A DNA stretch of 64,000 nt from Candidatus Poribacteria bacterium (GTDB lineage Bacteria; Poribacteria; WGA-4E; WGA-3G): assembly GCA_022824265.1 (NCBI GenBank), contig JAJEAG010000055.1, positions 1 to 64,000 on the forward strand. The letters are read 5' to 3'. The translations under genes and the position numbers were made by a program. This document shows positions 1 through 64,000 of this stretch, piece after piece; within the stretch, counting starts at the first letter, position 1; every line of letters begins with the position of its first letter. The notes beneath the pieces were generated by a model. That model saw only the letters and a program-made list of their open reading frames with translations. It made no database searches and was not told where the DNA came from.

Positions 1-8
1 CGTACCAA

Positions 9-40
9 AACCGTACCAAAAAACGAAAACTGGTACGGTT
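9..40. repeat. 10-bp perfect inverted repeat at the left edge
   Basis: AACCGTACCA at 9-18 and TGGTACGGTT at 31-40 form a perfect 10-bp stem around an A-rich 12-base loop. A direct copy of the word CGTACCAAAA also lies at 1-10. No T-run follows on the + strand, so a simple terminator is unlikely. The layout (a word as a direct repeat, then the word paired with its inverse) recurs with other words near 8.43-8.56 kb and 30.75-30.89 kb. The rest of 1-584 holds the repeat element at 223-355 and a TACCATTTCTAA repeat end near 100, with no convincing gene. Confidence 0.6.
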
Positions 41-222
41 TGAAGGAAACAAAATTCAGAGAACTGGAGATAAAAAACGAGGTATATACCAGTATCTTAT
101 ACCATTTCTAATTGACAAATTGTCATAATGTCCTATAGGTCAGGTTGAGGAACGAAACCCGACAGGACACTCTAAAAAGTCGAGTATCGCAGTGTTTACA
201 GTTATTGTGACATACTACAGTC

Positions 223-355
223 TATCTCATAAATCGTTTACTTGATCTCTTGCCAAAAATCACATATTCATCGTAGGGGCGAGGTTGCCTCGTCCCAGAA
301 AGATGACTTCTAATCGGGCAGGGAAACCCCGCCCCTACAAGTAATTTATGAGATA
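223..355. repeat. 133-bp element with TATCTCATAAAT terminal inverted repeats
   Basis: A perfect 12-bp inverted repeat (TATCTCATAAAT at 223-234, its complement at 344-355) encloses two GC-rich palindromic words of the type CGTAGGGGCGAGG and GGGGTTTCCC-like hairpins. There is no ORF inside. The same ends bound a larger repeat stack at 57413-57825. It looks like a small non-autonomous (MITE-like) element. No target duplication was established. Confidence 0.6.
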
Positions 356-584
356 CGTTCTAATTAATCACAATATGTTATAGTGCTTTGTCAACATATT
401 ATTGTCCGCCTCGATTCGGAGGTCGCACGGACCGATGAGTTGCTATGGTAGTATGGAACTCCGATCCCCGATCCTTTCAAACCCATCGTTTTTCACTTGA
501 CTAAACAATAGTTATGATATGTCATTAACATCCATACGAAGTTAATGCATTTTAAAATCATGTAAATTACAAAGGAATAAAACT

Positions 585-2321
585 ATGAAAAATAAAGTAC
601 TCGGTTGGGTGAAAGTTGCCGAGTTAAGCGAAGTGCCTGAGGGACAACCGAAGGCAATTAAGATGGGTGAAGGACGCAGCATTGCCCTCTTTAATGAAGA
701 TGGAAAGATATATGCAACTGATAACCAATGTCCACATATGGGTTATCCGTTGACACGAGGCACAATCCGAAATGGTATTCTGACATGTGATTGGCACCGC
801 CGCAGCTTTGATTTAGAAGGTGGCGGCTGTTTCCACGTGGAATGTGATGATCTACGAACATTTCCTGTAGATATCAGAGGTGATGAAATTTGGATTGAAC
901 CCGGCGATATGACCTACCGCCGCGCCGAAGAACATAAGAAGTTGCTCCGAGAAGGTCTTTTAAGTGAAGACCGATGGACAATGTCCAAAGCAATTGCGCT
1001 GTTGCTTAAAGGTGGTGTCCCAGAAGAAGAGGTGATGGGAGCAATTCTTGAACACGTCGCACGACACATTCCCAGTGCTCACGGGTCAGAAGGTGGAGAG
1101 GATGTCTCCAAACTTATAAATGGACTCAGAGTTGGAAGTCGGTATGAAGGTGAAGATAGACTAATCGCAGTCACCACCGCTGCATGTTCTGCTGCAGGAG
1201 AAGCACGTCAACGGCTTGAGGTAGTACCACTCCCTGAACCCGTTACATGGGAAAAGATAAGCCGTTGGGTCCGTATCTTCTCTTACGAAGGACAAGCTGG
1301 TCGCATTGAACGATGTCTATTTACTGCCTATCATAAAGGCGATGAAGACAAATTACGTCCGTTGTTGTTTGAATGTTCTGTGGAACCCAATTTTATTGAC
1401 AATCCACAAATACCGCTTTATGTGAGTTACCTTTCTGAAGTCGTTGATGAATTCGGGTGGGACCGTACAGCTGACCTGTTCTTCTATCTCGGTGCAGACC
1501 TTGTAGGACACCATCCAGCAGACCCAGAACGGTACCGTAGAGATGCTATCAATCTGATGAAAGAGATGCTACCTTCCATTGAAAGTACCGCATTAGAACG
1601 CACCAATAAATTCGATGAAGATGCATTTGTGGAAGCACTTACCAGTGTCAATCTCCAACGTTCCTTTGAGGAAGTTCAAGCTGTCATAGCTGATGGTGTC
1701 AAATTAGATAGAGTTATTACGACACTTGTGTTGCTTGCAGCGGATAGGATGGCGAACACACCTGTTAATGTAGATGCGGGTTGGTGGAACTTAACAATGG
1801 AACTTAACCTTGCGTCTTCTCTACGGAGTGCACAGCAGATAGGTGGTAACCTTGTCGCAGCGAAGGGTTTATTCCACGTTGCATGGCAAATCTTTGCTGA
1901 CCGATGGATCAATATCACCTCACGACCCCTAAGCGAACCGTTAAGTGACGAAAAACTTAATGTCGCAAATGAGGATGAAGGTATAAAACTAATTATTGGG
2001 ACAATCGAGTCGCTCAACGTGCAAGATGTGGGACCACAAGTACTTGGGTACCTTAATTCTGGTTATTCCGGAGAACGTCTTATAAAAGAGATAGGGCATT
2101 CAGTGCTATGGGATGATACAGGTAGTGAAGTCCTACCAACTTTACGTACCGTCTTTGAAGAATGGCAGCACGCAGAAGGACATCCCGCACAACCTCAGTT
2201 ATTAGTCGGTTTAGCAAGGTATGTTACAGATATCCGATCCAATACTGATAACAAATCTGCTGCTACCACTGCAATGAATTTTGCAGAAGGTAGGACAACG
2301 ATTGAGGTATTTGAGGAATAA
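585..2321 (+). CDS. Rieske [2Fe-2S] protein with large C-terminal helical domain (copy 1)
   Basis: Residues 1-105 form a Rieske ferredoxin-like domain with the cluster ligands C49-x-H51 and C68-x2-H71, separated by 16 residues. The usual WHGW signature reads WHRRSFD here. The remaining ~470 residues are predicted mostly helical, carry no signal peptide, and match no family I recognise. They contain two loosely similar blocks, each of the form (G)V-x-(hydrophobic) followed by an HVxRHI or ADRMANTPV segment. A cytoplasmic electron-transfer or oxygenase-like role is plausible but unproven. The ATG at 585 follows AAAGGAATAAAACT, a good ribosome site. The downstream ankyrin gene starts 6 bases after the stop, so the two are probably co-transcribed. 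A second copy lies at 3881. Confidence 0.85.
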   Translation: MKNKVLGWVKVAELSEVPEGQPKAIKMGEGRSIALFNEDGKIYATDNQCPHMGYPLTRGTIRNGILTCDWHRRSFDLEGGGCFHVECDDLRTFPVDIRGDEIWIEPGDMTYRRAEEHKKLLREGLLSEDRWTMSKAIALLLKGGVPEEEVMGAILEHVARHIPSAHGSEGGEDVSKLINGLRVGSRYEGEDRLIAVTTAACSAAGEARQRLEVVPLPEPVTWEKISRWVRIFSYEGQAGRIERCLFTAYHKGDEDKLRPLLFECSVEPNFIDNPQIPLYVSYLSEVVDEFGWDRTADLFFYLGADLVGHHPADPERYRRDAINLMKEMLPSIESTALERTNKFDEDAFVEALTSVNLQRSFEEVQAVIADGVKLDRVITTLVLLAADRMANTPVNVDAGWWNLTMELNLASSLRSAQQIGGNLVAAKGLFHVAWQIFADRWINITSRPLSEPLSDEKLNVANEDEGIKLIIGTIESLNVQDVGPQVLGYLNSGYSGERLIKEIGHSVLWDDTGSEVLPTLRTVFEEWQHAEGHPAQPQLLVGLARYVTDIRSNTDNKSAATTAMNFAEGRTTIEVFEE

Positions 2322-2327
2322 TATCCA

Positions 2328-3620
2328 ATGCCCCAAAACACTTGGCACTTTCCACGCACAGAATATATTGAAGCAGTAAATAAGGGAGACGCGAATCTGG
2401 TTAAGTCCTTGTTGGTAGATAACAAGGAACTTCTTGAGTTCATTGATGAACCTTGGTTCGCTTTTGATTCTCCTGCTGTTGTGTTTGCCGCTTCAATGGT
2501 CAATCGTCCGCTTGTGCAAGTGCTACTTGATGCAGGGGCGGATATCAATGCCAAGAGTTCTTGGTGGGCAGGTGGAACCACAGCACTACAGCACACAGCA
2601 GGTGCGATGCTCGGATACAACAAGGAATTAGCTGAGTATCTAATTGAACGCGGTGCAATTATTGACGCACACGCGGCAGCTGGCTTAGATATGCTTGAAA
2701 CGCTTGGGGATTTGATTCGTGAAGATCCTGAAGTAGTCAACGCACCGGGAAGCGATAGCATGTCCCCATTACATTTTGCAGCAACTCCCCGCATTGCTGA
2801 ATTGCTACTAAAACACGGCGCAGACATAAATCTGCGTGACCGTGACCACTGGGGAACTGCTGCACAATGGACAATGCGAAGACGACCTGAAGTATGTCGA
2901 TACCTACTTGACCAAGGGGCAGAAGCGGATGTTGTCCTTTATTGTGTAATGGGTGATGTAGAACGCGCAAAGCAAGAATTTCATAAGAATCCTGAACTCC
3001 TTAGGCTAAGGATCAATATGAATGCACCTGAAGGCTACATCATACCTCCGTTGAAACCGTCCAAGTCTAAAACTGAACAGATAAAGGTTGTTCCCGGTGG
3101 ACATGTATATGTATATCAGGTTGGACCGACTATGCCGCTGCTTGAGATTGCACTTCAATCCAAGCAACCAGAGATCGTTGATCTACTCATTGATTCAGGA
3201 TATGAGATCAACTTACGAGACTGGTATATGTTGGTTGGACAAGGACCTAAACGGTTTGATGCATTGTTAAAAAGCTTTATAGCCAAAGGTCGTGATATCA
3301 ACGCACTTCAAAAGCATAGACGTGGGATGTGGTCACCGTTACATTGGGTCGCACAACGCGGGTTAACGAATGGCGTTGCCTGTTTATTGAAGAACGGTGC
3401 TGACCCAAATGTAACTGATGACAAAGGACAAACTCCTTTACACTTTATTGCTCAAAAAGGTGTTGGTAAAAACCAAGCGGAGTTACTGATTGAACACGGT
3501 GCAGATGTCAATACACGTGATGATGCCGGACATACACCGCTTGATTATGCTAAGAAAGCAAAGCGGAAAACAGTTGCTGATTTTCTGTCAAAATTAGAGA
3601 CGAAAAGCGGCAATAACTGA
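2328..3620 (+). CDS. ankyrin repeat protein
   Basis: A 430-residue protein without signal peptide. Ankyrin consensus segments are clear at about residues 45-110 (LLDAGADINAKS), 140-205 (SPLHFAATPRIAELLLKHG, DQGAEADV), 245-290 (LLIDSGYEINLRD) and 335-425 (PLHWVAQRG, LLKNGADPNVTD, TPLHFIAQKG, LLIEHGADVNTRD, TPLDYAKK). Ankyrin stacks mediate protein-protein contacts, so a partner among the neighbouring Rieske proteins is a fair guess only. The gene starts 6 bases after the first Rieske gene and is followed by a 260-base intergenic repeat before the second. The middle part (residues 200-260) is divergent and may be an insertion. Confidence 0.9.
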   Translation: MPQNTWHFPRTEYIEAVNKGDANLVKSLLVDNKELLEFIDEPWFAFDSPAVVFAASMVNRPLVQVLLDAGADINAKSSWWAGGTTALQHTAGAMLGYNKELAEYLIERGAIIDAHAAAGLDMLETLGDLIREDPEVVNAPGSDSMSPLHFAATPRIAELLLKHGADINLRDRDHWGTAAQWTMRRRPEVCRYLLDQGAEADVVLYCVMGDVERAKQEFHKNPELLRLRINMNAPEGYIIPPLKPSKSKTEQIKVVPGGHVYVYQVGPTMPLLEIALQSKQPEIVDLLIDSGYEINLRDWYMLVGQGPKRFDALLKSFIAKGRDINALQKHRRGMWSPLHWVAQRGLTNGVACLLKNGADPNVTDDKGQTPLHFIAQKGVGKNQAELLIEHGADVNTRDDAGHTPLDYAKKAKRKTVADFLSKLETKSGNN

Positions 3621-3621
3621 C

Positions 3622-3770
3622 ATTTAAGTCGGAGCGAGCATAGCGACCTACGACATGCACACTAAGCCTCGGAGAGGCGAAAGGTGTATAGTAAACGTTG
3701 ATACTCCTAAGAGCAGCCCCAGAGGGGCGACAGGTGTATCATAAGCACTAAAATTACGCAATAAATTAAC
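3622..3770. repeat. dispersed intergenic repeat with CCTCGGAGAGG and CCCCAGAGGGG hairpins
   Basis: This segment contains GCGACCTACGACATGCACAC, GCCTCGGAGAGGCGAAAGGT and CCCCAGAGGGGCGACAGGTG in order. The same series of blocks recurs at 57600-57770 with similar spacing. Each CC...GG block can form a short hairpin followed by the shared AGGTGTAT. No ORF is present. It fills most of the gap between the ankyrin gene and the second Rieske gene, leaving room for a promoter close to 3830. Confidence 0.6.
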
Positions 3771-3880
3771 GCTTATAGCGTAGAACAAAGTGAAACCCAA
3801 CAGATTGAATTGATGAAAACACACGCATCTTCGGTTAGAACAATCGTCTCCTGCCGTTGATGTAATAGGAGAAGTATATA

Positions 3881-5629
3881 ATGTTATCAGAAAATGGAAA
3901 TTTCGTTAAAGTCGCTGCCCGTAATGATATAGCAGAGGGAAAACCGAGGGCAGTTAGAGTTGAAGGGCATAGTATTGCCCTATTTGAACATGAAGGCAAT
4001 GTTTACGCAACAGACAATCAATGTCCACACATGGGCTATCCACTCATAAGAGGACATGTCAAAAGAGGTGTGTTAGCATGTGACTGGCATGGATGGAGTT
4101 ATGATATGGAAGGCGGTGGGTGCTTCACCGGTGGTTGTGATGACCTCGCCACATTTCCTGTTGAAGTCCGAAATGGAGACATCTACATAGATGTTGAAAG
4201 TGGTGGAAAGAAGCGCGATGACGCACATTTTCTGTTATTGAAAGAAGGGCTATTTTCACAGGACAGTTGGACTCTTTCCAAAGCTATTGCCATTATGTTA
4301 GCGAAAGGTGTTTCTGAAGATGAAACTTTAGAAATAATGGTCAAGCACATGGTGCGGCATATTTCAACAGGCCAAGATGCACGAAGCGGTGGCGGACGAA
4401 TCGCAACGCTGATGCACGGAATTAAGGTCGCGCACATGTATGAGGCTGAGGACAGACTTATTCCACTGATGATGGCTGCAACGCATGCTGCGGGTAGTCA
4501 CAATGACCGTCCTGACCGACAACCTTTACCACCACCAGTTGACTGGGAAAAACTCGAAAATTGGATTAAAGTGTTCACAGCTGATAAAGAATGGGAAGGA
4601 ATAGAAAAATGCCTAATCACAGCAAGAGCGTTAGGTGGACATGAAGATAAATTCATACCGCTCTTCCTTGATTGTGCATCCCAATGGTTTTTCCTCAGCT
4701 ACTCCAGAAACCTTATTGACCTTTGTCATCTGGCTGAAGTGCTTGAGAAATGGGGATGGGAGTTAACTGGAGAATTAGTATGTAACCTCGGCGCAAAGAT
4801 ACTCGGACAAGGTAGGGGCAGACCCGGTGAACGGCTCCGTGAAGCACTTCAAAAACTGGAAGAAATCGATCATATTTTTGATGAACTGCCACAGGAAAAA
4901 TCACCTGATGCTGACGTTAACTTTGACGAAGACGAACTATCCGCAGATCTTGTTAGTGGAGATATAGACACTATATTTGATGCTATCACGAAAGTACTTA
5001 CAGCAGGTGTTCCCATTGACTCAATTGCTACCACTATGGTTATGACCGCTGCTGATAGGATGGCAAGAACACCGGTTAACATGAGTCCGGGTTGGTGGGA
5101 TTTACAAGAAGAGATGGAAATGGCTGCTAACATCAGAAAACTACTCCGTTTTGGCGGCACGAAAATAGCAGCAAAGGCTCTCTATCATTGCGGATGGAGA
5201 TTTTACTCAAACCGATGGCTAAACATACGACATCAACCGATTTCAGAGGCGAGAACGACTTCATCCACCAAAGTACTTGATGAAGATATTGCAATTGACG
5301 CAATTATTGATGGGATTGAATCTGTCCGCATCCAAGAAATTGGACGACGTACCCGAGAATACCTAAACTCAGGCTGCTCTGCCGAACGGTTGATGCGTGA
5401 AATGGGATTATGTATACTAAAGGATGATAGAGGAGACAACCTCCTCAGCAGCATCTATATTGTCTCTAATGAATGGAAAAGGTGCGAGTCACATCCTGCA
5501 AGAAATCAACTTATTGTCGGGTTAGCCCGCTGGGCAACGGATATTCGTAGAAATACTGGAAACGACTCTGCTGTGCAAACGGCACACCGTTTTGCCAAAG
5601 GCGAGACCGCTACTGAACTTTATGAATAA
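3881..5629 (+). CDS. Rieske [2Fe-2S] protein with large C-terminal helical domain (copy 2)
   Basis: A full-length paralogue of the protein at 585. The Rieske ligands are C48-x-H50 and C67-x2-H70, here with the classical CDWHGWSYD signature that copy 1 has partly lost. The C-terminal ~475 residues align along their whole length with copy 1 (shared blocks DRMARTPVN, GWWDL, SNRWLNI, NQLIVGLARWATDIR). The extra acidic stretch FDEDELSADL near residue 345 differs. No signal peptide or membrane segment is seen. The ATG at 3881 follows AGGAGAAGTATATA, a strong ribosome site. Retention of both cluster sites argues that both copies are used. The chemistry of the C-terminal domain is unknown. Confidence 0.85.
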   Translation: MLSENGNFVKVAARNDIAEGKPRAVRVEGHSIALFEHEGNVYATDNQCPHMGYPLIRGHVKRGVLACDWHGWSYDMEGGGCFTGGCDDLATFPVEVRNGDIYIDVESGGKKRDDAHFLLLKEGLFSQDSWTLSKAIAIMLAKGVSEDETLEIMVKHMVRHISTGQDARSGGGRIATLMHGIKVAHMYEAEDRLIPLMMAATHAAGSHNDRPDRQPLPPPVDWEKLENWIKVFTADKEWEGIEKCLITARALGGHEDKFIPLFLDCASQWFFLSYSRNLIDLCHLAEVLEKWGWELTGELVCNLGAKILGQGRGRPGERLREALQKLEEIDHIFDELPQEKSPDADVNFDEDELSADLVSGDIDTIFDAITKVLTAGVPIDSIATTMVMTAADRMARTPVNMSPGWWDLQEEMEMAANIRKLLRFGGTKIAAKALYHCGWRFYSNRWLNIRHQPISEARTTSSTKVLDEDIAIDAIIDGIESVRIQEIGRRTREYLNSGCSAERLMREMGLCILKDDRGDNLLSSIYIVSNEWKRCESHPARNQLIVGLARWATDIRRNTGNDSAVQTAHRFAKGETATELYE

Positions 5630-5650
5630 CACAATTGCAGGAAATGTAGT

Positions 5651-5670
5651 GCGGGGTTTCTGTACCCCGC
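5651..5670 (+). terminator. GC-rich hairpin after Rieske copy 2
   Basis: GCGGGGT at 5651-5657 pairs with ACCCCGC at 5664-5670 around a 6-base loop, 21 bases after the stop codon. The sequence that follows (AATGCGTTTCTTT) is only moderately T-rich, so it is a weak intrinsic terminator or simply one of the GC-rich hairpin repeats of this genome. Confidence 0.4.
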
Positions 5671-5775
5671 AATGCGTTTCTTTAGGTTATTGTAGACAGG
5701 TTTCGTTCCCCATACCTACCTTTATTTGGCAGTAGCACTGTGGGACACCACAATTCAAATTTTAAGGTGGACAAG

Positions 5776-6282
5776 ATGAATAATAATAATGAATCTTATA
5801 CAGACGAAAAAGGACGCACTCGGTGGCATATTAACGATGAAATAGCGTTAAGATTTATGGAACTCCATGCCTTCTTGATTATAGCAGATTATCCCGAAGA
5901 CCATGCCTCACGCTATCCACGTTTAGCACATTCCATTTCTCGTTTTCCAGAATCAGTCGCTGATCTCGTGGAACAAGATCGGCTAATTGAGGAAATCGGT
6001 GGAGTAGGGGATATTGTCGCAACTATCATCACCGAATATCTTCAAACTGGCACCTGTTCAAAAATGGACGAATATGCAGGTGACATTCCACGATCAATAA
6101 CTGAACTCGTTCCTGTTCCAGGGTTAGGAGCGAAAACTATTAAACGTCTGTATGAAGATATTGGGATAGATAGTCTGGTATCGCTCCGCACAGCCATTGA
6201 TGAAGGAAAACTCAAAGGGTTCAAAGGTATCGGAAAGAAAACTCTTGAAAAAATAGAGGAATACCTTGATGCAAATTTATAA
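5776..6282 (+). CDS. stand-alone PolX-type N-terminal (8-kDa/HhH) module, copy 1
   Basis: The 168-residue protein matches the N-terminal part of bacterial family X DNA polymerases: an 8-kDa helical domain ending in GGVGDIVATIITEYLQTG, then a helix-hairpin-helix segment PVPGLGAKTIKRLYEDIGI and a second hairpin FKGIGKKTLEKIEEYL at the C-terminus. The palm nucleotidyltransferase and PHP domains are absent. In polymerase beta numbering the lysines K68 and K72 are both isoleucine here, so dRP-lyase chemistry is not expected; non-specific DNA binding is. The frame stays open upstream to 5740, but the ATG at 5776 follows AAGGTGGACAAG and fits the family start. A paralogue follows at 6344. Confidence 0.75.
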   Translation: MNNNNESYTDEKGRTRWHINDEIALRFMELHAFLIIADYPEDHASRYPRLAHSISRFPESVADLVEQDRLIEEIGGVGDIVATIITEYLQTGTCSKMDEYAGDIPRSITELVPVPGLGAKTIKRLYEDIGIDSLVSLRTAIDEGKLKGFKGIGKKTLEKIEEYLDANL

Positions 6283-6343
6283 TCTGAAGCAATCCTTGAT
6301 ACTCTTCATTTTGAATAATAAGTTAAGGTAAGGTGATGTCAAA

Positions 6344-6826
6344 ATGAAAGAAAAAGAACACACCGATAGACTAACCAACGATGAAATCGCCCAAAAACTG
6401 ATGGAACTCCATACAATTCTGATTGTCGCTGATTATCCGGAAGACCACGCAGCACGATATCCTCGACTTGCATATACAATCTCTCGCATGGAAGAATCAA
6501 TATCGGACTTAGTTGCTCAAGGTCGGTTGCAAGATGAAATCTCCGGTGTCGGAGATATAGTCTCAACAATCATCACCGAATATGTAGAAACTGGAACATG
6601 CTCAAAATTACAGGAATATGCAAGTGAAATACCGGAAACAATTACTGAACTAATACCAATTCCCGGACTCGGTCCCAAGACGATTAAACTTCTGTATCAA
6701 GAGGTAGGTATTGATAGTCTGCAATCACTTCAAAGCGCAATTAATGAAGACAAACTAAAAGGGGTCAAAGGTATCGGTAAAAAAACGATAGAAAATTTTG
6801 AGAAATACCTTAATGAAAATCTATAA
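6344..6826 (+). CDS. stand-alone PolX-type N-terminal (8-kDa/HhH) module, copy 2
   Basis: A 160-residue tandem paralogue of the preceding gene, with the same architecture: helical 8-kDa-like domain with SGVGDIVSTIITEY at about 67-80, HhH PIPGLGPKTIKLLYQEVGI at about 108-126, and a final VKGIGKKTIENFEKYL hairpin. The positions of the polymerase beta lyase lysines K68 and K72 are again isoleucine (I72, I76 here), so the loss is shared and older than the duplication or under common selection. No polymerase domain follows; the next gene is a MORN protein 25 bases downstream. The start ATG follows AAGGTGATGTCAAA. Confidence 0.75.
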   Translation: MKEKEHTDRLTNDEIAQKLMELHTILIVADYPEDHAARYPRLAYTISRMEESISDLVAQGRLQDEISGVGDIVSTIITEYVETGTCSKLQEYASEIPETITELIPIPGLGPKTIKLLYQEVGIDSLQSLQSAINEDKLKGVKGIGKKTIENFEKYLNENL

Positions 6827-6851
6827 TTGATATTTTTACATAGGTGAAATT

Positions 6852-7337
6852 ATGGCAAGTTCACGAGATACAGGCGAAATGGTCAATGGCAAAAAGCATG
6901 GGTATTGGGTAACTTACTACGCCACTGGCGTAAAGCGAAGTGAAGGCAACTACATTCACGGCAAAAAAGATGGAAAATGGATCAATTATCATAAAAACGG
7001 AAACAAATCAGGCGAAGCATCCTTCCGCGACGGAAAATATGAAGGTCCTTGTATAACGTATCATGAAAACGGTAATCTCAGATCTAAAGGTGTCTATCCT
7101 AAACATGAGGGTAAATCTTATGACGGGAAAAAAGAGGGACCATTTTACGGATACGAAGAAGATGGTGAAACGGTGTGGCTAATCATAACTTATAAAAAAG
7201 GTGGTAGTCGCGCGAAACCCGACGAGTATCCCCTTGGAACATGTGAAGTATGTGGTGAAGTAAGACGTTTAAATTGGGGTGATAGCTGCCCAAAATGTGG
7301 TGCAGAAATTGACGAGTCAGAAGTTATACCCAATTAA
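6852..7337 (+). CDS. MORN-repeat protein with C-terminal zinc ribbon (copy 1)
   Basis: 161 residues. Four to five MORN_2/YwqK-type repeats occupy residues 1-115 (GKKHGYWVTYYATGVKRSEG, GKKDGKWINYHKNGNKSGEA, GKYEGPCITYHENGNLRSKG, GKKEGPFYGYEEDGE). A C-terminal CxxC...CxxC ribbon follows (CEVCGE near 132 and CPKCGA near 149), likely binding zinc. There is no signal peptide. MORN_2 repeats are beta-hairpin repeats of unknown biochemical role in bacteria; YwqK in Bacillus is annotated as an antitoxin-like protein, but no toxin partner is seen here. The start follows AGGTGAAATT. The paralogue at 7500 is separated by a repeat element. Confidence 0.8.
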   Translation: MASSRDTGEMVNGKKHGYWVTYYATGVKRSEGNYIHGKKDGKWINYHKNGNKSGEASFRDGKYEGPCITYHENGNLRSKGVYPKHEGKSYDGKKEGPFYGYEEDGETVWLIITYKKGGSRAKPDEYPLGTCEVCGEVRRLNWGDSCPKCGAEIDESEVIPN

Positions 7338-7349
7338 CGAGATTTATCT

Positions 7350-7487
7350 TATACCATTTCCAAATAAAAACTTCTCATTAACAAAAAACGCGTTTGTAGT
7401 CGCGCAATTCATTGCGCCTCTTACATAACGTAGGAGCAAGGTTTCCTCACCCATGCAAACAAGACGAATCAGGTTAATTTGGTATTA
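7350..7487. repeat. MITE-1 type element (TACCATTTC ends), copy a
   Basis: The element runs from ATACCATTTCCAAATAAA to AATTTGGTAT and carries the shared internal block TTCTCATTAACAAAAAACGC followed by GTAGTCGCGCAATTCATTGC and a GGAGCAAGGTTTCCTC hairpin. The core GCGCAAT-TC-ATTGCGC is a perfect 7-bp palindrome. The family has copies at 7962-8102, 21930-22200 and 35662 onward. The ends of this copy are imperfect. It fills the gap between the two MORN genes; no ORF is present. Confidence 0.65.
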
Positions 7488-7499
7488 TGAGGTGAAATT

Positions 7500-7964
7500 A
7501 TGGCAAGTGCAAGAGATACAGGTGAAATGGTTGATGGTAAAAAACATGGATACTGGATTACCTATTTTGCCAACGGATTAAAACGTAGCGAAGGAAACTT
7601 CATTCACGGGGAAAAAGACGGAAAATGGATCCTCTATCACAAGAATGGGAATATATCCAGCGTAGCATATTTCCGAGATAATAAGTACGAGGGCGATTAT
7701 ATATGCTATCATGAAAATGGGAATCGCAAATGGGGTGGTCCCTACAAGAAACATGACGGCACATCTTCCGATGGGAGAAAAGAGGGAGTTTGGCACTGTT
7801 GGGAAGAAGATGGCGAAACGGTATGGCGTATCATCACCTATAAAAAAGGTGGTGCCCGCGCAAAACCAGACGAACATCCTTTCGGTGAATGCCACGGTTG
7901 TGGCGAAGGTATACGCTCAACGTGGGCAGATAATTGCCCAAGGTGTAACGAACCACTTAACTAA
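7500..7964 (+). CDS. MORN-repeat protein with C-terminal zinc ribbon (copy 2)
   Basis: 154-residue paralogue of the protein at 6852, sharing the first residues MAS-RDTGEMV-GKKHGYW and the final KKGG-RAKPDE block. The MORN_2 repeats span residues 1-112, and the zinc-ribbon cysteines are CHGCGE near 130 and CPRCNE near 147. There is no signal peptide. Its stop codon TAA is also the first three bases of a MITE-1 element (7962-8102), so the element inserted exactly at the end of the gene without changing the protein. The start ATG follows GAGGTGAAATT. Confidence 0.8.
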   Translation: MASARDTGEMVDGKKHGYWITYFANGLKRSEGNFIHGEKDGKWILYHKNGNISSVAYFRDNKYEGDYICYHENGNRKWGGPYKKHDGTSSDGRKEGVWHCWEEDGETVWRIITYKKGGARAKPDEHPFGECHGCGEGIRSTWADNCPRCNEPLN

Positions 7965-8102
7965 TACCATTTCTAAATAATCAGTTCTCATTAACAAAAA
8001 ACGCGTTCATAGTCGCGCAATTCATTGCGCCTCTTGCATTCTTCACCTAATTGCGAATTCCAGAATCTCATAATGAGACTGCATTTATTAGAAATGGTAT
8101 TA
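7962..8102. repeat. MITE-1 element, best preserved copy
   Basis: This 141-bp element has terminal inverted repeats TAATACCATTTCTAAATAA (7962-7980) and TTATTAGAAATGGTATTA (8085-8102). It contains the conserved TTCTCATTAACAAAAAACGC and the GCGCAATTCATTGCGC palindrome. It is bounded by TA on both sides, as expected for an element moved by a Tc1/mariner-type transposase with TA target duplication (inference). There is no coding capacity. The left TAA is the stop codon of the MORN gene. Confidence 0.75.
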
Positions 8103-8600
8103 CTTCAGTGTTCTCCGCGCCTTCAGTCCATTCAGCGATTCAGACAAAAAGCAATTCTGACATCACATCGTAGGGGCAGGGTCTTCCCGCCCGTATAGAC
8201 ACCATGTACCCCGTCTCTACTATCAGGACGTGTTGTGGGAGATCAATAACCTTCTGCGTCCTCTGCGTATCTTGCTGCCATGAATACCAAAATTGTATGG
8301 GATGGAATAAACGAACAAAAATGGAGCAAAAAAATGCAAAAATCGCGTCACTTTCCTTGTCCTAACTGGATTCATAACGTCACTGTGACGTGCAAAAAGT
8401 CACAATTTCCTATGGTATTATACAATATCAAAAACGAACCAAAATGAAATTTTCAAAATTTTCCGAAACCCCTATAAACCCAGACCCAGATAGGCATAAC
8501 TCCCAAATTCAAAACGAACCAAAAACCGAAAAACACCCTTTTTTGGTTCGTTTTTTAGATGGAGCATAAACCGATGTATTTACAAAAACAGAAAAATCGA
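8103..8600. other. non-coding region with repeat blocks and repeated CGAACC word
   Basis: No supported gene. The block CTTCAGTGTTCTCCGCGCC near 8104 recurs near 35930, and a CGTAGGGGCAGGG hairpin repeat lies near 8170. The word AAAACGAACCAAAA occurs at 8431-8444 and 8511-8524 and then as its inverse in the terminator at 8511-8556. A small frame (8443-8571, about 42 codons) is open across this segment but has no ribosome site and is not called. Confidence 0.4.
8511..8556 (+). terminator. A/T-flanked perfect hairpin, intrinsic-terminator-like
   Basis: AACGAACCAAAAA (8513-8525) pairs with TTTTTGGTTCGTT (8540-8552) and ends in a run of six T at 8551-8556, with A-tracts on the other side. This is a classical and potentially bidirectional terminator shape. 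No gene obviously ends here, so it may end a short transcript from the region carrying the repeated CGAACC word. Confidence 0.55.
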
Positions 8601-8634
8601 CAATTGAATACCTCTGAGGAAAAACCACCAATAT

Positions 8635-8663
8635 TTGACAAATCAAATTCAAAAGCGTATAAT
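8635..8663 (+). promoter_or_regulatory. consensus sigma-70 promoter TTGACA-17-TATAAT
   Basis: TTGACA at 8635-8640 and TATAAT at 8658-8663 are separated by exactly 17 bases, a perfect consensus match. The next gene is the sulfurtransferase at 8984, which would have a leader of about 310 bases containing a MITE-3 copy. A short non-coding RNA could also start here. Confidence 0.6.
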
Positions 8664-8749
8664 ATAAACAATAACAAGCATGAAGACGATTAATGCGATA
8701 TTTATACCATTTCTAACATATAATGTCTCTTTTTTGTAGCACAAACTTT

Positions 8750-8849
8750 ATGAAAATTAATTTATTCTTTCGGTAATATTAATGTCCTAATACCTGTAAG
8801 CGCGCTGGACTTCAATAGTAAGTTACCGAATTTATTTCTTTATCCTCAT
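8750..8849. repeat. MITE-3 element (ATGAAG...CTCAT), copy 1
   Basis: The hallmark blocks are AATTTATTCTTTCGGTAATA near the left end, GCGCGCTGGACTTCAATAGT in the middle and TTACCGAATTTATTTCTT near the right end. The ends are inverted (ATGAAG-like/CTTCAT-like and TCGGTAA/TTACCGA). It is flanked by an outer inverted pair ACAAACTT and AGTTTGTG. Six copies occur in the window. No ORF. Confidence 0.65.
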
Positions 8850-8983
8850 TTAGTTTGTGTCCCAAAGGATTACAACTCTAATAACCGTAAATGAGACAAT
8901 AATTTATAGAAATGAAATTACATATAGTAAGTAACTTATGATTATCATCCGGACAAGTTCCGGAAACAGGAGGCATTAAAAAT

Positions 8984-9832
8984 ATGGCTGATTACGCTAA
9001 TCCAGATGTATTAGTAAGTACGGAATGGGTCGCGGAACACGGCAGTGATGCTGGTATCCGTCTACTTGAAGTTGATGTGGATACCTCCGCTTATGGAGAA
9101 GGACATATTGCTGGAGCAGTCGGATTGAATTGGCAAACACAACTATGTGACCAGGTTCGACGCGATATCCTAACAAGAGATCAGTTTGAAGCACTCTGCA
9201 ACGACAGCGGTATAGCAAACGACACCACCGTCATTTTCTATGGTGATAACAACAACTGGTTCGCTACCTATGCATTGTGGCAATTCCGCTACTATGGACA
9301 CGATGAGAGTTTGTTAAAAGTGATGAACGGTGGACGGCAAAAATGGATTGATGAAGGCAGAGACCTCGTCAAAGATGTCCCTTCTTATGCTGCTACCGGG
9401 TATCAAGCGAAATTTCCTGATGACAATGTCCGTGCAACAAAAGACAATATTCTACCCACACTTGAGCAAAGTGTTATCAATCTTGTTGACGTTCGCTCAC
9501 CCGCAGAATTTTCTGGTGAAGTAATTGCACCGCCAGGAATGAACGAGACAGCGCAAAGAGGCGGACATATCCCCGGTGCAGCAAATATCCCATGGGCAAC
9601 CGCAGTCGCTGAAGACGGCACATTTAAGTCTCATGACGAATTGGAAACTATCTATGGCGGCGCAGGTGTTGACGATACCAAAGAGACAATCGCTTACTGC
9701 CGTATCGGTGAACGTTCATCGCATACATGGTTTGTCCTAAAATACCTACTCGGTTATGAGAAAGTTCGCAACTATGATGGCAGCTGGACAGAATGGGGTA
9801 ATCTGGTCGGTGCACCTATTGCGCGTGATTAA
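8984..9832 (+). CDS. thiosulfate/3-mercaptopyruvate sulfurtransferase (two rhodanese domains)
   Basis: 282 residues, the normal length for a two-domain sulfurtransferase. The N-terminal inactive rhodanese domain spans about 1-130 (YGEGHIAGAVGLNW, VMNGGRQKWIDEGR). The C-terminal catalytic domain spans about 150-280, with the nucleophile C239 in the loop CRIGERSSHTWFVLKYLLG, which matches the CRIGERS loop of thiosulfate sulfurtransferases. It transfers sulfane sulfur to cyanide or thiols in the cytoplasm (family knowledge). No signal peptide. The ATG follows AGGAGGCATTAAAAAT. A consensus promoter lies about 320 bases upstream. Its link to the following pterin genes is unclear. Confidence 0.93.
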   Translation: MADYANPDVLVSTEWVAEHGSDAGIRLLEVDVDTSAYGEGHIAGAVGLNWQTQLCDQVRRDILTRDQFEALCNDSGIANDTTVIFYGDNNNWFATYALWQFRYYGHDESLLKVMNGGRQKWIDEGRDLVKDVPSYAATGYQAKFPDDNVRATKDNILPTLEQSVINLVDVRSPAEFSGEVIAPPGMNETAQRGGHIPGAANIPWATAVAEDGTFKSHDELETIYGGAGVDDTKETIAYCRIGERSSHTWFVLKYLLGYEKVRNYDGSWTEWGNLVGAPIARD

Positions 9833-9892
9833 TAATGATATGGGGTGATGCTGGTATTACTCCATTTTCATGGCAAATACGAAAGAGCCAAT

Positions 9893-10180
9893 ATGAGATT
9901 ACTTTCTGCACACGCAATCGCATGTATGACACGCCAAGATGTAGCACGACTACTGAAACGATTCCAAGAAGAAGCTAACGATGATGTCAATAACATCCGT
10001 GTGTTGTGTGATACATTATCAGGAAGAATGATTTGCGAATGGGAAGCACGCGATAAAATTACACTCATTGAGTGGTTAAAGAAATGCAACGTGCAATTGC
10101 GAGGAACCGGCGAATGGGTCATGACGGTTCAATACGAATCGGTTGGTAATGAACTCAAAACACCAACACAAACACATTAA
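9893..10180 (+). CDS. small protein resembling DUF4242
   Basis: The sequence from M9893 (MRLLSAHAIACMTRQDVARL) to the stop gives 95 residues of alpha/beta ferredoxin-like character, with RVLCDTLSGRMICEWEARDK in the middle. This resembles the small DUF4242 (also called nickel-binding protein) family, although I cannot confirm it. The frame is open up to a GTG at 9845 (111 residues), and an ATG at 9848 has GGGGTG upstream, so the start is uncertain. It sits 60 bases after the sulfurtransferase and 32 bases before the pterin synthase, so it is probably in the same transcript. Confidence 0.6.
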   Translation: MRLLSAHAIACMTRQDVARLLKRFQEEANDDVNNIRVLCDTLSGRMICEWEARDKITLIEWLKKCNVQLRGTGEWVMTVQYESVGNELKTPTQTH

Positions 10181-10212
10181 GTGTCTTTGATAAACACTTA
10201 TTTCAATGTCCC

Positions 10213-11046
10213 ATGTATTATCTAACTCGACAAATTGCCTTTGAAGCATCTCATTTCAATCGGATTCCTGAGTTGAGCGACACCGAGAACTATGAACTGT
10301 TCGGTGCTGCAGCAAATCCAAATAGCCACGGGCACAACTATGTGCTTGAGGTAATGGTTAAAGGTGATGTAGACGCAAATGATGGAATGGTCATAAATTT
10401 AACGGATTTAGATGCGTTGTTGAAATCGGAAGTAAATGCCAATTACGACCACAAGCATTTGAATAGTCAACACCCTGTTTTTTCTGCAAATCCACATTTG
10501 CTACCGACCTGTGAAAACATCACTATTGATATATGGCAACGGCTTGTAACATCTCTCACAGAGGGATTATTGCACCGAGTAAGGTTGTATGAAAGTTCAA
10601 CCACATTTGTCGACTATTACGGGGAAGATCAGATGGTTTATCACACTAAGGTATACGAATTCAGTGCAGCGCACCGTTTACACAGCCAAGTTCTTACTGA
10701 CGAAGAAAATCAAGAGATCTTTGGAAAGTGCAATAATCCTGCTGGGCATGGACATAACTATGTCCTTGAAGTTACCGTGAAAGGTGAAGTTGATGAGAAA
10801 ACGGGTCTGGTGATTGGTTTGAATGTTCTTGACGAGACGGTAGAAAAACAAGTTTATACCCGTTTTGATTACAAACATCTAAATCTTGATGCACCGGAAT
10901 TTGAAACGCTCAATCCGACATCTGAAAACTTTGTAAAAGTTCTCTGGGATGTGTTAGAACCGAATTTACGACCTGCGGTTTTGCACCGACTACGATTGAG
11001 AGAAACACCCAAGAACCATTTTGATTACTACGGAGAACCATCATAA
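10213..11046 (+). CDS. tandem-domain 6-pyruvoyltetrahydropterin synthase with split active-site residues
   Basis: Two complete PTPS-type domains are fused (about 1-138 and 143-277); the usual enzyme is a single ~140-residue domain. Both keep the zinc histidines (H14, H39, H41; H154, H179, H181) and the pterin-anchoring glutamates (E101, E127; E238, E264). Domain 2 has the catalytic cysteine (C173 in FGKCNNPAGHGHNY), but the catalytic histidine is Tyr (D219-Y220). Domain 1 has Ala33 instead of cysteine but retains D79-H80. In rat PTPS the triad is formed between subunits (Cys42 of one, Asp88-His89 of the next), so the two halves complement each other. The C-x5-HGH spacing is that of PTPS rather than of QueD (C-x3-HGH). 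It precedes folE by 3 bases. Confidence 0.9.
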   Translation: MYYLTRQIAFEASHFNRIPELSDTENYELFGAAANPNSHGHNYVLEVMVKGDVDANDGMVINLTDLDALLKSEVNANYDHKHLNSQHPVFSANPHLLPTCENITIDIWQRLVTSLTEGLLHRVRLYESSTTFVDYYGEDQMVYHTKVYEFSAAHRLHSQVLTDEENQEIFGKCNNPAGHGHNYVLEVTVKGEVDEKTGLVIGLNVLDETVEKQVYTRFDYKHLNLDAPEFETLNPTSENFVKVLWDVLEPNLRPAVLHRLRLRETPKNHFDYYGEPS

Positions 11047-11049
11047 TAT

Positions 11050-11658
11050 ATGAATACTGAGCAAGATAGTGAAGCAGATCATAAAAATGATTTACAGGAT
11101 ATGTCAGCGAATTTAGAATCGCTTTACACGCAGATTCTTGAAAATCTGGATGAAGATCCTAAACGTCAAGGCTTGATAAAGACACCACACCGTGCCGCAA
11201 AAGCGTTAGAATTTCTAACAAGCGGTTATAGACAAGATATCAACAAAATAATAAATAATGCTATCTTTGACGAAGATTTCGATGAAATGGTCATTGTCAA
11301 GGATATTGAGTTTTATAGTCTTTGTGAACATCATATCTTACCTTTTTGGGGGAAATGCCATGTCGGTTATCTCCCACGAAAACAGATTATCGGTCTCAGC
11401 AAAATACCGAGAATTGTGGACATGTTTGCAAGACGCTTACAGGTACAGGAACGCTTAACCCGCGAAATTGCTGAAGCACTGCAAGAAACGCTGGATCCAA
11501 CAGGTGTCGGTGTCGTTATGGAGGCACAACACATGTGTATGATGGCACGCGGGGTTGAAAAACAAGCCTCAAAGATGACAACAAATGCTATGCGGGGCAC
11601 TTTTCGTAGCGACAGTTTAACACGCTCTGAGTTTCTGAGGTGTATACAAGTTTCTTAA
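11050..11658 (+). CDS. folE: GTP cyclohydrolase I
   Basis: 202 residues, typical length. The zinc and catalytic ligands are present: C92-E-H94-H95 in [20 protein letters not shown] and C163 in [14 protein letters not shown], together with the substrate-site block [17 protein letters not shown]. It converts GTP to 7,8-dihydroneopterin triphosphate, the substrate of the PTPS encoded 3 bases upstream. Translational coupling is likely. The first 20 residues are a variable polar tail, as in many homologues. With the PTPS and the SDR downstream it points to a biopterin-type rather than a purely folate pathway. Confidence 0.96.
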
Positions 11659-11732
11659 TTTGAAAGTTAGACGTTTTCCACAACATCCTATATGAGAAAT
11701 TTCAAAACTGTCCAAACTATAGTATATATAAC

Positions 11733-12485
11733 ATGTCAACACAAAACAGTCTCAACACACTACAACCATATAATCTTGAAGGAAAAGTTGCGGTTGTCAC
11801 TGGGGCATCTAAGGGTATTGGAAAGGCAATAGTTGATTCCTTAGCAGATGCTGGAGCAAAGGTTGTCCTTGCAGCGCGCACACGTGATGTTGTTGAACAA
11901 GCCGCAGCAGACCTAAGAGACACAGGCGCGGAGGCAATTGCTGTCCCCACCGATGTAACAGATGTTAACGCTGTTCAGAATCTCATACAACAAACAGTAG
12001 ACACCTATCAAAATATAGATATTCTAATCAACAACGCAGGAAATGGAATATTCGGAACTGTTGAAGATTTTGATCCTGTAGATTGGGACAGTGTCATCAA
12101 TTCAAATTTGAAGGGTGTATTCCTCTGTGCAAAATATGCACTTCCGCATCTGTTAGCAAATGGTGGAGGACAAATTATCAACGTGCTTTCAGTCGCTGCG
12201 AAAGTTGCATTTCCTGCATCAAGTGCATATTGTGCTGCAAAAGCAGGCGCGCTTGCATTAACCAAAGTTCTGGCTGCTGAAGTCCGCCATCAGAATATCC
12301 GAGTGACAGCAGTCCTACCCGGCTCCGTTGAAACACCATTTTGGGATGATATTTCACAACATCCTGACTTTGAAAAAATGCTCAAACCGGAACATGTCGC
12401 AAATACTGTGTTGTCAGTATGCCAACAGCCCTTAGGAATGGTTACGGAAGAAATTGTTGTAATGCCACCCCTCGGAATATTGTAA
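11733..12485 (+). CDS. short-chain dehydrogenase/reductase, possible sepiapterin-reductase role
   Basis: 250 residues, classical SDR. The Rossmann glycine motif TGASKGIGKAI begins near residue 24, NNAGNGIFG near 92, and the catalytic S...YxxxK is in VLSVAAKVAFPASSAYCAAKAG (about 150-170). The Pro-Gly motif VLPGSVETPFW follows. The arginine after the second strand (AARTRD) suggests NADP(H) preference. By sequence it is close to 3-oxoacyl-ACP reductase-like SDRs, which have many substrates. Its position 74 bases after folE and PTPS suggests it reduces 6-pyruvoyltetrahydropterin or sepiapterin; this is inference from context. Start ATG at 11733. Confidence 0.85.
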   Translation: MSTQNSLNTLQPYNLEGKVAVVTGASKGIGKAIVDSLADAGAKVVLAARTRDVVEQAAADLRDTGAEAIAVPTDVTDVNAVQNLIQQTVDTYQNIDILINNAGNGIFGTVEDFDPVDWDSVINSNLKGVFLCAKYALPHLLANGGGQIINVLSVAAKVAFPASSAYCAAKAGALALTKVLAAEVRHQNIRVTAVLPGSVETPFWDDISQHPDFEKMLKPEHVANTVLSVCQQPLGMVTEEIVVMPPLGIL

Positions 12486-12921
12486 CGTGAGACCGCACCA
12501 AAGGACGAGATACGTTTGTGGTCGCTTCTTACATTATCGTAGGGGCAAGGTCTCCTCGCCCGTATTTTCACATACAGTCCCGCATTCGGCGCGAACAAAG
12601 CGATCTACGACATGTATTCTGTCTGAATCAGGACTTACGCACAAAACGGTAGGCGCGCTTTGATGAAGATTAATTTATTCTTTCGGTAATATGAATATCC
12701 CAATACCCGTAGGCGCGCTTTGTAAGTGCGCTGGACTTCAATAATAAATTACCGAATTTATCTCTTAATCTTCATTTACTTTGTGTCCTGAAGGATTACA
12801 ACCACAATAACCGTAAATGAGGCAATAATTTATAGAAGTGGTATAGTTTTTCTCAGTTATCGGTATAGGAAGGTTTGCTTACTGTTACCCGATAACCATT
12901 TTGTTGTAATTCCAATAGTTT
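12486..12921. other. intergenic repeat region
   Basis: No gene. It holds a CGTAGGGGCAAGGTCTCCTC-type hairpin repeat near 12540, a MITE-3 element (12663-12775) and a right-hand flank (12776-12845, GGATTACAACCACAATAACC) that recurs in inverse orientation next to another MITE-3 copy at about 60520-60580. The converging genes on both sides end in it. Confidence 0.5.
12663..12775. repeat. MITE-3 element, copy 2
   Basis: 113 bp from ATGAAGATTAATTTATTC to CTTCAT, with the internal GGCGCGCTTTGTAAGTGCGC palindrome and GCTGGACTTCAATAATAAAT block. It is full length compared with copies 5 and 6. No coding capacity. Confidence 0.7.
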
Positions 12922-14247
12922 TCAGCTATTGAATCTCCCAAGCCGTCGTCGAATACGAATCTTACGAATTGCGCGGGTATCAGCATCTAAAATAGTGATA
13001 ACCGAATCACTAAGGTCAAGTTCTGAGTCAGTTTCGGGTATAGTTCCTGTCCGTTCAAGGATATAGCCAGCAATCGTTTCATAATCACCTTGTGGAATAG
13101 AAAGTCCGTAATGCTCCTGCAAAATGTCAACTTCAGTTCTTCCTTCACATTCAAGGATATCAGGTGCGATAATACGGACCAAATCGGGGTCATCGCGTTC
13201 ATCCGCAAATTCACCCACAATCTCTTCAACAAGGTCTTCCACGGTAACAAGTCCAACAGTGCCACCGTATTCATCAACAGCAAATACCATCGTATGATGC
13301 GTATTCTGAATCTCTTTTAGCAGAGAGTTGATATTCTTGGATTCAGGCACAACATGCAGTTCCGTACGGATAAACGGTTCTACCGTTTCAGGTAGATTTT
13401 CTGCATAGATAACATCTAAAAGATTGACGATTCCGATAATATCGTAAACACGTCCTTCATAGACAGGTATCCGTGAATATCCAGACTCAGCAGCAATCTG
13501 TAAAAACTCTTCACATTTAGTTGTTTTTTCAATTGCAACAATATCAACAAGAGGTACCATAACTTGTGCAACAGTCCGGTTTTGGAAGTTAAGGAGACTG
13601 TGAATCATTCGTCGCTGTTCTGCCAGCAAGTTGCCTGATTGTTCACCCATTGTAGCAAGTAACCGCAACTCTTCACGTTGTGCATCGGGGTTTGATTGAC
13701 TTGTACCTCTATCAATTATCTTGACGAGGAATTTAGTCACTGTTTGAACAAATACAATAAGAGGTGCTAATACATATTCAGATAACCGTAAAACGTATGC
13801 GAAACGGAGCGCGAGAACATCTGCCTTGACCCGAAATATAGTCTTTGGAAGAATTTCTCCAAAGATAAGCAGCAAAACGGTTATATATATAACTGAAATT
13901 GAACTTTGTAAATTATCTGGAAGTTCAGGTAGTATATTTACAGTCAAGCGATCACCAAATAGTGAAATCAGAACATTCGCAAGATTTGTTCCTACCAAAG
14001 CGAGGGCAAGCATCCTATCGGGTGAATCAACTATACGATGGATTATTTTTGCCTTTGTATCTTCAGTTTCAACGAGTTGATTAATATAAGTTTTATTAAC
14101 AGAGACGAGGGCTGTTTCTGAACCGGAGTAAAATGCTGACAAAATAAGGCATACAAGTACAGCAAATGCCAACATACTGATAAGTATTGTAATAGGTATA
14201 GAACTTCCAGCACCGATTATAATAAGAGATAATAAGAATGGTTTCAA
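12922..14247 (-). CDS. CNNM/CorC (HlyC/CorC) family transporter, copy 1
   Basis: 441 residues. The N-terminal CNNM (DUF21) membrane domain spans about residues 15-200, with four hydrophobic segments and the motif SAFYSGSETALVSVN. A pair of CBS domains spans about 215-340 (VAQVMVPLVDIVAIE, GYSRIPVYEGRVYDIIGIV, HTMVFAVDEYGGTVGLVTVEDL), and a C-terminal CorC_HlyC domain spans 350-430. Family members are linked to magnesium efflux or cobalt resistance and sit in the inner membrane. It lies 14 bases downstream of its paralogue at 14262-15605 on the same strand, so the two form an operon and may heterodimerise (inference). Confidence 0.92.
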   Translation of the reverse strand: MKPFLLSLIIIGAGSSIPITILISMLAFAVLVCLILSAFYSGSETALVSVNKTYINQLVETEDTKAKIIHRIVDSPDRMLALALVGTNLANVLISLFGDRLTVNILPELPDNLQSSISVIYITVLLLIFGEILPKTIFRVKADVLALRFAYVLRLSEYVLAPLIVFVQTVTKFLVKIIDRGTSQSNPDAQREELRLLATMGEQSGNLLAEQRRMIHSLLNFQNRTVAQVMVPLVDIVAIEKTTKCEEFLQIAAESGYSRIPVYEGRVYDIIGIVNLLDVIYAENLPETVEPFIRTELHVVPESKNINSLLKEIQNTHHTMVFAVDEYGGTVGLVTVEDLVEEIVGEFADERDDPDLVRIIAPDILECEGRTEVDILQEHYGLSIPQGDYETIAGYILERTGTIPETDSELDLSDSVITILDADTRAIRKIRIRRRLGRFNS

Positions 14248-14261
14248 TTTAACTTTTCCAG

Positions 14262-15605
14262 TTAGACTTGCATTTCGGACGTCTCAGGTGAAGGAACTCT
14301 GATTAACAATCCGGTAATTTGGTTGCCTTCGGTGGATGTAATTTCAAATTCAATGCCATTTTCATCAATGTAGGATTCACCTACAGAAGGAATATGTCCG
14401 AAGAGACCTATGGCATAGCCACCGATAGTATCCACATCATCTTCCTCTATTTTTAGGTCTAATTGCTGGTTGAGTTCTCGAATACTCAGACGACCAGTAG
14501 TTTCAATTACCAGCGGATCTTCTGATCGTTTTATATATTCAGGTGGAGAATCGTCCTTATCATGTTCATCCGCTATGTCACCGACGACCTGTTCAATTAT
14601 GTCTTCAGTCGTAACAATACCCGAAGTTCCACCGTATTCATCAAGGAGGATCGCAATTTTCGTTTTTTCACGCTTCAGTTGTAGCAACAACACACCGATT
14701 TTACGGGTTTCAAGTACCAAAATAGGTTCGCGTATGAGCGGAGCATTTTCTGCAATTCCTTGGATCTCCTCTCGCTTTTCGATAAATTCATCAATGGTAA
14801 GTGAATTGACCCCTACATGCCGCCATTTGACAAAATCTTTAACATAGAAAATGCCACAGATTTTATCAATATGCTCACGGTAGACTGGTATCCGAGATAT
14901 TCCATACTCTTTTGCTTGGGTTAAGGTATCTTGGATTGTGTTTGAAGTAGGCGCGGCAACAACATCGGTTCTGGGTACCATAATTTCTTTTGCTTCAATC
15001 TCTCGCAATTGAAATATGTTGCTAACAATTTCACGTTCATCGGACGGAAGGGCTTCTTCGGGAAAGGTCTTAAAGAATTCGTGTAAATCTGTTGTAGTGA
15101 GTTCTTCCTTCGACGTTGACTGTCCACCAAATATTGGAACAAGGAAATCAATGATTTTACGCAATAATGCGCGTAAGGGAGAAATAAAAACGGAAAATAC
15201 CCATAACGGTGGGGCTGTTATTTTAGAAAAGGACTCTGCATGCTTAATCGCGTAAGTTTTCGGTGTCATCTCACCGAAAATAAGCATGAGAATTACACTC
15301 AGTGCTGTCGCAATTACAAACTGAATTAGTTCAGTGAATTGACTAAACTCTTGCGATACAAGTTGTAACATTAATATCGCAAAGGTGACATTAACCAGAT
15401 TATTACCAAGTAGGACAGTAATAAACAACCGGCGGGGGTTGTCAACAAAACTGACAATTGCCGATGTGCTTCCCCGTTTGAGACGTATTTTTTCAATCTG
15501 TACTTGTGTTAGAGCACACAGTGCCGTCTCAGAACCAGAGAAAAAACCGGAGAGGAGGAGTAAACCCACCAAACCAATCAGATAATATAATAGTGGAACT
15601 TCCAT
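14262..15605 (-). CDS. CNNM/CorC (HlyC/CorC) family transporter, copy 2
   Basis: 447 residues with the same layout as the downstream copy. The CNNM domain spans about 1-190 with SGFFSGSETALCALT near residue 18 and LIFGEMTPKTYAIKHAE near 107. CBS pair spans about 205-345 (AKEIMVPRTDVVAAP, ISRIPVYREHIDKICGIFYV, ILLDEYGGTSGIVTTED). The CorC_HlyC domain spans 360-440. It has an insertion of about 20 residues in the second CBS region (EIQGIAENAPLIREPI). It is the first gene of the minus-strand pair. The 230-base gap upstream, shared with the divergent aldolase gene, is AT-rich and should hold both promoters. Confidence 0.92.
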   Translation of the reverse strand: MEVPLLYYLIGLVGLLLLSGFFSGSETALCALTQVQIEKIRLKRGSTSAIVSFVDNPRRLFITVLLGNNLVNVTFAILMLQLVSQEFSQFTELIQFVIATALSVILMLIFGEMTPKTYAIKHAESFSKITAPPLWVFSVFISPLRALLRKIIDFLVPIFGGQSTSKEELTTTDLHEFFKTFPEEALPSDEREIVSNIFQLREIEAKEIMVPRTDVVAAPTSNTIQDTLTQAKEYGISRIPVYREHIDKICGIFYVKDFVKWRHVGVNSLTIDEFIEKREEIQGIAENAPLIREPILVLETRKIGVLLLQLKREKTKIAILLDEYGGTSGIVTTEDIIEQVVGDIADEHDKDDSPPEYIKRSEDPLVIETTGRLSIRELNQQLDLKIEEDDVDTIGGYAIGLFGHIPSVGESYIDENGIEFEITSTEGNQITGLLIRVPSPETSEMQV

Positions 15606-15835
15606 TTTTTTGAGTGACGATGGCTGATAAGATATTCGTCCGGGGTGCTAAACCTCAGTTTCTGGTGTTATAGAAATGCACGGTCAACGACAAATGAACA
15701 ATTTAGTGTTAATATTATAACATGTTAACAAGTTAAACGCAACAATAATATATCAACACTGAAATCTCCCACAAAATTATAGTTGCATTTAAACCGCTAA
15801 ATGAAGATACTAATATTACGTTAAACTATACAAAA

Positions 15836-16489
15836 ATGAGGCAGCCTGTGACAAAATTAGAACAGATGCAACGTATTGAGGAATGTGGCATAGTCGCAAT
15901 AATTCGTGCAAACAGCTCAAATGAACTGATTGAAGCAGCTGTAGCTATTCAAACCGGGGGTGTTGATGTTATTGAGATAACGATGACGACACCTGATGCG
16001 TTACAAGTAATTGGTGAAGTATCTGCACGCTTGGGAAATGCAGTTTTAATTGGGGTCGGGTCGGTTCTGGATGCGGAAACAGCGCGAGCAGCAATGCTGG
16101 CTGGCGCAGAATTTGTCGTTAGTCCTGTTACAAAACCAGATATCATAGAAATTTGCAACCGTTATGGTAAGGTCGTTATTCCTGGAGCATTTACCCCTAC
16201 AGAGATTTTATATGCTTGGGAATCAGGGGCTGACTATGTAAAAGTGTTTCCTTCAAGCGGCGTCGGTCCATCCTATATCAAAGATATAAAAGCTCCGCTA
16301 CCACAGATACCGCTAATTCCAACCGGTGGTATCAATACTAACAACGCAGCAGAATTCCTTAAGGCGGGTGCATCCGCACTTGGAGTCGGAAGCGCACTCG
16401 TTAGCAACGATATTATTGATTCGGGAAACTTTACTATTCTAACTGAAAGAGCAGAAAAATTGGTCGCCGCTGTGAAATCTGTCAAGTAA
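15836..16489 (+). CDS. eda: 2-keto-3-deoxy-6-phosphogluconate/4-hydroxy-2-oxoglutarate aldolase
   Basis: 217 residues, normal for class I KDPG/KHG aldolases. The Schiff-base lysine K136 is in DYVKVFPS, the general base E47 in VIEITM, and the phosphate/carboxylate loops are IIRAN (R24), VGSV and PTGGI. It cleaves KDPG to pyruvate and glyceraldehyde 3-phosphate in the Entner-Doudoroff or hexuronate route. The ATG at 15836 precedes MRQPVTKLEQ; its ribosome site is weak (ATACAAAA). No kinase or dehydratase partner is adjacent. It is read divergently from the CNNM pair and is likely monocistronic. Confidence 0.92.
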   Translation: MRQPVTKLEQMQRIEECGIVAIIRANSSNELIEAAVAIQTGGVDVIEITMTTPDALQVIGEVSARLGNAVLIGVGSVLDAETARAAMLAGAEFVVSPVTKPDIIEICNRYGKVVIPGAFTPTEILYAWESGADYVKVFPSSGVGPSYIKDIKAPLPQIPLIPTGGINTNNAAEFLKAGASALGVGSALVSNDIIDSGNFTILTERAEKLVAAVKSVK

Positions 16490-16648
16490 CAGATAAACAT
16501 AAATGATGTAATCAACGTCACATAAATAATTACATATTTTCTAATATTAGGCAAACGTCTTGAATGTGTTCCTTCTAATAAATAAGTCCATAGATGCAAT
16601 ATAATTGACCGTGACTTACTTTAAATGGGTTAAACAATCATTTTTGTA

Positions 16649-16677
16649 TTGACATTTATTATATTATTTGCTAATTT
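16649..16677 (+). promoter_or_regulatory. putative promoter upstream of the protein kinase gene
   Basis: TTGACA at 16649-16654 is followed after 17 bases by TAATTT at 16672-16677. The -10 is weak, but the surrounding AT-rich sequence has several TATTAT alternatives. It lies about 70 bases before the kinase start codon. Confidence 0.4.
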
Positions 16678-16743
16678 CATTAGTATACACAACGCCTCCC
16701 TCACCAAATAATAATTTTAAATACTTTTTAGCGCAATACTGAC

Positions 16744-18738
16744 ATGAAGATTAACGAATTGATATTAGGTAAATATAGACTGCTTGAATTCCTCAATTCA
16801 GGTAGTTTTTCGTCTGTTTTTCGTGCACGCGAAGAAATGACGAATCGTACCGTTGCTCTCAAGGCAATTTCCAGAGATGCTTACCCCGCAGACAGAATGC
16901 GCTATCTGTTAACCGAACTCCAAGCAATGTCAAATATCTGGGGACATCCAAACATTGTTTCAATCCACACTGTTGAACCGGGTAAAGATAAATATCTCGC
17001 TTGGATAGTGATGGAATATATTGAGGGAGATAACCTTCAAAAACTTGTTCAAAAAGGGGACTTGACTTTAACAGATGTCCTAAATATAGGAATCGATATT
17101 TGCAACGGTTTAAAAACAGCCCATGCCCATAATATCCTGCACCGAGATATAAAACCACAAAATATACTACTTACTTCAAAGAAAGAAGCAAAAATAGCCG
17201 ACTTTAGCATCGCTCGTATCTTCGGAGAATCTACTAAATTTGCTGTCACAATGACTGGAACAAGACGCTATATGGCACCAGAACAAAATTATGGGGCTTA
17301 TGATTATCGAGCAGACTTGTATGCAACAGGCTTAGTACTATATGAAGCGATGACAAAACAGTTTCCTTTTTCCGGTGAAGCCGATGAAATAGATAGAAAA
17401 AAAGCCTCTGGAGAAATAGAAAACCTTGAAAAATGTCCAGAGGAATTTAGAAACTTTGCCATAAAAGCACTTCATAGAGAGGTCGATAAACGGTTCCAAA
17501 CTGCGAAGGAAATGTACGACGAACTTGACAGGATACGACGCTGGCAATATGAACAACAAGCCTCTGCGCTGATTGCGGAAAGTGCTGATTCACCTGAAAC
17601 CGAATTGGCAGGCGCACTTGAACGTTGCCGAAAAACATTCAGATTACATATTGATATTGCAGAACAAATCAATCAAAACCTATTCTTCGAAATGCGGAGT
17701 AAGGTTGAAAAAGAGAATCGCGAAAGAGTACAGATACGTATTAAACAACACTACGCAGATGCAATAGAATACGCTCAAAAACAAGATATAGATGGAACAC
17801 TTCGAGAACTTCATAAAGCTCATAACCTCTTTTTACAAGACGCTGAATTTGTTGCACAAGCAGATATACTCTTTAAGGAACTAACCACTATCGTTCCAGA
17901 CTCAAATACACTGACCGTCAATGAAATCGCTGAGTTGATTCAGAAATTGTCTGAATCAGATAAAATGAATCTCCTTAACAGGTTCAGTTTAACTGAAGAA
18001 ATACTTAAGCCAGAAAAACAACCTATACCAGAAGAACAATTTGACGATGAAGTTGAGCAAGAAGAATATGTTAAACCCTATTTATCCAAACATCGAGGAG
18101 GACAATCTGCAGGTGATTATCGTGTCCTTATAGAAGAAGCATCTCCTGAATTTCTGTTGGATAAAGTTCATGAAGATATTCAATACCATCATGAAGAAGA
18201 AGCAGCTTATATTTACCAACAAGCACAAATTTACACCCAACAAGAAAACACACATCAATGTCTCAATCAGTATAAGAAACTGGGGGCTTTTTACCACAGA
18301 CACGCAAGACGTTTCATAAAAATGGACGAGGTAGAACTCGTTGCAAATTGTTATACGCGTGCACGGTTTGCCTATACTGCCTCAAAAAATCACCGCACAG
18401 CAAGGAAAAATGCAAAAAACGGTGCTGTATATTACGTCCATTTGGCACGACAATTAGAGATGCAACGTGCATGGACGGAAGCAGGTAAATCATATATCCT
18501 CGCTGCAGATAACTACCGTTTTGCACAACTTGAACTGGAAGAAGAAAAGTGCGAATCCTCCGCTACCGTTTGCTATTTCAACGCAGCCGAAAGCGCGCAC
18601 CTCAATGGAGATCTGCAAACTGCATACGATTATTGTATGCGTATCCTATCAATCGGAGAGAATCTGCAAAATCCTCCAAGATCTGTTGTTGAAGCACAAA
18701 AATTAGTCGAAGAAATATGGAAAGAAAACACCGGTTGA
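16744..18738 (+). CDS. Hanks-type Ser/Thr protein kinase with helical-repeat C-terminus
   Basis: The kinase domain spans about residues 10-265: K40 (VALKAI), E59, catalytic HRD 133-135 with K137 and N140, then DFS at 153-155 and APE at 178-180. The magnesium-binding DFG is thus DFS, and the glycine loop is degenerate (NSGSFSSV, two of three glycines replaced). Activity is likely but may be altered. Residues 290-664 hold helical, charged sequence with TPR-like helices (YYVHLARQLEMQRAWTEAGK, AESAHLNGDLQTAYDYC), presumably a protein-interaction scaffold. No transmembrane helix separates the parts, so it is a cytosolic kinase. Monocistronic. Confidence 0.9.
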   Translation: MKINELILGKYRLLEFLNSGSFSSVFRAREEMTNRTVALKAISRDAYPADRMRYLLTELQAMSNIWGHPNIVSIHTVEPGKDKYLAWIVMEYIEGDNLQKLVQKGDLTLTDVLNIGIDICNGLKTAHAHNILHRDIKPQNILLTSKKEAKIADFSIARIFGESTKFAVTMTGTRRYMAPEQNYGAYDYRADLYATGLVLYEAMTKQFPFSGEADEIDRKKASGEIENLEKCPEEFRNFAIKALHREVDKRFQTAKEMYDELDRIRRWQYEQQASALIAESADSPETELAGALERCRKTFRLHIDIAEQINQNLFFEMRSKVEKENRERVQIRIKQHYADAIEYAQKQDIDGTLRELHKAHNLFLQDAEFVAQADILFKELTTIVPDSNTLTVNEIAELIQKLSESDKMNLLNRFSLTEEILKPEKQPIPEEQFDDEVEQEEYVKPYLSKHRGGQSAGDYRVLIEEASPEFLLDKVHEDIQYHHEEEAAYIYQQAQIYTQQENTHQCLNQYKKLGAFYHRHARRFIKMDEVELVANCYTRARFAYTASKNHRTARKNAKNGAVYYVHLARQLEMQRAWTEAGKSYILAADNYRFAQLELEEEKCESSATVCYFNAAESAHLNGDLQTAYDYCMRILSIGENLQNPPRSVVEAQKLVEEIWKENTG

Positions 18739-18751
18739 GTCCTTTTATAGA

Positions 18752-18770
18752 AACACCCGGTATGGGTGTT
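18752..18770. terminator. hairpin after the kinase gene
   Basis: AACACCC at 18752-18758 pairs with GGGTGTT at 18764-18770 around a 5-base loop, 13 bases after the kinase stop. No T-run follows, so termination efficiency is uncertain. Confidence 0.4.
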
Positions 18771-18833
18771 CCAAATCACACAAGACCTTGAGTACGTATA
18801 CTGCAGATGGGACAAGAAAATCTCTTAGCAACT

Positions 18834-18965
18834 GTTTATAGTGAAATCCAAAAATATGTCCACACTTCTTGGTAGGTGCGGTTTCTAACCGCACTATTTA
18901 CATAGGTTCGGTTAGGAAACCGAACCTACCAAAGTGTCCAAGTAATTATGAATTTTACTATAAAC
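18834..18965. repeat. MITE-2 element, intact copy
   Basis: 132-bp element with ends GTTTATAGTGAAAT (18834) and ATTTTACTATAAAC (to 18965). Inside are the inverted blocks GGTAGGTGCGGTTTCTAACC and GTTCGGTTAGGAAACCGAAC. In other places this family is interrupted by a MITE-3 element between GCGGTTTC and TAACCGC (see 36030-36238). No ORF. It lies upstream of iolC. Confidence 0.7.
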
Positions 18966-19022
18966 TGAATAACAATGTATGTGGTGTTTGAGTAACAACC
19001 AGGTCGCTCTATTGGTCAGGAT

Positions 19023-20033
19023 ATGGTAGATAGATATGATATTCTTGCAATAGGTAGGAGTTCCATAGACCTGTATTCCAACGATGTTGGGATACCTTTT
19101 CCTGAAATTACGAGTTTTGGAGCATTCGTTGGAGGATGTCCTACAAACATAAGTGTTGGAACACGTCGTCTTGGACTTAAATCAGTCCTTCTCACCGCAG
19201 TAGGTGATGATCCTGTAGGGGAATTCCTGCTTAAATTCTTAAATGATGAAGGTGTTGAAACACAATTCATTGCCAATAAACCTGGGCATCGTACAAGTGC
19301 TGTTGTTCTTGGAATTGAACCACCTGATCGATTTCCACTTATTTATTACCGTGATAACTGTGCAGATATTGAACTCACAATTGACGATGTGATTGCTTCA
19401 CCGATTGCAGAAAGTCGCGCCGTGTTGATTTCTGGAACAGGACTCAGCAAGGAACCCAGTCGAAGTGCTACGATGTATGCAGCAGAACAGGCAAAAGCGA
19501 TGGGAAGTCAGGTATTTCTGGATTTAGATTTTCGGGCAGACCAGTGGCATGACCCACGCGCTTTCGGTGTCTGCGTTCGACCTACCTTATGCAATGTTGA
19601 TATTGCAATTGGAACAGAAGAAGAGATTAAGGCTGCATCTCTCACCGATGTTTCACAGATGTCAATAGAACATTCCCAAATCTCAAATCCTACTATTGAA
19701 GGAGATATGGACATCGCTGTTGCAACAATACTGAACGCAGGTGCTAATGCACTTGTCGTGAAACGTGGTAGTGACGGGGCAGACATCTATCTAAAAGATG
19801 GTGAAATCATACATGCAGAACCTTTTCCAGTTGAAATCTATAACACACTCGGTGCCGGGGATGCATTCGCAAGTGGATTTATCTACGGCATCTTAAACCG
19901 ATGGGATTGGAAAAAAGCAGCCCGTCTTGGCAATGCAACCGGAGCAATTGTCGTCACACGACACGGATGTGCAAACTTCATGCCTACCATGGCAGAAGTC
20001 AATACCTTTGTTGAACAAAGAGGCGGATTATAA
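19023..20033 (+). CDS. iolC: 5-dehydro-2-deoxygluconokinase (PfkB family)
   Basis: 336 residues of a PfkB sugar kinase. The opening VDRYDILAIGRSSIDLYSN and the block FGAFVGGCPTNISVGTRRLGLK are characteristic of IolC, and the ATP/anion-hole motif NTLGAGDAFASGFIYG with catalytic Asp lies near residue 280. It phosphorylates 5-dehydro-2-deoxy-D-gluconate in myo-inositol degradation. It is directly followed, 30 bases on, by iolD, which makes its substrate precursor, so both are probably in one transcript. The ATG at 19023 has a poor ribosome site (GGTCAGGAT). The other pathway genes iolB, iolG and iolJ are not in the window. Confidence 0.9.
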   Translation: MVDRYDILAIGRSSIDLYSNDVGIPFPEITSFGAFVGGCPTNISVGTRRLGLKSVLLTAVGDDPVGEFLLKFLNDEGVETQFIANKPGHRTSAVVLGIEPPDRFPLIYYRDNCADIELTIDDVIASPIAESRAVLISGTGLSKEPSRSATMYAAEQAKAMGSQVFLDLDFRADQWHDPRAFGVCVRPTLCNVDIAIGTEEEIKAASLTDVSQMSIEHSQISNPTIEGDMDIAVATILNAGANALVVKRGSDGADIYLKDGEIIHAEPFPVEIYNTLGAGDAFASGFIYGILNRWDWKKAARLGNATGAIVVTRHGCANFMPTMAEVNTFVEQRGGL

Positions 20034-20063
20034 TTTATTTTGATACATGACAGAGGATTAAAA

Positions 20064-21932
20064 ATGAAAACACGTAAACTTACAATGGGGCAGGCTATAA
20101 TACAATTTCTCAGACATCAATACGTTGAACGTGATGGAATTGAAACGGCTTTCTTTGCAGGTATGTTTGGCATATTTGGACATGGAAATGTCGCAGGCAT
20201 TGGTCAAGCATTGCACCAATATTCAGATGTATTCCGATTTTATCAGACACGCAATGAACAATCAATGGTACACACTGCAGCCGCCTATGCTAAGATGTCA
20301 AATCGGTTAAGCACTTTTGCTTGTACCTCCTCTATTGGACCTGGAGCAACTAACATGCTCACAGGTGCTGCGGGGGCGACCATCAACCGACTCCCCGTGC
20401 TGCTATTGCCGGGAGATATTTTCTCGACACGTTTAGTCGCACCTGTATTGCAGCAGTTAGAATCCCCCAATTCGCAAGATTTCTCAGTCAACGATTGCTT
20501 CAAACCAGTTTCTCGCTACTGGGACCGCATCAACCGTCCTGAACAGATAATTACTGCACTTCCAGAAGCAATGCGTGTACTCACATCACAAGCAGAAACA
20601 GGAACCGTTACATTAGCATTACCGCAAGATGTTCAAGCAGAAGCATACTCATATCCTGAGCAACTATTTGAAAAACGAGTCTATACTATTCCAAGACCGC
20701 GTGCTGATGAAAATCTACGCCAACGCGCAATAGAATGGATTTTATCCAGTGAACGTCCATTGATCATCGCGGGTGGTGGTGTAATATATAGCGAAGCAAC
20801 TGAACAGTTAGCAAAATTTTCAGAACAAACTGGAATCCCTGTCGGTGAAACATTTGCTGGTAAAGGTTCATTGAGATATGACCATCCACAAAACCTCGGG
20901 GCAATTGGTGCAACCGGTACTCCCGGTGCAAATATCGCTGCACGCGAAGCCGACTTAATTATATCCATCGGAACACGACTAAGTGATTTCACAACTGCTT
21001 CTAAGACAGCCTTTCAAAATCCGAATGTTCGGTTTATCAATATTAATATTGCTGAATTTGATGCAGCAAAACACGCTGCCTTACCGTTAGTTGCCGATGC
21101 TCGTGTCACGCTGTCTGAGTTATCTAAGGCTATTGGCACATATCATATCAATAACGATTACGCAACACAGATCGAAAATTACCGAGATGCTTGGGAAGAA
21201 GAAGTCGAACGGCTTTTCCACCTTGATAACCAACCACTACCAAGTCAGAGTGAAGTAATCGGAATTGTTAACGAATTTTCACGTCCGGAAGATGTTATTG
21301 TCTGTGCTGCTGGCAGCCTTCCTGGTGATCTACATAAACTGTGGCGGACTCGTAATCCTAAGCAGTTCCATCTGGAATACGGCTACTCCTGCATGGGATA
21401 CGAAATCGCTGGCGGATTGGGTATCAAAATGGCTGATCCTACTCGCGATGTCTATGTCCTTGTAGGAGACGGTTCATATCTGATGTTAGCACAAGAAATC
21501 ATCACATCAATTCAGGAAAACTACAAATTGATTATTGTGCTAATAAACAACGATGGACACAGCAGTATCGGTGGATTATCAGATGCAACTGGAGCACAAG
21601 GCTTCGCAACCCGATTCCGTTACCGTGACGATAACTCTGGAGAACTTGAAGGAGACATTCTACCCGTTGATCTTGCAGCAAATGCAAAAAGTCTCGGTGC
21701 AAACGTCATAGAAGTATCAACACTTCAGATGTTAAAGGCTGCACTGCAAGATGCAAGAGACGCTGACCGAACAACTGTCGTCAAAATTGATGTTCATTTT
21801 GACACAAGGGTTCCCCAGTACGAATCATGGTGGGATGTCCCTGTCGCAGAAGTGTCAGAAGTAGATACTGCCAAACAGGCATATCAAGACTATGAGGAAG
21901 CAAAGCAGAAAGAGCGATATTTCCTTAGTTAA
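20064..21932 (+). CDS. iolD: 3D-(3,5/4)-trihydroxycyclohexane-1,2-dione acylhydrolase (ThDP-dependent)
   Basis: 622 residues in the thiamine-diphosphate enzyme fold: N-terminal Pyr domain with catalytic Glu in TRNEQSMVHTAAAYAK, central domain (residues ~205-340), and C-terminal PP domain with GDGSYLMLAQEI near residue 468 and the NN end of the ThDP motif near 503. The early TRKLTMGQAIIQFLRHQY is typical of IolD. It opens the inositol-derived ring to 5-deoxyglucuronate. The frame begins at a TTG at 20040, but the ATG at 20064 has AGAGGATTAAAA before it and is chosen. The stop codon TAA is also the first bases of a MITE-1 element. Confidence 0.92.
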   Translation: MKTRKLTMGQAIIQFLRHQYVERDGIETAFFAGMFGIFGHGNVAGIGQALHQYSDVFRFYQTRNEQSMVHTAAAYAKMSNRLSTFACTSSIGPGATNMLTGAAGATINRLPVLLLPGDIFSTRLVAPVLQQLESPNSQDFSVNDCFKPVSRYWDRINRPEQIITALPEAMRVLTSQAETGTVTLALPQDVQAEAYSYPEQLFEKRVYTIPRPRADENLRQRAIEWILSSERPLIIAGGGVIYSEATEQLAKFSEQTGIPVGETFAGKGSLRYDHPQNLGAIGATGTPGANIAAREADLIISIGTRLSDFTTASKTAFQNPNVRFININIAEFDAAKHAALPLVADARVTLSELSKAIGTYHINNDYATQIENYRDAWEEEVERLFHLDNQPLPSQSEVIGIVNEFSRPEDVIVCAAGSLPGDLHKLWRTRNPKQFHLEYGYSCMGYEIAGGLGIKMADPTRDVYVLVGDGSYLMLAQEIITSIQENYKLIIVLINNDGHSSIGGLSDATGAQGFATRFRYRDDNSGELEGDILPVDLAANAKSLGANVIEVSTLQMLKAALQDARDADRTTVVKIDVHFDTRVPQYESWWDVPVAEVSEVDTAKQAYQDYEEAKQKERYFLS

Positions 21933-22200
21933 TACCATTTGGTAGGTGCGGTTTCATGAAGATTAATTTATTCTTTCGGTAATATGAATGTCCCCAAAAC
22001 CTAAGCGCGCTTTGATGAAGATTAAGAATTTAATCGGGTAAATTTTAGTTCCTTTTAGCGTCCGGTGCGGTTAGGAAACCGAACCATAGGTGTCAATTTA
22101 AGGACTAGATTCGTTCGTAGTCGCGCAATTCATTGCGCCTCTTACATTTGGATTAGTATTAAAGTCTCAAAATGTGGTTTTATTTATTAAAATTGGTATA
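21930..22200. repeat. nested repeats: MITE-1 containing MITE-2 and truncated MITE-3 sequence
   Basis: The MITE-1 left end TAATACCATTT starts at the iolD stop codon, and the right end TTATTAAAATTGGTAT lies near 22199. Between them are the MITE-2 start GGTAGGTGCGGTTTC, a MITE-3 start at 21956 (ATGAAGATTAATTTATTC, truncated near 22045), a MITE-2 inner block GGTGCGGTTAGGAAACCGAA and the MITE-1 core GCGCAATTCATTGCGC. This shows successive insertions. No ORF. Confidence 0.65.
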
Positions 22201-22229
22201 ACATATTTCTAAAAGGAGAATCCAAAAGT

Positions 22230-22469
22230 ATGAAAGCATCAGAACTATTAACCAAACTTAAAGAAAGTAAAGCCATTCCGTGTGACAATTGCGAAAACAC
22301 AATCATGGCTGATGAAATGATGAATTTTGCCTTCAAATTAGGAAAACTCGCACCTCACATGGAAAACGCAAATGTAGGTGCCATCACTTGTGTTCAATGT
22401 CAAGTGGACGATCCTGATATTAAGATTACACCGCGCGGACCTGATGTCAAATTTGCTCGCGGAGATTAA
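22230..22469 (+). CDS. small CxxC/CxxC protein, unknown function
   Basis: 79 residues with two cysteine pairs, C18-x2-C21 (IPCDNCEN) and C55-x2-C58 (ITCVQCQV), spaced like a small zinc-binding domain. There is no signal peptide. The start is well supported by AAAGGAGAATCCAAAAGT before the ATG. It ends 45 bases before rlmB and may be co-transcribed with it. I do not recognise the family. Confidence 0.65.
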   Translation: MKASELLTKLKESKAIPCDNCENTIMADEMMNFAFKLGKLAPHMENANVGAITCVQCQVDDPDIKITPRGPDVKFARGD

Positions 22470-22514
22470 CATAAACGCAACCGCTATTGTATACTCATTT
22501 GATGAGGAATCCTT

Positions 22515-23252
22515 ATGTCGGATAAAATAGTCGGTAGGAATCCAGTCATTGAAGCACTCCGTAGCGGTGCGCGACAGATAGAAAAAATCTGGATTGTTCA
22601 AGGTAATGAGCATAAGCGACTTCATGAAATAATAAATGCCGCTAAACGGAAAGGAATTCCCTATCAACGTTGTCCAAGACATCAACTTGATAGAATGCAT
22701 CCGAATCACCAAGGTGTCATTGCTTACATCAGCGAGTTCCAATATGCGGATTTATCCTCCCTACTTAAAAATATTCAGAATAAAAAGGATATTCCGGTAG
22801 TCTTAATCATGTTAGATCAGATCCATGATCCAAGAAATTTTGGTGCGATACTACGCACTGCCAACGCTACGAATATAAACGGTGTGCTAATACCGAAAAA
22901 CAATTCAGTAGAGATTACCACTGCCGTTCACAAAGCGGCAGCAGGAAGTACTGAATATACACCTATTATCAAGGTAACGAACCTTGCCCAAACCATCGAA
23001 AAACTCAAATCCGTAGGAATATGGGTCGTAGGTACTGCTGAGGATGCCGAAATGCAGTACACTGATGCAGACTTTACAGTGCCAACTTGTATCGTTTTGG
23101 GGAACGAGGGTCATGGAATTCGTAGACTGGTTAAGCAAAAATGTGATTATCTCGTACATCTACCGATGTTGGGTCAAATCACCTCACTAAACGTATCTGT
23201 TACAGCAGGGGTACTACTGTACGAAGTTCTCCGACAACGTGCTGCTAAATAA
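22515..23252 (+). CDS. rlmB: 23S rRNA (guanosine-2'-O-)-methyltransferase RlmB (TrmH/SpoU family)
   Basis: 245 residues. The N-terminal substrate-binding domain (1-75) begins VGRNPVIEALRSG and contains HQGVIAYIS. The SPOUT domain carries motif 1 (MLDQIHDPRNFGAILRTANA), motif 2 (VLGNEGHGIRRL) and motif 3 (LPMLGQITSLNVSVTAGVLLYEVLRQ), forming the knotted SAM site. It 2'-O-methylates G2251-type guanosine in 23S rRNA (family knowledge). The start follows GATGAGGAATCCTT. Its 3' end overlaps the convergent radC by 8 bases. Confidence 0.93.
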   Translation: MSDKIVGRNPVIEALRSGARQIEKIWIVQGNEHKRLHEIINAAKRKGIPYQRCPRHQLDRMHPNHQGVIAYISEFQYADLSSLLKNIQNKKDIPVVLIMLDQIHDPRNFGAILRTANATNINGVLIPKNNSVEITTAVHKAAAGSTEYTPIIKVTNLAQTIEKLKSVGIWVVGTAEDAEMQYTDADFTVPTCIVLGNEGHGIRRLVKQKCDYLVHLPMLGQITSLNVSVTAGVLLYEVLRQRAAK

Positions 23253-23994
23253 CACCCTCCTCCTTTAAACTATAAAAAATACCATCACCTATTATTATGT
23301 GATCTAACACTTTGATACCAACATAGTTTCCCGCTTCAATCAACTGCTTTGTTGCTCGTATATCTTCTTGACTCGGTTTCGGATCACCAGAAGGATGATT
23401 ATGTGCCAAGACAATCGAGTTAGCGGACTCCTCAATTGCAAATCGGAAGATCTCTCTGGGATGAAATACGCTTGCATTTAATGTTCCTTCAAATACTGTA
23501 TCCTCAGAAAGAAGTTTTTTACCCCACTGAATCTCATTATCAGCGTCACCAGCGATGCCACGCGTTGTGATACCACCTTTCGTGTCAAGACACATAACGC
23601 AAACGACCTCCTTTCGTAGATCACGCATGAGTGGCATCAACAAATCAGCAACATCGCTTGGAGAAGATATCTTAACACGATCAGCATGTGAACGGGCTAA
23701 ACGACGTCCTAATTCAAAAGCAGCTACGAGTTGTGCAGCCTTCGCAGCACCAACACCTTTGATCGATTCAAATTGTTTCGGACGGTTTTCCGCCATCCGT
23801 TTTAAGTCGTTATTATATTCAGTCAGTATCTGTTCACCGAGTTGGAGTGCTGTAGTTCCTTTGAAACCACTTTTAAGAATAAGTGCTATAAGTTCTGATG
23901 TTTTTAAATGTGAAGGTCCGTGTTTGTATAGTCGTTCCCTGGGTCGTTCATCTTTGGGGAGGTCTTTGATTTTTAATTTGTCAATCTCGTACAT
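23245..23994 (-). CDS. radC: RadC family JAB-domain protein
   Basis: About 249 residues. An N-terminal HhH-like UPF0758 region (RERLYKHGPSHLKTSELIALIL, IKGVGAAKAAQLVAAFELG) is followed by a JAB/MPN+ domain with VLAHNHPSGDPKPSQEDI, the metal-binding JAMM motif. The family role (DNA-repair or deaminase/protease-like) is unresolved. An upstream ATG at 24012 is possible, but the ATG at 23994 is preceded by AGAAAGGAGAGAG, an ideal ribosome site, and gives the usual start MYEIDKLKIKDLP. It is convergent with rlmB (8-base overlap). Confidence 0.93.
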   Translation of the reverse strand: MYEIDKLKIKDLPKDERPRERLYKHGPSHLKTSELIALILKSGFKGTTALQLGEQILTEYNNDLKRMAENRPKQFESIKGVGAAKAAQLVAAFELGRRLARSHADRVKISSPSDVADLLMPLMRDLRKEVVCVMCLDTKGGITTRGIAGDADNEIQWGKKLLSEDTVFEGTLNASVFHPREIFRFAIEESANSIVLAHNHPSGDPKPSQEDIRATKQLIEAGNYVGIKVLDHIIIGDGIFYSLKEEGVI

Positions 23995-24087
23995 CTCTCT
24001 CCTTTCTACCATTTATGAAATTTATATTTTATTAAAGTATAGTTAATTCTGGCACTTAAGGCAAGTGAAATCAGAGGTAAAAAATAA

Positions 24088-24117
24088 TTGACAAAAACGA
24101 TTAAAATCTGATATTAT
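24088..24117 (+). promoter_or_regulatory. promoter directly abutting the Nudix start codon
   Basis: TTGACA at 24088-24093, 18-base spacer, TATTAT at 24112-24117. The expected start point is near 24124, only about 3 bases before the GTG start codon at 24127, which suggests a leaderless mRNA. No Shine-Dalgarno sequence is present. Confidence 0.6.
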
Positions 24118-24126
24118 ACGTTGTAA

Positions 24127-24555
24127 GTGTATTGTTATGATTATCCACGTCCCTCTGTTACTGTTGATATTGTGCTTTTCACGGATGAGTACCCGCATCC
24201 ACAAGTTCTATTAATTCGTCGTAAGAATACACCGTTTAAAGGCTTATGGGCATTACCGGGAGGGTTTCTGGAAATGGATGAAACCCTTGAGACGGCTGCA
24301 CTTCGCGAGTTACACGAGGAAACAAGTATATCAAACGTCCAATTGACACAGATAGGTGTGTTTGGGAATCCAAACCGTGATCCACGCGGACGGGTAATCA
24401 CCGTGGCTTACCTCGGTATAGTAAAATCTGAACAACATATAGTCATAGCCGGTTCCGATGCATCGGAAGTTACATGGTTTCCAACATCAGATTTGCCTCA
24501 AATCGCATTTGACCATAATGAAATCATTCACACTGCATTAAAAAGACTAAAATGA
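24127..24555 (+). CDS. Nudix hydrolase, ADP-ribose pyrophosphatase-like
   Basis: 142 residues. The Nudix box is complete: GGFLEMDETLETAALRELHE followed by ETSI (G-x5-E-x7-REL-x-EE), preceded by KGLWALPGG. The start YCYDYPRPSVTVDIVLF is typical of the family when a GTG at 24127 is used; no in-frame ATG precedes the conserved part. It hydrolyses a nucleoside diphosphate linked to X, probably ADP-ribose or a similar substrate (family inference). It overlaps rhaM by 4 bases, so the two are translationally coupled. A promoter lies at 24088-24117. Confidence 0.9.
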   Translation: MYCYDYPRPSVTVDIVLFTDEYPHPQVLLIRRKNTPFKGLWALPGGFLEMDETLETAALRELHEETSISNVQLTQIGVFGNPNRDPRGRVITVAYLGIVKSEQHIVIAGSDASEVTWFPTSDLPQIAFDHNEIIHTALKRLK

Positions 24556-24884
24556 AACACTTCGGCTTAACAATAAACCTAAAAGATGATCCAAATATCA
24601 TTGAACAATATAAAGTTTATCATCGGGAGGCTTGGTCAGAAACATTAGCTGGACTGAAAGCAGTCGGTATAACAAAAATGAATATATACCTGATAGGAAG
24701 ACGACTGTTTATGGCAATGGAGACCGTTGATACCTTTGATTTAGAACGCGATTTTCCGCGTTATCTTGAACAACATCCAAAGTGTAGAGAGTGGGATGAA
24801 TTAATGCGTACCTTTCAGGAACCTGTTGACGAAGCACAACCAAATGAATGGTGGGCACAAATGGAACCTGTGTTTGAACTATAA
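24552..24884 (+). CDS. rhaM: L-rhamnose mutarotase (DUF718/RhaM family)
   Basis: 110 residues, typical length. Family residues are present: the start (FGLTINLKDDPNIIEQYKVYH), the catalytic His/Tyr region H-x-E-x-W (YHREAW), NIYLIGRRLFM, and the conserved end (PNEWWAQMEPVFEL). It interconverts alpha and beta anomers of L-rhamnose (or a similar 6-deoxysugar). Its ATG overlaps the Nudix stop (ATGA). No other rhamnose gene is adjacent, but a BMC locus of the kind that processes lactaldehyde from deoxysugars lies 23 kb away at 47-49 kb. Confidence 0.88.
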   Translation: MKHFGLTINLKDDPNIIEQYKVYHREAWSETLAGLKAVGITKMNIYLIGRRLFMAMETVDTFDLERDFPRYLEQHPKCREWDELMRTFQEPVDEAQPNEWWAQMEPVFEL

Positions 24885-24916
24885 AATGGTTAGGAAATGA
24901 TAAAATTGGAAAAATA

Positions 24917-25828
24917 ATGACAATTACTTATGACTTCATTGCATTCAGTGGTAGGATTGCAGAAAATAAATGGACTATCGGAATGAAAGCAATTCAAGGG
25001 GAAGTTCCCTTAGACATTGTTATACCGAATATGCAAACATCAGATTCTGAGGATGAGGATATAATCGGTGTTTTAACGAAAGAAGGTATATCACGAGAAA
25101 GCAACGATGTGATGGAACTCTACCGTTATCTACGACAATTAAATCCAAAATCAAATAAAGCATTCGGATATAATGAAGTTGCAATCAGGAACATCCACAC
25201 CCATCTGAATTCTCTACGAATTGACCAGGAACTTCGTGTCCAAATTACTTATTCGGAGCGAAAAGAGAGTTATACTACGGCTTCATATAATATCAAATTG
25301 TTAGGCACCTCGCAGATTCAACATGCGGATTCACAAGTTCCAGCAACTGATATTCCCGAACAAACTGAAATAACTAATACTACTATTCCTGAAGAAGACA
25401 CGCCACAAGAGATACAAAATAAAAGTGAAAAATCCGTTATTCCAAAAAGTTTCTCTACTACGGATACAGAAGTACCTGTATATAAAACAACAAATACATT
25501 AGAAAAATTAATCACTTTTACGCGGACACTGCAGTCTGAATTAAAAGAAACAACGGAAAATCTCGCTATATTGGCTGAAAGAGTCCAATTGTTAGAGGAA
25601 GAACGACAACGTATCCAAGAACAAGATAAACTGCTACAAGACATTTTTGATCAACTCAACCATATGGATAACTTTGAAAAACGCCTTAATTCTCTTGAAA
25701 CTAACCGTCAACAACTTGAGAAGTTACATCATACCTTAGCAACCTACTTTAGAACATCAACCCGGCAGACACAAGCATTGCTGAAAGAAGTCAGTGATGA
25801 ACCGGACGATTTCAACCCAGAAAATTAA
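24917..25828 (+). CDS. uncharacterised protein with C-terminal coiled coil
   Basis: 303 residues in three parts: an N-terminal globular part (about 1-140), an acidic Pro/Thr/Ser-rich linker (140-195, VPATDIPEQTE, PEEDTPQEI), and a long heptad-rich coiled coil (195-285, ELKETTENLAILAERVQLLE onward). No signal peptide or membrane segment. I do not recognise the N-terminal domain. It lies 32 bases after rhaM and 43 bases before the isomerase gene, in a run of co-directional genes from 24.1 to 28.8 kb. Confidence 0.75.
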   Translation: MTITYDFIAFSGRIAENKWTIGMKAIQGEVPLDIVIPNMQTSDSEDEDIIGVLTKEGISRESNDVMELYRYLRQLNPKSNKAFGYNEVAIRNIHTHLNSLRIDQELRVQITYSERKESYTTASYNIKLLGTSQIQHADSQVPATDIPEQTEITNTTIPEEDTPQEIQNKSEKSVIPKSFSTTDTEVPVYKTTNTLEKLITFTRTLQSELKETTENLAILAERVQLLEEERQRIQEQDKLLQDIFDQLNHMDNFEKRLNSLETNRQQLEKLHHTLATYFRTSTRQTQALLKEVSDEPDDFNPEN

Positions 25829-25871
25829 CCCCGACTCAACCCCAAATAAAAGCTGAAAGGAGTGCCGTTTC

Positions 25872-26672
25872 ATGATGAAAATTGGCACGATGTCTTTGAA
25901 TGTAAAAGGCACTACTGCAACTGAATTTGCACAGATCGTATATGATCTCGGTTTTGATGTTATTGAACTACATTATAGAGCGTTTGAATCCACCGATCCA
26001 AACTACTTACGTGAACTGAAGAAAGACTTAATGCGAAAAGGTCTACCATTAGGTTACATCGGTATCAGCAATAATTTTGGCAAACCTGTCGCAGAACATC
26101 CTGAACAGATCGCTCTTATTAAAAAATGGATTGATGTAGCAGCATTTATGAGTTGTCCTATAGTCCGTGTTTTCGCAGCTTACGTGCCTGCAGACTGTGA
26201 AGATGAGGAAACTTTGTGGCAACCAATGATTGAAGGCTTCAAAGAGGTCGCTGAATACGGTTATGAATCAGGAATTCTTGTCGGTCTACAAAATCACAAC
26301 CACAATAATGTAACTCGCGATGGAGACGCAGTACTACGGGCACTAAATGAAACCGATCATCCATATTTCACACATATCTTGGATACAGGGCAATACGCAG
26401 GTTCTCCAGGGGCAAGTGGACATCGCGGCTCGCCACATCCTGATTACGATTGCTATACAAGTATTGAACAGACTGCACCTCATGCCGTTTATGTCCGAAC
26501 CAAGTTTTACCAGATTGATAGCGGCGTTGAGGAATGGTTAGACTATCCGAGGGTTTTGGATATTTTACGAGGTGTCGGTTATAACGGATGTCTTTCAGTT
26601 GTCTATGAAGGCCAATCCGATCCAATTGAATCAATGCGTAAGGCAAGAAGTTATCTGGAATCCTTACTCTAA
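25872..26672 (+). CDS. sugar phosphate isomerase/epimerase (AP endonuclease 2-like TIM barrel)
   Basis: 266 residues of the xylose-isomerase-like TIM barrel family: start KIGTMSLNVKG, GFDVIELHYRAFES, metal-binding segments GLQNHNHNN, HILDTGQY and VVYEG. Members include inosose dehydratase IolE, L-ribulose-phosphate epimerases and many uncharacterised isomerases. The nearby iolC and iolD make an IolE-like role possible, but the sequence alone does not decide it. The second ATG of ATGATG is equally usable; AAAGGAGTGCCGTTTC precedes it. Cytoplasmic. Confidence 0.85.
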   Translation: MMKIGTMSLNVKGTTATEFAQIVYDLGFDVIELHYRAFESTDPNYLRELKKDLMRKGLPLGYIGISNNFGKPVAEHPEQIALIKKWIDVAAFMSCPIVRVFAAYVPADCEDEETLWQPMIEGFKEVAEYGYESGILVGLQNHNHNNVTRDGDAVLRALNETDHPYFTHILDTGQYAGSPGASGHRGSPHPDYDCYTSIEQTAPHAVYVRTKFYQIDSGVEEWLDYPRVLDILRGVGYNGCLSVVYEGQSDPIESMRKARSYLESLL

Positions 26673-26693
26673 GAACGCATAAGAGATGAAATC

Positions 26694-26894
26694 ATGCTTC
26701 GTTACACGCATAAAATACAACAAGCTATCGCCCAAGGCATTGAACAAGGATGTACTGAGGTATGTCGTGCTTGGTATGCTGAGTGGAAAAACGAAAACAG
26801 GATGCAGCTGAGAAGGGAATCCCATTTAATGAACCACCGTCACCCAATCCCAACAATGCTTCCGAAAAAGAATAGTACAATGGCAAACAACTAA
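26694..26894 (+). CDS. small ORF interrupted by an apparent -1 frameshift
   Basis: The frame from 26694 starts MLRYTHKIQQAIAQGIEQG and looks coding up to about residue 31 (AWYAEW). Downstream, the -1 frame looks more natural (RKQDAAEKGIPFNEPPSPNP) and ends at TAG 26873-26875. The switch point is at 26786-26792, GAAAAAC, which may be a lost A in a homopolymer, a sequencing error, or a slippery site. Charged and Gln-rich helix suggests a short coiled-coil protein. The family was not recognised. Confidence 0.45.
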   Translation: MLRYTHKIQQAIAQGIEQGCTEVCRAWYAEWKNENRMQLRRESHLMNHRHPIPTMLPKKNSTMANN

Positions 26895-26908
26895 TTATAG
26901 AGGGAAAG

Positions 26909-28012
26909 ATGAAAACACGCGCCGCTGTTATGTATGAGCACAACCAACCTGTGGTTGTTGAAGATTTGGAGTTAGAAGATCCAAAGGCAAACGAAGTCTT
27001 GGTGCGAACTGCTGCAAGTGGTGTCTGTCACTCTGACCTGTCTGTCGTTACGGGTGCTATCTACTACGATGCCGCTGTTGTTCTCGGACATGAAGGTGCT
27101 GGCATAATTGAGCATGTTGGAAAAGATGTAACAGACTTCCATGTTGGAGACCATGTTATCCTCTCTTTTGTTACTTATTGTAGCGATTGCAAAATGTGCC
27201 GAATGGAAAAAGTTTGCCTATGTGAATCCTACGACGTACCACGCGGATTTCAATTAGATGGTACATATCGCCTATACAACAAATCAGGACAAGGTATCCT
27301 TCAGATGGCACGAATTGCAACGATGTCAGAATATATGGTCGTGCCCCATCAAAACCTCGTTAAAATTGATGACCACCATTCGTTAGAAAAAGCAGCACTT
27401 GTAGGATGTGGCGTGACAACTGGTGTCGGTGCAGTTCTTAACACAGCAAAAGTTGAACCCGGTAGTTCTGTTGCAGTTATCGGAACTGGTGGCGTCGGTC
27501 TAAATGCTATACAAGGGGCAGTGCTTGCAAAAGCGGAAAAGATTATCGCTGTTGATATCGCTGAGAAAAAACTTAACTTCGCCAAACGCTTTGGGGCTAC
27601 AGATGTCGTCAACGCTACAGACAATGATCCTGTTGAAGCGGTGCGTGAGTTGACTGACGGTCGCGGTGTAGATTACGCATTTGAAGTAATTGGAAATCCA
27701 GATACTATCGTTCAAGCATATCGTATGGTCCGGGCTGCTGGGACTGCTGTAATTGTTGGAATGGCACACCATCAAAAGGAATTTAGCATTCCAGCGCAGC
27801 ATTTCGTCGCAACTGAAAGACAGATAATCGGTTCGTTCTACGGTTCATGTCAACCACGCGTTGACATGCCAAAACTCCTCAATCTATATACTGAAGGAAA
27901 GTTGAAATTAGACGAACTGATTACAAAACACTATCGACTTGATCAAATTAACGAGGCGTTCGCTGATATGCAAGCCGGTGAAAACGCACGCGGTGTTATC
28001 ACCTTTAATTAA
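26909..28012 (+). CDS. zinc-dependent alcohol dehydrogenase (class III-like MDR)
   Basis: 367 residues. Catalytic zinc ligands are in GVCHSDLSVV, GHEGAG and GCGVTTGVGA. The structural zinc site is C-SD-C-KM-C-RMEKVCL-C (about residues 91-105). The NAD-binding GTGGVGLNAIQGA lies near residue 192. The ~25-residue insertion after the structural zinc lobe (SYDVPRGFQLDGTYRLYNKS) is typical of class III/aryl-alcohol dehydrogenases. It oxidises an alcohol or an S-hydroxymethyl thiol in the cytoplasm; the substrate is unknown. The start follows AGAGGGAAAG. Confidence 0.92.
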   Translation: MKTRAAVMYEHNQPVVVEDLELEDPKANEVLVRTAASGVCHSDLSVVTGAIYYDAAVVLGHEGAGIIEHVGKDVTDFHVGDHVILSFVTYCSDCKMCRMEKVCLCESYDVPRGFQLDGTYRLYNKSGQGILQMARIATMSEYMVVPHQNLVKIDDHHSLEKAALVGCGVTTGVGAVLNTAKVEPGSSVAVIGTGGVGLNAIQGAVLAKAEKIIAVDIAEKKLNFAKRFGATDVVNATDNDPVEAVRELTDGRGVDYAFEVIGNPDTIVQAYRMVRAAGTAVIVGMAHHQKEFSIPAQHFVATERQIIGSFYGSCQPRVDMPKLLNLYTEGKLKLDELITKHYRLDQINEAFADMQAGENARGVITFN

Positions 28013-28042
28013 CACGCTTCTAACAATCAATGGACACTAAAA

Positions 28043-28822
28043 ATGAAGTCCATCCACACATCTGTCCGTGAGCAGTTTAGCCAACATGCTGAATACTACG
28101 CGCAAAGTAGCGCACACGCTAAAGGCGACACCCTTGATGTCATCCTTGACTTTGCAGATCCTAAGGGAACAGAAAAAACGCTGGATATCGCAACAGGCAC
28201 TGGATTTACAGCATTTGCACTTGCCCCCAAAGTTTCGCATGTAGTCGCTACAGACCTAACTCCAGAGATGGTCACCAAAGCATCTGAGTTAGCACAAGAA
28301 CAAGCGATTAAAAACATCACTTTCTCTGTTGCCGCTGCGGAATCTTTGCCATTTGCTACTGCTTCGTTTGATTTAGTAACCGTCCGACTTGCACCCCACC
28401 ACTTTCAAGATGTACCAAAATTCTTAAGTGAAGTCTATCGCGTTCTACGAAATGACGGACTCTTTTGCCTTGTCGATTCTGTTTCCCCTGAATCAGAAAA
28501 AATGATAAAGTGGCAGAACAACGTGGAGAAATTACGCGACGATTCTCATGTGTTTGGGTATCCACCATCCCAGTGGGATACAATGATTACAGATGCAGGA
28601 TTTGAAATTGAAAAGACAGCACATACGAGAAATGCACAGATGTCATTTTTATGGTGGGTACGTCCCCAGAAAAATCCGCCAGAAGTGGTACGAGAAATCC
28701 GTGAAGCTTTCGAACAACTTACACCATTTGAGGCGAAATCACATTATACCGTCGAACCCGATGGTGATAACTTCTATTTCTCGTGGCCCATGTACGCAGT
28801 TAAAGCAAGAAGAACCCAGTGA
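28043..28822 (+). CDS. class I SAM-dependent methyltransferase (UbiE-like)
   Basis: 259 residues of the Methyltransf_11 type: motif I LDIATGTGFTAFALAP near residue 47, VVATDLTPEMV (motif post I), FATASFDLVTVRLAPHHFQD (motif II/III) and EVYRVLRNDGLFCLVDS. The substrate is not evident. The frame starts at ATG 28043, 30 bases after the dehydrogenase stop, in the same run of genes. The stop TGA at 28820-28822 is followed by TACCAATTTAGAA, another MITE-1-like end. Confidence 0.88.
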   Translation: MKSIHTSVREQFSQHAEYYAQSSAHAKGDTLDVILDFADPKGTEKTLDIATGTGFTAFALAPKVSHVVATDLTPEMVTKASELAQEQAIKNITFSVAAAESLPFATASFDLVTVRLAPHHFQDVPKFLSEVYRVLRNDGLFCLVDSVSPESEKMIKWQNNVEKLRDDSHVFGYPPSQWDTMITDAGFEIEKTAHTRNAQMSFLWWVRPQKNPPEVVREIREAFEQLTPFEAKSHYTVEPDGDNFYFSWPMYAVKARRTQ

Positions 28823-28895
28823 TACCAATTTAGAATGAACCTGTTAACCCTATCAATTAGGTTGTTTGTATTATATCTGAATCTTGGACATTTTA

Positions 28896-29939
28896 TCACT
28901 GATTGGTTGAATAAACCTTCTTGAGTTCACCCCACCGAATTGGATACTTACCTGTCGGAGAGACAGCATACACCTCATCACTTATCCAATCTACATGCAT
29001 TTTAGATTCAAGGTTCTGTGTTAACTGCGTGATTTCATCTGTCGCGAGATCATACCTATAGAGTTGCGTAGAACGATCCGGATCTCTTATGTGATCAACA
29101 TCATCAAAAGCACAGATAAGCACCGCCTCGCCATTATCCATCCAAGCGACAGAATGATCCCACCAACCTTTCGGAATATCTAAGATTCTTTCACCACCAC
29201 CATCTACATTGCGGATAATATATCGGTATGTCCCTGCAGGTCTAATACTGATATTTTTACCACCGTTCTCATTTACATTTTCAATGATATGCAAATCTGC
29301 TTCCGTATACAGAATTTGCTGACCGTTTGGTGACCATCTCGGTTTACCACGATGTACGTTTTTCTTGAGTGGAATCCACGGGCGTGGGTTTGTACCGTCC
29401 GCATTCACAATCCAAAGGTTATGTTCATTCACCCTAAATGGATCATTCAGAAAAATAATTTGCTTCCCATCGGGCGACCAATCTACAGCACGCATTTCTA
29501 AGTTTGAAATTCTGATCTCAGTCCCAGTTTTAATATCCACAACCATAAGTCCGAACGCATTTACACCTCTGTTCGGCATTCTACTGGTAATAAGTTTTGT
29601 CCCGTCTGGTGAAAATGCTAACCCGCGATCATTCCCTTTGAAGTTTGTAAGTCGACGTCTATTCCTACCATCAGCATTCATTATGAATGTGTTGAGACTG
29701 ATATAGACTGATGGGTCGGTGTCTCTTAGAAAAGCTACCTGTTTACCGTCTGGAGACCAACGGGGTTCAGCTTGCCGTTCCGAAAAAGAGGAAATCCTTG
29801 TAAGACCACTGCCATCATCATTCATAACATAGATGCTAAAGGTCCCTTTATGTTGGCTACTAAATACGATTTTCGTACTGGCTACTGCTGGCAAGCCTGC
29901 GATCAGGATGAGGATTAAGATGATTTGAAGTGGACGCAT
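28896..29939 (-). CDS. secreted TolB-like (WD40/PD40) beta-propeller protein
   Basis: 347 residues with signal peptide MRPLQIILILILIAGLPAVAS. The body contains six PD40-type blades: QAEPRWSPDGKQVAFL, NDRGLAFSPDGTKLITS, MRAVDWSPDGKQIIFL, HRGKPRWSPNGQQILYT and related strands. Such propellers are periplasmic or exported and bind peptides or proteins, as TolB does. It is monocistronic on the minus strand; a promoter is visible upstream (29981-30008). It converges with the methyltransferase gene. Confidence 0.9.
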   Translation of the reverse strand: MRPLQIILILILIAGLPAVASTKIVFSSQHKGTFSIYVMNDDGSGLTRISSFSERQAEPRWSPDGKQVAFLRDTDPSVYISLNTFIMNADGRNRRRLTNFKGNDRGLAFSPDGTKLITSRMPNRGVNAFGLMVVDIKTGTEIRISNLEMRAVDWSPDGKQIIFLNDPFRVNEHNLWIVNADGTNPRPWIPLKKNVHRGKPRWSPNGQQILYTEADLHIIENVNENGGKNISIRPAGTYRYIIRNVDGGGERILDIPKGWWDHSVAWMDNGEAVLICAFDDVDHIRDPDRSTQLYRYDLATDEITQLTQNLESKMHVDWISDEVYAVSPTGKYPIRWGELKKVYSTNQ

Positions 29940-29980
29940 TTTAGTTCCCTTTGGTTGATTATCAATAAGATGCTAATCAC

Positions 29981-30008
29981 ATAATAACATATTTTGTGAA
30001 AAAGTCAA
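29981..30008 (-). promoter_or_regulatory. promoter for the TolB-like gene (minus strand)
   Basis: On the minus strand TTGACT (complement of 30003-30008) is followed after 16 bases by TATTAT (complement of 29981-29986), about 40 bases before the start codon at 29939. Moderate match. Confidence 0.45.
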
Positions 30009-30119
30009 AATCAACAAACAAAAACCTTTATGTTAACTTTTTATTGTTTTTTTGTTGCTAAAAACTATTAACATACGTTATCATTAACTAATCACTTAAG
30101 AAGTTAGTAAGAGTAACAA

Positions 30120-30215
30120 ATGGCTATTGATCGAAAAATCTATTATGAGAAAGTTACACAAGCGCGAGAAGAGATCATTAACTTAAACGATCATCTTTGG
30201 TGGAGTTTGCTATAA
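30120..30215 (+). CDS. possible 31-residue ORF
   Basis: ATG at 30120 opens MAIDRKIYYEKVTQAREEII to a stop at 30215. The composition looks like natural helical protein, and the gene might be a truncated remnant. The ribosome site (GTAAGAGTAACAA) is poor. It lies in the 382-base gap between the divergent propeller gene and the next small gene; nothing else is visible there except AT-rich promoter sequence. Confidence 0.25.
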   Translation: MAIDRKIYYEKVTQAREEIINLNDHLWWSLL

Positions 30216-30321
30216 CTATCAAAGTAGTAATCAAGAAGGTAAATCTCTAAACAGATTATTGTGGTTGGATATTGCCTTATAATGAATAGTACTGCTCCGT
30301 CAGAACAGAAAAGGAAAATAC

Positions 30322-30564
30322 ATGACTATGGCTGCTGAAAAAAATATGATTTCTGATTTACATTTTAGTCAACTTGAACAAGCAAATCAACGACTTGCAC
30401 AAAACTGGAACATGCTTGTGAAAATGCGTGCGAATGGAAATTTAGGCGAGACGAGTCGTCTTATCAAAGCAGAAATGGCGTATCTCCACTCACTCCAGCT
30501 TGTTATAGATGCAGCGGAAAGCGCAATTCTGGATGAAGAGCGGCGAAAAAGAACGAAAGTGTGA
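30322..30564 (+). CDS. small helical protein, unknown function
   Basis: 80 residues, predicted as two helices with charged, non-hydrophobic composition (LEQANQRLAQNWNMLVKMRA, EMAYLHSLQLVIDAAESAIL). There is no signal peptide. The start ATG at 30322 is preceded by AGAAAAGGAAAATAC, a good ribosome site. I do not recognise it. Followed by a MITE-3 element. Confidence 0.55.
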   Translation: MTMAAEKNMISDLHFSQLEQANQRLAQNWNMLVKMRANGNLGETSRLIKAEMAYLHSLQLVIDAAESAILDEERRKRTKV

Positions 30565-30590
30565 TCTCACACCTAATACAGAGCAGTTAG

Positions 30591-30691
30591 ATGAAGATTA
30601 ATTTATTCTTTCGGTAATATTAATGTCCTCAAAACCTGTAAGTGCGCTGGACTTCAATATTAACTTACCGAATTTATTTCTTAAGCTTCAT
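30591..30691. repeat. MITE-3 element, copy 4
   Basis: 101 bp from ATGAAGATTAATTTATTC to CTTCAT, slightly shorter in the middle (AAGTGCGCTGGACTTC without the GGCGCGCTTTG half of the palindrome). Ends are perfect 6-bp inverted repeats extended by TTAA and TCGGTAA blocks. Confidence 0.7.
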
Positions 30692-30860
30692 GAAAAGGAA
30701 AATATATACGGAATCGCAGCCAAAAATCGAAGAATACACAGCAAATACAAAAGATACCAAATTTAAAATTTTTTACATTGAAAAAACCGGTTTCTATAAC
30801 CCCTAAACATAGACAGGAACTATACTCAGACCGATTATACCAAAAGATACCGTAATGTAA

Positions 30861-30888
30861 AAAAAAGATACCGTACGGTATCTTTTTT
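30861..30888. terminator. 28-bp perfect palindrome with A/T flanks
   Basis: AAAAAAGATACC, GTAC and GGTATCTTTTTT join into a perfect palindrome (30861-30888). It has the shape of a bidirectional intrinsic terminator but no loop and no clear gene before it. Direct copies of AAGATACC lie at 30751 and 30844. Compare the similar arrangement of CGAACC at 8.43-8.56 kb. Confidence 0.45.
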
Positions 30889-30923
30889 AAAGATGAAAAT
30901 TGCCAATGAATTTGGAGGAAACA

Positions 30924-31110
30924 CATGTCTAATATAAGGTCAACTTATTCGTATAATTCACCATAAGCAACCTTGTCCACCAAGAAAATGTACTTGACGA
31001 TTTAATGGATTTAGGATATACTATTAACTTGATAAAAGAGTTAACTTAAGAAGAATTGAAGGCGAAAAAGCCTATACGGGCTAACGAATCGGTATCCGGA
31101 AAATATATTA
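30924..31110 (+). pseudogene. possible decayed small gene
   Basis: A fine ribosome site (TTGGAGGAAACAC) precedes an ATG at 30924 that gives only 13 codons (MSNIRSTYSYNSP). Shortly after, another frame reads NLVHQENVLDDLMDLGYTIN and LIKELT, stop, EELKAKKPIRANE, which looks protein-like. The arrangement suggests a frameshifted and stop-containing remnant. The family was not recognised. Confidence 0.3.
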
Positions 31111-31182
31111 TCTTCTATACCTTATTATACATAACTATAACGGATACAAATAATTTATATTACTTGGAGTATTAGCTTGCAA

Positions 31183-34100
31183 ATGTACGAACATTTATAT
31201 GAGAAAGATGCCTGTGGAGTCGGTTTTATCGCAAACCGTTCAGGGAGCCGAAGTCATGAAACCCTGAAAATGGCGATACAAGCAGTCACAAATCTGACAC
31301 ACCGAGGGGCAGTTGCTGCTGATGCAAAAACAGGAGACGGTGCAGGCATCCTGACACAGATTCCGGAGAAACTATTTAAAAAAGAATTAGAGAAACTCGG
31401 AGTAAACCTGGATTCAATTGAAGACCTCGCAGTTGGCATGATTTTCCTGCCGGGGAATGACCCTGTTGCACAAGAACGGGGACGTGAAATTGTCGCTAAC
31501 ATTTTACAACAATATGGATGTCCACTCTTAGGGTGGCGTTCAGTTCCTATTGATGTTTCCGCGCTCGGTGAAAAGGCGTTGGCTACACTGCCATTAATTC
31601 AGCAGGCACTTATTGGTAGACCAACCCATATACACACTGACCAGTTTGAACGTCGTCTCTATCTTATTTGTAAAGAATTGGAACATAAAATTACAGATGA
31701 GAATCTTGACGAATTCCACATTGCCTCTTTTTCACATCGAACTATTGTCTATAAAGGACTTCTTGTTGCCCCACAACTCGCACTGTTCTATTCAGACTTA
31801 CAAGACGAAGACTTTGAAGCCTCATTAGCAGTTTTTCATCAACGTTACAGTACAAATACATCACCAACTTGGGCACTGGCACAACCTTTCAGAATGCTCG
31901 CACACAATGGTGAAATAAACACGTTGATGGGGAATAGGAATTGGATGCGCGCTCGTGAAGCAGAAATGAACTCACCTGTATGGAATGAGGATATTAAGAA
32001 ACTTGCCCCAATTATCAACCCTCACGGCAGTGATTCAATGAGTCTTGATAACGTCTTAGAGTTGCTAACACATTCTGATCGTAGTATTCTCCATTCAATG
32101 ATGTGCTTAATGCCAGAGGCTTATGAACAGATACCAGATATGCCTTCTGCTCTAAAAGCATGCTATGAATATCTCTCATGTGTTAGTGAACCGTGGGACG
32201 GTCCGGCTGCTGTAGCATTCACAGATGGAAACATCGTCGGTGCCAGTTTAGACAGGAACGGTCTCAGACCCACTCGCTATAAAGTTACCGATGATGGACT
32301 TGTTGTAATGGGTTCTGAGGTAGGAATTATTGAATTGGACGATAAACGTGTCGTCAAAAAAGGACGTTTAGGTCCAGGACAAATGATCGCTGTTGATACT
32401 TTACGCGGGCAGTTGCTCACGAATACAGACATCAAAACTGAAGTGGCGAATCAAAAGCCATACAGTAATTGGGTTAAACAGATTACGCATTTAGATAAAC
32501 TAAAACCTAAACCCATAGGAACGATAACCTCAGTCCCTGATAACCTGCAGACACAACAGAAAGCATTTGGGTATATGATTGAAGATGTGGAACGTTTTAT
32601 TAAACCGATGGTTCTGCAAGCCAAGGAAGCAGTTGGGTCAATGGGTGATGATACACCTCCCGCAGTCATTTCACGGCATCCACGTTTACTCTATCACTAT
32701 TTTAAACAACTTTTTGCACAAGTTACCAATCCAGCAATTGATTCCCTACGTGAACGATTGGTAATGTCTCTGACGACCTATCTTGGAAAACGACACAGTC
32801 TGCTGACAGAGACCGATAAACATTCCCACGTAATCCGATTGACCTCACCAATTTTGACAAATGAAGAATTGGAAGCATTAAAAACACAAGAATTACCTGA
32901 GTTCAAGCATACCACTATACCTGTCTGTTTTCCTGTTGCTTCAGGAACACAAGGATTGGAGAGTGCTTTAGATACTTTATGTGATACAGTTTCAGATGCG
33001 GTAACTGCTGGAAATACACTATTGGTTTTGAGTGACAAGGATGTCAATGCTGATTACTCGCCAATACCAATGCTACTCGCGGTTGGTGCAGTACATCACT
33101 ACTTGATCCGTGTAGGGAAACGTAGACAGGTCAGTTTAATAGTTGAAGCAGGAGATCCACGTGAAGAGCATCATTATGCCGTACTACTCGGATATGGTGC
33201 TGATGCCATCAATCCCTACCTTGCCTTCTCAACCATCGTTCAACTTGCCGAGAACGACGAATTTGAGGAACTTTCAACAGAACAAGCAATACATAACTAT
33301 AAAGAAGCAGTTGAAAAGGGAATCTTGAAGATTATGGCAAAGATGGGCATTTCTACTGTGTCAAGTTATCGTGGCGCGCAGATTTTTGAGGCAATTGGTA
33401 TCAATTCTTCCGTTATCAATAGATGTTTTGTTGGCACGCCATCAAGGTTAAGTGGTATCGGTTTTGAGCATATCGCCGCAGAAACACTCCATTTCCATAC
33501 TAAAGCTTTTGGTGGGGTTGATGATAGAAAAACATTACAAGAAGCAGGTTATTTCCGATTTCGGAGAAATGGTGAATTTCACGCATTTAATCCGACCGTG
33601 TTCAAAGCATTACACAAGTTCGTAAAAAGCGGGGATGCTGAAGATTACACCGAATACGCTGAAGCTGTAGAAGTGGGAGAACCTTCCAGTCTACGAGATT
33701 TGCTCGATTTCAAACCAAGTACTCCAATACCTATTGAAGAGGTAGAACCCGCAGAAGATATTGTTCGCCGCTTTACCACTGGAAGTATGTCTTTTGGTGC
33801 GTTAAGCCGCGAAACACACGAGACCTTAGCTATTGCAATGAACCGTCTCGGTGCCAAATCAGGTAGTGGTGAAGGTGGAGAAGATAGTGGTCGATTTATA
33901 AAAAAATCTAATGGTGATCTGGCATCCAGTGCTCTCAAACAGGTCGCCTCCGGACGTTTTGGCGTAACACCGCAGTATCTTGCTTCCGCACGGGAATTGG
34001 AAATTAAGATGGCACAAGGGTCAAAACCCGGAGAAGGTGGACAAATTCCTGGACACAAAGTTACACTTGAGATAGCAAAGATTCGCCACTCAATTCCTGG

Positions 34101-35664
34101 GGTTCCGTTAATATCACCACCACCACATCACGATATCTATTCAATCGAAGACCTCGCACAGTTGATTTATGACCTAAAACAGGTGAACCCACGTGCAAAA
34201 GTCGCTGTAAAACTCGTATCAGAATTTATGATTGGGACAATTGCATCAGGGGTCGCAAAAGGATACGCTGATGTGATCCAGATAAGTGGACATGAAGGAG
34301 GAACTGGGGCTTCTCCACTTAGTTCCATCAAAAATGCTGGCACACCATGGGAACTCGGTCTTGCGGAAACACAACATCGACTCGTTGAAAATGAATTGCG
34401 TGACCGAGTTGTACTAAGGGTTGATGGCGGTATGCGTTCAGGTCGTGATATTGTCATTGCGGCTATGTTAGGTGCTGAAGAATACGGCTTTGGGACAACC
34501 GCTATGGTTGCAACGGGATGTGTAATGGCGCGACAATGCCATTTAAACACTTGTCCTGTCGGTGTCGCTACACAAGACCCCGCACTTCGGGCAAAATATC
34601 CTGGCACTCCTGAAATGGTTGTCAACTTTATGCTCGGTGTAGCAAATGAAGTCCGATCAATCCTGGCAAACCTCGGACATCGTTGTCTCAATGATATTAT
34701 CGGTCGTCCAGAGTTGTTAGGACTTGCTGACTTAGTTGAATATCCAAAGGCAGCAACCCTTGACCTTACTGAAATTCTCTCATCCGCTGATCCAACAGGA
34801 GAGTTGCCTCGTTATCATTTACAAGAACGCAATGACCGTGTAGATACTCCTTTAGATGATCAGATTTTAGTTGATGCTGCAACCGCAATTGAGAAGAAAG
34901 AACCAATTCAACTCTCATACCCGATTCACAATACCCACCGAACGGTTGGTGCTAAGTTGTCTGGTGAAATTGCCTATCGGTATGGAGATACACCTCTGCC
35001 AAAAGAAACTATCCGAATCTACTTTACGGGCAGTGCAGGACAGAGTTTTGGTGCATTCTGTATCAGTGGTATCCAACTTGTTTTGACTGGTGAAGCAAAT
35101 GATTATGTCGGCAAAGGAATGGCAGGTGGAGAATTGGTTATTAAACCTTCACCTGATGCCCGATTCAAAGCCCATGAAAATACCATCATTGGTAACACTG
35201 TGCTATACGGTGCTACAAACGGGTTCCTATACGCCGCAGGTACAGCCGGTGAAAGATTTTGTGTCCGGAACAGCGGTGCAACTGCTGTTGTTGAAGGAGT
35301 AGGAGACCATGGATGTGAATATATGACAGGCGGAACCATCGTCATTCTGGGTGAAACAGGACGAAACTTCGGGGCAGGAATGACAGGAGGAACTGGTTAT
35401 GTACTTGATGAAAACCAACAATTTGAAAATAAAATTAATCCACAACTAATTAAGTTAGAACGTATTACTGAAAAAGTGGATGAAGATACCTTGGTTGGAT
35501 TGATACAAAAGCATCTTGAATTGACTGGAAGCCAACGTTCAGAACATATCCTCGCTGAATGGGATAAGTTCCTACCTCTTTTCTGGAAAATAATTACACC
35601 GCCACCTCCAACGCCTCCAACGCTGGATCGCAGAACAAGAAGGACTCCTCGTAGGAAAAAGTAA
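31183..35664 (+). CDS. gltB: glutamate synthase, large (alpha) subunit
   Basis: 1,493 residues. The class II glutamine amidotransferase domain starts after a short propeptide, with the nucleophile Cys in EKDACGVGF (residue 11 from this start). A central domain follows, then the FMN-binding synthase domain (about 840-1210) with the 3Fe-4S cysteines in CVMARQCHLNTCPVG (about 1113-1124), and the GXGXG beta-helix domain to about 1410. It makes glutamate from glutamine and 2-oxoglutarate. A TTG at 31177 is in frame, but ATG 31183 is preferred with ACTTGGAGTATTAG upstream. No small subunit gltD is adjacent. The C-terminus ends in an unusual Pro/Arg-rich tail (PPPPTPPTLDRRTRRTPRRK). The stop codon lies in a MITE-1 end. 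Confidence 0.97.
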   Translation: MYEHLYEKDACGVGFIANRSGSRSHETLKMAIQAVTNLTHRGAVAADAKTGDGAGILTQIPEKLFKKELEKLGVNLDSIEDLAVGMIFLPGNDPVAQERGREIVANILQQYGCPLLGWRSVPIDVSALGEKALATLPLIQQALIGRPTHIHTDQFERRLYLICKELEHKITDENLDEFHIASFSHRTIVYKGLLVAPQLALFYSDLQDEDFEASLAVFHQRYSTNTSPTWALAQPFRMLAHNGEINTLMGNRNWMRAREAEMNSPVWNEDIKKLAPIINPHGSDSMSLDNVLELLTHSDRSILHSMMCLMPEAYEQIPDMPSALKACYEYLSCVSEPWDGPAAVAFTDGNIVGASLDRNGLRPTRYKVTDDGLVVMGSEVGIIELDDKRVVKKGRLGPGQMIAVDTLRGQLLTNTDIKTEVANQKPYSNWVKQITHLDKLKPKPIGTITSVPDNLQTQQKAFGYMIEDVERFIKPMVLQAKEAVGSMGDDTPPAVISRHPRLLYHYFKQLFAQVTNPAIDSLRERLVMSLTTYLGKRHSLLTETDKHSHVIRLTSPILTNEELEALKTQELPEFKHTTIPVCFPVASGTQGLESALDTLCDTVSDAVTAGNTLLVLSDKDVNADYSPIPMLLAVGAVHHYLIRVGKRRQVSLIVEAGDPREEHHYAVLLGYGADAINPYLAFSTIVQLAENDEFEELSTEQAIHNYKEAVEKGILKIMAKMGISTVSSYRGAQIFEAIGINSSVINRCFVGTPSRLSGIGFEHIAAETLHFHTKAFGGVDDRKTLQEAGYFRFRRNGEFHAFNPTVFKALHKFVKSGDAEDYTEYAEAVEVGEPSSLRDLLDFKPSTPIPIEEVEPAEDIVRRFTTGSMSFGALSRETHETLAIAMNRLGAKSGSGEGGEDSGRFIKKSNGDLASSALKQVASGRFGVTPQYLASARELEIKMAQGSKPGEGGQIPGHKVTLEIAKIRHSIPGVPLISPPPHHDIYSIEDLAQLIYDLKQVNPRAKVAVKLVSEFMIGTIASGVAKGYADVIQISGHEGGTGASPLSSIKNAGTPWELGLAETQHRLVENELRDRVVLRVDGGMRSGRDIVIAAMLGAEEYGFGTTAMVATGCVMARQCHLNTCPVGVATQDPALRAKYPGTPEMVVNFMLGVANEVRSILANLGHRCLNDIIGRPELLGLADLVEYPKAATLDLTEILSSADPTGELPRYHLQERNDRVDTPLDDQILVDAATAIEKKEPIQLSYPIHNTHRTVGAKLSGEIAYRYGDTPLPKETIRIYFTGSAGQSFGAFCISGIQLVLTGEANDYVGKGMAGGELVIKPSPDARFKAHENTIIGNTVLYGATNGFLYAAGTAGERFCVRNSGATAVVEGVGDHGCEYMTGGTIVILGETGRNFGAGMTGGTGYVLDENQQFENKINPQLIKLERITEKVDEDTLVGLIQKHLELTGSQRSEHILAEWDKFLPLFWKIITPPPPTPPTLDRRTRRTPRRKK

Positions 35665-35745
35665 TATCATTTCTAAATAATAACTTCTCATTAACAAAAA
35701 ACGCGTTCGTAGTCGCGCAATTTATTACGTTTCTTACATTCTCGT
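35662..35745. repeat. MITE-1 element, copy d (left part)
   Basis: TAATATCATTTCTAAATAAT begins at the gltB stop codon, followed by ACTTCTCATTAACAAAAAAC and a mutated core GCGCAATTTATTACG. The right end was not identified; sequence after 35745 continues into a GTAGGGGCGAGGTTTCCTCG hairpin repeat. Confidence 0.6.
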
Positions 35746-36030
35746 AGGGGCGAGGTTTCCTCGCCCGCATGCTCACATACAGTCCCATAGACTATAACGA
35801 GCAAAGCAACCTCCAACATATCTATCTGATTCACAGAATGCCATGCACAAAAATCAGCGCAATCTGTCAGAATCACAGCATAACGCAATTGGGTTTCAGA
35901 CGCTACAAAGAGACATTGATATACCAAAATCCTTCAGTGTTTTCCGCGTCTTCAGTGCTTTCAGTGATTCAGACAATTAGCACTATCAAATACCTTAAAC
36001 ACGATGGCATATTCCTTAAATTGATGCCTA
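35746..36030. other. intergenic repeats, no gene
   Basis: A CGTAGGGGCGAGGTTTCCTC hairpin at about 35744-35768 and the block CTTCAGTGTTTTCCGCGTC near 35930, which recurs near 8105. No supported ORF; the 94-residue frame at 35769 consists of translated repeat sequence. Confidence 0.4.
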
Positions 36031-36238
36031 TGGTGCGGTTTCATGAAGATTAATTTATTCTTTCGGTAATATGAATGTCCCCAAAACCTGTAGGCGCGCT
36101 TTGTAAGCGCGCTGGACTTCCAATAGTAACTTACCGAATTTATTTCTTACGCTTCATCTCTAACCGCACTATTTACACAGGTTCGGTTAGGAAACCGAAC
36201 CTGTCAAGTGTATAAGTAATTACGAATTTACTATAAAC
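36030..36238. repeat. MITE-2 element interrupted by MITE-3 (copy 5)
   Basis: MITE-2 sequence GGTGCGGTTTC ends at 36042. A complete MITE-3 runs 36043-36157 (ATGAAG...CTTCAT, 115 bp, including the GGCGCGCTTTGTAAGCGCGC palindrome). MITE-2 then resumes with TCTAACCGCACTATTTACAC and ends in TACTATAAAC at 36238. Comparison with the intact MITE-2 at 18834-18965 shows the insertion point directly. Confidence 0.75.
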
Positions 36239-36258
36239 CATTGTAATATCAGAAAAAC

Positions 36259-36294
36259 AAAAAGCCTCTATGAAACTTTCATTAGAGGCTTTTT
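36259..36294. terminator. strong bidirectional intrinsic terminator
   Basis: AAAAAGCCTCTA (36259-36270) pairs with TAGAGGCTTTTT (36283-36294). The interior TGAAA-C-TTTCA also pairs, giving a nearly continuous 17-bp stem with A and T tracts on the two sides. It lies 113 bases after the minus-strand ExbD gene and probably ends that operon. Confidence 0.75.
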
Positions 36295-36406
36295 GCTATT
36301 TATTTCAATCTAACTTCACTGAATAGTGATGCTAAAGTATGGAGTAGCACGCAATGCAATGATTTTACGGACAAAGAGTCTAACTCATAATCTTTGCATC
36401 GTGCAT

Positions 36407-36847
36407 TCAATTAACTGATCCGCCGCCTTCGTCTTCAGCAACAGCGAATGCAACTTCAAGTCCTTCAACTTTAGCGGATCGCATCTTTGCTCGTTCAACC
36501 ACGTCAATGACACGTCCATGTTTTGCACGTTTATCAGCTTTAATAATCAAAGTGCTAATTTGGTGTTCATTGGCAGCTATAAAGAGTCCTACCTCTTCCA
36601 AAGTTTGCATCTCACGATCATCAATAGCGATTCTACCATCGCTACTGATAAACAAGTTATATTTTTTCCTCGGAAATTCGTGTTCTGTCGAGGAATCCGG
36701 CAAAGTGACACTAAATGGCGGTGGAACCCGCATGATGGCAGACACCATGAAAAAAATGAGTAATAAAAACACACAATCAATCATAGGAGCCATCGGTATA
36801 TCGTCATCACTACCGGTATTTCGTCTACGTCTCATTTGGAGAGCCAT
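36407..36847 (-). CDS. ExbD/TolR family protein, copy 1
   Basis: 146 residues. One N-terminal transmembrane helix (about 21-42, APMIDCVFLLLIFFMVSAIM) carries the conserved Asp of the proton pathway (D24 in MIDCVF). A periplasmic domain follows with SSDGRIAIDDREMQTLEEVG and KADKRAKHGRVIDVVERAK. It is part of a proton-driven ExbB/ExbD motor in the inner membrane. It lies 48 bases after the second ExbD gene, which in turn follows the ExbB homologue; all three form one operon. A strong terminator is downstream. Confidence 0.92.
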   Translation of the reverse strand: MALQMRRRRNTGSDDDIPMAPMIDCVFLLLIFFMVSAIMRVPPPFSVTLPDSSTEHEFPRKKYNLFISSDGRIAIDDREMQTLEEVGLFIAANEHQISTLIIKADKRAKHGRVIDVVERAKMRSAKVEGLEVAFAVAEDEGGGSVN

Positions 36848-36895
36848 GTGTATCCTCCTTCCATAATGGTTGGAACCGTAATCAGATTACACGCG

Positions 36896-37345
36896 TCATT
36901 CTCGCGCGGTAATAGCAAATCCAATTTTATCAATACCCGCATCTTTTGCTGTATCCATTACCCTAACAATCTGTTCATGAAGCACGTCACGTTGGGATTG
37001 GATGATAAGCATTGTTTTCTGTTCTTCAGGTGCATTAAGAAGAAGTGAGAACATTTCTTCAAACTGTACAACCACCCCATTCAAGAGCATTGTGCCGTCT
37101 TTATCGCTAACAGTAGGATTATCAATTTTGACAACAAGCCCTTTTGGTTTGTCCTTTGACGGTTCACCGGGAGGTGGTAGTTGCACCCGAATACCCGGCA
37201 TAGGAGCAAAAGTTGTGGATACCATGAAGAAAATCAGGAGCAGGAATACACAATCAATCATAGGAGCCATACTGAGCGTAGGCGGTTTACGTTCACGAAT
37301 TCGTGTTGCCATTAGGCTTAATTTGGCTTCACCAAGTTGTTGCAT
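36896..37345 (-). CDS. ExbD/TolR family protein, copy 2
   Basis: 149 residues. The transmembrane helix (about 23-44, SMAPMIDCVFLLLIFFMVST) carries the motor Asp in MIDCVF, and the periplasmic part has the usual DGTMLLNG and QSQRDVLHEQIVRVMDTAK. The two ExbD copies differ mostly in the periplasmic domain, which suggests a motor with mixed ExbD subunits or two partner systems (inference). It lies 64 bases downstream of the ExbB homologue. No TonB protein is present nearby. Confidence 0.92.
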   Translation of the reverse strand: MQQLGEAKLSLMATRIRERKPPTLSMAPMIDCVFLLLIFFMVSTTFAPMPGIRVQLPPPGEPSKDKPKGLVVKIDNPTVSDKDGTMLLNGVVVQFEEMFSLLLNAPEEQKTMLIIQSQRDVLHEQIVRVMDTAKDAGIDKIGFAITARE

Positions 37346-37409
37346 TTCAGGATTCTCCCTTATTTAGGAGCAAGGCGTGGAGCCAACAAAGCCCCGCGCC
37401 AGGCTATAA

Positions 37410-38471
37410 TTACGCGTTCGCTTCACCAACAATCAACTGGTTAACAATTTCTGTAGAAACCTGTGAGATTTCAACCATGTGCCTATTAACCCAACTATCA
37501 AAAAGTTGGAAGAAAATCAAGCACGGAATAGCAACTGTCAAACCACCAGCAGTCGTTAGAAGAGCCTGTGAAATACCGCCTGCAAGCTGCTGCGGATCAC
37601 CAGTACCTTCAAGCGCGATTGTGGTAAAGGCTGTAATCATACCTGTAACAGTTCCAAGCAGACCGAACAGAGGTGAAACAACTGCGACTGTTCCAAGCAC
37701 CGGAAGATTCCGTTCTAATTCCGGAATTTCCAGAAGACTTGCTTCTTCTATGGCTTCTTGGATTTCCTCTTTTGTAATATCTCTTTCCTCAATCTGGGCT
37801 TGGCTATATCTGAGTAATCCAGCCTTTAAGACATTTGCAAGTGGACCACCAGCCTCTTCACAAGTTGAAACCGCTTCCATAATGTTCTCTTTGCGTAATG
37901 AATCGGCAATGCTTGCGATGAATTGCTCAGTACCAATTCGTGAACGACTACGAACAAAAGTGAAAAGTCTTTCAATAATGAAGGTTAATGCTACAACAGA
38001 GCATATCGCTAACGGGTAGAACACAAAACCAAATTTTTTGAAAAAAGAGATAATGTTATCTTTTTCTCTCATTTTGATACGGTCAAAAATTTCACCACCA
38101 GCTGCAACAACCTTAGATTTACCAAATCGGTCACCATAACCTTCTTTGGAAACACTAATCGTATAACGTCCAGCGGGTAGACCTGTTTTTTCATAGATAC
38201 CGTCTTTGTCTGTAGTCACTATATACTCTTGTCCATCAGCACTATTCACAATTTTAACGGTAACATCTTCAATTGGTTTCTGTTCTGTTGAAGTATCAAT
38301 AATTTCACCTTTAATTGTTGCACCAACACCCATAGTATCTATATCTTCGGTTCCTGCACTTTCCTCTGCAGCATCAACAGTCGGTGCTTCAACTTCATCT
38401 TGGGCAAAAACTATGCCAGCAGACACAAACATAAGTGCTACTAACATTAGAATTAAACTTAAACGAGTCAT
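37410..38471 (-). CDS. MotA/TolQ/ExbB proton channel with N-terminal CarboxypepD_reg-like domain
   Basis: 353 residues. After a signal peptide (MTRLSLILMLVALMFVSAGIVFA) comes an extracytoplasmic beta-sandwich domain (about 50-135: GATIKGEIIDTSTEQKPIED, TTDKDGIYEKTGLPAGRYTI), the carboxypeptidase regulatory-like fold. Then follow the three-helix ExbB core: first TM at about 150-170 (FVFYPLAICSVVALTFIIER), and TM2/TM3 at 255-330 (PVLGTVAVVSPLFGLLGTVT, TTAGGLTVAIPCLIFFQLF). Ordinary ExbB proteins lack the added domain. It forms the channel with the two ExbD proteins downstream. The cluster is preceded by a hairpin that separates it from the 1,110-residue gene. Confidence 0.9.
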   Translation of the reverse strand: MTRLSLILMLVALMFVSAGIVFAQDEVEAPTVDAAEESAGTEDIDTMGVGATIKGEIIDTSTEQKPIEDVTVKIVNSADGQEYIVTTDKDGIYEKTGLPAGRYTISVSKEGYGDRFGKSKVVAAGGEIFDRIKMREKDNIISFFKKFGFVFYPLAICSVVALTFIIERLFTFVRSRSRIGTEQFIASIADSLRKENIMEAVSTCEEAGGPLANVLKAGLLRYSQAQIEERDITKEEIQEAIEEASLLEIPELERNLPVLGTVAVVSPLFGLLGTVTGMITAFTTIALEGTGDPQQLAGGISQALLTTAGGLTVAIPCLIFFQLFDSWVNRHMVEISQVSTEIVNQLIVGEANA

Positions 38472-38821
38472 TCGTCCTGGTTCTCCTTTATTAAAATGCC
38501 ATTAAATGCCTATTCGGCAATATGTTATCTATCAATAAGAAAAATCTAATAATGTAAACAGCACATCTCCAAATGTGCTATAGTTTATGAATTACTTCTA
38601 AAGTATCAACACATGATAACTTCAAAAGAAACGTTGTCTCCAGACTATTTACGTTATATGTTAAAATAATTTTCCTGAACAATATACCCATATAAGGTAA
38701 CACCTGAATGGATATGAAGTTGCGCTTCATTTGATAATAGACACAAAAACATAACCATATAATTTGAAAATGTGGTGCTGGATGCAAAGAAAGAATCGCA
38801 CCCAGCATAAAATTAAGGTAT
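38472..38821. other. 350-base leader of the ExbB operon, AT-rich
   Basis: No gene. It contains the terminator-like hairpin at 38776-38807 and otherwise AT-rich sequence expected to hold the promoter of the ExbB-ExbD-ExbD operon on the minus strand. Confidence 0.4.
38776..38807 (-). terminator. hairpin after the 1,110-residue protein gene
   Basis: TGCTGG (38776-38781) and TGC pair with GCA and CCAGCA (38798-38807) with a single mismatch, 15 bases beyond the minus-strand stop codon at 38822. Only a weak T-rich stretch follows on the minus strand. Confidence 0.45.
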
Positions 38822-41800
38822 TTAGAAACCCATCATAGCTCGAACAAACGTTGTATTACTGGTTGTGTTCTCGAGTAGAATAGTTGTTCTACGGTAACCA
38901 GCCAAAATTACAATATTGAAACCAAGCCATTCACCTCTGTTAATTGCTTGTATTTCAAATATCCGAGTCCGCAAATCTGGTCTATAACGTATTGGCACCT
39001 GTTGATCTGGACCGAATTTAGCCAGATAGACTCTAAAGTTATTGTCCCGGTTCGTAAACTTTCTGTATTGGAATCCACCTAAGATGTTCATCCTCGGTGA
39101 GAATTGGTAATCGAGACGTATACCAAGGACATCTTCTCTGCTTCTACGGTTGAAACGCAGATATTCAACTGGTTCATCGTCTGTGGGAACGAAGTGCCTT
39201 GCGTTGAGGACTTCACCAATTTCTTCTGCGGTTCTATCAAAAGCACGATCCCATATATATTTGACCATCGGTGTCAACGTCAGATCTTCACCGATTCTAT
39301 CTACATACGGAAGATCTCCGAGTGGGATTTCATATTTTGCCTTGAGAATAGTCTGTTGGCTACGTATGTTCCTTTCGGGGTAACGACGTAACTTCCAGTT
39401 ATCTACATCGTAGATTAGACCGGTATCAGAAGGATCAAGTGCATTAATGCCGTGGTCAGGATAGAAAGGATATTCTCTCCTTTGTCCACTTGTTCGAACT
39501 TGTTCATCAGGCACAAGGAAATCTATCCGTTCATCCGGTTCAAACAACTCAGCTCCCGAATCGTATTCAACATCCAAGAATACTGCATCCTCTTCATCAA
39601 GTTCGAATTGCTTTTGCAAAACGACGAGAAGCTTTGCTTCCAGTGTCAGGTTTGGTATTGCCTGATAGAGGAATTGCAAGGTTGTTGTGTTTACGCGAGC
39701 ATTGTAGTAATCAAGTTCGTCCTCGGTTTGTTCGGCTTCCAATTCACCTACCTGCAGTGTAATAGTGTAATCAGGTATATCATCTCTTACGCGGACGAAC
39801 CTATTTTGGAAGAGAACAGTACCGAAATCTGGAATGTCCCGTTGATAAATAACGTGTAGGTATTTGGAGTCATTTTTTCGACGGCTTGAGACTTCGCTTT
39901 CATTCAACCATCCGACATGAAGAGATAGGTTATCAAGTAGATCGTATTCTGCTTTTAGGTGATAGCCTTCTCGGTCAATACCGTATTCGTATTGTGGTTC
40001 AAAATCATCTTCCAACGAATCGATGGTTCCGTTATTATTCAAGTCAATTAAATCAGTAAAAACGGGCGGGTCTGCCTCAAAAATGAGGAAATCTTCTTGG
40101 TAGTCTAAGATACCGTTCTGATCTCTATCATCAGCACGAGGGAGAACACCATCAAAGTCAAAATCATCAGGCCAATCGTCATCATCATCGTCGTCTTCAA
40201 CTAACGCATAATTAGTTTCATCCCACGGAGCTCGTTCCGTAGAAGGTCCAGCAGGAGGCAGGGTATATGTTTGGTCACGTCCACCGTTTGAACCGAAGTT
40301 CAAATAAGTGGTTGTATAACCAGGATCAATGTGGTATAAGACACCTTCAAGATAAAGTTTGCCAAAACGTGATTTCAATTGGACAAACCAGGCGGTTTCT
40401 CTCCCCAACATTCCATCACCGTCTTCATCTGTGCCATCTCCACCGAGCATCGCTTCAAAACGTTCACCCGTGGCTTCTGAGTATGTCGGTATACCGTTGG
40501 CATCTATAGCGACTCCATCTGAACCGATTGAAATATTAGTCGTTTCTTCCCCATCTTCTGTTTCAATAACGGTTTTGACACGACTAAATCCGACCTGATC
40601 CTTAGGAATAGTAGGATACTGTTTATATTTTCCGTTAATAGAATAGTGTGCCCTTACAAATACATTTCCAACTGTTCCTTCCAGATCTAAACCGTAGAGA
40701 AGCGCAGCTCTTGCAGCACCATAACGGTATGTGACTTTTCGAGGTTTCCCCTCACCTTCCCACTCAGCAGGATTATGACGGAGACTTGCTCTGTTGTCAG
40801 TATAATCCGAAGACTGACCATAGTTTCCGGGAGCTTCAATAATGTCGCGATACGGCATTTGAATATGCCCATCTTCAGTTTTAATCCATTCTTGAATTTC
40901 GGGATCGGATTCAGCCAGATTTGCCTCACTAAAACCAATAACGGCAATGTTGTAATCACCCGCAACGACCATTTCAAACATAACGTCTTTAACTGTCCGC
41001 GGGTCAATATCGTGATCAGCAAATATTAGGTCATATTTCATTTTACTGAAACCTTCAGCGATCTTCCATTCACCATCAACGGAATCCTGTACTTGGTCAA
41101 CAGCAGGATCAACAGGTTCAATGTCATCAATAAAAACATCAATCTCTTGTTTCGCTTCAGGCAGAAGATTAGGCTCAATTCCCGCTTCAATGTCATCCGC
41201 GCTTATTTCTTCAAGTGCTTGTGTAATAACCGTGATTTTCATCATTTTGAAAGCCGCACCGACACCACCTTGGAACCTATCCTCAAGGATATTCTGGAGT
41301 TCATCTCCCGAAAGTCCTGCCCGGTCATTCGTATTAATAAAGGTTTCATATAAGTGATTGTCTTCAGGAGAATCATCACGAAAGACAACAGTAATGCTTT
41401 CTGGCGGGGTATTTGCAACGGTTCCCATAAACGGGTTTTCTACGCGTTCTGGATGTTCTTTATGCAAGTTGATATACGTAAACCCGATACGAAAAATGTC
41501 GCCTAATAGACCTTGTCCACGGAAACCTACAAGACGGGCGTTTTCAATATGTCGTAAACCCGCATCTTCGTTTAACCCATTTCGCCTACCAAGATTCGGC
41601 GCAAGGTTTGCTGCTTGGTCTGCAAGTTGCACAGGGTTTGAAATCCGTGAATTGATTAGAGTAAAGAGATGTCGCTCTTGTGCAAAAGAGATATCCCACC
41701 GAAATCCGTCAAATTCTGTTTTGTATATTGCATACCTGTTCGGGAATAAGGTAGACGGTTTGAGACGTATGTGGTCACCAATTGCAAACTCGGTATATCT

Positions 41801-42154
41801 ACCTCTGTACGAATCTTCTGTCAAGATTGTACGGTCCAACTGTATTGTGAAACGTTCACTATCAAGCTGACCTGTCCAACCGACAACCAATTCACCGTTC
41901 TGATTAAACTGTTTCTCTTCACGGTAGTTGTGTACTTCACTACCTTCCAATAGTTCTTTACCGAATAGGTCATAGAAGAACTTCGGCTCCTCTTCTAATC
42001 GGAAACGGTCTGAGAATTTAGAGTCTCCCTCAATAGTAGGCAAGAGAGGTTCTTGCGGTCCAAGACTTTGTGCTCCACAACCGTATAGCACAATTACGCT
42101 TAGGATACAAGTAACTACAAGCAAAACATCAATAATTCGTTTTAACTTGTTCAT
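38822..42154 (-). CDS. very large lipoprotein/outer-membrane beta-barrel protein of unknown function
   Basis: 1,110 residues. A lipoprotein signal (residues 1-26, lipobox LYGC with C26) is followed by beta-rich sequence. The acidic, Ca-binding-like loops at about 575-590 (GGDGTDEDGDGMLGRE) and 650-720 (DDDDDDDWPDDFDFDGVLP, DQNGILDYQEDFLIF, LNNNGTIDSLEDDF) resemble EF-hand or thrombospondin type 3 repeats. The last ~200 residues alternate like membrane beta strands and the protein ends in Phe (RAMMGF), as outer-membrane barrels do. No known transporter family is recognised. It lies between the Wzz-like gene and the ExbB motor on the same strand, which makes it a candidate energised partner (inference). 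Confidence 0.7.
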   Translation of the reverse strand: MNKLKRIIDVLLVVTCILSVIVLYGCGAQSLGPQEPLLPTIEGDSKFSDRFRLEEEPKFFYDLFGKELLEGSEVHNYREEKQFNQNGELVVGWTGQLDSERFTIQLDRTILTEDSYRGRYTEFAIGDHIRLKPSTLFPNRYAIYKTEFDGFRWDISFAQERHLFTLINSRISNPVQLADQAANLAPNLGRRNGLNEDAGLRHIENARLVGFRGQGLLGDIFRIGFTYINLHKEHPERVENPFMGTVANTPPESITVVFRDDSPEDNHLYETFINTNDRAGLSGDELQNILEDRFQGGVGAAFKMMKITVITQALEEISADDIEAGIEPNLLPEAKQEIDVFIDDIEPVDPAVDQVQDSVDGEWKIAEGFSKMKYDLIFADHDIDPRTVKDVMFEMVVAGDYNIAVIGFSEANLAESDPEIQEWIKTEDGHIQMPYRDIIEAPGNYGQSSDYTDNRASLRHNPAEWEGEGKPRKVTYRYGAARAALLYGLDLEGTVGNVFVRAHYSINGKYKQYPTIPKDQVGFSRVKTVIETEDGEETTNISIGSDGVAIDANGIPTYSEATGERFEAMLGGDGTDEDGDGMLGRETAWFVQLKSRFGKLYLEGVLYHIDPGYTTTYLNFGSNGGRDQTYTLPPAGPSTERAPWDETNYALVEDDDDDDDWPDDFDFDGVLPRADDRDQNGILDYQEDFLIFEADPPVFTDLIDLNNNGTIDSLEDDFEPQYEYGIDREGYHLKAEYDLLDNLSLHVGWLNESEVSSRRKNDSKYLHVIYQRDIPDFGTVLFQNRFVRVRDDIPDYTITLQVGELEAEQTEDELDYYNARVNTTTLQFLYQAIPNLTLEAKLLVVLQKQFELDEEDAVFLDVEYDSGAELFEPDERIDFLVPDEQVRTSGQRREYPFYPDHGINALDPSDTGLIYDVDNWKLRRYPERNIRSQQTILKAKYEIPLGDLPYVDRIGEDLTLTPMVKYIWDRAFDRTAEEIGEVLNARHFVPTDDEPVEYLRFNRRSREDVLGIRLDYQFSPRMNILGGFQYRKFTNRDNNFRVYLAKFGPDQQVPIRYRPDLRTRIFEIQAINRGEWLGFNIVILAGYRRTTILLENTTSNTTFVRAMMGF

Positions 42155-42634
42155 TAGTTTGGTATTCCTCCTTAGGAAAATATTAGTTCGGATATTAGAA
42201 ACCTACAATAATATGTAACGGTTATGTGCTGGCATCTGGTTTCCGAAACCTTATAATGAATTGAACCAATAATTATTATTTGTAAACCGAAAAAGAAAAT
42301 ACCCGTTATGTCTTGTAACAGATACCGTATTTTAGTTATTTACACACCATTCGGTTATATTTCATATCTGCCTATGATATTTGATAGTATTGATAAGCAG
42401 AAATTGGTTCTCTCCATTATTTAAGGATGTTTTGGGAGTAACTCTCCACAAAACGCTTATTAAGTGTTTAGAATATCAAAGATATAATTTTTTGTCAAGT
42501 TATCAAAGTAAATGATCGTAACTATATAATTCAGGAAAATCATACCATAAGTGTCAAAATATTGCAACAATAAAAAAATATTTCCAAAGTACACAAAAAC
42601 TCCCAAATCAACGAATGATATTGGGAGTTGTGAT
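42155..42634. other. 480-base intergenic region
   Basis: AT-rich. The only clear structure is the minus-strand terminator at 42595-42629 behind the Wzz-like gene. The part nearest 42155 is expected to contain the promoter of the 1,110-residue gene. No ORF supported. Confidence 0.4.
42595..42629 (-). terminator. intrinsic terminator of the Wzz-like gene
   Basis: Read on the minus strand, AACTCCCAA (complement of 42621-42629) pairs with TTGGGAGTT (complement of about 42599-42607) and runs into TTTTTG. The stem is 9 bp with a 13-base loop, a few bases after the stop codon at 42635. Confidence 0.7.
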
Positions 42635-44050
42635 TCAACTTTGGAAACTATTTTTAGTATAGTTAATATATTCAATTAACAAAGCAAGCGTAATACCGAG
42701 ACACAACCCAACAACTCCTGCCAATATAACAATCAGCTTGTGTTGTGGACTAACTGGAACCTTTCTCGGTACAGCGATGTCTACAATCTCAATCCCACCT
42801 TTCTGGTTAGGTGTAACATCGGTCTCAGCACTTATAATCTCGGATTCAAGATAACGTTTTTCAATTTCTTCCTTTATTGATCCAGCGAGTTCTATTTTTG
42901 TGCGTAGTTGCGTCAAGGTATGTTGATTTTCAGGGATTTGGTTTAATAACTTTTGCAATTCTCCGTTGGTATCTTGTAATTCTTTCCTGAGTTGTATTGT
43001 TTCATTCTCATAACCATTTATAATTGGTGGCAATTCAATAAGTTGATTTTGTATATAGGTATAATGTGCAGAGGTTCCAAATGTGTTGGTAGTAGTTGTT
43101 TGGGGAGTAGTTTCAACTTGATTCTGGATATTATCTATTTGCGCATCTAAACCCGCAATTTCATGGGGACTTTTTCCAACTTTTTCACTATCACCGATGC
43201 GCTGAGTTTCTAAATCAATAATTTTCTCTTGCTGGTGTAGCCAAAGTGGATTCAGATTATGAGTTTCCGAGATTTGTGCCTGTTTTGGAAGGTTTTCAAG
43301 TTGGGTTTTATAATGGGTTAATTGCCCACGTGCGGTGTGAAGTGCCTGTTCAGAGATCCCAAGACGTTCCTGCAATTTCCGATCCTGTTCCAACAAATTT
43401 GCTAACATAGGGTACCACGTCTCAGGACTCCTATTTTCACGGATGAAGTTACGGGTTTCGCTTATGAGTTGTTGTATTTCTGTATCAATTTCTGCTCGTT
43501 TCTGCTGTAAAAATTTCTGACGTCTTGCCAACTTCGTTTTTTCATCTTTACTACGTAGCGTTTGCATGTCTCGTGCCAGTTGATTAACCAGAAGTGCTGC
43601 GTTGCGCTCTCCTCCTTCGGACTCGGTTAATTCAATTGACAACTCAATATAATCTGCCTCAGGGTCTATCTGTGCTTTCAATTTACGCCTTAGGTTCCCA
43701 ACACTTGGGAAGTGTCGTATACCTCCCAAGTTATTTTCTTCCAAGTTTTCAACCGCAGCATTTAGCATTGATTCCGTTGAAAATCTTTTACTAATTGTTG
43801 CCATATCTCTCCTGTCCATACCACCTGAAAATACCGATTGAAACAAATTAGCAGAGGAGATAGGAGAGGTAGAGCTTGATTGGATCAGACGCATTGACGT
43901 GGAAGCCGAATATGTTTTAGGAATACGAAGTGAAATGACCAAGGCAGTTCCTAAAACCAATAATGTACATAAGCAAATTACAAATACATGCTTCCGAACA
44001 AAATGTAGATAGTCATGCAACGGTTCCTCTTTTTGAGGCATGTATGTCAA
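42635..44050 (-). CDS. Wzz/chain-length-determinant family protein
   Basis: 471 residues with a transmembrane segment near the N-terminus (about 22-42, VFVICLCTLLVLGTALVISL), the Wzz motif (SLRIPKTYSASTSMRLIQSS), a long coiled-coil middle (about 170-400, KTKLARRQKFLQQKRAEIDT onward), and a second membrane segment at 443-463 with the preceding Pro-rich PRKVPVSPQHKLIVILAGVV. Such proteins set the length of capsular or O-antigen polysaccharide in the inner membrane. There is no cytoplasmic tyrosine kinase domain. No glycosyltransferase is nearby; the gene sits among envelope proteins. It follows the 186-residue lipoprotein gene. Confidence 0.87.
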   Translation of the reverse strand: MTYMPQKEEPLHDYLHFVRKHVFVICLCTLLVLGTALVISLRIPKTYSASTSMRLIQSSSTSPISSANLFQSVFSGGMDRRDMATISKRFSTESMLNAAVENLEENNLGGIRHFPSVGNLRRKLKAQIDPEADYIELSIELTESEGGERNAALLVNQLARDMQTLRSKDEKTKLARRQKFLQQKRAEIDTEIQQLISETRNFIRENRSPETWYPMLANLLEQDRKLQERLGISEQALHTARGQLTHYKTQLENLPKQAQISETHNLNPLWLHQQEKIIDLETQRIGDSEKVGKSPHEIAGLDAQIDNIQNQVETTPQTTTTNTFGTSAHYTYIQNQLIELPPIINGYENETIQLRKELQDTNGELQKLLNQIPENQHTLTQLRTKIELAGSIKEEIEKRYLESEIISAETDVTPNQKGGIEIVDIAVPRKVPVSPQHKLIVILAGVVGLCLGITLALLIEYINYTKNSFQS

Positions 44051-44104
44051 TTTTCGTCGAAGAATCGAGAGAAAATTGTCCTCCTTCCTTAAAACTGTTT
44101 AAGT

Positions 44105-44665
44105 TTATAAATTGTTAGCAACGCGAATTTCTTCATCGTTGAAGGCTTCGTCATACCATTCGGTAATACGCCATTCACCGTCTCTTTTCTCAAAGATAAA
44201 CAGGTTGTCACCTTCCGCGAACCAGCCTGTGTATCCACCTTCAAGCGATTCACCATCTGCCACAAATCCTTGGATTCGGTAATGATTTCTAACTTCGGCT
44301 TGATCCCCATCTTCATTTATAGATATTTCTGGCGGAACAGAAAGTTCTATTTCAATATCCTGAAACCTACTAAAGACGCGAGTCGCAGAATCACGTTCGT
44401 CTCTGATATCGTCAAACAACAGATCATCTGTTTTGTCACCATCAGTACCCATATCAGATTCATAGCGGAACCCTTGTGCCCAATATGCACTCATATAGGT
44501 TTCAACATCTTCAGTTTCATAACCTTCACGCCACCGTTTCAAAACCCCGTTAATAGCCAAAAAGTCTTCGGGCGGCACTTGATTCACTTTATCAACATCT
44601 CCGCATCCGATAAAAAATGCTACTAAAACGAGCATACTGCTTATTTTTGCTAATTCCTTTAACAT
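44105..44665 (-). CDS. lipoprotein with NTF2/SnoaL-like domain
   Basis: 186 residues. Lipoprotein signal MLKELAKISSMLVLVAFFIG with C21 in GCGD. The mature part resembles an NTF2-like (SnoaL-type) fold: an N-terminal helix pair (AINGVLKRWREGYETEDVET), YWAQGFRY, and strands ending in GDNLFIFEKRDGEWRITEWY. The fold assignment rests on this pattern, not on a search. Ligand unknown. It lies 54 bases upstream of the Wzz-like gene and 18 bases after the DUF5683 gene, presumably in one operon. Confidence 0.7.
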   Translation of the reverse strand: MLKELAKISSMLVLVAFFIGCGDVDKVNQVPPEDFLAINGVLKRWREGYETEDVETYMSAYWAQGFRYESDMGTDGDKTDDLLFDDIRDERDSATRVFSRFQDIEIELSVPPEISINEDGDQAEVRNHYRIQGFVADGESLEGGYTGWFAEGDNLFIFEKRDGEWRITEWYDEAFNDEEIRVANNL

Positions 44666-44683
44666 ATTAATCTAACCTCCAAA

Positions 44684-45235
44684 TTAAAATGTCTTGACGA
44701 TTCCTAAATAGAGTCGTGATGGATTAATTCCAACTTGGAGCCCCAATTTCTCAATATTTTGTGCATCCTCTTGAATTGAGCGAACTTGTGAGTTAGCATT
44801 ATAAAAGTTCGCACTTACATAAGAATCTATAATACTATATGCCCAGATTCCTATACCTGTGTAAATAAAAAACATTCTGAGTTTATATCTCTGATTTGCT
44901 TTGTCGTAACTTGCTAATACAACCTCAGAATTATCTGGTTCATAACTTGCAGTGAGTATGTAGTTGTCATATTGACTTTGTAAAGATTGATTTGCGAAAT
45001 ATGCACCAACTGCTGAAGTTCCAATTCCGAGAAGAATTAAACTTCCACGAAAGTAGTTGCGACTATGAAATTGTCCCCAACTGGGAAAAATAGTTGAACG
45101 GACCATTGTACCAATCGGTGAAATAAGTCTTATAGATTTTTCAGGCTCAGCGGGAACATTTAGGTTGTTAACCTCTTGAGCGAAACAAAATTGTATGCTC
45201 AACAACAAAATCAGAAGGGTCAATAAAAAACGCAT
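44684..45235 (-). CDS. DUF5683-like envelope protein
   Basis: 183 residues. Signal peptide MRFLLTLLILLLSIQFCFAQ, then the family block SPIGTMVRSTIFPSWGQFHS (residues ~40-60) followed by two hydrophobic segments (GSLILLGIGTSAVGAYFAN and LRMFFIYTGIGIWAYSIIDS). The P-x-x-GQ block and the paired helices fit DUF5683. Function unknown. The gene lies between the NTF2-like lipoprotein and the 526-residue secreted protein on the same strand. Confidence 0.75.
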   Translation of the reverse strand: MRFLLTLLILLLSIQFCFAQEVNNLNVPAEPEKSIRLISPIGTMVRSTIFPSWGQFHSRNYFRGSLILLGIGTSAVGAYFANQSLQSQYDNYILTASYEPDNSEVVLASYDKANQRYKLRMFFIYTGIGIWAYSIIDSYVSANFYNANSQVRSIQEDAQNIEKLGLQVGINPSRLYLGIVKTF

Positions 45236-45256
45236 TAATTCCTCTTATTGTTGACA

Positions 45257-45285
45257 ATGCCTCGCGCAAAAAATGCACGAGGCAT
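45257..45285 (-). terminator. weak hairpin between DUF5683 and the secreted protein gene
   Basis: ATGCCTCG (45257-45264) pairs with CGAGGCAT (45278-45285), with an inner GCA/TGC pair around an A5 loop. No strong T-tract is present on the minus strand. It may attenuate transcription into the downstream gene. Confidence 0.4.
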
Positions 45286-45321
45286 CATATATGTCAATAT
45301 CACTATATTACTTCTGCTGGT

Positions 45322-46902
45322 TTATCTTCTTCGTTTTGACCTCTCGGATGTGGATGTCCGACTCCGAGTAGTGCTTTTATCGTCATCGTCGTCATCATTA
45401 CTCGAACTTGAACTTGTTGATGTTCGAGTAGGGGTTGATGATTGAGTGCGTGAACTGGACGATGGAGTACGACTAACCCTTTGTGGTTGGGTTCGCGTCG
45501 GAGTAGACCTTGATGACGTAACAGTTGAGTTACGTTGTTTTGTTCGGTCTGTGATACTACTCGTCCGTGAACTTGACGAAGTACTCGTCCGACTTGAAGA
45601 AGATAACGATCTTCTTTGATATGTGGAAGATCTATCATTTATTGCTGAAGTTCTACTCCTGTTTGTATTCACACTTGAACGTGAATTAAGTATCAGTCTA
45701 CGTTGTCTGTCTGTTGTCTGGACTGAAGAACGTGTCCTACTACTATATGACCGGACAGCATCATTCTGTTGAGGTGTTAACCTCGCAACTGATGCTCGTT
45801 GTTTTTGAGAAATGATGGTTGACCTGCTAACACGTTCTGTTGAGGGTGGTGCTTGCCTTCGATGGTTTTCTACTACAGCACGAACATCAGTCTGAGTTTG
45901 TGTCCGTTCTGCAGTTCGCGAAGGTGTTGCTAACCGACTCCGAGAATATTGCTTGCGTACCGATTCGTGTTTTGCACTCCATCTATTTAACTGTGTTCGT
46001 TTCCGATATACTGGTGTAACCCTGCCATAACTACCATAATAATAAGGTGAGTGGTAATAAACATATCGTGATGGGTAGTATGTACGGTAACGTCCTAAAT
46101 ATCCGCCATAATAGGAGCGGATTGTAAGGAAATTATGATCATAGACAGGGTAACTCCAACACAAGTAGGAGTTGTATCCAGAGTGGTAGAAAATAGGTCC
46201 ATCGTAAAAGTATAGATAAGTATATCTATTCCATGGACGCCAACGGTACGTTGGAGTATAGTGCTGAATTACACGGACTTTAGGTGCTCTGCGATATGTT
46301 GAAACTTCAATATATTCAATATCAAGTTGTTCGCCACCTTCAGCAACAATATGAAGCTCCATCCACCCTCGGTCAACATGTCCTGCGACAGGTATCTTGA
46401 TAGTTTCAGAACGGTTTTTTGCACGTAGGACAAAGGTATCACCATACCTTGTTTCCGATGCATTTTGGTCGTTGTACCCCCGACGTGTCGTTTCACGTTT
46501 AAGGTTACGAATCCAAACACGTCCTGCAATAGGTTCATAATGATCGTTTATTTCAAACTTGTTCGGTTCACCTCTGTACCGTACTAATATTTCAATAGAT
46601 TGCGCACTGCTTGGTATCTCAAAAAGGTATACACCACTTGCAATTGCAAATTCATAGTTATCCGGTTCTTGATGTGTACTTGCCCATGCGGTAAGCCGCA
46701 TTCCATCTTCAAAAATAGGGCTGGCAGTGATTGTTGCGTTGCCACGTTCTATCCATTCATCTACGTCACTTGCGATTCTGTGTTCACGACTCAATCTGTC
46801 AGTGTAATAGTCGTAATCGGCTAAACTCACTGATGCTAATGTTCCTAATAGCATACAGCCGAGGAGTCCTGCGATTGTTAAAGTAAAAATTCGTTTTATC
46901 AT
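45322..46902 (-). CDS. secreted Tyr/Arg-rich protein with Ser/Arg/Thr low-complexity tail
   Basis: 526 residues. Signal peptide of about 28 residues (IAGLLGCMLLGTLASVSLA). Residues ~30-210 form a beta-rich part, possibly sugar- or lectin-like (VDEWIERGNATITASPIFED). Residues 215-290 are extremely tyrosine-rich (YYGGYLGRYRTYYPSRYVYY). Residues 295-526 are Arg/Ser/Thr-rich low complexity with a short NDDDDDDDK acidic run near the end (SSSSSNDDDDDDKSTTRSRT). The composition suggests an extracellular structural or surface-coating protein. No family recognised. It is first in the minus-strand envelope run. Confidence 0.75.
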   Translation of the reverse strand: MIKRIFTLTIAGLLGCMLLGTLASVSLADYDYYTDRLSREHRIASDVDEWIERGNATITASPIFEDGMRLTAWASTHQEPDNYEFAIASGVYLFEIPSSAQSIEILVRYRGEPNKFEINDHYEPIAGRVWIRNLKRETTRRGYNDQNASETRYGDTFVLRAKNRSETIKIPVAGHVDRGWMELHIVAEGGEQLDIEYIEVSTYRRAPKVRVIQHYTPTYRWRPWNRYTYLYFYDGPIFYHSGYNSYLCWSYPVYDHNFLTIRSYYGGYLGRYRTYYPSRYVYYHSPYYYGSYGRVTPVYRKRTQLNRWSAKHESVRKQYSRSRLATPSRTAERTQTQTDVRAVVENHRRQAPPSTERVSRSTIISQKQRASVARLTPQQNDAVRSYSSRTRSSVQTTDRQRRLILNSRSSVNTNRSRTSAINDRSSTYQRRSLSSSSRTSTSSSSRTSSITDRTKQRNSTVTSSRSTPTRTQPQRVSRTPSSSSRTQSSTPTRTSTSSSSSNDDDDDDKSTTRSRTSTSERSKRRR

Positions 46903-47279
46903 GAGAACTCTCCTAAGTAAGCATCTTATACCATCGTGGATAATTGATGGTTAACAAGATCAATTAATATATCTATTTCTTCTGTTCTATCTCGATTAAT
47001 TCTGTTATTACTCATCCTTGTTTTAGGTTATTGTGGATCTGATATAAATAAGGTTTCCATCTTAATATCGCTTTTTCTATCATAATTGACAAAATTATAC
47101 TATTTCTTGACATAATTGTCAAGCGTTATAATACGCGTCAAATAACAGAAGGTTCTCTCTGAAATCTAACTACGGTAAATTTTAGAATTAAATTGGACAC
47201 TTTGCAACTGCGTGGTTGGGAAACCTCGCCTACCGTTGAGAAAAGTGTATGTTTATTTTCTAATTCACCATATATTATA
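46903..47279. other. 377-base intergenic region, AT-rich with TTGACA repeats
   Basis: No gene. Several TTGACA/TTGTCA words near 47080-47125 (TTGACATAATTGTCAA is a 16-bp palindrome) precede TATAAT at 47127-47132 on the + strand, but spacing is only 14 bases. Minus-strand promoters of the secreted protein gene should lie here. A GGTTGGGAAACCTCGCCTAC repeat-like piece is near 47213. Confidence 0.4.
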
Positions 47280-48020
47280 TTACGACTTTGGTGTGAGTTT
47301 GATACCCCGTTTTTGCGCTTGCTCGCGCGCCAGAGGGGTAATGATAGTAGGTTTAGTATAAACCAACTCTTGGACATTGGATGCCAGGTCCGCGATAACA
47401 GCTGCACTGATCACAGGGGTTGTTATATTTGCAAGATTTGGCAAACCACCTTCACGAACTGTTTCCGCAATCTGATTAACTGTTATCCATTGAACGCCAA
47501 ATTCAGTTAACGTGTTTACATGTTCTGGCTCAATTTGGTCAAGAGTGTGTGAATTTTTATTTACATACTTTTTTATATTCGTAAGGTCTGATGCTGCTAT
47601 AACCCGTTTTCCGCAACAAAGTGCATGGTAGACCAAATAGGTACAAGGTGTATCTACTATCTTCAAAGCCAATTTTCCAGCCATTGGATAGGAAAGTGCA
47701 GGTAGGACAATCTGCGTATAACTTTCAACAATAGATGGAATATCAGTTAACTCATTTTCCAGTAATATGTTTTCTTCACCAAAAGTCGAATTAATAAGTT
47801 CCAGATTTACTACTTTAGTTGCAAGTTCGGATAAAATAATTCGAATATTCCATCCTTCCTGCATACATGTTTGGAATTGTTGAAGTATCTGTTCTAATGG
47901 AAGTTGTGTTGCGCCGAGTATTGACAGCAGATGTTTTTCGGATTCTTGTGTGCTATTGTTATGTTCCTGAAGCACTCGCTCAACTATTTTTTCAATTTGG
48001 TTGATCTGTTCTGGTGTCAT
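47280..48020 (-). CDS. BMC-associated flavoprotein (PF02441-like)
   Basis: 246 residues. The N-terminal amphipathic helix (TPEQINQIEKIVERVLQEH) resembles a microcompartment encapsulation peptide, followed by a linker. The body has the flavoprotein-like segments QIVLPALSYPMAGKLALKIV, DTPCTYLVYHALCCGKRVIA and the C-terminal NITTPVISAAVIADLA. Proteins of this family occur in BMC operons of PVC-type bacteria. It is the last gene of the BMC-H, PduL, flavoprotein operon (2-base gap to PduL). It probably acts inside the shell; substrate unknown. Confidence 0.75.
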   Translation of the reverse strand: MTPEQINQIEKIVERVLQEHNNSTQESEKHLLSILGATQLPLEQILQQFQTCMQEGWNIRIILSELATKVVNLELINSTFGEENILLENELTDIPSIVESYTQIVLPALSYPMAGKLALKIVDTPCTYLVYHALCCGKRVIAASDLTNIKKYVNKNSHTLDQIEPEHVNTLTEFGVQWITVNQIAETVREGGLPNLANITTPVISAAVIADLASNVQELVYTKPTIITPLAREQAQKRGIKLTPKS

Positions 48021-48022
48021 GT

Positions 48023-48730
48023 TTAGTCGCGTAGTAGTTCAACAGCTTCGCCACCTTTCAAACCAGCGGCGTTTGAATCATCAGTGTCCAGATGCATCTG
48101 AAGCACATAAGATTCATGAATTTTCGGACGGATATTTTCAAATGTTAATGCACGTTCACCCGGTATACGAATTTTTAATTCATCTGTTTCTGCGATACCA
48201 AACGCTACAGCCTGCTCAGGTTTCATGTGAATATGTCTCGCTGCACAGATTGCACCTTCTTCTAAATAAACACTTCCAGCAGGACCTACGAGTGTTATCG
48301 CTTCAGCCCCATCAAGATCGCCTGAATCCCTTATAGGTGGGTCTATACCGAGGCGGATTGCCTCTGTCTTTGCGACCTCTACTTGTGAATAATCTCGTAC
48401 CGGACCAAGAATACGAACATGTTCAATGGCACGCATCCGTTTACCAACGACAGTAACTGTTTCATTTGCAGCAAACGCTTCGGGTTGGTAAAGTGGGGCA
48501 TAGACAGTAAGTTGATGTCCAGTACCGTAAAGGATTTCAAGGTCTTCCTGTGTCACGTGCGCATGTCTTGCAGAAACACCGACAGGTATTTTCTGCTCTG
48601 CTAATGCCACATCACATGCACGATTACCCGCGTCACAAGTTCGCAAAGCACACCCGCTACAAGATTGGTCATTAGACAATTGATCCACTACTCTGCGGGT
48701 AATTAGTTTGACTAAGTCTGTGTCATGCAT
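48023..48730 (-). CDS. pduL: phosphate propanoyltransferase PduL
   Basis: 235 residues. An N-terminal encapsulation-like helix (MHDTDLVKLITRRVVDQLSN) is followed by a cysteine-rich linker (C24-x2-C27-x4-C32-x6-C39) that is not part of the core fold. The PduL domain follows: VGVSARHAHVTQEDLEILYG with zinc histidines H56 and H58, and AARHIHMKPEQAVAFG with the second H-x-H. It transfers acyl groups from CoA to phosphate inside a microcompartment. It lies between the shell gene (36 bases) and the flavoprotein gene (2 bases). No aldehyde dehydrogenase is in the window. Confidence 0.93.
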   Translation of the reverse strand: MHDTDLVKLITRRVVDQLSNDQSCSGCALRTCDAGNRACDVALAEQKIPVGVSARHAHVTQEDLEILYGTGHQLTVYAPLYQPEAFAANETVTVVGKRMRAIEHVRILGPVRDYSQVEVAKTEAIRLGIDPPIRDSGDLDGAEAITLVGPAGSVYLEEGAICAARHIHMKPEQAVAFGIAETDELKIRIPGERALTFENIRPKIHESYVLQMHLDTDDSNAAGLKGGEAVELLRD

Positions 48731-48766
48731 CTTAACTATGTTTCGTATGTATTCATGGAACTAAGA

Positions 48767-49039
48767 TTAACTTGGTAGAATAGTTTCAACATCGTTGTGT
48801 GGTCTTGGGATCACATGGACTGAAACAACTTCGCCTACACGTGCAGCAGCTTCTGCACCAACATCTGTAGCTGCTTTCACTGCACCTACATCCCCACGCA
48901 CTATCACAGTGACATATCCGCCACCAATTTGTTGGTACCCGACGAGTCGAACATTCGCAGCCTTTACCATTGCATCAGCTGCCTCAATGCTGCCAATCAA
49001 TCCTCTTGTCTCAACCAATCCTAATGCTTCTCCAGTCAT
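48767..49039 (-). CDS. bacterial microcompartment hexameric shell protein (BMC-H)
   Basis: 90 residues, the usual single BMC domain: [23 protein letters not shown], the pore-region [27 protein letters not shown], and a short C-terminal extension [20 protein letters not shown]-like. It builds the facets of a protein shell. It is the first gene of a three-gene minus-strand operon with PduL and a flavoprotein. No vertex pentamer gene and no second shell gene are present in the window, so the shell must be completed from elsewhere. The start ATG at 49039 follows AATAGGAGAAACAGGTATCA on the minus strand. Confidence 0.95.
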
Positions 49040-49114
49040 ATTGATACCTGTTTCTCCTATTGTGTTATGTGTATGTATGTATCCGATGTTTTAAGTATAT
49101 CAGAAATCCGTATT

Positions 49115-49993
49115 TTATTCAAGTAAAAATTGGCTGAAGAGCCCGGAAATCCTCTTAACATCGTGTCGTGCTTTGTCAATCTGGTTGTTTTTCTTTAATG
49201 CTACGGCACGCCATAGATAAATAGGGATTAATTCATACTGTTCATTTTCCCAGTTATCAATTGCCTCTGTTAACAGTTCAATAGACTTGGTTAAATCGGC
49301 ATCTTTCAAATTTTGTTGTCCCAAATCTCCATAAATATCACTGCGATTCAGATACGCAATTGCGAAGTGCGGTTGCATTTCAATGGCTTTGTCAAAATCC
49401 GCTAATGCGTGTTTTTGCGATTCGTCTTTCTTTTTTGATAATAGATACTTTTTGTGATATGCTCTGCCGCGATTGTTGTAGACAATCGCAGTAGGACGGT
49501 GCTTAACAATGTCAGTATAATCGCGAATTGCCTCATCAGGTTTTCCTGACTGCAGATAACATTTTGCACGATTTGACAGGACAAGAGCATTTTTTCTTGC
49601 TTTGAGTGATTCGGTGTAATCGTCAATAGCACGTGGAATATCATTTAAGGCACGGTAAACGTCTCCACGACTGGCATAAGCATCGGCTATATACTGCTTG
49701 AGTGATATGGTCTGTGTATAATCCGCTATTGCATCTTTGTATCGTGCCAAATAGTAGTAGGCACGTCCACGATTGATATATGCTTCTGCATATTTTGGCT
49801 CAATCTCAATTGCGCGGGTTAGTTCGGCTATGGATCGGTAAAATTCTCCTTTTCCAAGCAATTGTGTTCCGTCAGTTAGGTGTTTATCTGCATCACTGTC
49901 AAACCCTTTTAGTCTTTCCCATGATACGAAGCGCGATGCAAGAATAATCGTCAGAATCAGAATAGGGGTCATTATGTAGATTAACGCACGCAT
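49115..49993 (-). CDS. membrane-anchored TPR protein
   Basis: 292 residues. An N-terminal membrane segment (about 4-25, LIYIMTPILILTIILASRFV) is followed by six to seven tetratricopeptide repeats (about 40-250: AELTRAIEIEPKYAEAYINR, AIADYTQTISLKQYIADAYA, AIDDYTESLKARKNALVLSN and so on). TPRs bind partner proteins; the partner is unknown. It is the last of the serpin-to-TPR operon (17 bases after the phosphoesterase). The BMC operon begins 75 bases further on, in the same direction, so read-through is possible. Confidence 0.88.
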   Translation of the reverse strand: MRALIYIMTPILILTIILASRFVSWERLKGFDSDADKHLTDGTQLLGKGEFYRSIAELTRAIEIEPKYAEAYINRGRAYYYLARYKDAIADYTQTISLKQYIADAYASRGDVYRALNDIPRAIDDYTESLKARKNALVLSNRAKCYLQSGKPDEAIRDYTDIVKHRPTAIVYNNRGRAYHKKYLLSKKKDESQKHALADFDKAIEMQPHFAIAYLNRSDIYGDLGQQNLKDADLTKSIELLTEAIDNWENEQYELIPIYLWRAVALKKNNQIDKARHDVKRISGLFSQFLLE

Positions 49994-50010
49994 ACAACGA
50001 CACTCTACTA

Positions 50011-50988
50011 TTATTTCGGGTAGAGAAGATGAATGTTAACACCGAATTGTAATTCATCAACAGAGGAATAGTTTTTGGCTAAATCAATTTCTATATAGGT
50101 TTGTCCACCTTTGGTTCCGCTGTAACCTGTGGAAAAGATGAGCTGTTTTCCTCCGAGTCTGACTACACCATCTTTAACATTTCTTGGTGGGAAAAGTCCC
50201 ACGGGGGTATGTCCAACAACTAAAAATCTTGCATTGAGAGCGTTGAGAAAGTTCTCGGTATGTTTCAATGTATATCCGCCAAACATGACTATTTTTGATC
50301 GGTCCCATAGCATCTCATCCAGTGTATCTTTAGCGGGTGTAACAAGGTCTGATATGCTATTAATATTACGCGCTGGACCTGCATGAACTGCGACAAATCC
50401 CTTTTTACCGATAACGACTGTTGGAAGGTTCATAATAAAATCAAAATGTTTATCAGTCATTCGCTCTATGAAATTAAATTGTTTATAGTAACTACCGTTT
50501 ATGCTGTTGTATAATCTATCAATGAAAATCTTTCTATTATCATCGGACATTCCGCTTCTTTTCATCACAGCGTAAGTGTCTGCTGCCGCGAATTCATGGT
50601 TTCCTCTAATATAGATAAGTCTCTTCCCATTATCCCCAAGTTGTTGCTGTATTTCAATCACACGGTTAACAATTTGTATGTCGCCATAAGGTGGTTCAGG
50701 CTTTTCATCTGGTTTATAATCAATCACATCCCCAAGCATAATTCCATAAACATCTTCACCTGCTTCTATACGTTCAATCAGTCGTGTTTGTCTAAGCCAC
50801 TGATTAAAATCGTTCCAGTGTGCATGTAGGTCAGCAATAATATAGACAGTGCCGTGGTCAGGCAGGACGACTACGTGTCCATCTCGTGTGTACTCATTAG
50901 GATATTGTGATAGGTTTTTCGGTTGTGCATTTGCAACCATTGTGAAACATACGAGCAAAAGGGTGATGGGAAAAAGGTAAGTATTCAT
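50011..50988 (-). CDS. secreted calcineurin-like metallophosphoesterase
   Basis: 325 residues. Signal peptide MNTYLFPITLLLVCFTMVANA. The metal-binding motifs of the calcineurin-like fold are in order: IADLHAHW (D-x-H), GDVIDY (GD), RGNHEF (GNHE), VAVHAGP and VVGHTPVG (GH-x-x). It hydrolyses a phosphomonoester or diester in the periplasm or outside the cell. It lies 6 bases after the peptidase gene and 17 bases before the TPR gene; all five genes from 49115 to 54491 share one direction and tight spacing. Confidence 0.92.
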   Translation of the reverse strand: MNTYLFPITLLLVCFTMVANAQPKNLSQYPNEYTRDGHVVVLPDHGTVYIIADLHAHWNDFNQWLRQTRLIERIEAGEDVYGIMLGDVIDYKPDEKPEPPYGDIQIVNRVIEIQQQLGDNGKRLIYIRGNHEFAAADTYAVMKRSGMSDDNRKIFIDRLYNSINGSYYKQFNFIERMTDKHFDFIMNLPTVVIGKKGFVAVHAGPARNINSISDLVTPAKDTLDEMLWDRSKIVMFGGYTLKHTENFLNALNARFLVVGHTPVGLFPPRNVKDGVVRLGGKQLIFSTGYSGTKGGQTYIEIDLAKNYSSVDELQFGVNIHLLYPK

Positions 50989-50994
50989 AGGTAT

Positions 50995-51915
50995 TTACTT
51001 TCTGAAGAAGGCATCTACGACTTCTTCCTGTTGTGCAAGTTTATTGAGTCGCATTCGTCTACGATTCCAACTGATAAAATAGAAAAACAAAAATAACACT
51101 GCCAAACCACCCCAAAAAATGTATGAACTGGATAGCAGAGATGCCCAATGATAACGTTTTGGTAGTGATTCTCGCCATTGCATATCAAAGGTTGTAAGAT
51201 CATAGCCGAGAACTGATTTAAATGCAGTGTTGAGATTCGATCCTGTATGTAGTAGGTCAATAACTGCCCATAATGGTTCTGTACCATTAATTTCAACGAA
51301 CCAACGGAGGGCATCTTGACTTTGTGCATAAGCCAAATCCGCACCATGCTGTGAAACTGGAAATTTACTTGTTAACTCGTTAAGCGGTAAAATAGATTTT
51401 GTGAAGACATTTTTCAGTAAGGTTTCGTGCCGACCTGGCACCCATTCCTTTGAGAAGTGAATTGCAATACCTTCCACAAACCATAAAGGCATTCCTTTAA
51501 CCGCTTTTTTTGTATATTGTCCAAAAAGAACATGCGCAATTTCGTGTCGAAGAACTTGTGCTAACTGGAGTTTCGCCACTGTTATCTGTTTCGGATTTTG
51601 GATGACAATACGCCGACTCAACGGAAACGCACATCCAACCGCCCAATCCTGTATTGGGGCATGAACAAACGCTTGAAACGCTTTTTGGGTATCACAAACA
51701 TATATCTTAATTGTTTCATCTGGAATGTGACGTGTAATCCGAGGCATCTCAGCATAGAAATCTTCCGCTATTTTGAGTATAGACGCGGGATCTACTGTGT
51801 TTTCTCTGTAGTATAAGCGGAAGTGTGTGCTTTCTGATGTTTCCCATGAAGCAGCTGCGGAGAATGTGGGAAGTAATAATAAAACAAAAACAACGTTTTT
51901 CATTTGAAATATCAT
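50995..51915 (-). CDS. secreted zinc peptidase (peptidase MA-like) with C-terminal anchor
   Basis: 306 residues. Signal peptide (about 1-22), then a gluzincin core with HEIAH (H124, E125, H128) and the third ligand E148 in PLWFVEGIAIHFS. A transmembrane segment at about 262-282 (YIFWGGLAVLFLFFYFISWN) is followed by a basic tail, so the enzyme is anchored with its catalytic part in the periplasm. It is 12 bases downstream of serpin 1 and 6 bases upstream of the phosphoesterase. A protease in an operon with two inhibitors is unusual; serpins inhibit serine or cysteine proteases rather than metallopeptidases, so a direct inhibitor role is unlikely. Confidence 0.88.
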   Translation of the reverse strand: MIFQMKNVVFVLLLLPTFSAAASWETSESTHFRLYYRENTVDPASILKIAEDFYAEMPRITRHIPDETIKIYVCDTQKAFQAFVHAPIQDWAVGCAFPLSRRIVIQNPKQITVAKLQLAQVLRHEIAHVLFGQYTKKAVKGMPLWFVEGIAIHFSKEWVPGRHETLLKNVFTKSILPLNELTSKFPVSQHGADLAYAQSQDALRWFVEINGTEPLWAVIDLLHTGSNLNTAFKSVLGYDLTTFDMQWRESLPKRYHWASLLSSSYIFWGGLAVLFLFFYFISWNRRRMRLNKLAQQEEVVDAFFRK

Positions 51916-51927
51916 ACATACTTACGC

Positions 51928-53208
51928 CTACGGATCTACCACAGTACCCATAAATAGCACCGTCTTAGTTTTGTTATCGCGAATTGCAAAGAAAAACGGT
52001 CTATCTGCAATAAACTGAGGTGGAAGTGATGTGACAGCAATACCGATCCCAGTTACTGCAGCAGCTTCCGAACCCTCTTCGTTGACATCAATAAAAGTTT
52101 TATGTTTCACCTTTGCAATATACAAATTTCTATCCAAGTTCTCAAATGATGCCATACGGCTAAAATCTGCCTTTCCTTCATCAAATGCTACCGACATACC
52201 AAGTGATGTTAACGTATCAATAAGACTTGTTTCATATTCTAATGAAAATTTCGGAATTTGCACCCAGATTTTTCGTTCTTGGAACTGTGAAAGCCAATTT
52301 TCCCAATTTTCTGCGTTCAAACTATCCAAAAATGTATTAAGATCGGATTCACGCGAGGGTAGGAAGATATACATACTCATCTGTCCATCACCATAGGGAA
52401 GACTAATTGCCTGAAAATTATCCTCAAGGTTTACGTAATGCATATATTCATCTGTCCTATTCATCATCGGCACTTGCTTGGTGCTCCCTGATTCGAGATG
52501 GAACGTCGCATCACGCGTGTTTTCGGAATCAAATTTCGTTTGCCAAGAACCCTTGAAATAGATTGCATTGATTAGGAACAGTACCATTTGAGGGTCAATG
52601 TTATCATCTACGATTTTCTGTATTTTGCCATTGGTACTGTTATTAACCCACATATTAATCGTTTGTGATGCACCCGGATCGCTAAAATCCAGTGTTGTAA
52701 TCTCTGCGTTGAAATATTGTGAGTTTCTATCCAAGAAATCCTGATTAAATGGTATCCCTTGTTTTCCCCAGAGTGAGTTTGCTATTGTGAGTGTCACCTT
52801 AGAATCTGCTGTCTGAAGTGTCTGATTCAAGTATGAATAACCGGAATTGATTAACTCATTGCCTAACCCTTGTAGCTGCAATGTATTGACCATCGCTTGC
52901 TCCGTATCACCTGCTGCACCGTTTAACGTCATTGCCAACGCGACAGAAACACTGAATGGAGATATGAAGATATTCTTATCTTGGTCAATTTTTCGGATTT
53001 CATTGAATAGATTAAAGCCGAATTTGGTATTAGCAGAGACGACATTTGGGTCAAAAGTTCCAGGTTCACTTTTGATGATTTCTGGATCTAATTCACGTTC
53101 ACAACCTATGAAAATAAGTAGTGTCAGTCCACACATTATGAGGATAAGATTTATTTCACATATTTTTCTATATTTTGTTTTTATCAAAGCATTTCTCCTT
53201 TTTAACAT
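51928..53208 (-). CDS. lipoprotein serpin 1 (P1 Thr)
   Basis: 426 residues of the serpin fold with a lipoprotein signal (lipobox FIGC, C35). Serpin marks are clear: NIFISPFSVSVALAMTLNGA, NSLWGKQG, NAIYFKGSWQTKFD and DRPFFFAIRDNKTKTVLFMG. The hinge NEEGSEAAA of an inhibitory serpin is intact (small residues at P14-P9). By counting 17 residues from the hinge Glu as in alpha-1-antitrypsin, P1-P1' is T393-S394, which would suit an elastase-like protease. Lipid anchoring puts it at the cell surface or in the periplasm. Tandem with serpin 2 (20-base gap). Confidence 0.93.
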   Translation of the reverse strand: MLKRRNALIKTKYRKICEINLILIMCGLTLLIFIGCERELDPEIIKSEPGTFDPNVVSANTKFGFNLFNEIRKIDQDKNIFISPFSVSVALAMTLNGAAGDTEQAMVNTLQLQGLGNELINSGYSYLNQTLQTADSKVTLTIANSLWGKQGIPFNQDFLDRNSQYFNAEITTLDFSDPGASQTINMWVNNSTNGKIQKIVDDNIDPQMVLFLINAIYFKGSWQTKFDSENTRDATFHLESGSTKQVPMMNRTDEYMHYVNLEDNFQAISLPYGDGQMSMYIFLPSRESDLNTFLDSLNAENWENWLSQFQERKIWVQIPKFSLEYETSLIDTLTSLGMSVAFDEGKADFSRMASFENLDRNLYIAKVKHKTFIDVNEEGSEAAAVTGIGIAVTSLPPQFIADRPFFFAIRDNKTKTVLFMGTVVDP

Positions 53209-53228
53209 ATTCCTCTGATTTGTATGTC

Positions 53229-54491
53229 CTACGGGTCCACAACAGTTCCCATAAACAGAATCGTTTTTGTTTCGTTATCGCGGATAGCAAAGAAAAATGG
53301 TCGATCCGCATTAAATACTGTACGTAGGATTGATCTAATACCTATTCCTACACTGGTTGCAGCAGCAGCCTCAGACCCTTCCTCATTGACTTCAATAAAG
53401 GTTTTATGCGCTACTTTTTCTATATATAAATTGCCACCGATATCGTCTAAAGATGCCATACGGCTGAAATCAGCGTTATCATCATCAAAAGCGATACCCA
53501 TACCGAGACTTGTCAACGCGTCGTTGAGTTCCTTTGTTCCGTATTCCATTTTGAACTTTGGAATATAGACCATCACTTCCTGTTCCCGCAGCTGTGAAAT
53601 CCAATTTTCCCAATTTTCTGTGTTCAATGAATCTAAAAAGGTATTTAAGTTGGATTTGTTGGACGGGAGGAAGATGGACATACTCATCTGTCCTTCTCCA
53701 TAAGGAAGGCTAATCGCTTGGAAATTCTCTTGGTGATTTTCGTAGTATGCGTAATTACCTTTCCTCGCCATCATTGGCACTTGCTTTGTGCTACCAGTTA
53801 CAAGATGGAAATCTCTATCACTCGTTGCTGACGGGTCAAATTGTGTTTTCCATTCTCCTTTGAAATAGATTGCATTTATCAGAAATAAAACGGCATTCGA
53901 CTCAATCTCATCCAGTATTTTTTTGATCTTGCCATTTGTGTTTGTATTCACCCACTGATTTATTGTATTGAGGGAATCTGGATCTGCAAAATCCAAGCTT
54001 GTGATTTCCGCATTGAAATATTGACTATTTCGCTGTTGGAAATCCTGCTTGAACGGCACCCCTTCACGCGCCCAAAGCGAGTTTGCTATTGTGAGTGTAA
54101 CTTTCGGGTCTGATGTCTGAAGCGTCTGGAGCAATTGATAGTAACTGGTATTGATTGAATCGGTGGTAATACCTTGTAGTTGTAACGTATCAATCATTGC
54201 TTCTTCTGTTTCACCAGCTGCACCGTTTAAGGTCATTGCAAGGGCTGTGGAAACACTGAATGGGGATATAAAGATATTCTGGTTCTGTTCAGATTCCCAC
54301 ATTGTCCTGAATAGGTTAAAACCGAATTCAGTGTTTCCTAAAGGGACGTTGGAATTTATGGAGGCAATTTCAGCATCCTCCTTCGCTTGGTTTAGTGTAT
54401 CCACAACAGAATCAAAACATCCGGCAAATAACAGAAATACGAGAATCATCAAACTTGGCACGGATTTTCCGACTATGTGTTTGTTATTCAC
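53229..54491 (-). CDS. lipoprotein serpin 2 (P1 Arg)
   Basis: 420 residues, paralogue of serpin 1. Lipobox FAGC (C25). The block NIFISPFSVSTALAMTLNGA and the inhibitory hinge NEEGSEAAAA are conserved. The reactive-centre loop continues TSVGIGIR-SILR, so P1-P1' is R386-S387, a trypsin/thrombin-like target specificity. Most of the sequence is close to serpin 1, while the loop differs, as expected for duplicated inhibitors that diversified in target. It is the first gene of the five-gene operon; a hairpin repeat (54529-54587) lies upstream. Confidence 0.93.
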   Translation of the reverse strand: MNNKHIVGKSVPSLMILVFLLFAGCFDSVVDTLNQAKEDAEIASINSNVPLGNTEFGFNLFRTMWESEQNQNIFISPFSVSTALAMTLNGAAGETEEAMIDTLQLQGITTDSINTSYYQLLQTLQTSDPKVTLTIANSLWAREGVPFKQDFQQRNSQYFNAEITSLDFADPDSLNTINQWVNTNTNGKIKKILDEIESNAVLFLINAIYFKGEWKTQFDPSATSDRDFHLVTGSTKQVPMMARKGNYAYYENHQENFQAISLPYGEGQMSMSIFLPSNKSNLNTFLDSLNTENWENWISQLREQEVMVYIPKFKMEYGTKELNDALTSLGMGIAFDDDNADFSRMASLDDIGGNLYIEKVAHKTFIEVNEEGSEAAAATSVGIGIRSILRTVFNADRPFFFAIRDNETKTILFMGTVVDP

Positions 54492-54528
54492 CTGCTTCCT
54501 CCATCTTTGTTTGTAATTTGCTATTTCT

Positions 54529-54587
54529 GTAGGAGCGATCTCCGAATCGCGACCTGTTTGTAGTCGGGAATCGGAGTTCTCTCCTAC
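54529..54587. repeat. long imperfect hairpin repeat (GTAGGAG...CTCCTAC)
   Basis: GTAGGAGCGATCTCCGAATC at the left and GGAATCGGAGTT-CTCTCCTAC at the right form a ~25-bp imperfect stem around CTGTTTGTA. It lies between msrP and serpin 2 on the minus strand. A related GGAACTCCGATCCCCGATCC piece occurs near 455-475. REP-like; a terminator or RNA-stability role is possible. Confidence 0.55.
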
Positions 54588-54624
54588 CTTTGAGAATGTC
54601 AGAATTCGTAAATTAGCGTTGTCC

Positions 54625-55584
54625 TTAGTAAAGGTGCGCTACATATTCACCGTAACCGTTGTATATCTTTGTCGGATATCGTTCCATTGAGCCAATCATC
54701 CATTCAGAAGCTTGTGACCAACGGGGATGTGGAACTTTTGGATTCACGTTTGCTTCAAAACCGTATTCCCTCGGAAGAATAACATTCCAAAAGTTACGTG
54801 GTTTTTTATCGGTGAGTTCTATACTGGTAATTGATTTGATACTTTTAAACCCATATTTCCAAGGCGCAATCAATCGTAAAGGTGCACCGTGTTGTGGTGG
54901 TAGAATATGTCCGTAGATACCAACAACCATAAGCGTAAGTTCGTTCATAGCTTCCGCGAGCGTTAAGCCTTCAACATAAGGCCACGGTAGACGCGCATCG
55001 TTTTGATGCGATGCCACATCAGGGTCAAAAAACGTCTCCATCCGAACGTACTTTGCAGAAGATTTCGGTTGAACCTTTTCAAGAAGTGCTTTCATAGGAA
55101 ATCCGACCCACGGTACTACCATTGCCCAAGTTTCCACACAGCGAAAACGATAGATACGTTCTTCAAGTGGCATCTGTTTAATTAAGTCATCCACATCTAC
55201 GGTCATTGGTTTCTCAACATGTCCGGTTATTTCAATCTCCCACGGACGCGTTTTAAACCTTTCAACCCGTTTCCAGACGGTACTTTTTGATGATGTGAAC
55301 TCATAGAAGTTGTTGTAGGTTGCAGCGACGATTTCCTTAGTTTCTGGTCTTGTGACAGTGAAATTTTCATTTTTTACCGCTGAGAGTTTTTCTTTTTGAT
55401 AAGCTTCAAGTTGTTTCGCAACGCCTTTATTCTCTGCACAAGCACTCGAACCGAACAGTGATAACGCCCCCGCTCCTACTATGCCGAGGTCTTTGATGAA
55501 CTTTCTGCGATTAATATAAACTGATTCAGGAGTAATACGGTTTTCTGGGATTTCCCATCCTTTTGGAATCTTTATGTTTGCCAT
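54625..55584 (-). CDS. msrP: protein-methionine-sulfoxide reductase catalytic subunit MsrP (YedY)
   Basis: 319 residues. A twin-arginine signal (R26-R27 in INRRKFIKDLGIVGAGALSL) directs export of the folded molybdoenzyme. The molybdopterin-ligating cysteine is C149 in YRFRCVETWAMVVPWVGFPM, and the downstream blocks MVGIYGHILPPQHGAPLRLI and KYGFKSIKSI complete the sulfite-oxidase-like fold. It repairs oxidised methionines in periplasmic proteins. The heme subunit MsrQ is not adjacent. The ATG at 55584 follows GGAGAATCCG on the minus strand. Confidence 0.96.
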   Translation of the reverse strand: MANIKIPKGWEIPENRITPESVYINRRKFIKDLGIVGAGALSLFGSSACAENKGVAKQLEAYQKEKLSAVKNENFTVTRPETKEIVAATYNNFYEFTSSKSTVWKRVERFKTRPWEIEITGHVEKPMTVDVDDLIKQMPLEERIYRFRCVETWAMVVPWVGFPMKALLEKVQPKSSAKYVRMETFFDPDVASHQNDARLPWPYVEGLTLAEAMNELTLMVVGIYGHILPPQHGAPLRLIAPWKYGFKSIKSITSIELTDKKPRNFWNVILPREYGFEANVNPKVPHPRWSQASEWMIGSMERYPTKIYNGYGEYVAHLY

Positions 55585-55813
55585 CGGATTCTCCTATAAC
55601 TTTAATTCTCTTATTTGTTCACACTGTGAAACTATATTATATTGGGGTTAATTGTATGATACACATTATACAGGTTACCTGTTTCATGTGCAATCCTTAT
55701 TTAGGACTGTGTTTTGATGTTACTTATTTTTCTTGCAACTATTTCAGATTGTGGTGTATAATACCCTAAAAGAGTAAATTTGTTCCCATTAATAAACAGT
55801 GGAGTTTTGAGCA

Positions 55814-56257
55814 ATGACACGTAAATATTGGCAATATCAGATATTACTTGTTGCACTGGTATGTGTTAATTTCGTATGTCCGCTTTTCTGTGCGGCTTAT
55901 GAACAAAAGATGTGCAATAGGAGTATGTCCGCAGAAATTCAGGTAGAGTATACTGAATCTGGTTCGTCTTGTTGCCAAAAAGCGAAGACTGATGCTACAA
56001 ATGAGTCTGAAACGCCATCAGAGACAGACACATCGTGCTGTGTATTAGGTTTAGAAATTGTTCTTCCTAATGATACATACAATGCCGACTCTGTTCGTGA
56101 ATCTGTGGAACATCACCTTGTCCCTAACGTTCCATTATCTTTAACTCAGCCAGTTGCTCAGGAACAATTACTTCATTTCACTCTTCCACCCAAATTAGTT
56201 ATCTCATCACTCAACCGCAACCTTTCCCGCCGCGGTCCTCCTAATACCCGTTCTTAA
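55814..56257 (+). CDS. secreted cysteine-rich protein
   Basis: 147 residues with a signal-type N-terminus (about 1-28, YQILLVALVCVNFVCPLFCA). The mature part has cysteine pairs (SSCCQK, TSCCVL) and ends in SRRGPPNTRS. Short secreted Cys-rich proteins with a terminal RGPP motif often accompany metal-related genes in other bacteria (recollection, not a search). It is 118 bases upstream of the His/Met-rich protein at 56376, so metal handling is a plausible guess. The ATG follows GGAGTTTTGAGCA. Confidence 0.6.
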   Translation: MTRKYWQYQILLVALVCVNFVCPLFCAAYEQKMCNRSMSAEIQVEYTESGSSCCQKAKTDATNESETPSETDTSCCVLGLEIVLPNDTYNADSVRESVEHHLVPNVPLSLTQPVAQEQLLHFTLPPKLVISSLNRNLSRRGPPNTRS

Positions 56258-56375
56258 AGAGCACATTCAATCAGAAGATTTAACGAATATTCTTTCCATG
56301 TGCTTACAATTGCATGGAAATTGACTGTCATTAATTATACCAATTTTACTAAGGATTATATTTGGAGGAATCATA

Positions 56376-57386
56376 ATGCAATCCCGGAATTTCACGTTTT
56401 ACATTTTTCGTAATGCCATAGCAATCGTCTTGACCATGTTGTTATTTGTAAACTTGAGTAATGCTGAACAACATGCAAAGCATGACACACATAAGAAACA
56501 AGAAACCAGCACCTTAAATGTTGCACTTCACACTGAACCGCAGAAAATTGAGGTTGGGAAACTTGCGACTCTCATGTTCAAACTCACCGATGCAATGGGA
56601 GAACCATTTACCGATTTGATGATACATCATGATCGGATTCTCCACGTGCTAATCGTCAGCGAGAATTTACAGACTGTTGGGCATGTCCACCCAGAAGATT
56701 TTGAGTCGCGTGATATGATGGCGGAACTTGAAGGAACTTATACAGTGCACTTCACATTTCCCTTTGCCGGCAGATACATATTAGCACTTGATGTGATGAC
56801 CGCAGATAACGAATTCGCAAAATACTTGTATGTAGATGTCGCGGGTGAGAAGAAGATGGCGGATATATCTGAAGACCTTCGTACGGAAAAAACAGTTTTC
56901 GGTTATAAGGAAGAAGGTGGAGATCGGTTCACAAAAGCGATTTCCGTTACCGATGAAAATGGCACTTCCGAATATCAGGTGAAAATAGAAGTGCCTGAAC
57001 AGATTAAGGTGGGTGAGATGGTTCATATTACCTATCATTTTTCACGTGATGGAAAACCGATCACCGATCTTGTTCCATTTTTAGATGCACCGATGCATTT
57101 TGCTATCGTAAGTACCCGTTTAGATGGTATACTGCATACACATGGTACAGTTCCTATGAGTGGGAAAATGGAAAAAATGGCAGAGAAAGATCCGCATGCT
57201 GAACATAAAATGAAAAAGAAAGAATCAACAGGGCATCAACATCAAGGTATTACTCCAGAGAAATTTGGACCCGAGGTGATGCTCATGACCACTTTTTCAA
57301 AGGCAGGAAAATATCAGATTTTCGGACAACTCAAGCATGCTGATCAAATTCTGTTTCCTACTTTCATGGTCGAAGTTGTAGACTAA
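56376..57386 (+). CDS. secreted His/Met-rich protein with two YtkA-like domains
   Basis: 336 residues. Signal peptide (about 1-30, IVLTMLLFVNLSNAEQ). Two similar beta-sandwich domains follow, at about 45-155 (KLTDAMGEPFTDLMIHHDRI, LHVLIVSENLQTVGHVHPED) and 190-335 (YHFSRDGKPITDLVPFLDAP, MHFAIVSTRLDGILHTHGTV). Many His and Met residues (HAKHDTHKK, HAEHKMKK, HQHQG) suggest copper or zinc binding. It resembles YtkA-like domains associated with metal trafficking; that is a family-level guess. The ATG follows TTGGAGGAATCATA. A repeat stack separates it from the next gene. Confidence 0.75.
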   Translation: MQSRNFTFYIFRNAIAIVLTMLLFVNLSNAEQHAKHDTHKKQETSTLNVALHTEPQKIEVGKLATLMFKLTDAMGEPFTDLMIHHDRILHVLIVSENLQTVGHVHPEDFESRDMMAELEGTYTVHFTFPFAGRYILALDVMTADNEFAKYLYVDVAGEKKMADISEDLRTEKTVFGYKEEGGDRFTKAISVTDENGTSEYQVKIEVPEQIKVGEMVHITYHFSRDGKPITDLVPFLDAPMHFAIVSTRLDGILHTHGTVPMSGKMEKMAEKDPHAEHKMKKKESTGHQHQGITPEKFGPEVMLMTTFSKAGKYQIFGQLKHADQILFPTFMVEVVD

Positions 57387-57412
57387 AATACTGTTCTGCT
57401 GTTGCTGGATCG

Positions 57413-57825
57413 TATCTCATAAATCACTTGTAGGGACGGGTTTCCCCGTATAAGCGTCAATTTAAGGAGAAGATGCGTTTGTAGTCGCGCAATTCATTGC
57501 GCCTCTTACATTCTCTGTAGGGACGGGTTTCCCCGTATAAGCGTCAATTTAAGGAGGAGATGCGTTTGTAGTCGCGCAATTCATTGCGCCTCTTACATTA
57601 TCGTAGGTCGGTGCATAGCGACCTACGACATGCACACTAAAGCCTCGGAGAGGCGAAAGGTGTATAGAACACGTGATACATTATAACCTTAGCCCCAGAG
57701 GGGCGAAAGGTGTATTAGATGCACTAACGTTCCTCGCAAAATTCACGCTTATGGAGTGAGGCAACTTCACCCTACGATGAAAATGTGATTTTCTGCAAGA
57801 GATCAGTTTAACGATTTATGAGATA
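57413..57825. repeat. 413-bp stack of intergenic repeats bounded by TATCTCATAAAT inverted ends
   Basis: The left end TATCTCATAAAT at 57413-57424 and its complement at 57814-57825 are the ends seen at 223-355. Inside are two near-identical units with GTAGGGACGGGTTTCCCCGT followed by GCGTCAATTTAAGGAG and the MITE-1 core GCGCAATTCATTGCGC, then a full copy of the CCTCGGAGAGG/CCCCAGAGGGG repeat found at 3622. No ORF in the whole 489-base gap. Confidence 0.65.
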
Positions 57826-57875
57826 GACTATAATAAAAAACAGCGGCAGCAGACAACTACATTAGAAGGAGATTA

Positions 57876-58853
57876 ATGATGTTATTCCAACACTACCGTT
57901 CCAAAAGTTCAAGCATTATGTTTGCGTTAGTTTTCTTTATGGTAATTTCACCCATCTTTAGTGATGCTCACGAAACAGAGTGGCCCGGTGAGAAACTTGC
58001 GGCTATATTCCCAAAAGCAAAGAAATTTGTTCAACGAAATGTTGTGCTTACAAAAGAGAAAATCGCATCAATTGAGAAAGAACTTGGTTCAAAACTACGA
58101 CAAGAAGACCATAAACCGATCTTCTATATCGCAATTAGTGAACTAAAGAAACCTATGGGTTTAGTGTTATTTGTTGATGTGAAGGGACCGCGCGGTACTA
58201 TTGATGGTGCTGTTGGTCTCAACATGAAGGGAAAAGTGGTAAAAGTTGCTGTCTATGAACACAAGGAATCGGAAGCGATTGCATCAGAGAAGTTTCTCAA
58301 ACAATTCACAGATAAAGGCATAGACGACGAATTTAAAGTTGGTGGTGATATTGAGGCTGTTAAGGGACAGGAAGAAGCCTCAAAAGCAGTCGCGCTGCTT
58401 CCCAAAAAAACATTAGTCATGAGTTATGCACTTTTCCTTAAACGCAAACCAAAAACAGATGTGGAAAAGAAACCACAACCTGAAGAACCAGAAGAGTTAC
58501 CTGAAGTTGAAGACCTTAAGGAACTCATGATCTTAATGGTGGATGAATATTTTGTCATCTATGACTATTTTGACACAGAGGAAGGCAAAGCAGAGGCAGT
58601 TGAAGCTGCCAAAAAACTCGCGATCTATACTAAAGCAATCTCTCAATTTGAGCCACCGAAGAATGCTGATCAGAAAGAAGAATATGTTGAGATGCAGGAT
58701 AAGTTTAGCAAAATGCTCAAAGAATTTGCTGAAGCAATTGATAAAAACGGTATTTCTGACGACACGCGTAAGCAGTGGGAGGAAATTGATGCCTTAATAA
58801 AACAGGCACACATCCGTTTTAGCGAAGAAGAAATTGACCTTGAATCGTATTAA
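57876..58853 (+). CDS. secreted FMN-binding-domain-like protein with C-terminal helical bundle
   Basis: 325 residues. Signal peptide (about 8-31, IMFALVFFMVISPIFSDAHE). Residues 45-170 resemble an FMN-binding (NqrC/RnfG-like) domain: MGLVLFVDVKGPRGTIDGAV, KVVKVAVYEHKESEAIASEK. The S/T-G-A-T site for covalent flavin is replaced by VKGQEEAS, so covalent FMN is not expected. Residues 210-325 are charged helices (LKELMILMVDEYFVIYDYFD, EMQDKFSKMLKEFAEAIDKN) like a four-helix bundle. Its neighbour downstream is a heme-c barrel protein, suggesting a periplasmic electron-transfer role (inference). The ATG is preceded by AGAAGGAGATTA. Confidence 0.65.
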   Translation: MMLFQHYRSKSSSIMFALVFFMVISPIFSDAHETEWPGEKLAAIFPKAKKFVQRNVVLTKEKIASIEKELGSKLRQEDHKPIFYIAISELKKPMGLVLFVDVKGPRGTIDGAVGLNMKGKVVKVAVYEHKESEAIASEKFLKQFTDKGIDDEFKVGGDIEAVKGQEEASKAVALLPKKTLVMSYALFLKRKPKTDVEKKPQPEEPEELPEVEDLKELMILMVDEYFVIYDYFDTEEGKAEAVEAAKKLAIYTKAISQFEPPKNADQKEEYVEMQDKFSKMLKEFAEAIDKNGISDDTRKQWEEIDALIKQAHIRFSEEEIDLESY

Positions 58854-58915
58854 ATGCTTGAACAGTTAGTGTTGATAGTAACATCCCCAAAGTATTTTAT
58901 AATAAGGAATTTACC

Positions 58916-60442
58916 ATGCGAAAATTCATTGTCTCTTTCTCAATTGCTTTCTTTTTTATTCTAATTGCTGAACAGTCCTTTGCGCTGCCAGCGTTCTACA
59001 AGATGTTCCGCGCAAAATATGAGTGGGCAGGAGGTTGTAATGTATGCCATTTCTCCAAAAAGGGTGGTGACTCTCCGAACCCCTATGGCAGAGCCTTCTT
59101 ACATAACGGGATGAACCTGTCAACCTTCGTCCGTATCGCAGAGGTGGATTCAGATAAAGACGGGTTCAGCAACATCGCTGAAATTATCGCTCGTTCCTAT
59201 CCTGGAGATGCTGCCAGTACCCCTGATAATACTGAGTCTCCAGACGAACTTTCTGAATCGGAAGATGCCTTTGAGAGTGGTGATGAGGATGTTTTTAGTT
59301 TTGATGACGTAGAAGCATCAGGAGATACTGGTGGTTTAGACTTTCTTGGTGGTGCGTTTGGAAACTTAGTATTTGGTGGTGCGTTGGATATTCGTCGCAT
59401 TACTCGCGGACAAGACTTAGTACCCGATGCCACTAATTGGGATACCGGCACAACACTCATCCATGTTGCAGAGTTTGTCGTAACAACGAATGTTGGTGAT
59501 CATGTCAGTATATTGGGAGAACAGTTGTTGACAACCTCGCCTTTAGGGACACAGGTGGCAGATGACCACGGTTTTATCTACGCTATTTTGACAGGACTTC
59601 CTGTTTTACCAAAAGGAGCATCGCTAAAAGTTGGACGGTTTCGACACGGTTTCGGCATTGACACCAAATCAGATGCTGCGGCTAATCCCTTATACAATCT
59701 GGTGCGGAAAAATATCGGTTTTATTTCTGACCGCGGGTTACAACTCAACGGATTCGTTGGACCCGTCTCATATACGTTATCACTTGCCGATGGACCGGAT
59801 TCCTTACGCACTGTAACTGATGGAACAATAACAACCGGCATCCATATCGGACCACACGGAAGCGGTGGCGGTGTTTTAAAACCGATACGAAATAACAGTC
59901 CTCCACTGTTTTTACATGTCAACGGCACGTTACCGATTTTCGGCAAACGGATATGGCTTGGAACATCCTATTTTGATGGCAATAGCTATCCGTTTAATCC
60001 GATGAATGGTGATGTCAATCCCTCAACTTTGTTATACAAACGCCGCGTAGGTCTCGCGACAAGTTTTAAGTTATGGAGGTTTGACTTAGCAGCGGAATGG
60101 GTTCGTGGACAGGATACACAACTTTTGAAATACCTACATATTCCCATACCAGCAGACGACCGTAAGGCAACGGTGGAGGGATATTATTTACACGCTGAAT
60201 TGCCGTTAACAGAAACCTTAGATATTCGGTTGAAGTATGATGTCTGGAATCCAAATACAGCAAAGTATAATACGATGACGTTCAACCGAGAACAAGATGA
60301 ACAGGTTTGGACAACTCTTGGCGGAGCATTGTCATGGCATTTCGCAGAAGGTGCTTTAGCACGGATTGTTTATCAAGTGAATAACGTTGAAAAGTCCACA
60401 CGAAGTGCCGCGATAATACCGCAGCTACTGCTTGAATTTTGA
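58916..60442 (+). CDS. heme-c/Ca-loop/outer-membrane beta-barrel fusion
   Basis: 508 residues. Signal peptide (about 1-23). Right after it lies a c-type heme motif C41-N-V-C44-H45 in the segment AGGCNVCHFSKKGGDSPNPY, then a Ca-binding-like loop (VDSDKDGFSNIAEI, about 77-90) and an acidic linker (100-135). The rest (about 140-508) alternates like outer-membrane strands, for example VFGGALDIRRITRGQDL and LKVGRFRHGFGIDTKSD, and ends in Phe (PQLLLEF). A single-heme domain fused to a barrel resembles the architecture of the Cyc2 iron oxidases, but the heme region is of another type. It lies 62 bases after the FMN-binding-like gene, with which it probably shares a transcript. Confidence 0.7.
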   Translation: MRKFIVSFSIAFFFILIAEQSFALPAFYKMFRAKYEWAGGCNVCHFSKKGGDSPNPYGRAFLHNGMNLSTFVRIAEVDSDKDGFSNIAEIIARSYPGDAASTPDNTESPDELSESEDAFESGDEDVFSFDDVEASGDTGGLDFLGGAFGNLVFGGALDIRRITRGQDLVPDATNWDTGTTLIHVAEFVVTTNVGDHVSILGEQLLTTSPLGTQVADDHGFIYAILTGLPVLPKGASLKVGRFRHGFGIDTKSDAAANPLYNLVRKNIGFISDRGLQLNGFVGPVSYTLSLADGPDSLRTVTDGTITTGIHIGPHGSGGGVLKPIRNNSPPLFLHVNGTLPIFGKRIWLGTSYFDGNSYPFNPMNGDVNPSTLLYKRRVGLATSFKLWRFDLAAEWVRGQDTQLLKYLHIPIPADDRKATVEGYYLHAELPLTETLDIRLKYDVWNPNTAKYNTMTFNREQDEQVWTTLGGALSWHFAEGALARIVYQVNNVEKSTRSAAIIPQLLLEF

Positions 60443-61078
60443 GTTGGGTTTTTCGTAAATGTGTTAAGCACCTCTTACATTCCGTAGGGGCGAGGTCTCC
60501 TCGCCTTCATTCTTATACCATTCTATAAATTATTATCTCATTTACGATTATTATGGCGGTAGTCCTTTAGGACACAAACTTTATGAAGATTATTTTATTC
60601 TTTCGGTAATATGAATGTCCCCAAAACCTGTAGGCGCGCTTTGTAAGCGCGCTGGACTTGAATACTAAATTACCGAATTTATTTCTTAGGCTTTATCTAA
60701 CCGCACTATTATACAGGTTTGGTAAGGAAACTGAACCATAAGCATCAATTTTAGGAGGAGATGCGTTTGTAGTCGCGCAATTCATTCCACCTCTTACATT
60801 CCAATCTAAAAAGGGAAAAACATTTATAGAATTGATATTAGCAAAATAATCCGAATTTTCAGAGTCATTCTTGACCAAATAAGTCATAATAGACCTATAA
60901 ACACATACTGAATATAGGTTCGTAGCACATTACAAAATTGTGCAATTTTTCGCTTGACTCTGAAAACTCTGAATCTTTAGACCGTAAGTACTGTAAATAT
61001 CATCCAATTTTCCAGCGTGATTTATACCAGCACTTTTGGCATTGAATCAATAAACGAATACCGTTGAAAATGGATATG
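60443..61078. other. 636-base intergenic repeat region
   Basis: No gene. It holds a CGTAGGGGCGAGGTCTCCTC hairpin near 60485, a TACCATTCTATAAATTAT end near 60515, the inverted copy of the flank seen after MITE-3 copy 2, MITE-3 copy 6 (60583-60696), a MITE-2 piece CTAACCGCACTATTATACAG, a degenerate MITE-1 core near 60775 and AT-rich sequence before the GHL10 stop. Confidence 0.5.
60583..60696. repeat. MITE-3 element, copy 6
   Basis: 114 bp from ATGAAGATTATTTTATTC to CTTTAT, with the full GGCGCGCTTTGTAAGCGCGC palindrome and GCTGGACTTGAATACTAAAT. The right side continues into MITE-2 sequence exactly as at copy 5, the left side into another repeat as at copies 1 and 2. Confidence 0.7.
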
Positions 61079-63115
61079 TCAATGTGTAGGTGTTGCTTTT
61101 CGTTTGCCAACCCCCATCTGAATTGCAGGTAAGATGGTGTCTGAGATGTTCACAGAATAGTCGAAAATTGTCCAACCAGAAGCCCCTAAGAACCGAGCGA
61201 GATGTATCTGACCAATGACAGCATCCGCTGTTAGTAAGGAATTAGAAGCAGTAGCACCGATACCCGGATAAATCGCAACATCTTTTGGCATTAGAGCAAG
61301 TTGATTTTCCAAGAGATCCGTAAAATATTTGGAATCCTCAGTATAATTCATCGGGCAAACAAAATCAATATAGCCTGCTTTCGCCCAAGAAATCCAATCC
61401 TGACCAATGGATGTAACACAAGATGGATAGCCACCGAAAACGGCAGTCGATACCTTAACATGAGGTTTTATCTCACGCACCCTTTTGCTAATTAAACGAA
61501 CTAAACGTGTTATCTGATGGACTCGCCATTTATTGTAGGATTCCCCGTATTCTCCCGTTTTAGGTAAAACAGAAGCGGGAAAGTCTGTAATATATTGTCG
61601 TGTCGCCAGCATAAATCTTTTACGACATCCTTTGCAAAAGCAGGCGTGGCTTCCTGGATAACGGATATAATCCAGATGTATCCCATCAACATCGTAATTC
61701 CGAACAATTTCCATGATACTATTCAATTCTAACTTAACATTTTCTGGATGTGAAGGACAGAGCCAATCAATAGGTTCTCCTGTAGATGAAACCTGTGTAC
61801 GTCCTGCCTTTCGTAGTTCATCTACAAATTCTTTTGGTGCACCTTCCAAATTCCACGTAATCTTCCACACATGAACCTGAAGTTTGTGTTTATGCGCTGC
61901 CTCGACACACTGCGCAATTTGGTCTCCGTATTGCGTAAATTTCTTACTACGTGGCAACACGTTACTATTATAATGTGCAACACCACCCCATGCCATATTC
62001 GGCAGAATCATGTTTATCCCTGATGCAGCCAATTCTTTCGCAGAACGTTTCCAGTCGCCAGGATATGCACCAAGACCGGAATGATTCCATACTGCGCGTC
62101 CTTCTGTCTTATCGCTTAGATGAGACAAAAAGTATGCTTTTGATAGTGCCTTTCGACTTTCGCGAGCAGTAGTCATAGAGGTATGATAATCCTTTTGTGC
62201 ATATTCTGTTCGTGCTTGATTTGTTAAGATTTTTCCTGACTGTAATGCTTGTTTTGCCTCTGATACCCCGCCCAATGCTACAAATTTCGTTAATGTGTTA
62301 ATGTCCTTGATGTGTCCTACGGTTGTCATTGCATCCAATTCACGTTTTGCAATTGCATGCTCAAACTCCGGCACAAGATGTCCGATAAGTGCTGCAAATA
62401 GTTGGGTTTTGGTTTGGATATCGTCTGGAAGGAAAACATGACTGAAAAACCCGCCAATGTTGCTCAGGAAAAGTGCAGGATAACCTGTGGGTTCACCATC
62501 CTTATTGTGCCAGTGTCCAATCGCCTTTGTTTGCGGATCCGTTGATTCTGCAACTGTGATGTTCCATGAAATCTGTTGAACGGATTTGGGAATTCCCAAT
62601 ACTTCCGGAGCATCAAATTTAACGGAAGCGAATTGTCCTGCTACTTCCGCTTTCATCCACTTTACGCTACGTAAATTCAGCAGTTTGGCTACCTCATCGG
62701 CAAGACTGTAGGTTACGAATAGTTTACCACCACGTGCAACGAAATTCTTTAGAAGGGTAGCAGTTTCAGGACGTATTTTTGCGTTCAATGGCAGGATAAT
62801 CAAACGGTATGGGTTGGAAGATGTATCTTGTAAGCGAGGGACATTGACTGCAGTTGCTTCTTCAATTTGATCTGCGGAAAAACCGATACTATTCAGCATG
62901 CGGACAAACCGCTTACTGACAGTACGAGAATAGTTGACATCACCTTGTGCAATACCCGATGCAGTTGAGGGTAGCAAGATTACAATTTCCGCTTGCTGTG
63001 CATCAACATCTGCTACTGCACCCAACGCGCAAACGAGAACAAATACAAAGATAATGATGTTCGTTGAAATTGTCTTGAAAGGTAAATTCCTCCGATGAAG
63101 GAAATTAAAAAGCAT
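61079..63115 (-). CDS. GHL10 (DUF187-type) glycoside-hydrolase-like secreted protein
   Basis: About 678 residues. Signal peptide from the chosen start (LPFKTISTNIIIFVFVLVCA...ADVDAQ). An N-terminal GATase/trimerisation-like domain (about 30-260, AEIVILLPSTAS, LIILPLNAKIRPETATLLKN) is followed by a DUF187/GHL10 barrel (about 340-660): GVAHYNSNVLPRSK, VHVWKITWNLEGAP, DGIHLDYIRYPGSHACFCKG (catalytic-site Asp region), FVCPMNYTED. Such enzymes act on polysaccharides outside the cell; the substrate is unknown. The frame is open upstream to 63238 and would overlap the amidase gene; the ATG at 63115 has GGGGGAATCGGTT before it and starts the signal peptide. Confidence 0.85.
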   Translation of the reverse strand: MLFNFLHRRNLPFKTISTNIIIFVFVLVCALGAVADVDAQQAEIVILLPSTASGIAQGDVNYSRTVSKRFVRMLNSIGFSADQIEEATAVNVPRLQDTSSNPYRLIILPLNAKIRPETATLLKNFVARGGKLFVTYSLADEVAKLLNLRSVKWMKAEVAGQFASVKFDAPEVLGIPKSVQQISWNITVAESTDPQTKAIGHWHNKDGEPTGYPALFLSNIGGFFSHVFLPDDIQTKTQLFAALIGHLVPEFEHAIAKRELDAMTTVGHIKDINTLTKFVALGGVSEAKQALQSGKILTNQARTEYAQKDYHTSMTTARESRKALSKAYFLSHLSDKTEGRAVWNHSGLGAYPGDWKRSAKELAASGINMILPNMAWGGVAHYNSNVLPRSKKFTQYGDQIAQCVEAAHKHKLQVHVWKITWNLEGAPKEFVDELRKAGRTQVSSTGEPIDWLCPSHPENVKLELNSIMEIVRNYDVDGIHLDYIRYPGSHACFCKGCRKRFMLATRQYITDFPASVLPKTGEYGESYNKWRVHQITRLVRLISKRVREIKPHVKVSTAVFGGYPSCVTSIGQDWISWAKAGYIDFVCPMNYTEDSKYFTDLLENQLALMPKDVAIYPGIGATASNSLLTADAVIGQIHLARFLGASGWTIFDYSVNISDTILPAIQMGVGKRKATPTH

Positions 63116-63167
63116 AACCGATTCCCCCAGCAAAACGCTTTGTGGGTTTTCTATCATCATACGTTGA

Positions 63168-64000
63168 CTAACGTTTTGTTGTGGTGAAATATCTACGGCT
63201 TTTATTTTTGCTGTCTTGACTGATTTGTTCAATGTCACCTAAAAACTTTTCAACACCTCGGACGATAGCTGTAGCGACTGTTTGTTGGTAAGTGTCAGAG
63301 TTTAGTTTCTGCCCTTCTGTCGGGTTCGTAAGAAATCCTGTCTCAACAAGGATAGCAGGGACGCGCGTTCCGATTAACACGACAAAACGTGCGTGTTTAA
63401 CACCACGATCTGCTGCACCTGTCGCTGCAACCAATTCCTTTTGTACGTGTTGCGCCAATCGGCGACTATCTTCACTCTTACTCTCTACTATCAATCCTTT
63501 CAAAAGTGATTCTAACTCTTGAATACTATAACCAGAGTTTGCATTCTCGCGCGCGGCAATTATTTCTGCGTTTTTATCTGTACTCGTTACATCTAAATAA
63601 TATGTTTCTATACCGTTAGCTTTTGGATTTCCACTCGCATTGGCATGAATGCTCAGAAACAAGTCGGCATTGTGTCTTGTAGCAAAGGCTGTTCGTTCCT
63701 TTAACTGAATGAAACGGTCAGAATCTCTTGTAAGCAGCACTTTATAACCTTTTGCCGATAAGATAGCACCAACTTTCTTTGAGATGTTAAGCGCAATCGG
63801 TTTTTCAATAGGACTCCCTGCACCGCCTCCTCCAGGATCTTTTCCACCGTGTCCAGCGTCTATAACTATCGTCTTAGCAGTTAATCCAAATTCACGTGTT
63901 AGCGATCCAGGTGTGATTGTTTCTGGTTCAGGTGCTGGAGGTTGAGGTTTTACTTGAGGGTGTGGTTCAGCAGGAGTTTCATCTGGTTGTTTCGTGTGAT
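63168..64000 (-). CDS. N-acetylmuramoyl-L-alanine amidase (Amidase_3), cut by the window edge
   Basis: The reading frame runs from the stop at 63168 to the right edge (64000) without interruption; the N-terminus lies outside the window. Visible are a Pro-rich linker (HPQVKPQPPAPEPETITPG) and then the full catalytic domain: zinc ligands in DAGHGGKDPG (His), SPIEKPIAL (Glu), LSIHANASG (His), and the catalytic Glu in AILVETGFLTN. It cleaves the lactyl-amide bond between muramic acid and the peptide in peptidoglycan, in the periplasm. The terminal NKSRRYFTTTKR is basic. It precedes the GHL10 gene (52-base gap) on the same strand. Confidence 0.93.
   Translation of the reverse strand, partial: HTKQPDETPAEPHPQVKPQPPAPEPETITPGSLTREFGLTAKTIVIDAGHGGKDPGGGGAGSPIEKPIALNISKKVGAILSAKGYKVLLTRDSDRFIQLKERTAFATRHNADLFLSIHANASGNPKANGIETYYLDVTSTDKNAEIIAARENANSGYSIQELESLLKGLIVESKSEDSRRLAQHVQKELVAATGAADRGVKHARFVVLIGTRVPAILVETGFLTNPTEGQKLNSDTYQQTVATAIVRGVEKFLGDIEQISQDSKNKSRRYFTTTKR

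Follow-up and report, generated by a model that had tools for sequence, protein, structure and literature searches.

A tandem gene for 6-pyruvoyltetrahydropterin synthase (PTPS) in Candidatus Poribacteria encodes two domains between which the catalytic Cys-Asp-His triad is divided. Comparison with its relatives makes it highly probable that the gene derives from a tandem pair with shared active sites, in which one mixed site (alpha, the Cys of copy 1 with the Asp-His of copy 2) has decayed and the other (beta, the Cys of copy 2 with the Asp-His of copy 1) has been kept. The gene lies in a stretch of 64,000 nucleotides, which as a whole is referred to here as the window. The hosts of the fused enzyme are sponge-associated and related bacteria.

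A PTPS triad divided between two domains

Two PF01242 domains were identified in the 277-residue protein (Pfam, E 7e-57, 191 bits in total against a cut-off of 22.4), which is a member of the PTPS/QueD family (PF01242, COG0720). Both domains could be aligned to human, rat, and C. elegans PTPS, and residue equivalences were read from the alignment to the rat enzyme (Cys42, Asp88-His89, and Glu133 in rat numbering). The following features of the window are all on the + strand.

10213..11046, +: tandem PTPS gene (6-pyruvoyltetrahydropterin synthase), 277 aa
10213..10632, +: domain 1, residues 1-140, without the catalytic Cys; proposed Asp-His donor
10252..10254, +: His14, domain 1 zinc ligand
10309..10311, +: Ala33 (GCA), domain 1, at the rat Cys42 position
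10327-10329 and 10333-10335, +: His39 and His41, remaining domain 1 zinc ligands
10447..10452, +: Asp79-His80 (GAC CAC), domain 1, at rat Asp88-His89; proposed live half
10591..10593, +: Glu127, domain 1, at rat Glu133; pterin anchor
10633..11043, +: domain 2, residues 141-277, with the catalytic Cys; its own Asp-His replaced by Asp-Tyr
10672..10674, +: His154, domain 2 zinc ligand
10729..10731, +: Cys173 (TGC), domain 2, at rat Cys42; proposed live half
10747-10749 and 10753-10755, +: His179 and His181, remaining domain 2 zinc ligands
10867..10872, +: Asp219-Tyr220 (GAT TAC), domain 2, at rat Asp88-His89; decayed half
11002..11004, +: Glu264, domain 2, at rat Glu133; pterin anchor
11050..11658, +: folE, GTP cyclohydrolase I, 3' of the tandem PTPS gene on the same strand
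11733..12485, +: SDR oxidoreductase gene, 3' of folE on the same strand

The rat alignment confirmed the positions given in an earlier, sequence-only reading of this DNA, which had described Ala33 and D79-H80 in domain 1 and C173 and D219-Y220 in domain 2. Its statement that the zinc histidines and the pterin-binding Glu are intact in both domains also held, with three zinc-binding histidines found in each (H14/H39/H41 and H154/H179/H181) along with E127 and E264. The triad is incomplete within each domain, as domain 1 lacks the Cys and domain 2 lacks the His, and it is complete only across domains, for which reason we call the protein a variant rather than an ordinary member of the family. 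Two tandemly duplicated pairs of neighboring genes were also noticed by eye in the window (5740-6282 with 6344-6826, and 6852-7337 with 7500-7964), encoding a helix-hairpin-helix-like protein and a repeat-rich YwqK-like protein.

The explanation we favor starts from two ancestral PTPS genes in tandem, the products of which would have shared active sites. If the triad is intersubunit, as described for PTPS (Burgisser et al. 1995, cited in PMC2229834), an enzyme made of two copies can form mixed sites of two kinds, alpha and beta. Alpha would have decayed in Poribacteria and in two further phyla (B and C) through loss of its Cys, its Asp-His, or both, with beta retained. Ala33 and Tyr220 would then both belong to a single decayed site, one half each, instead of marking two half-dead sites that help each other, and Cys173 with Asp79-His80 would form the working triad, assembled between protein chains. 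This explanation rests on residues, conservation, the order and direction of loss, and gene context; from these we infer contact, activity, and product.

Conservation and decay in three phyla

Among 66 distinct tandem proteins from Poribacteria, none has Cys at rat position 42 of domain 1, where A, S, T, V, M, E, or K is found instead. The Asp88-His89 pair of domain 1 was kept in all 66 (and was also invariant in a set of 61), with synonymous codons in use at both residues (GAT 50/GAC 16 at the Asp and CAC 49/CAT 17 at the His). The Cys of domain 2 was likewise present in 66/66, and at the position of its own His89, 50 proteins have Tyr, 14 have His, and 2 have Phe. It follows from this conservation that domain 1 keeps an Asp-His pair that is unusable with a Cys of its own, and that domain 2 keeps its Cys while its own His drifts. 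Judged across these homologs, the complementary pattern of the window protein is more than chance. The sequence-only reading had treated the losses as strictly reciprocal and had named non-reciprocal homologs as evidence against it. Such homologs were found, since 14/66 poribacterial proteins retain the domain 2 His, and together with sister lineages that decay otherwise they rule out strict reciprocity as a rule. We read these 14 as half-decayed intermediates, because the residues lost all come from the same site.

Several further features of the poribacterial proteins were observed. Glu11 of domain 1 (window 10243-10245), three residues before the first zinc His, is invariant (66/66), and Ser occupies this position in domain 2 and in most phylum B copies. 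Two deep Poribacteria of family f7 (L082:3587-4438 and L083:3698-4522) have Glu at the domain 1 Cys position, close before HGH, which resembles the PTPS-III motif. In one genome (G019) the tandem gene is split into two reading frames (L010), through either a sequencing error or true fission, and several genomes of family f3 (L099, L107-L110) encode a third, short PTPS-like protein with PHNHYW in place of HGHNY.

The search for relatives returned further fused tandem PTPS genes as well as pairs of adjacent, unfused PTPS genes. The comparison covered 175 distinct pairs in three phyla, namely 66 fused pairs in Poribacteria, 46 in phylum B, and 63 in phylum C, the last two consisting of unfused adjacent genes sampled from 58 and 95 genomes, respectively. 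Most phylum B genomes carry such pairs: both copies are intact in 19, the copy 1 Cys is replaced in 7, and both the copy 1 Cys and the copy 2 Asp-His are replaced in 20, the latter by Asn-Tyr, Asp-Tyr, or Glu-Tyr. In phylum C, 59 pairs have Leu or Ala for the copy 1 Cys and an intact copy 2, and four (L254-L257) have an intact copy 1 and Asp-Arg in copy 2. The four pairs that lack the copy 2 His (C..DH / C..DR) fall in genus g316, and other members of family f243 lack the copy 1 Cys. The first two phyla had suggested that loss of the copy 1 Cys must precede loss of the copy 2 His, an order contradicted by L254-L257.

The two halves of beta (Cys2 and Asp-His1) were intact in 175/175 pairs, although pairs within a phylum are not independent, and those of alpha (Cys1 and Asp-His2) in 19/175 across the three phyla. 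Losses thus hit either half of alpha and never beta. By parsimony, changes within phyla numbered two for Cys1, seven for Asp-His2, and none for either Asp-His1 or Cys2. In a tree test on the first 124 pairs, all seven Asp-His2 changes fell where Cys1 was lost and Asp-His1 kept (P ~0.012); this is a modest test, and the strength of the case is in the unanimity and the independent routes of decay rather than in the P value. The proposal that Cys from domain 2 and Asp-His from domain 1 act as a unit is therefore well supported, the unfused pairs and a phage-like copy (see below) included. The further suggestion that fusion had divided the triad was rejected, because unfused neighboring genes show the same split.

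Most of the unlinked single PTPS genes in this survey have retained Cys together with Asp-His, and 28/39 have the full set of eight residues; the remainder comprises genes of QueD type or incomplete at His23, genes resembling copy 1, and distant ones. Three solitary PTPS genes (L168, L173, and L174) group with copy 1 and combine an intact Asp-His with Asp in place of the Cys; they are possibly copy 1 living without a partner.

A second tandem PTPS of genome G028 lies on a 144-kb phage-like contig, which also encodes a phage-type primase, DNA polymerase III alpha, and DNA methylases.

L322:9047-9796 (-) and L323:16806-17357, 19113-19793: phage-like contig with tandem PTPS, folE, and queC (genome G028, 144 kb)

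Domain 1 of this copy has lost the zinc and pterin ligands, the Cys, and the Thr-Thr-Glu segment and has kept Asp-His-Lys, leaving Asp-His as the sole survivor among its triad and zinc residues. In domain 2 the Cys and zinc ligands remain, and Arg-Asn takes the place of Asp-His. The motif spacing of this copy is C-X3-HGH. Matches in plasmid and phage collections were for the most part single and QueD-like, and scans of viral contigs found no further tandem PTPS copies. The presence of folE and queC together with the tandem gene on this contig suggests a 7-deazaguanine pathway, possibly for DNA modification.

The domain 1 site may not be inert, because the zinc ligands (65/66) and the Glu are retained in Poribacteria. 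One reading therefore adds a second function to the favored explanation, with beta carrying out the PTPS/QueD chemistry and the domain 1 site turned to another reaction or into a pterin-binding regulator. The copy 1 zinc ligands are kept in the other phyla too, the Glu133 equivalent of domain 1 is kept in 64/66 poribacterial proteins, and the invariant Glu11 and the Glu at the Cys position in L082 and L083 (compare PTPS-III) would also fit such a role. However, several different residues are found at the Cys position, which is not what a retained catalytic residue would show, no substitute for an aldolase is needed where FolB is present, and the phage-like copy drops the domain 1 site entirely. 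On balance we regard a second function as rather unlikely.

Other tandem lineages and the predicted assembly of the ring

In a tree of the individual domains, first copies and second copies separated into two groups (SH-aLRT 90 and 86) with few exceptions, namely domain 1 of L144 and domain 2 of L148 and L149. The deep branches are weakly supported (SH-aLRT 80-90), and the tree fits, with moderate support, one old tandem duplication with later fusion. The tandem fusions L142-L149 appear to descend from the same duplication as the poribacterial gene and to follow the opposite rule, in which a copy pairs with itself. Domain 2 is complete (Cys and Asp-His) in all eight; domain 1 has lost Asp-His and kept its Cys in L144, L145, L148, and L149, and has lost both in L142, L143, L146, and L147. 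Because domain 1 has lost Asp-His while domain 2 is complete, copy 2 must pair with copy 2 in these fusions, and pairing thus differs among lineages.

The same rule could be applied to the window protein, with domain 2 pairing with domain 2 of another chain as the sole catalytic part, Tyr220 standing in for the His, and domain 1 persisting as a structural or regulatory remnant. Loss in L142-L149, which in four of them takes the domain 1 Asp-His first, lends this some weight, as does the full set of residues in domain 2 of 14/66 poribacterial proteins. However, it leaves unexplained why the domain 1 Asp-His is kept in 66/66 Poribacteria and is invariant in three phyla without a Cys of its own, why Cys2 stays constant when the His of the same domain has become Tyr, Phe, or Arg in various pairs, and why the phage-like domain 1 retains Asp-His alone among its triad and zinc residues. 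For the poribacterial enzyme we consider pairing within copy 2 improbable and return to a triad shared between the copies.

An AlphaFold2 model of the single chain (pLDDT 94.7, pTM 0.89) has two T-fold domains, with the last strand of domain 1 at residues 131-135 and the first of domain 2 at 141-154, leaving a short linker of about five residues (136-140). In Foldseek searches, a single domain best matched human and rat PTPS (TM ~0.94, target-normalized; ~40% identity), and both domains jointly matched urate oxidase (TM ~0.45 over ~300 columns). As we read the fold, its two chain ends are both on the outer face; this, the short linker, and the joint match to urate oxidase suggest that the two domains are ring neighbors, side by side in one ring. 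The sequence-only reading had placed live and dead sites alternately around the ring, which is literally impossible in the known PTPS ring, since this is three-membered; two such trimers are joined head to head, and the active site lies where three monomers meet (PMC7546909). Three positions cannot be shared out evenly among chains of two domains each, so the likeliest assembly would be even-numbered, a ring of four domains like that of urate oxidase rather than a PTPS trimer. Nar and coworkers reportedly found in 1994 that His89 of rat PTPS is contributed by the opposite trimer. Across rings, domain 1 would face domain 2 in Poribacteria, bringing Cys173 into predicted contact with Asp79-His80, and domain 2 would face domain 2 in the other lineages; the ring register is a possible cause of this difference in pairing.

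Predicted function and relation to known enzymes

The product of FolE, dihydroneopterin triphosphate, is the substrate of PTPS-family enzymes and is most likely what the tandem protein converts. In poribacterial loci with enough flanking sequence, folE was found within 300 bases of the tandem gene in 31/33 and the SDR gene within 1500 bases in 32/33; an SDR gene is also found near unfused PTPS pairs outside Poribacteria. The genome from which the window comes is 96.7% complete and encodes FolB, QueC, and QueF, and a PF01242 search identified the tandem gene as its sole member of the family, with no PTPS-family gene beyond these two domains and thus no other QueD beside QueC and QueF. No aromatic amino acid hydroxylase was found in this genome, so supplying a cofactor to such an enzyme was rejected as a role. 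Substitution for dihydroneopterin aldolase in the manner of PTPS-III was also ruled out for the window protein, given that FolB is present and that Ala or Cys, not Glu, occupies the motif. With QueC, QueF, and FolB present, and neither a hydroxylase nor a further family member, QueD activity is the most likely contribution of the tandem enzyme; the phage-like copy with folE and queC points to this role as well. The output would be the 6-carboxytetrahydropterin (QueD) step of preQ0/queuosine synthesis and/or 6-pyruvoyltetrahydropterin. Domain 2 has the motif of the PTPS-II (tetrahydrobiopterin) type, C-X5-HGH (C173-X5-H179), domain 1 has Ala at that place, and the QueD motif C-X3-HGH is absent from the window protein; the PTPS-II-like spacing makes the product prediction uncertain, and the adjacent SDR gene would allow a tetrahydropterin role. 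That both sites are inactive and kept for structure or regulation is very unlikely, for although neither domain alone holds a full triad, this is the only PTPS-family gene of a nearly complete genome with QueC and QueF, it is linked to folE, and Cys2 and Asp-His1 are invariant.

The closest known enzymes share parts of this arrangement. Rat and human PTPS (PTPS-II, C-X5-HGH; PDB 1b66, 1gtq, 3i2b) have the same fold, zinc ligands, and Glu, and their motif is shared by domain 2, but they are homohexamers, built from identical chains of one domain each and having six equivalent sites, in contrast to the two non-equivalent domains described here, with half a triad each. E. coli QueD belongs to the same family and probably has its pathway role in common with the tandem enzyme, but it is a single domain with C-X3-HGH instead of C-X5-HGH and a full triad in its one kind of subunit. 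Urate oxidase likewise has two T-fold domains per chain, to which the two-domain model aligns; it has no zinc and no Cys-Asp-His triad and catalyzes a different reaction, so the likeness is one of layout only.

In bimodular QueF (Vibrio cholerae and E. coli), active-site elements are split between tandem T-fold domains and the catalytic Cys is found only in the second (PMC5372742). The tandem PTPS, with catalytic residues divided between tandem T-fold domains, is bimodular in the same sense. QueF is a precedent but a different enzyme, a nitrile reductase, in which the site is described as lying within one chain and the assembly as lacking a central tunnel; neither an unfused gene-pair stage nor a phage copy appears in the available part of that account (PMC5372742). 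Plant GTP cyclohydrolase I is likewise a tandem T-fold duplication, though another enzyme and eukaryotic, and neither of its domains is reported to work alone (Basset et al. 2002, via PMC5372827 and PMC6411382). The need for both domains is experimental in that case, whereas for the tandem PTPS it is deduced by comparison. The principle of a divided active site is therefore already known in the T-fold superfamily. No description of a tandem PTPS was found in the open-licence literature searched, and within that literature the PTPS version, the unfused pair form, the graded series of decay, and the phage-like copy appear to be undescribed.

Taken at its broadest, the comparison would describe a widespread heteromeric PTPS/QueD in several phyla, in which a degenerate partner serves mainly to donate Asp-His to the Cys site of the other. 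It would be encoded by neighboring genes in two phyla, fused in Poribacteria into an even-numbered, urate-oxidase-like ring in place of the PTPS trimer, and present in stripped-down form on the phage-like contig that also carries folE and queC, with sister lineages pairing in the opposite way. We put forward this full combination tentatively, as one that may well not hold in every part.

The intersubunit PTPS triad is known from a homohexamer, where sequence cannot reveal shared sites. Here, residues that are invariant across three phyla show which parts of the two copies work together, and the series of unfused pairs would record the stepwise decay of a redundant site. With the halves so labeled, mutating and mixing the copies in bacteria would be a simple test of the intersubunit triad. 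The tandem enzyme would offer a clear case of paralogous ring enzymes becoming obligate partners, and in Poribacteria it would fill a likely QueD gap.
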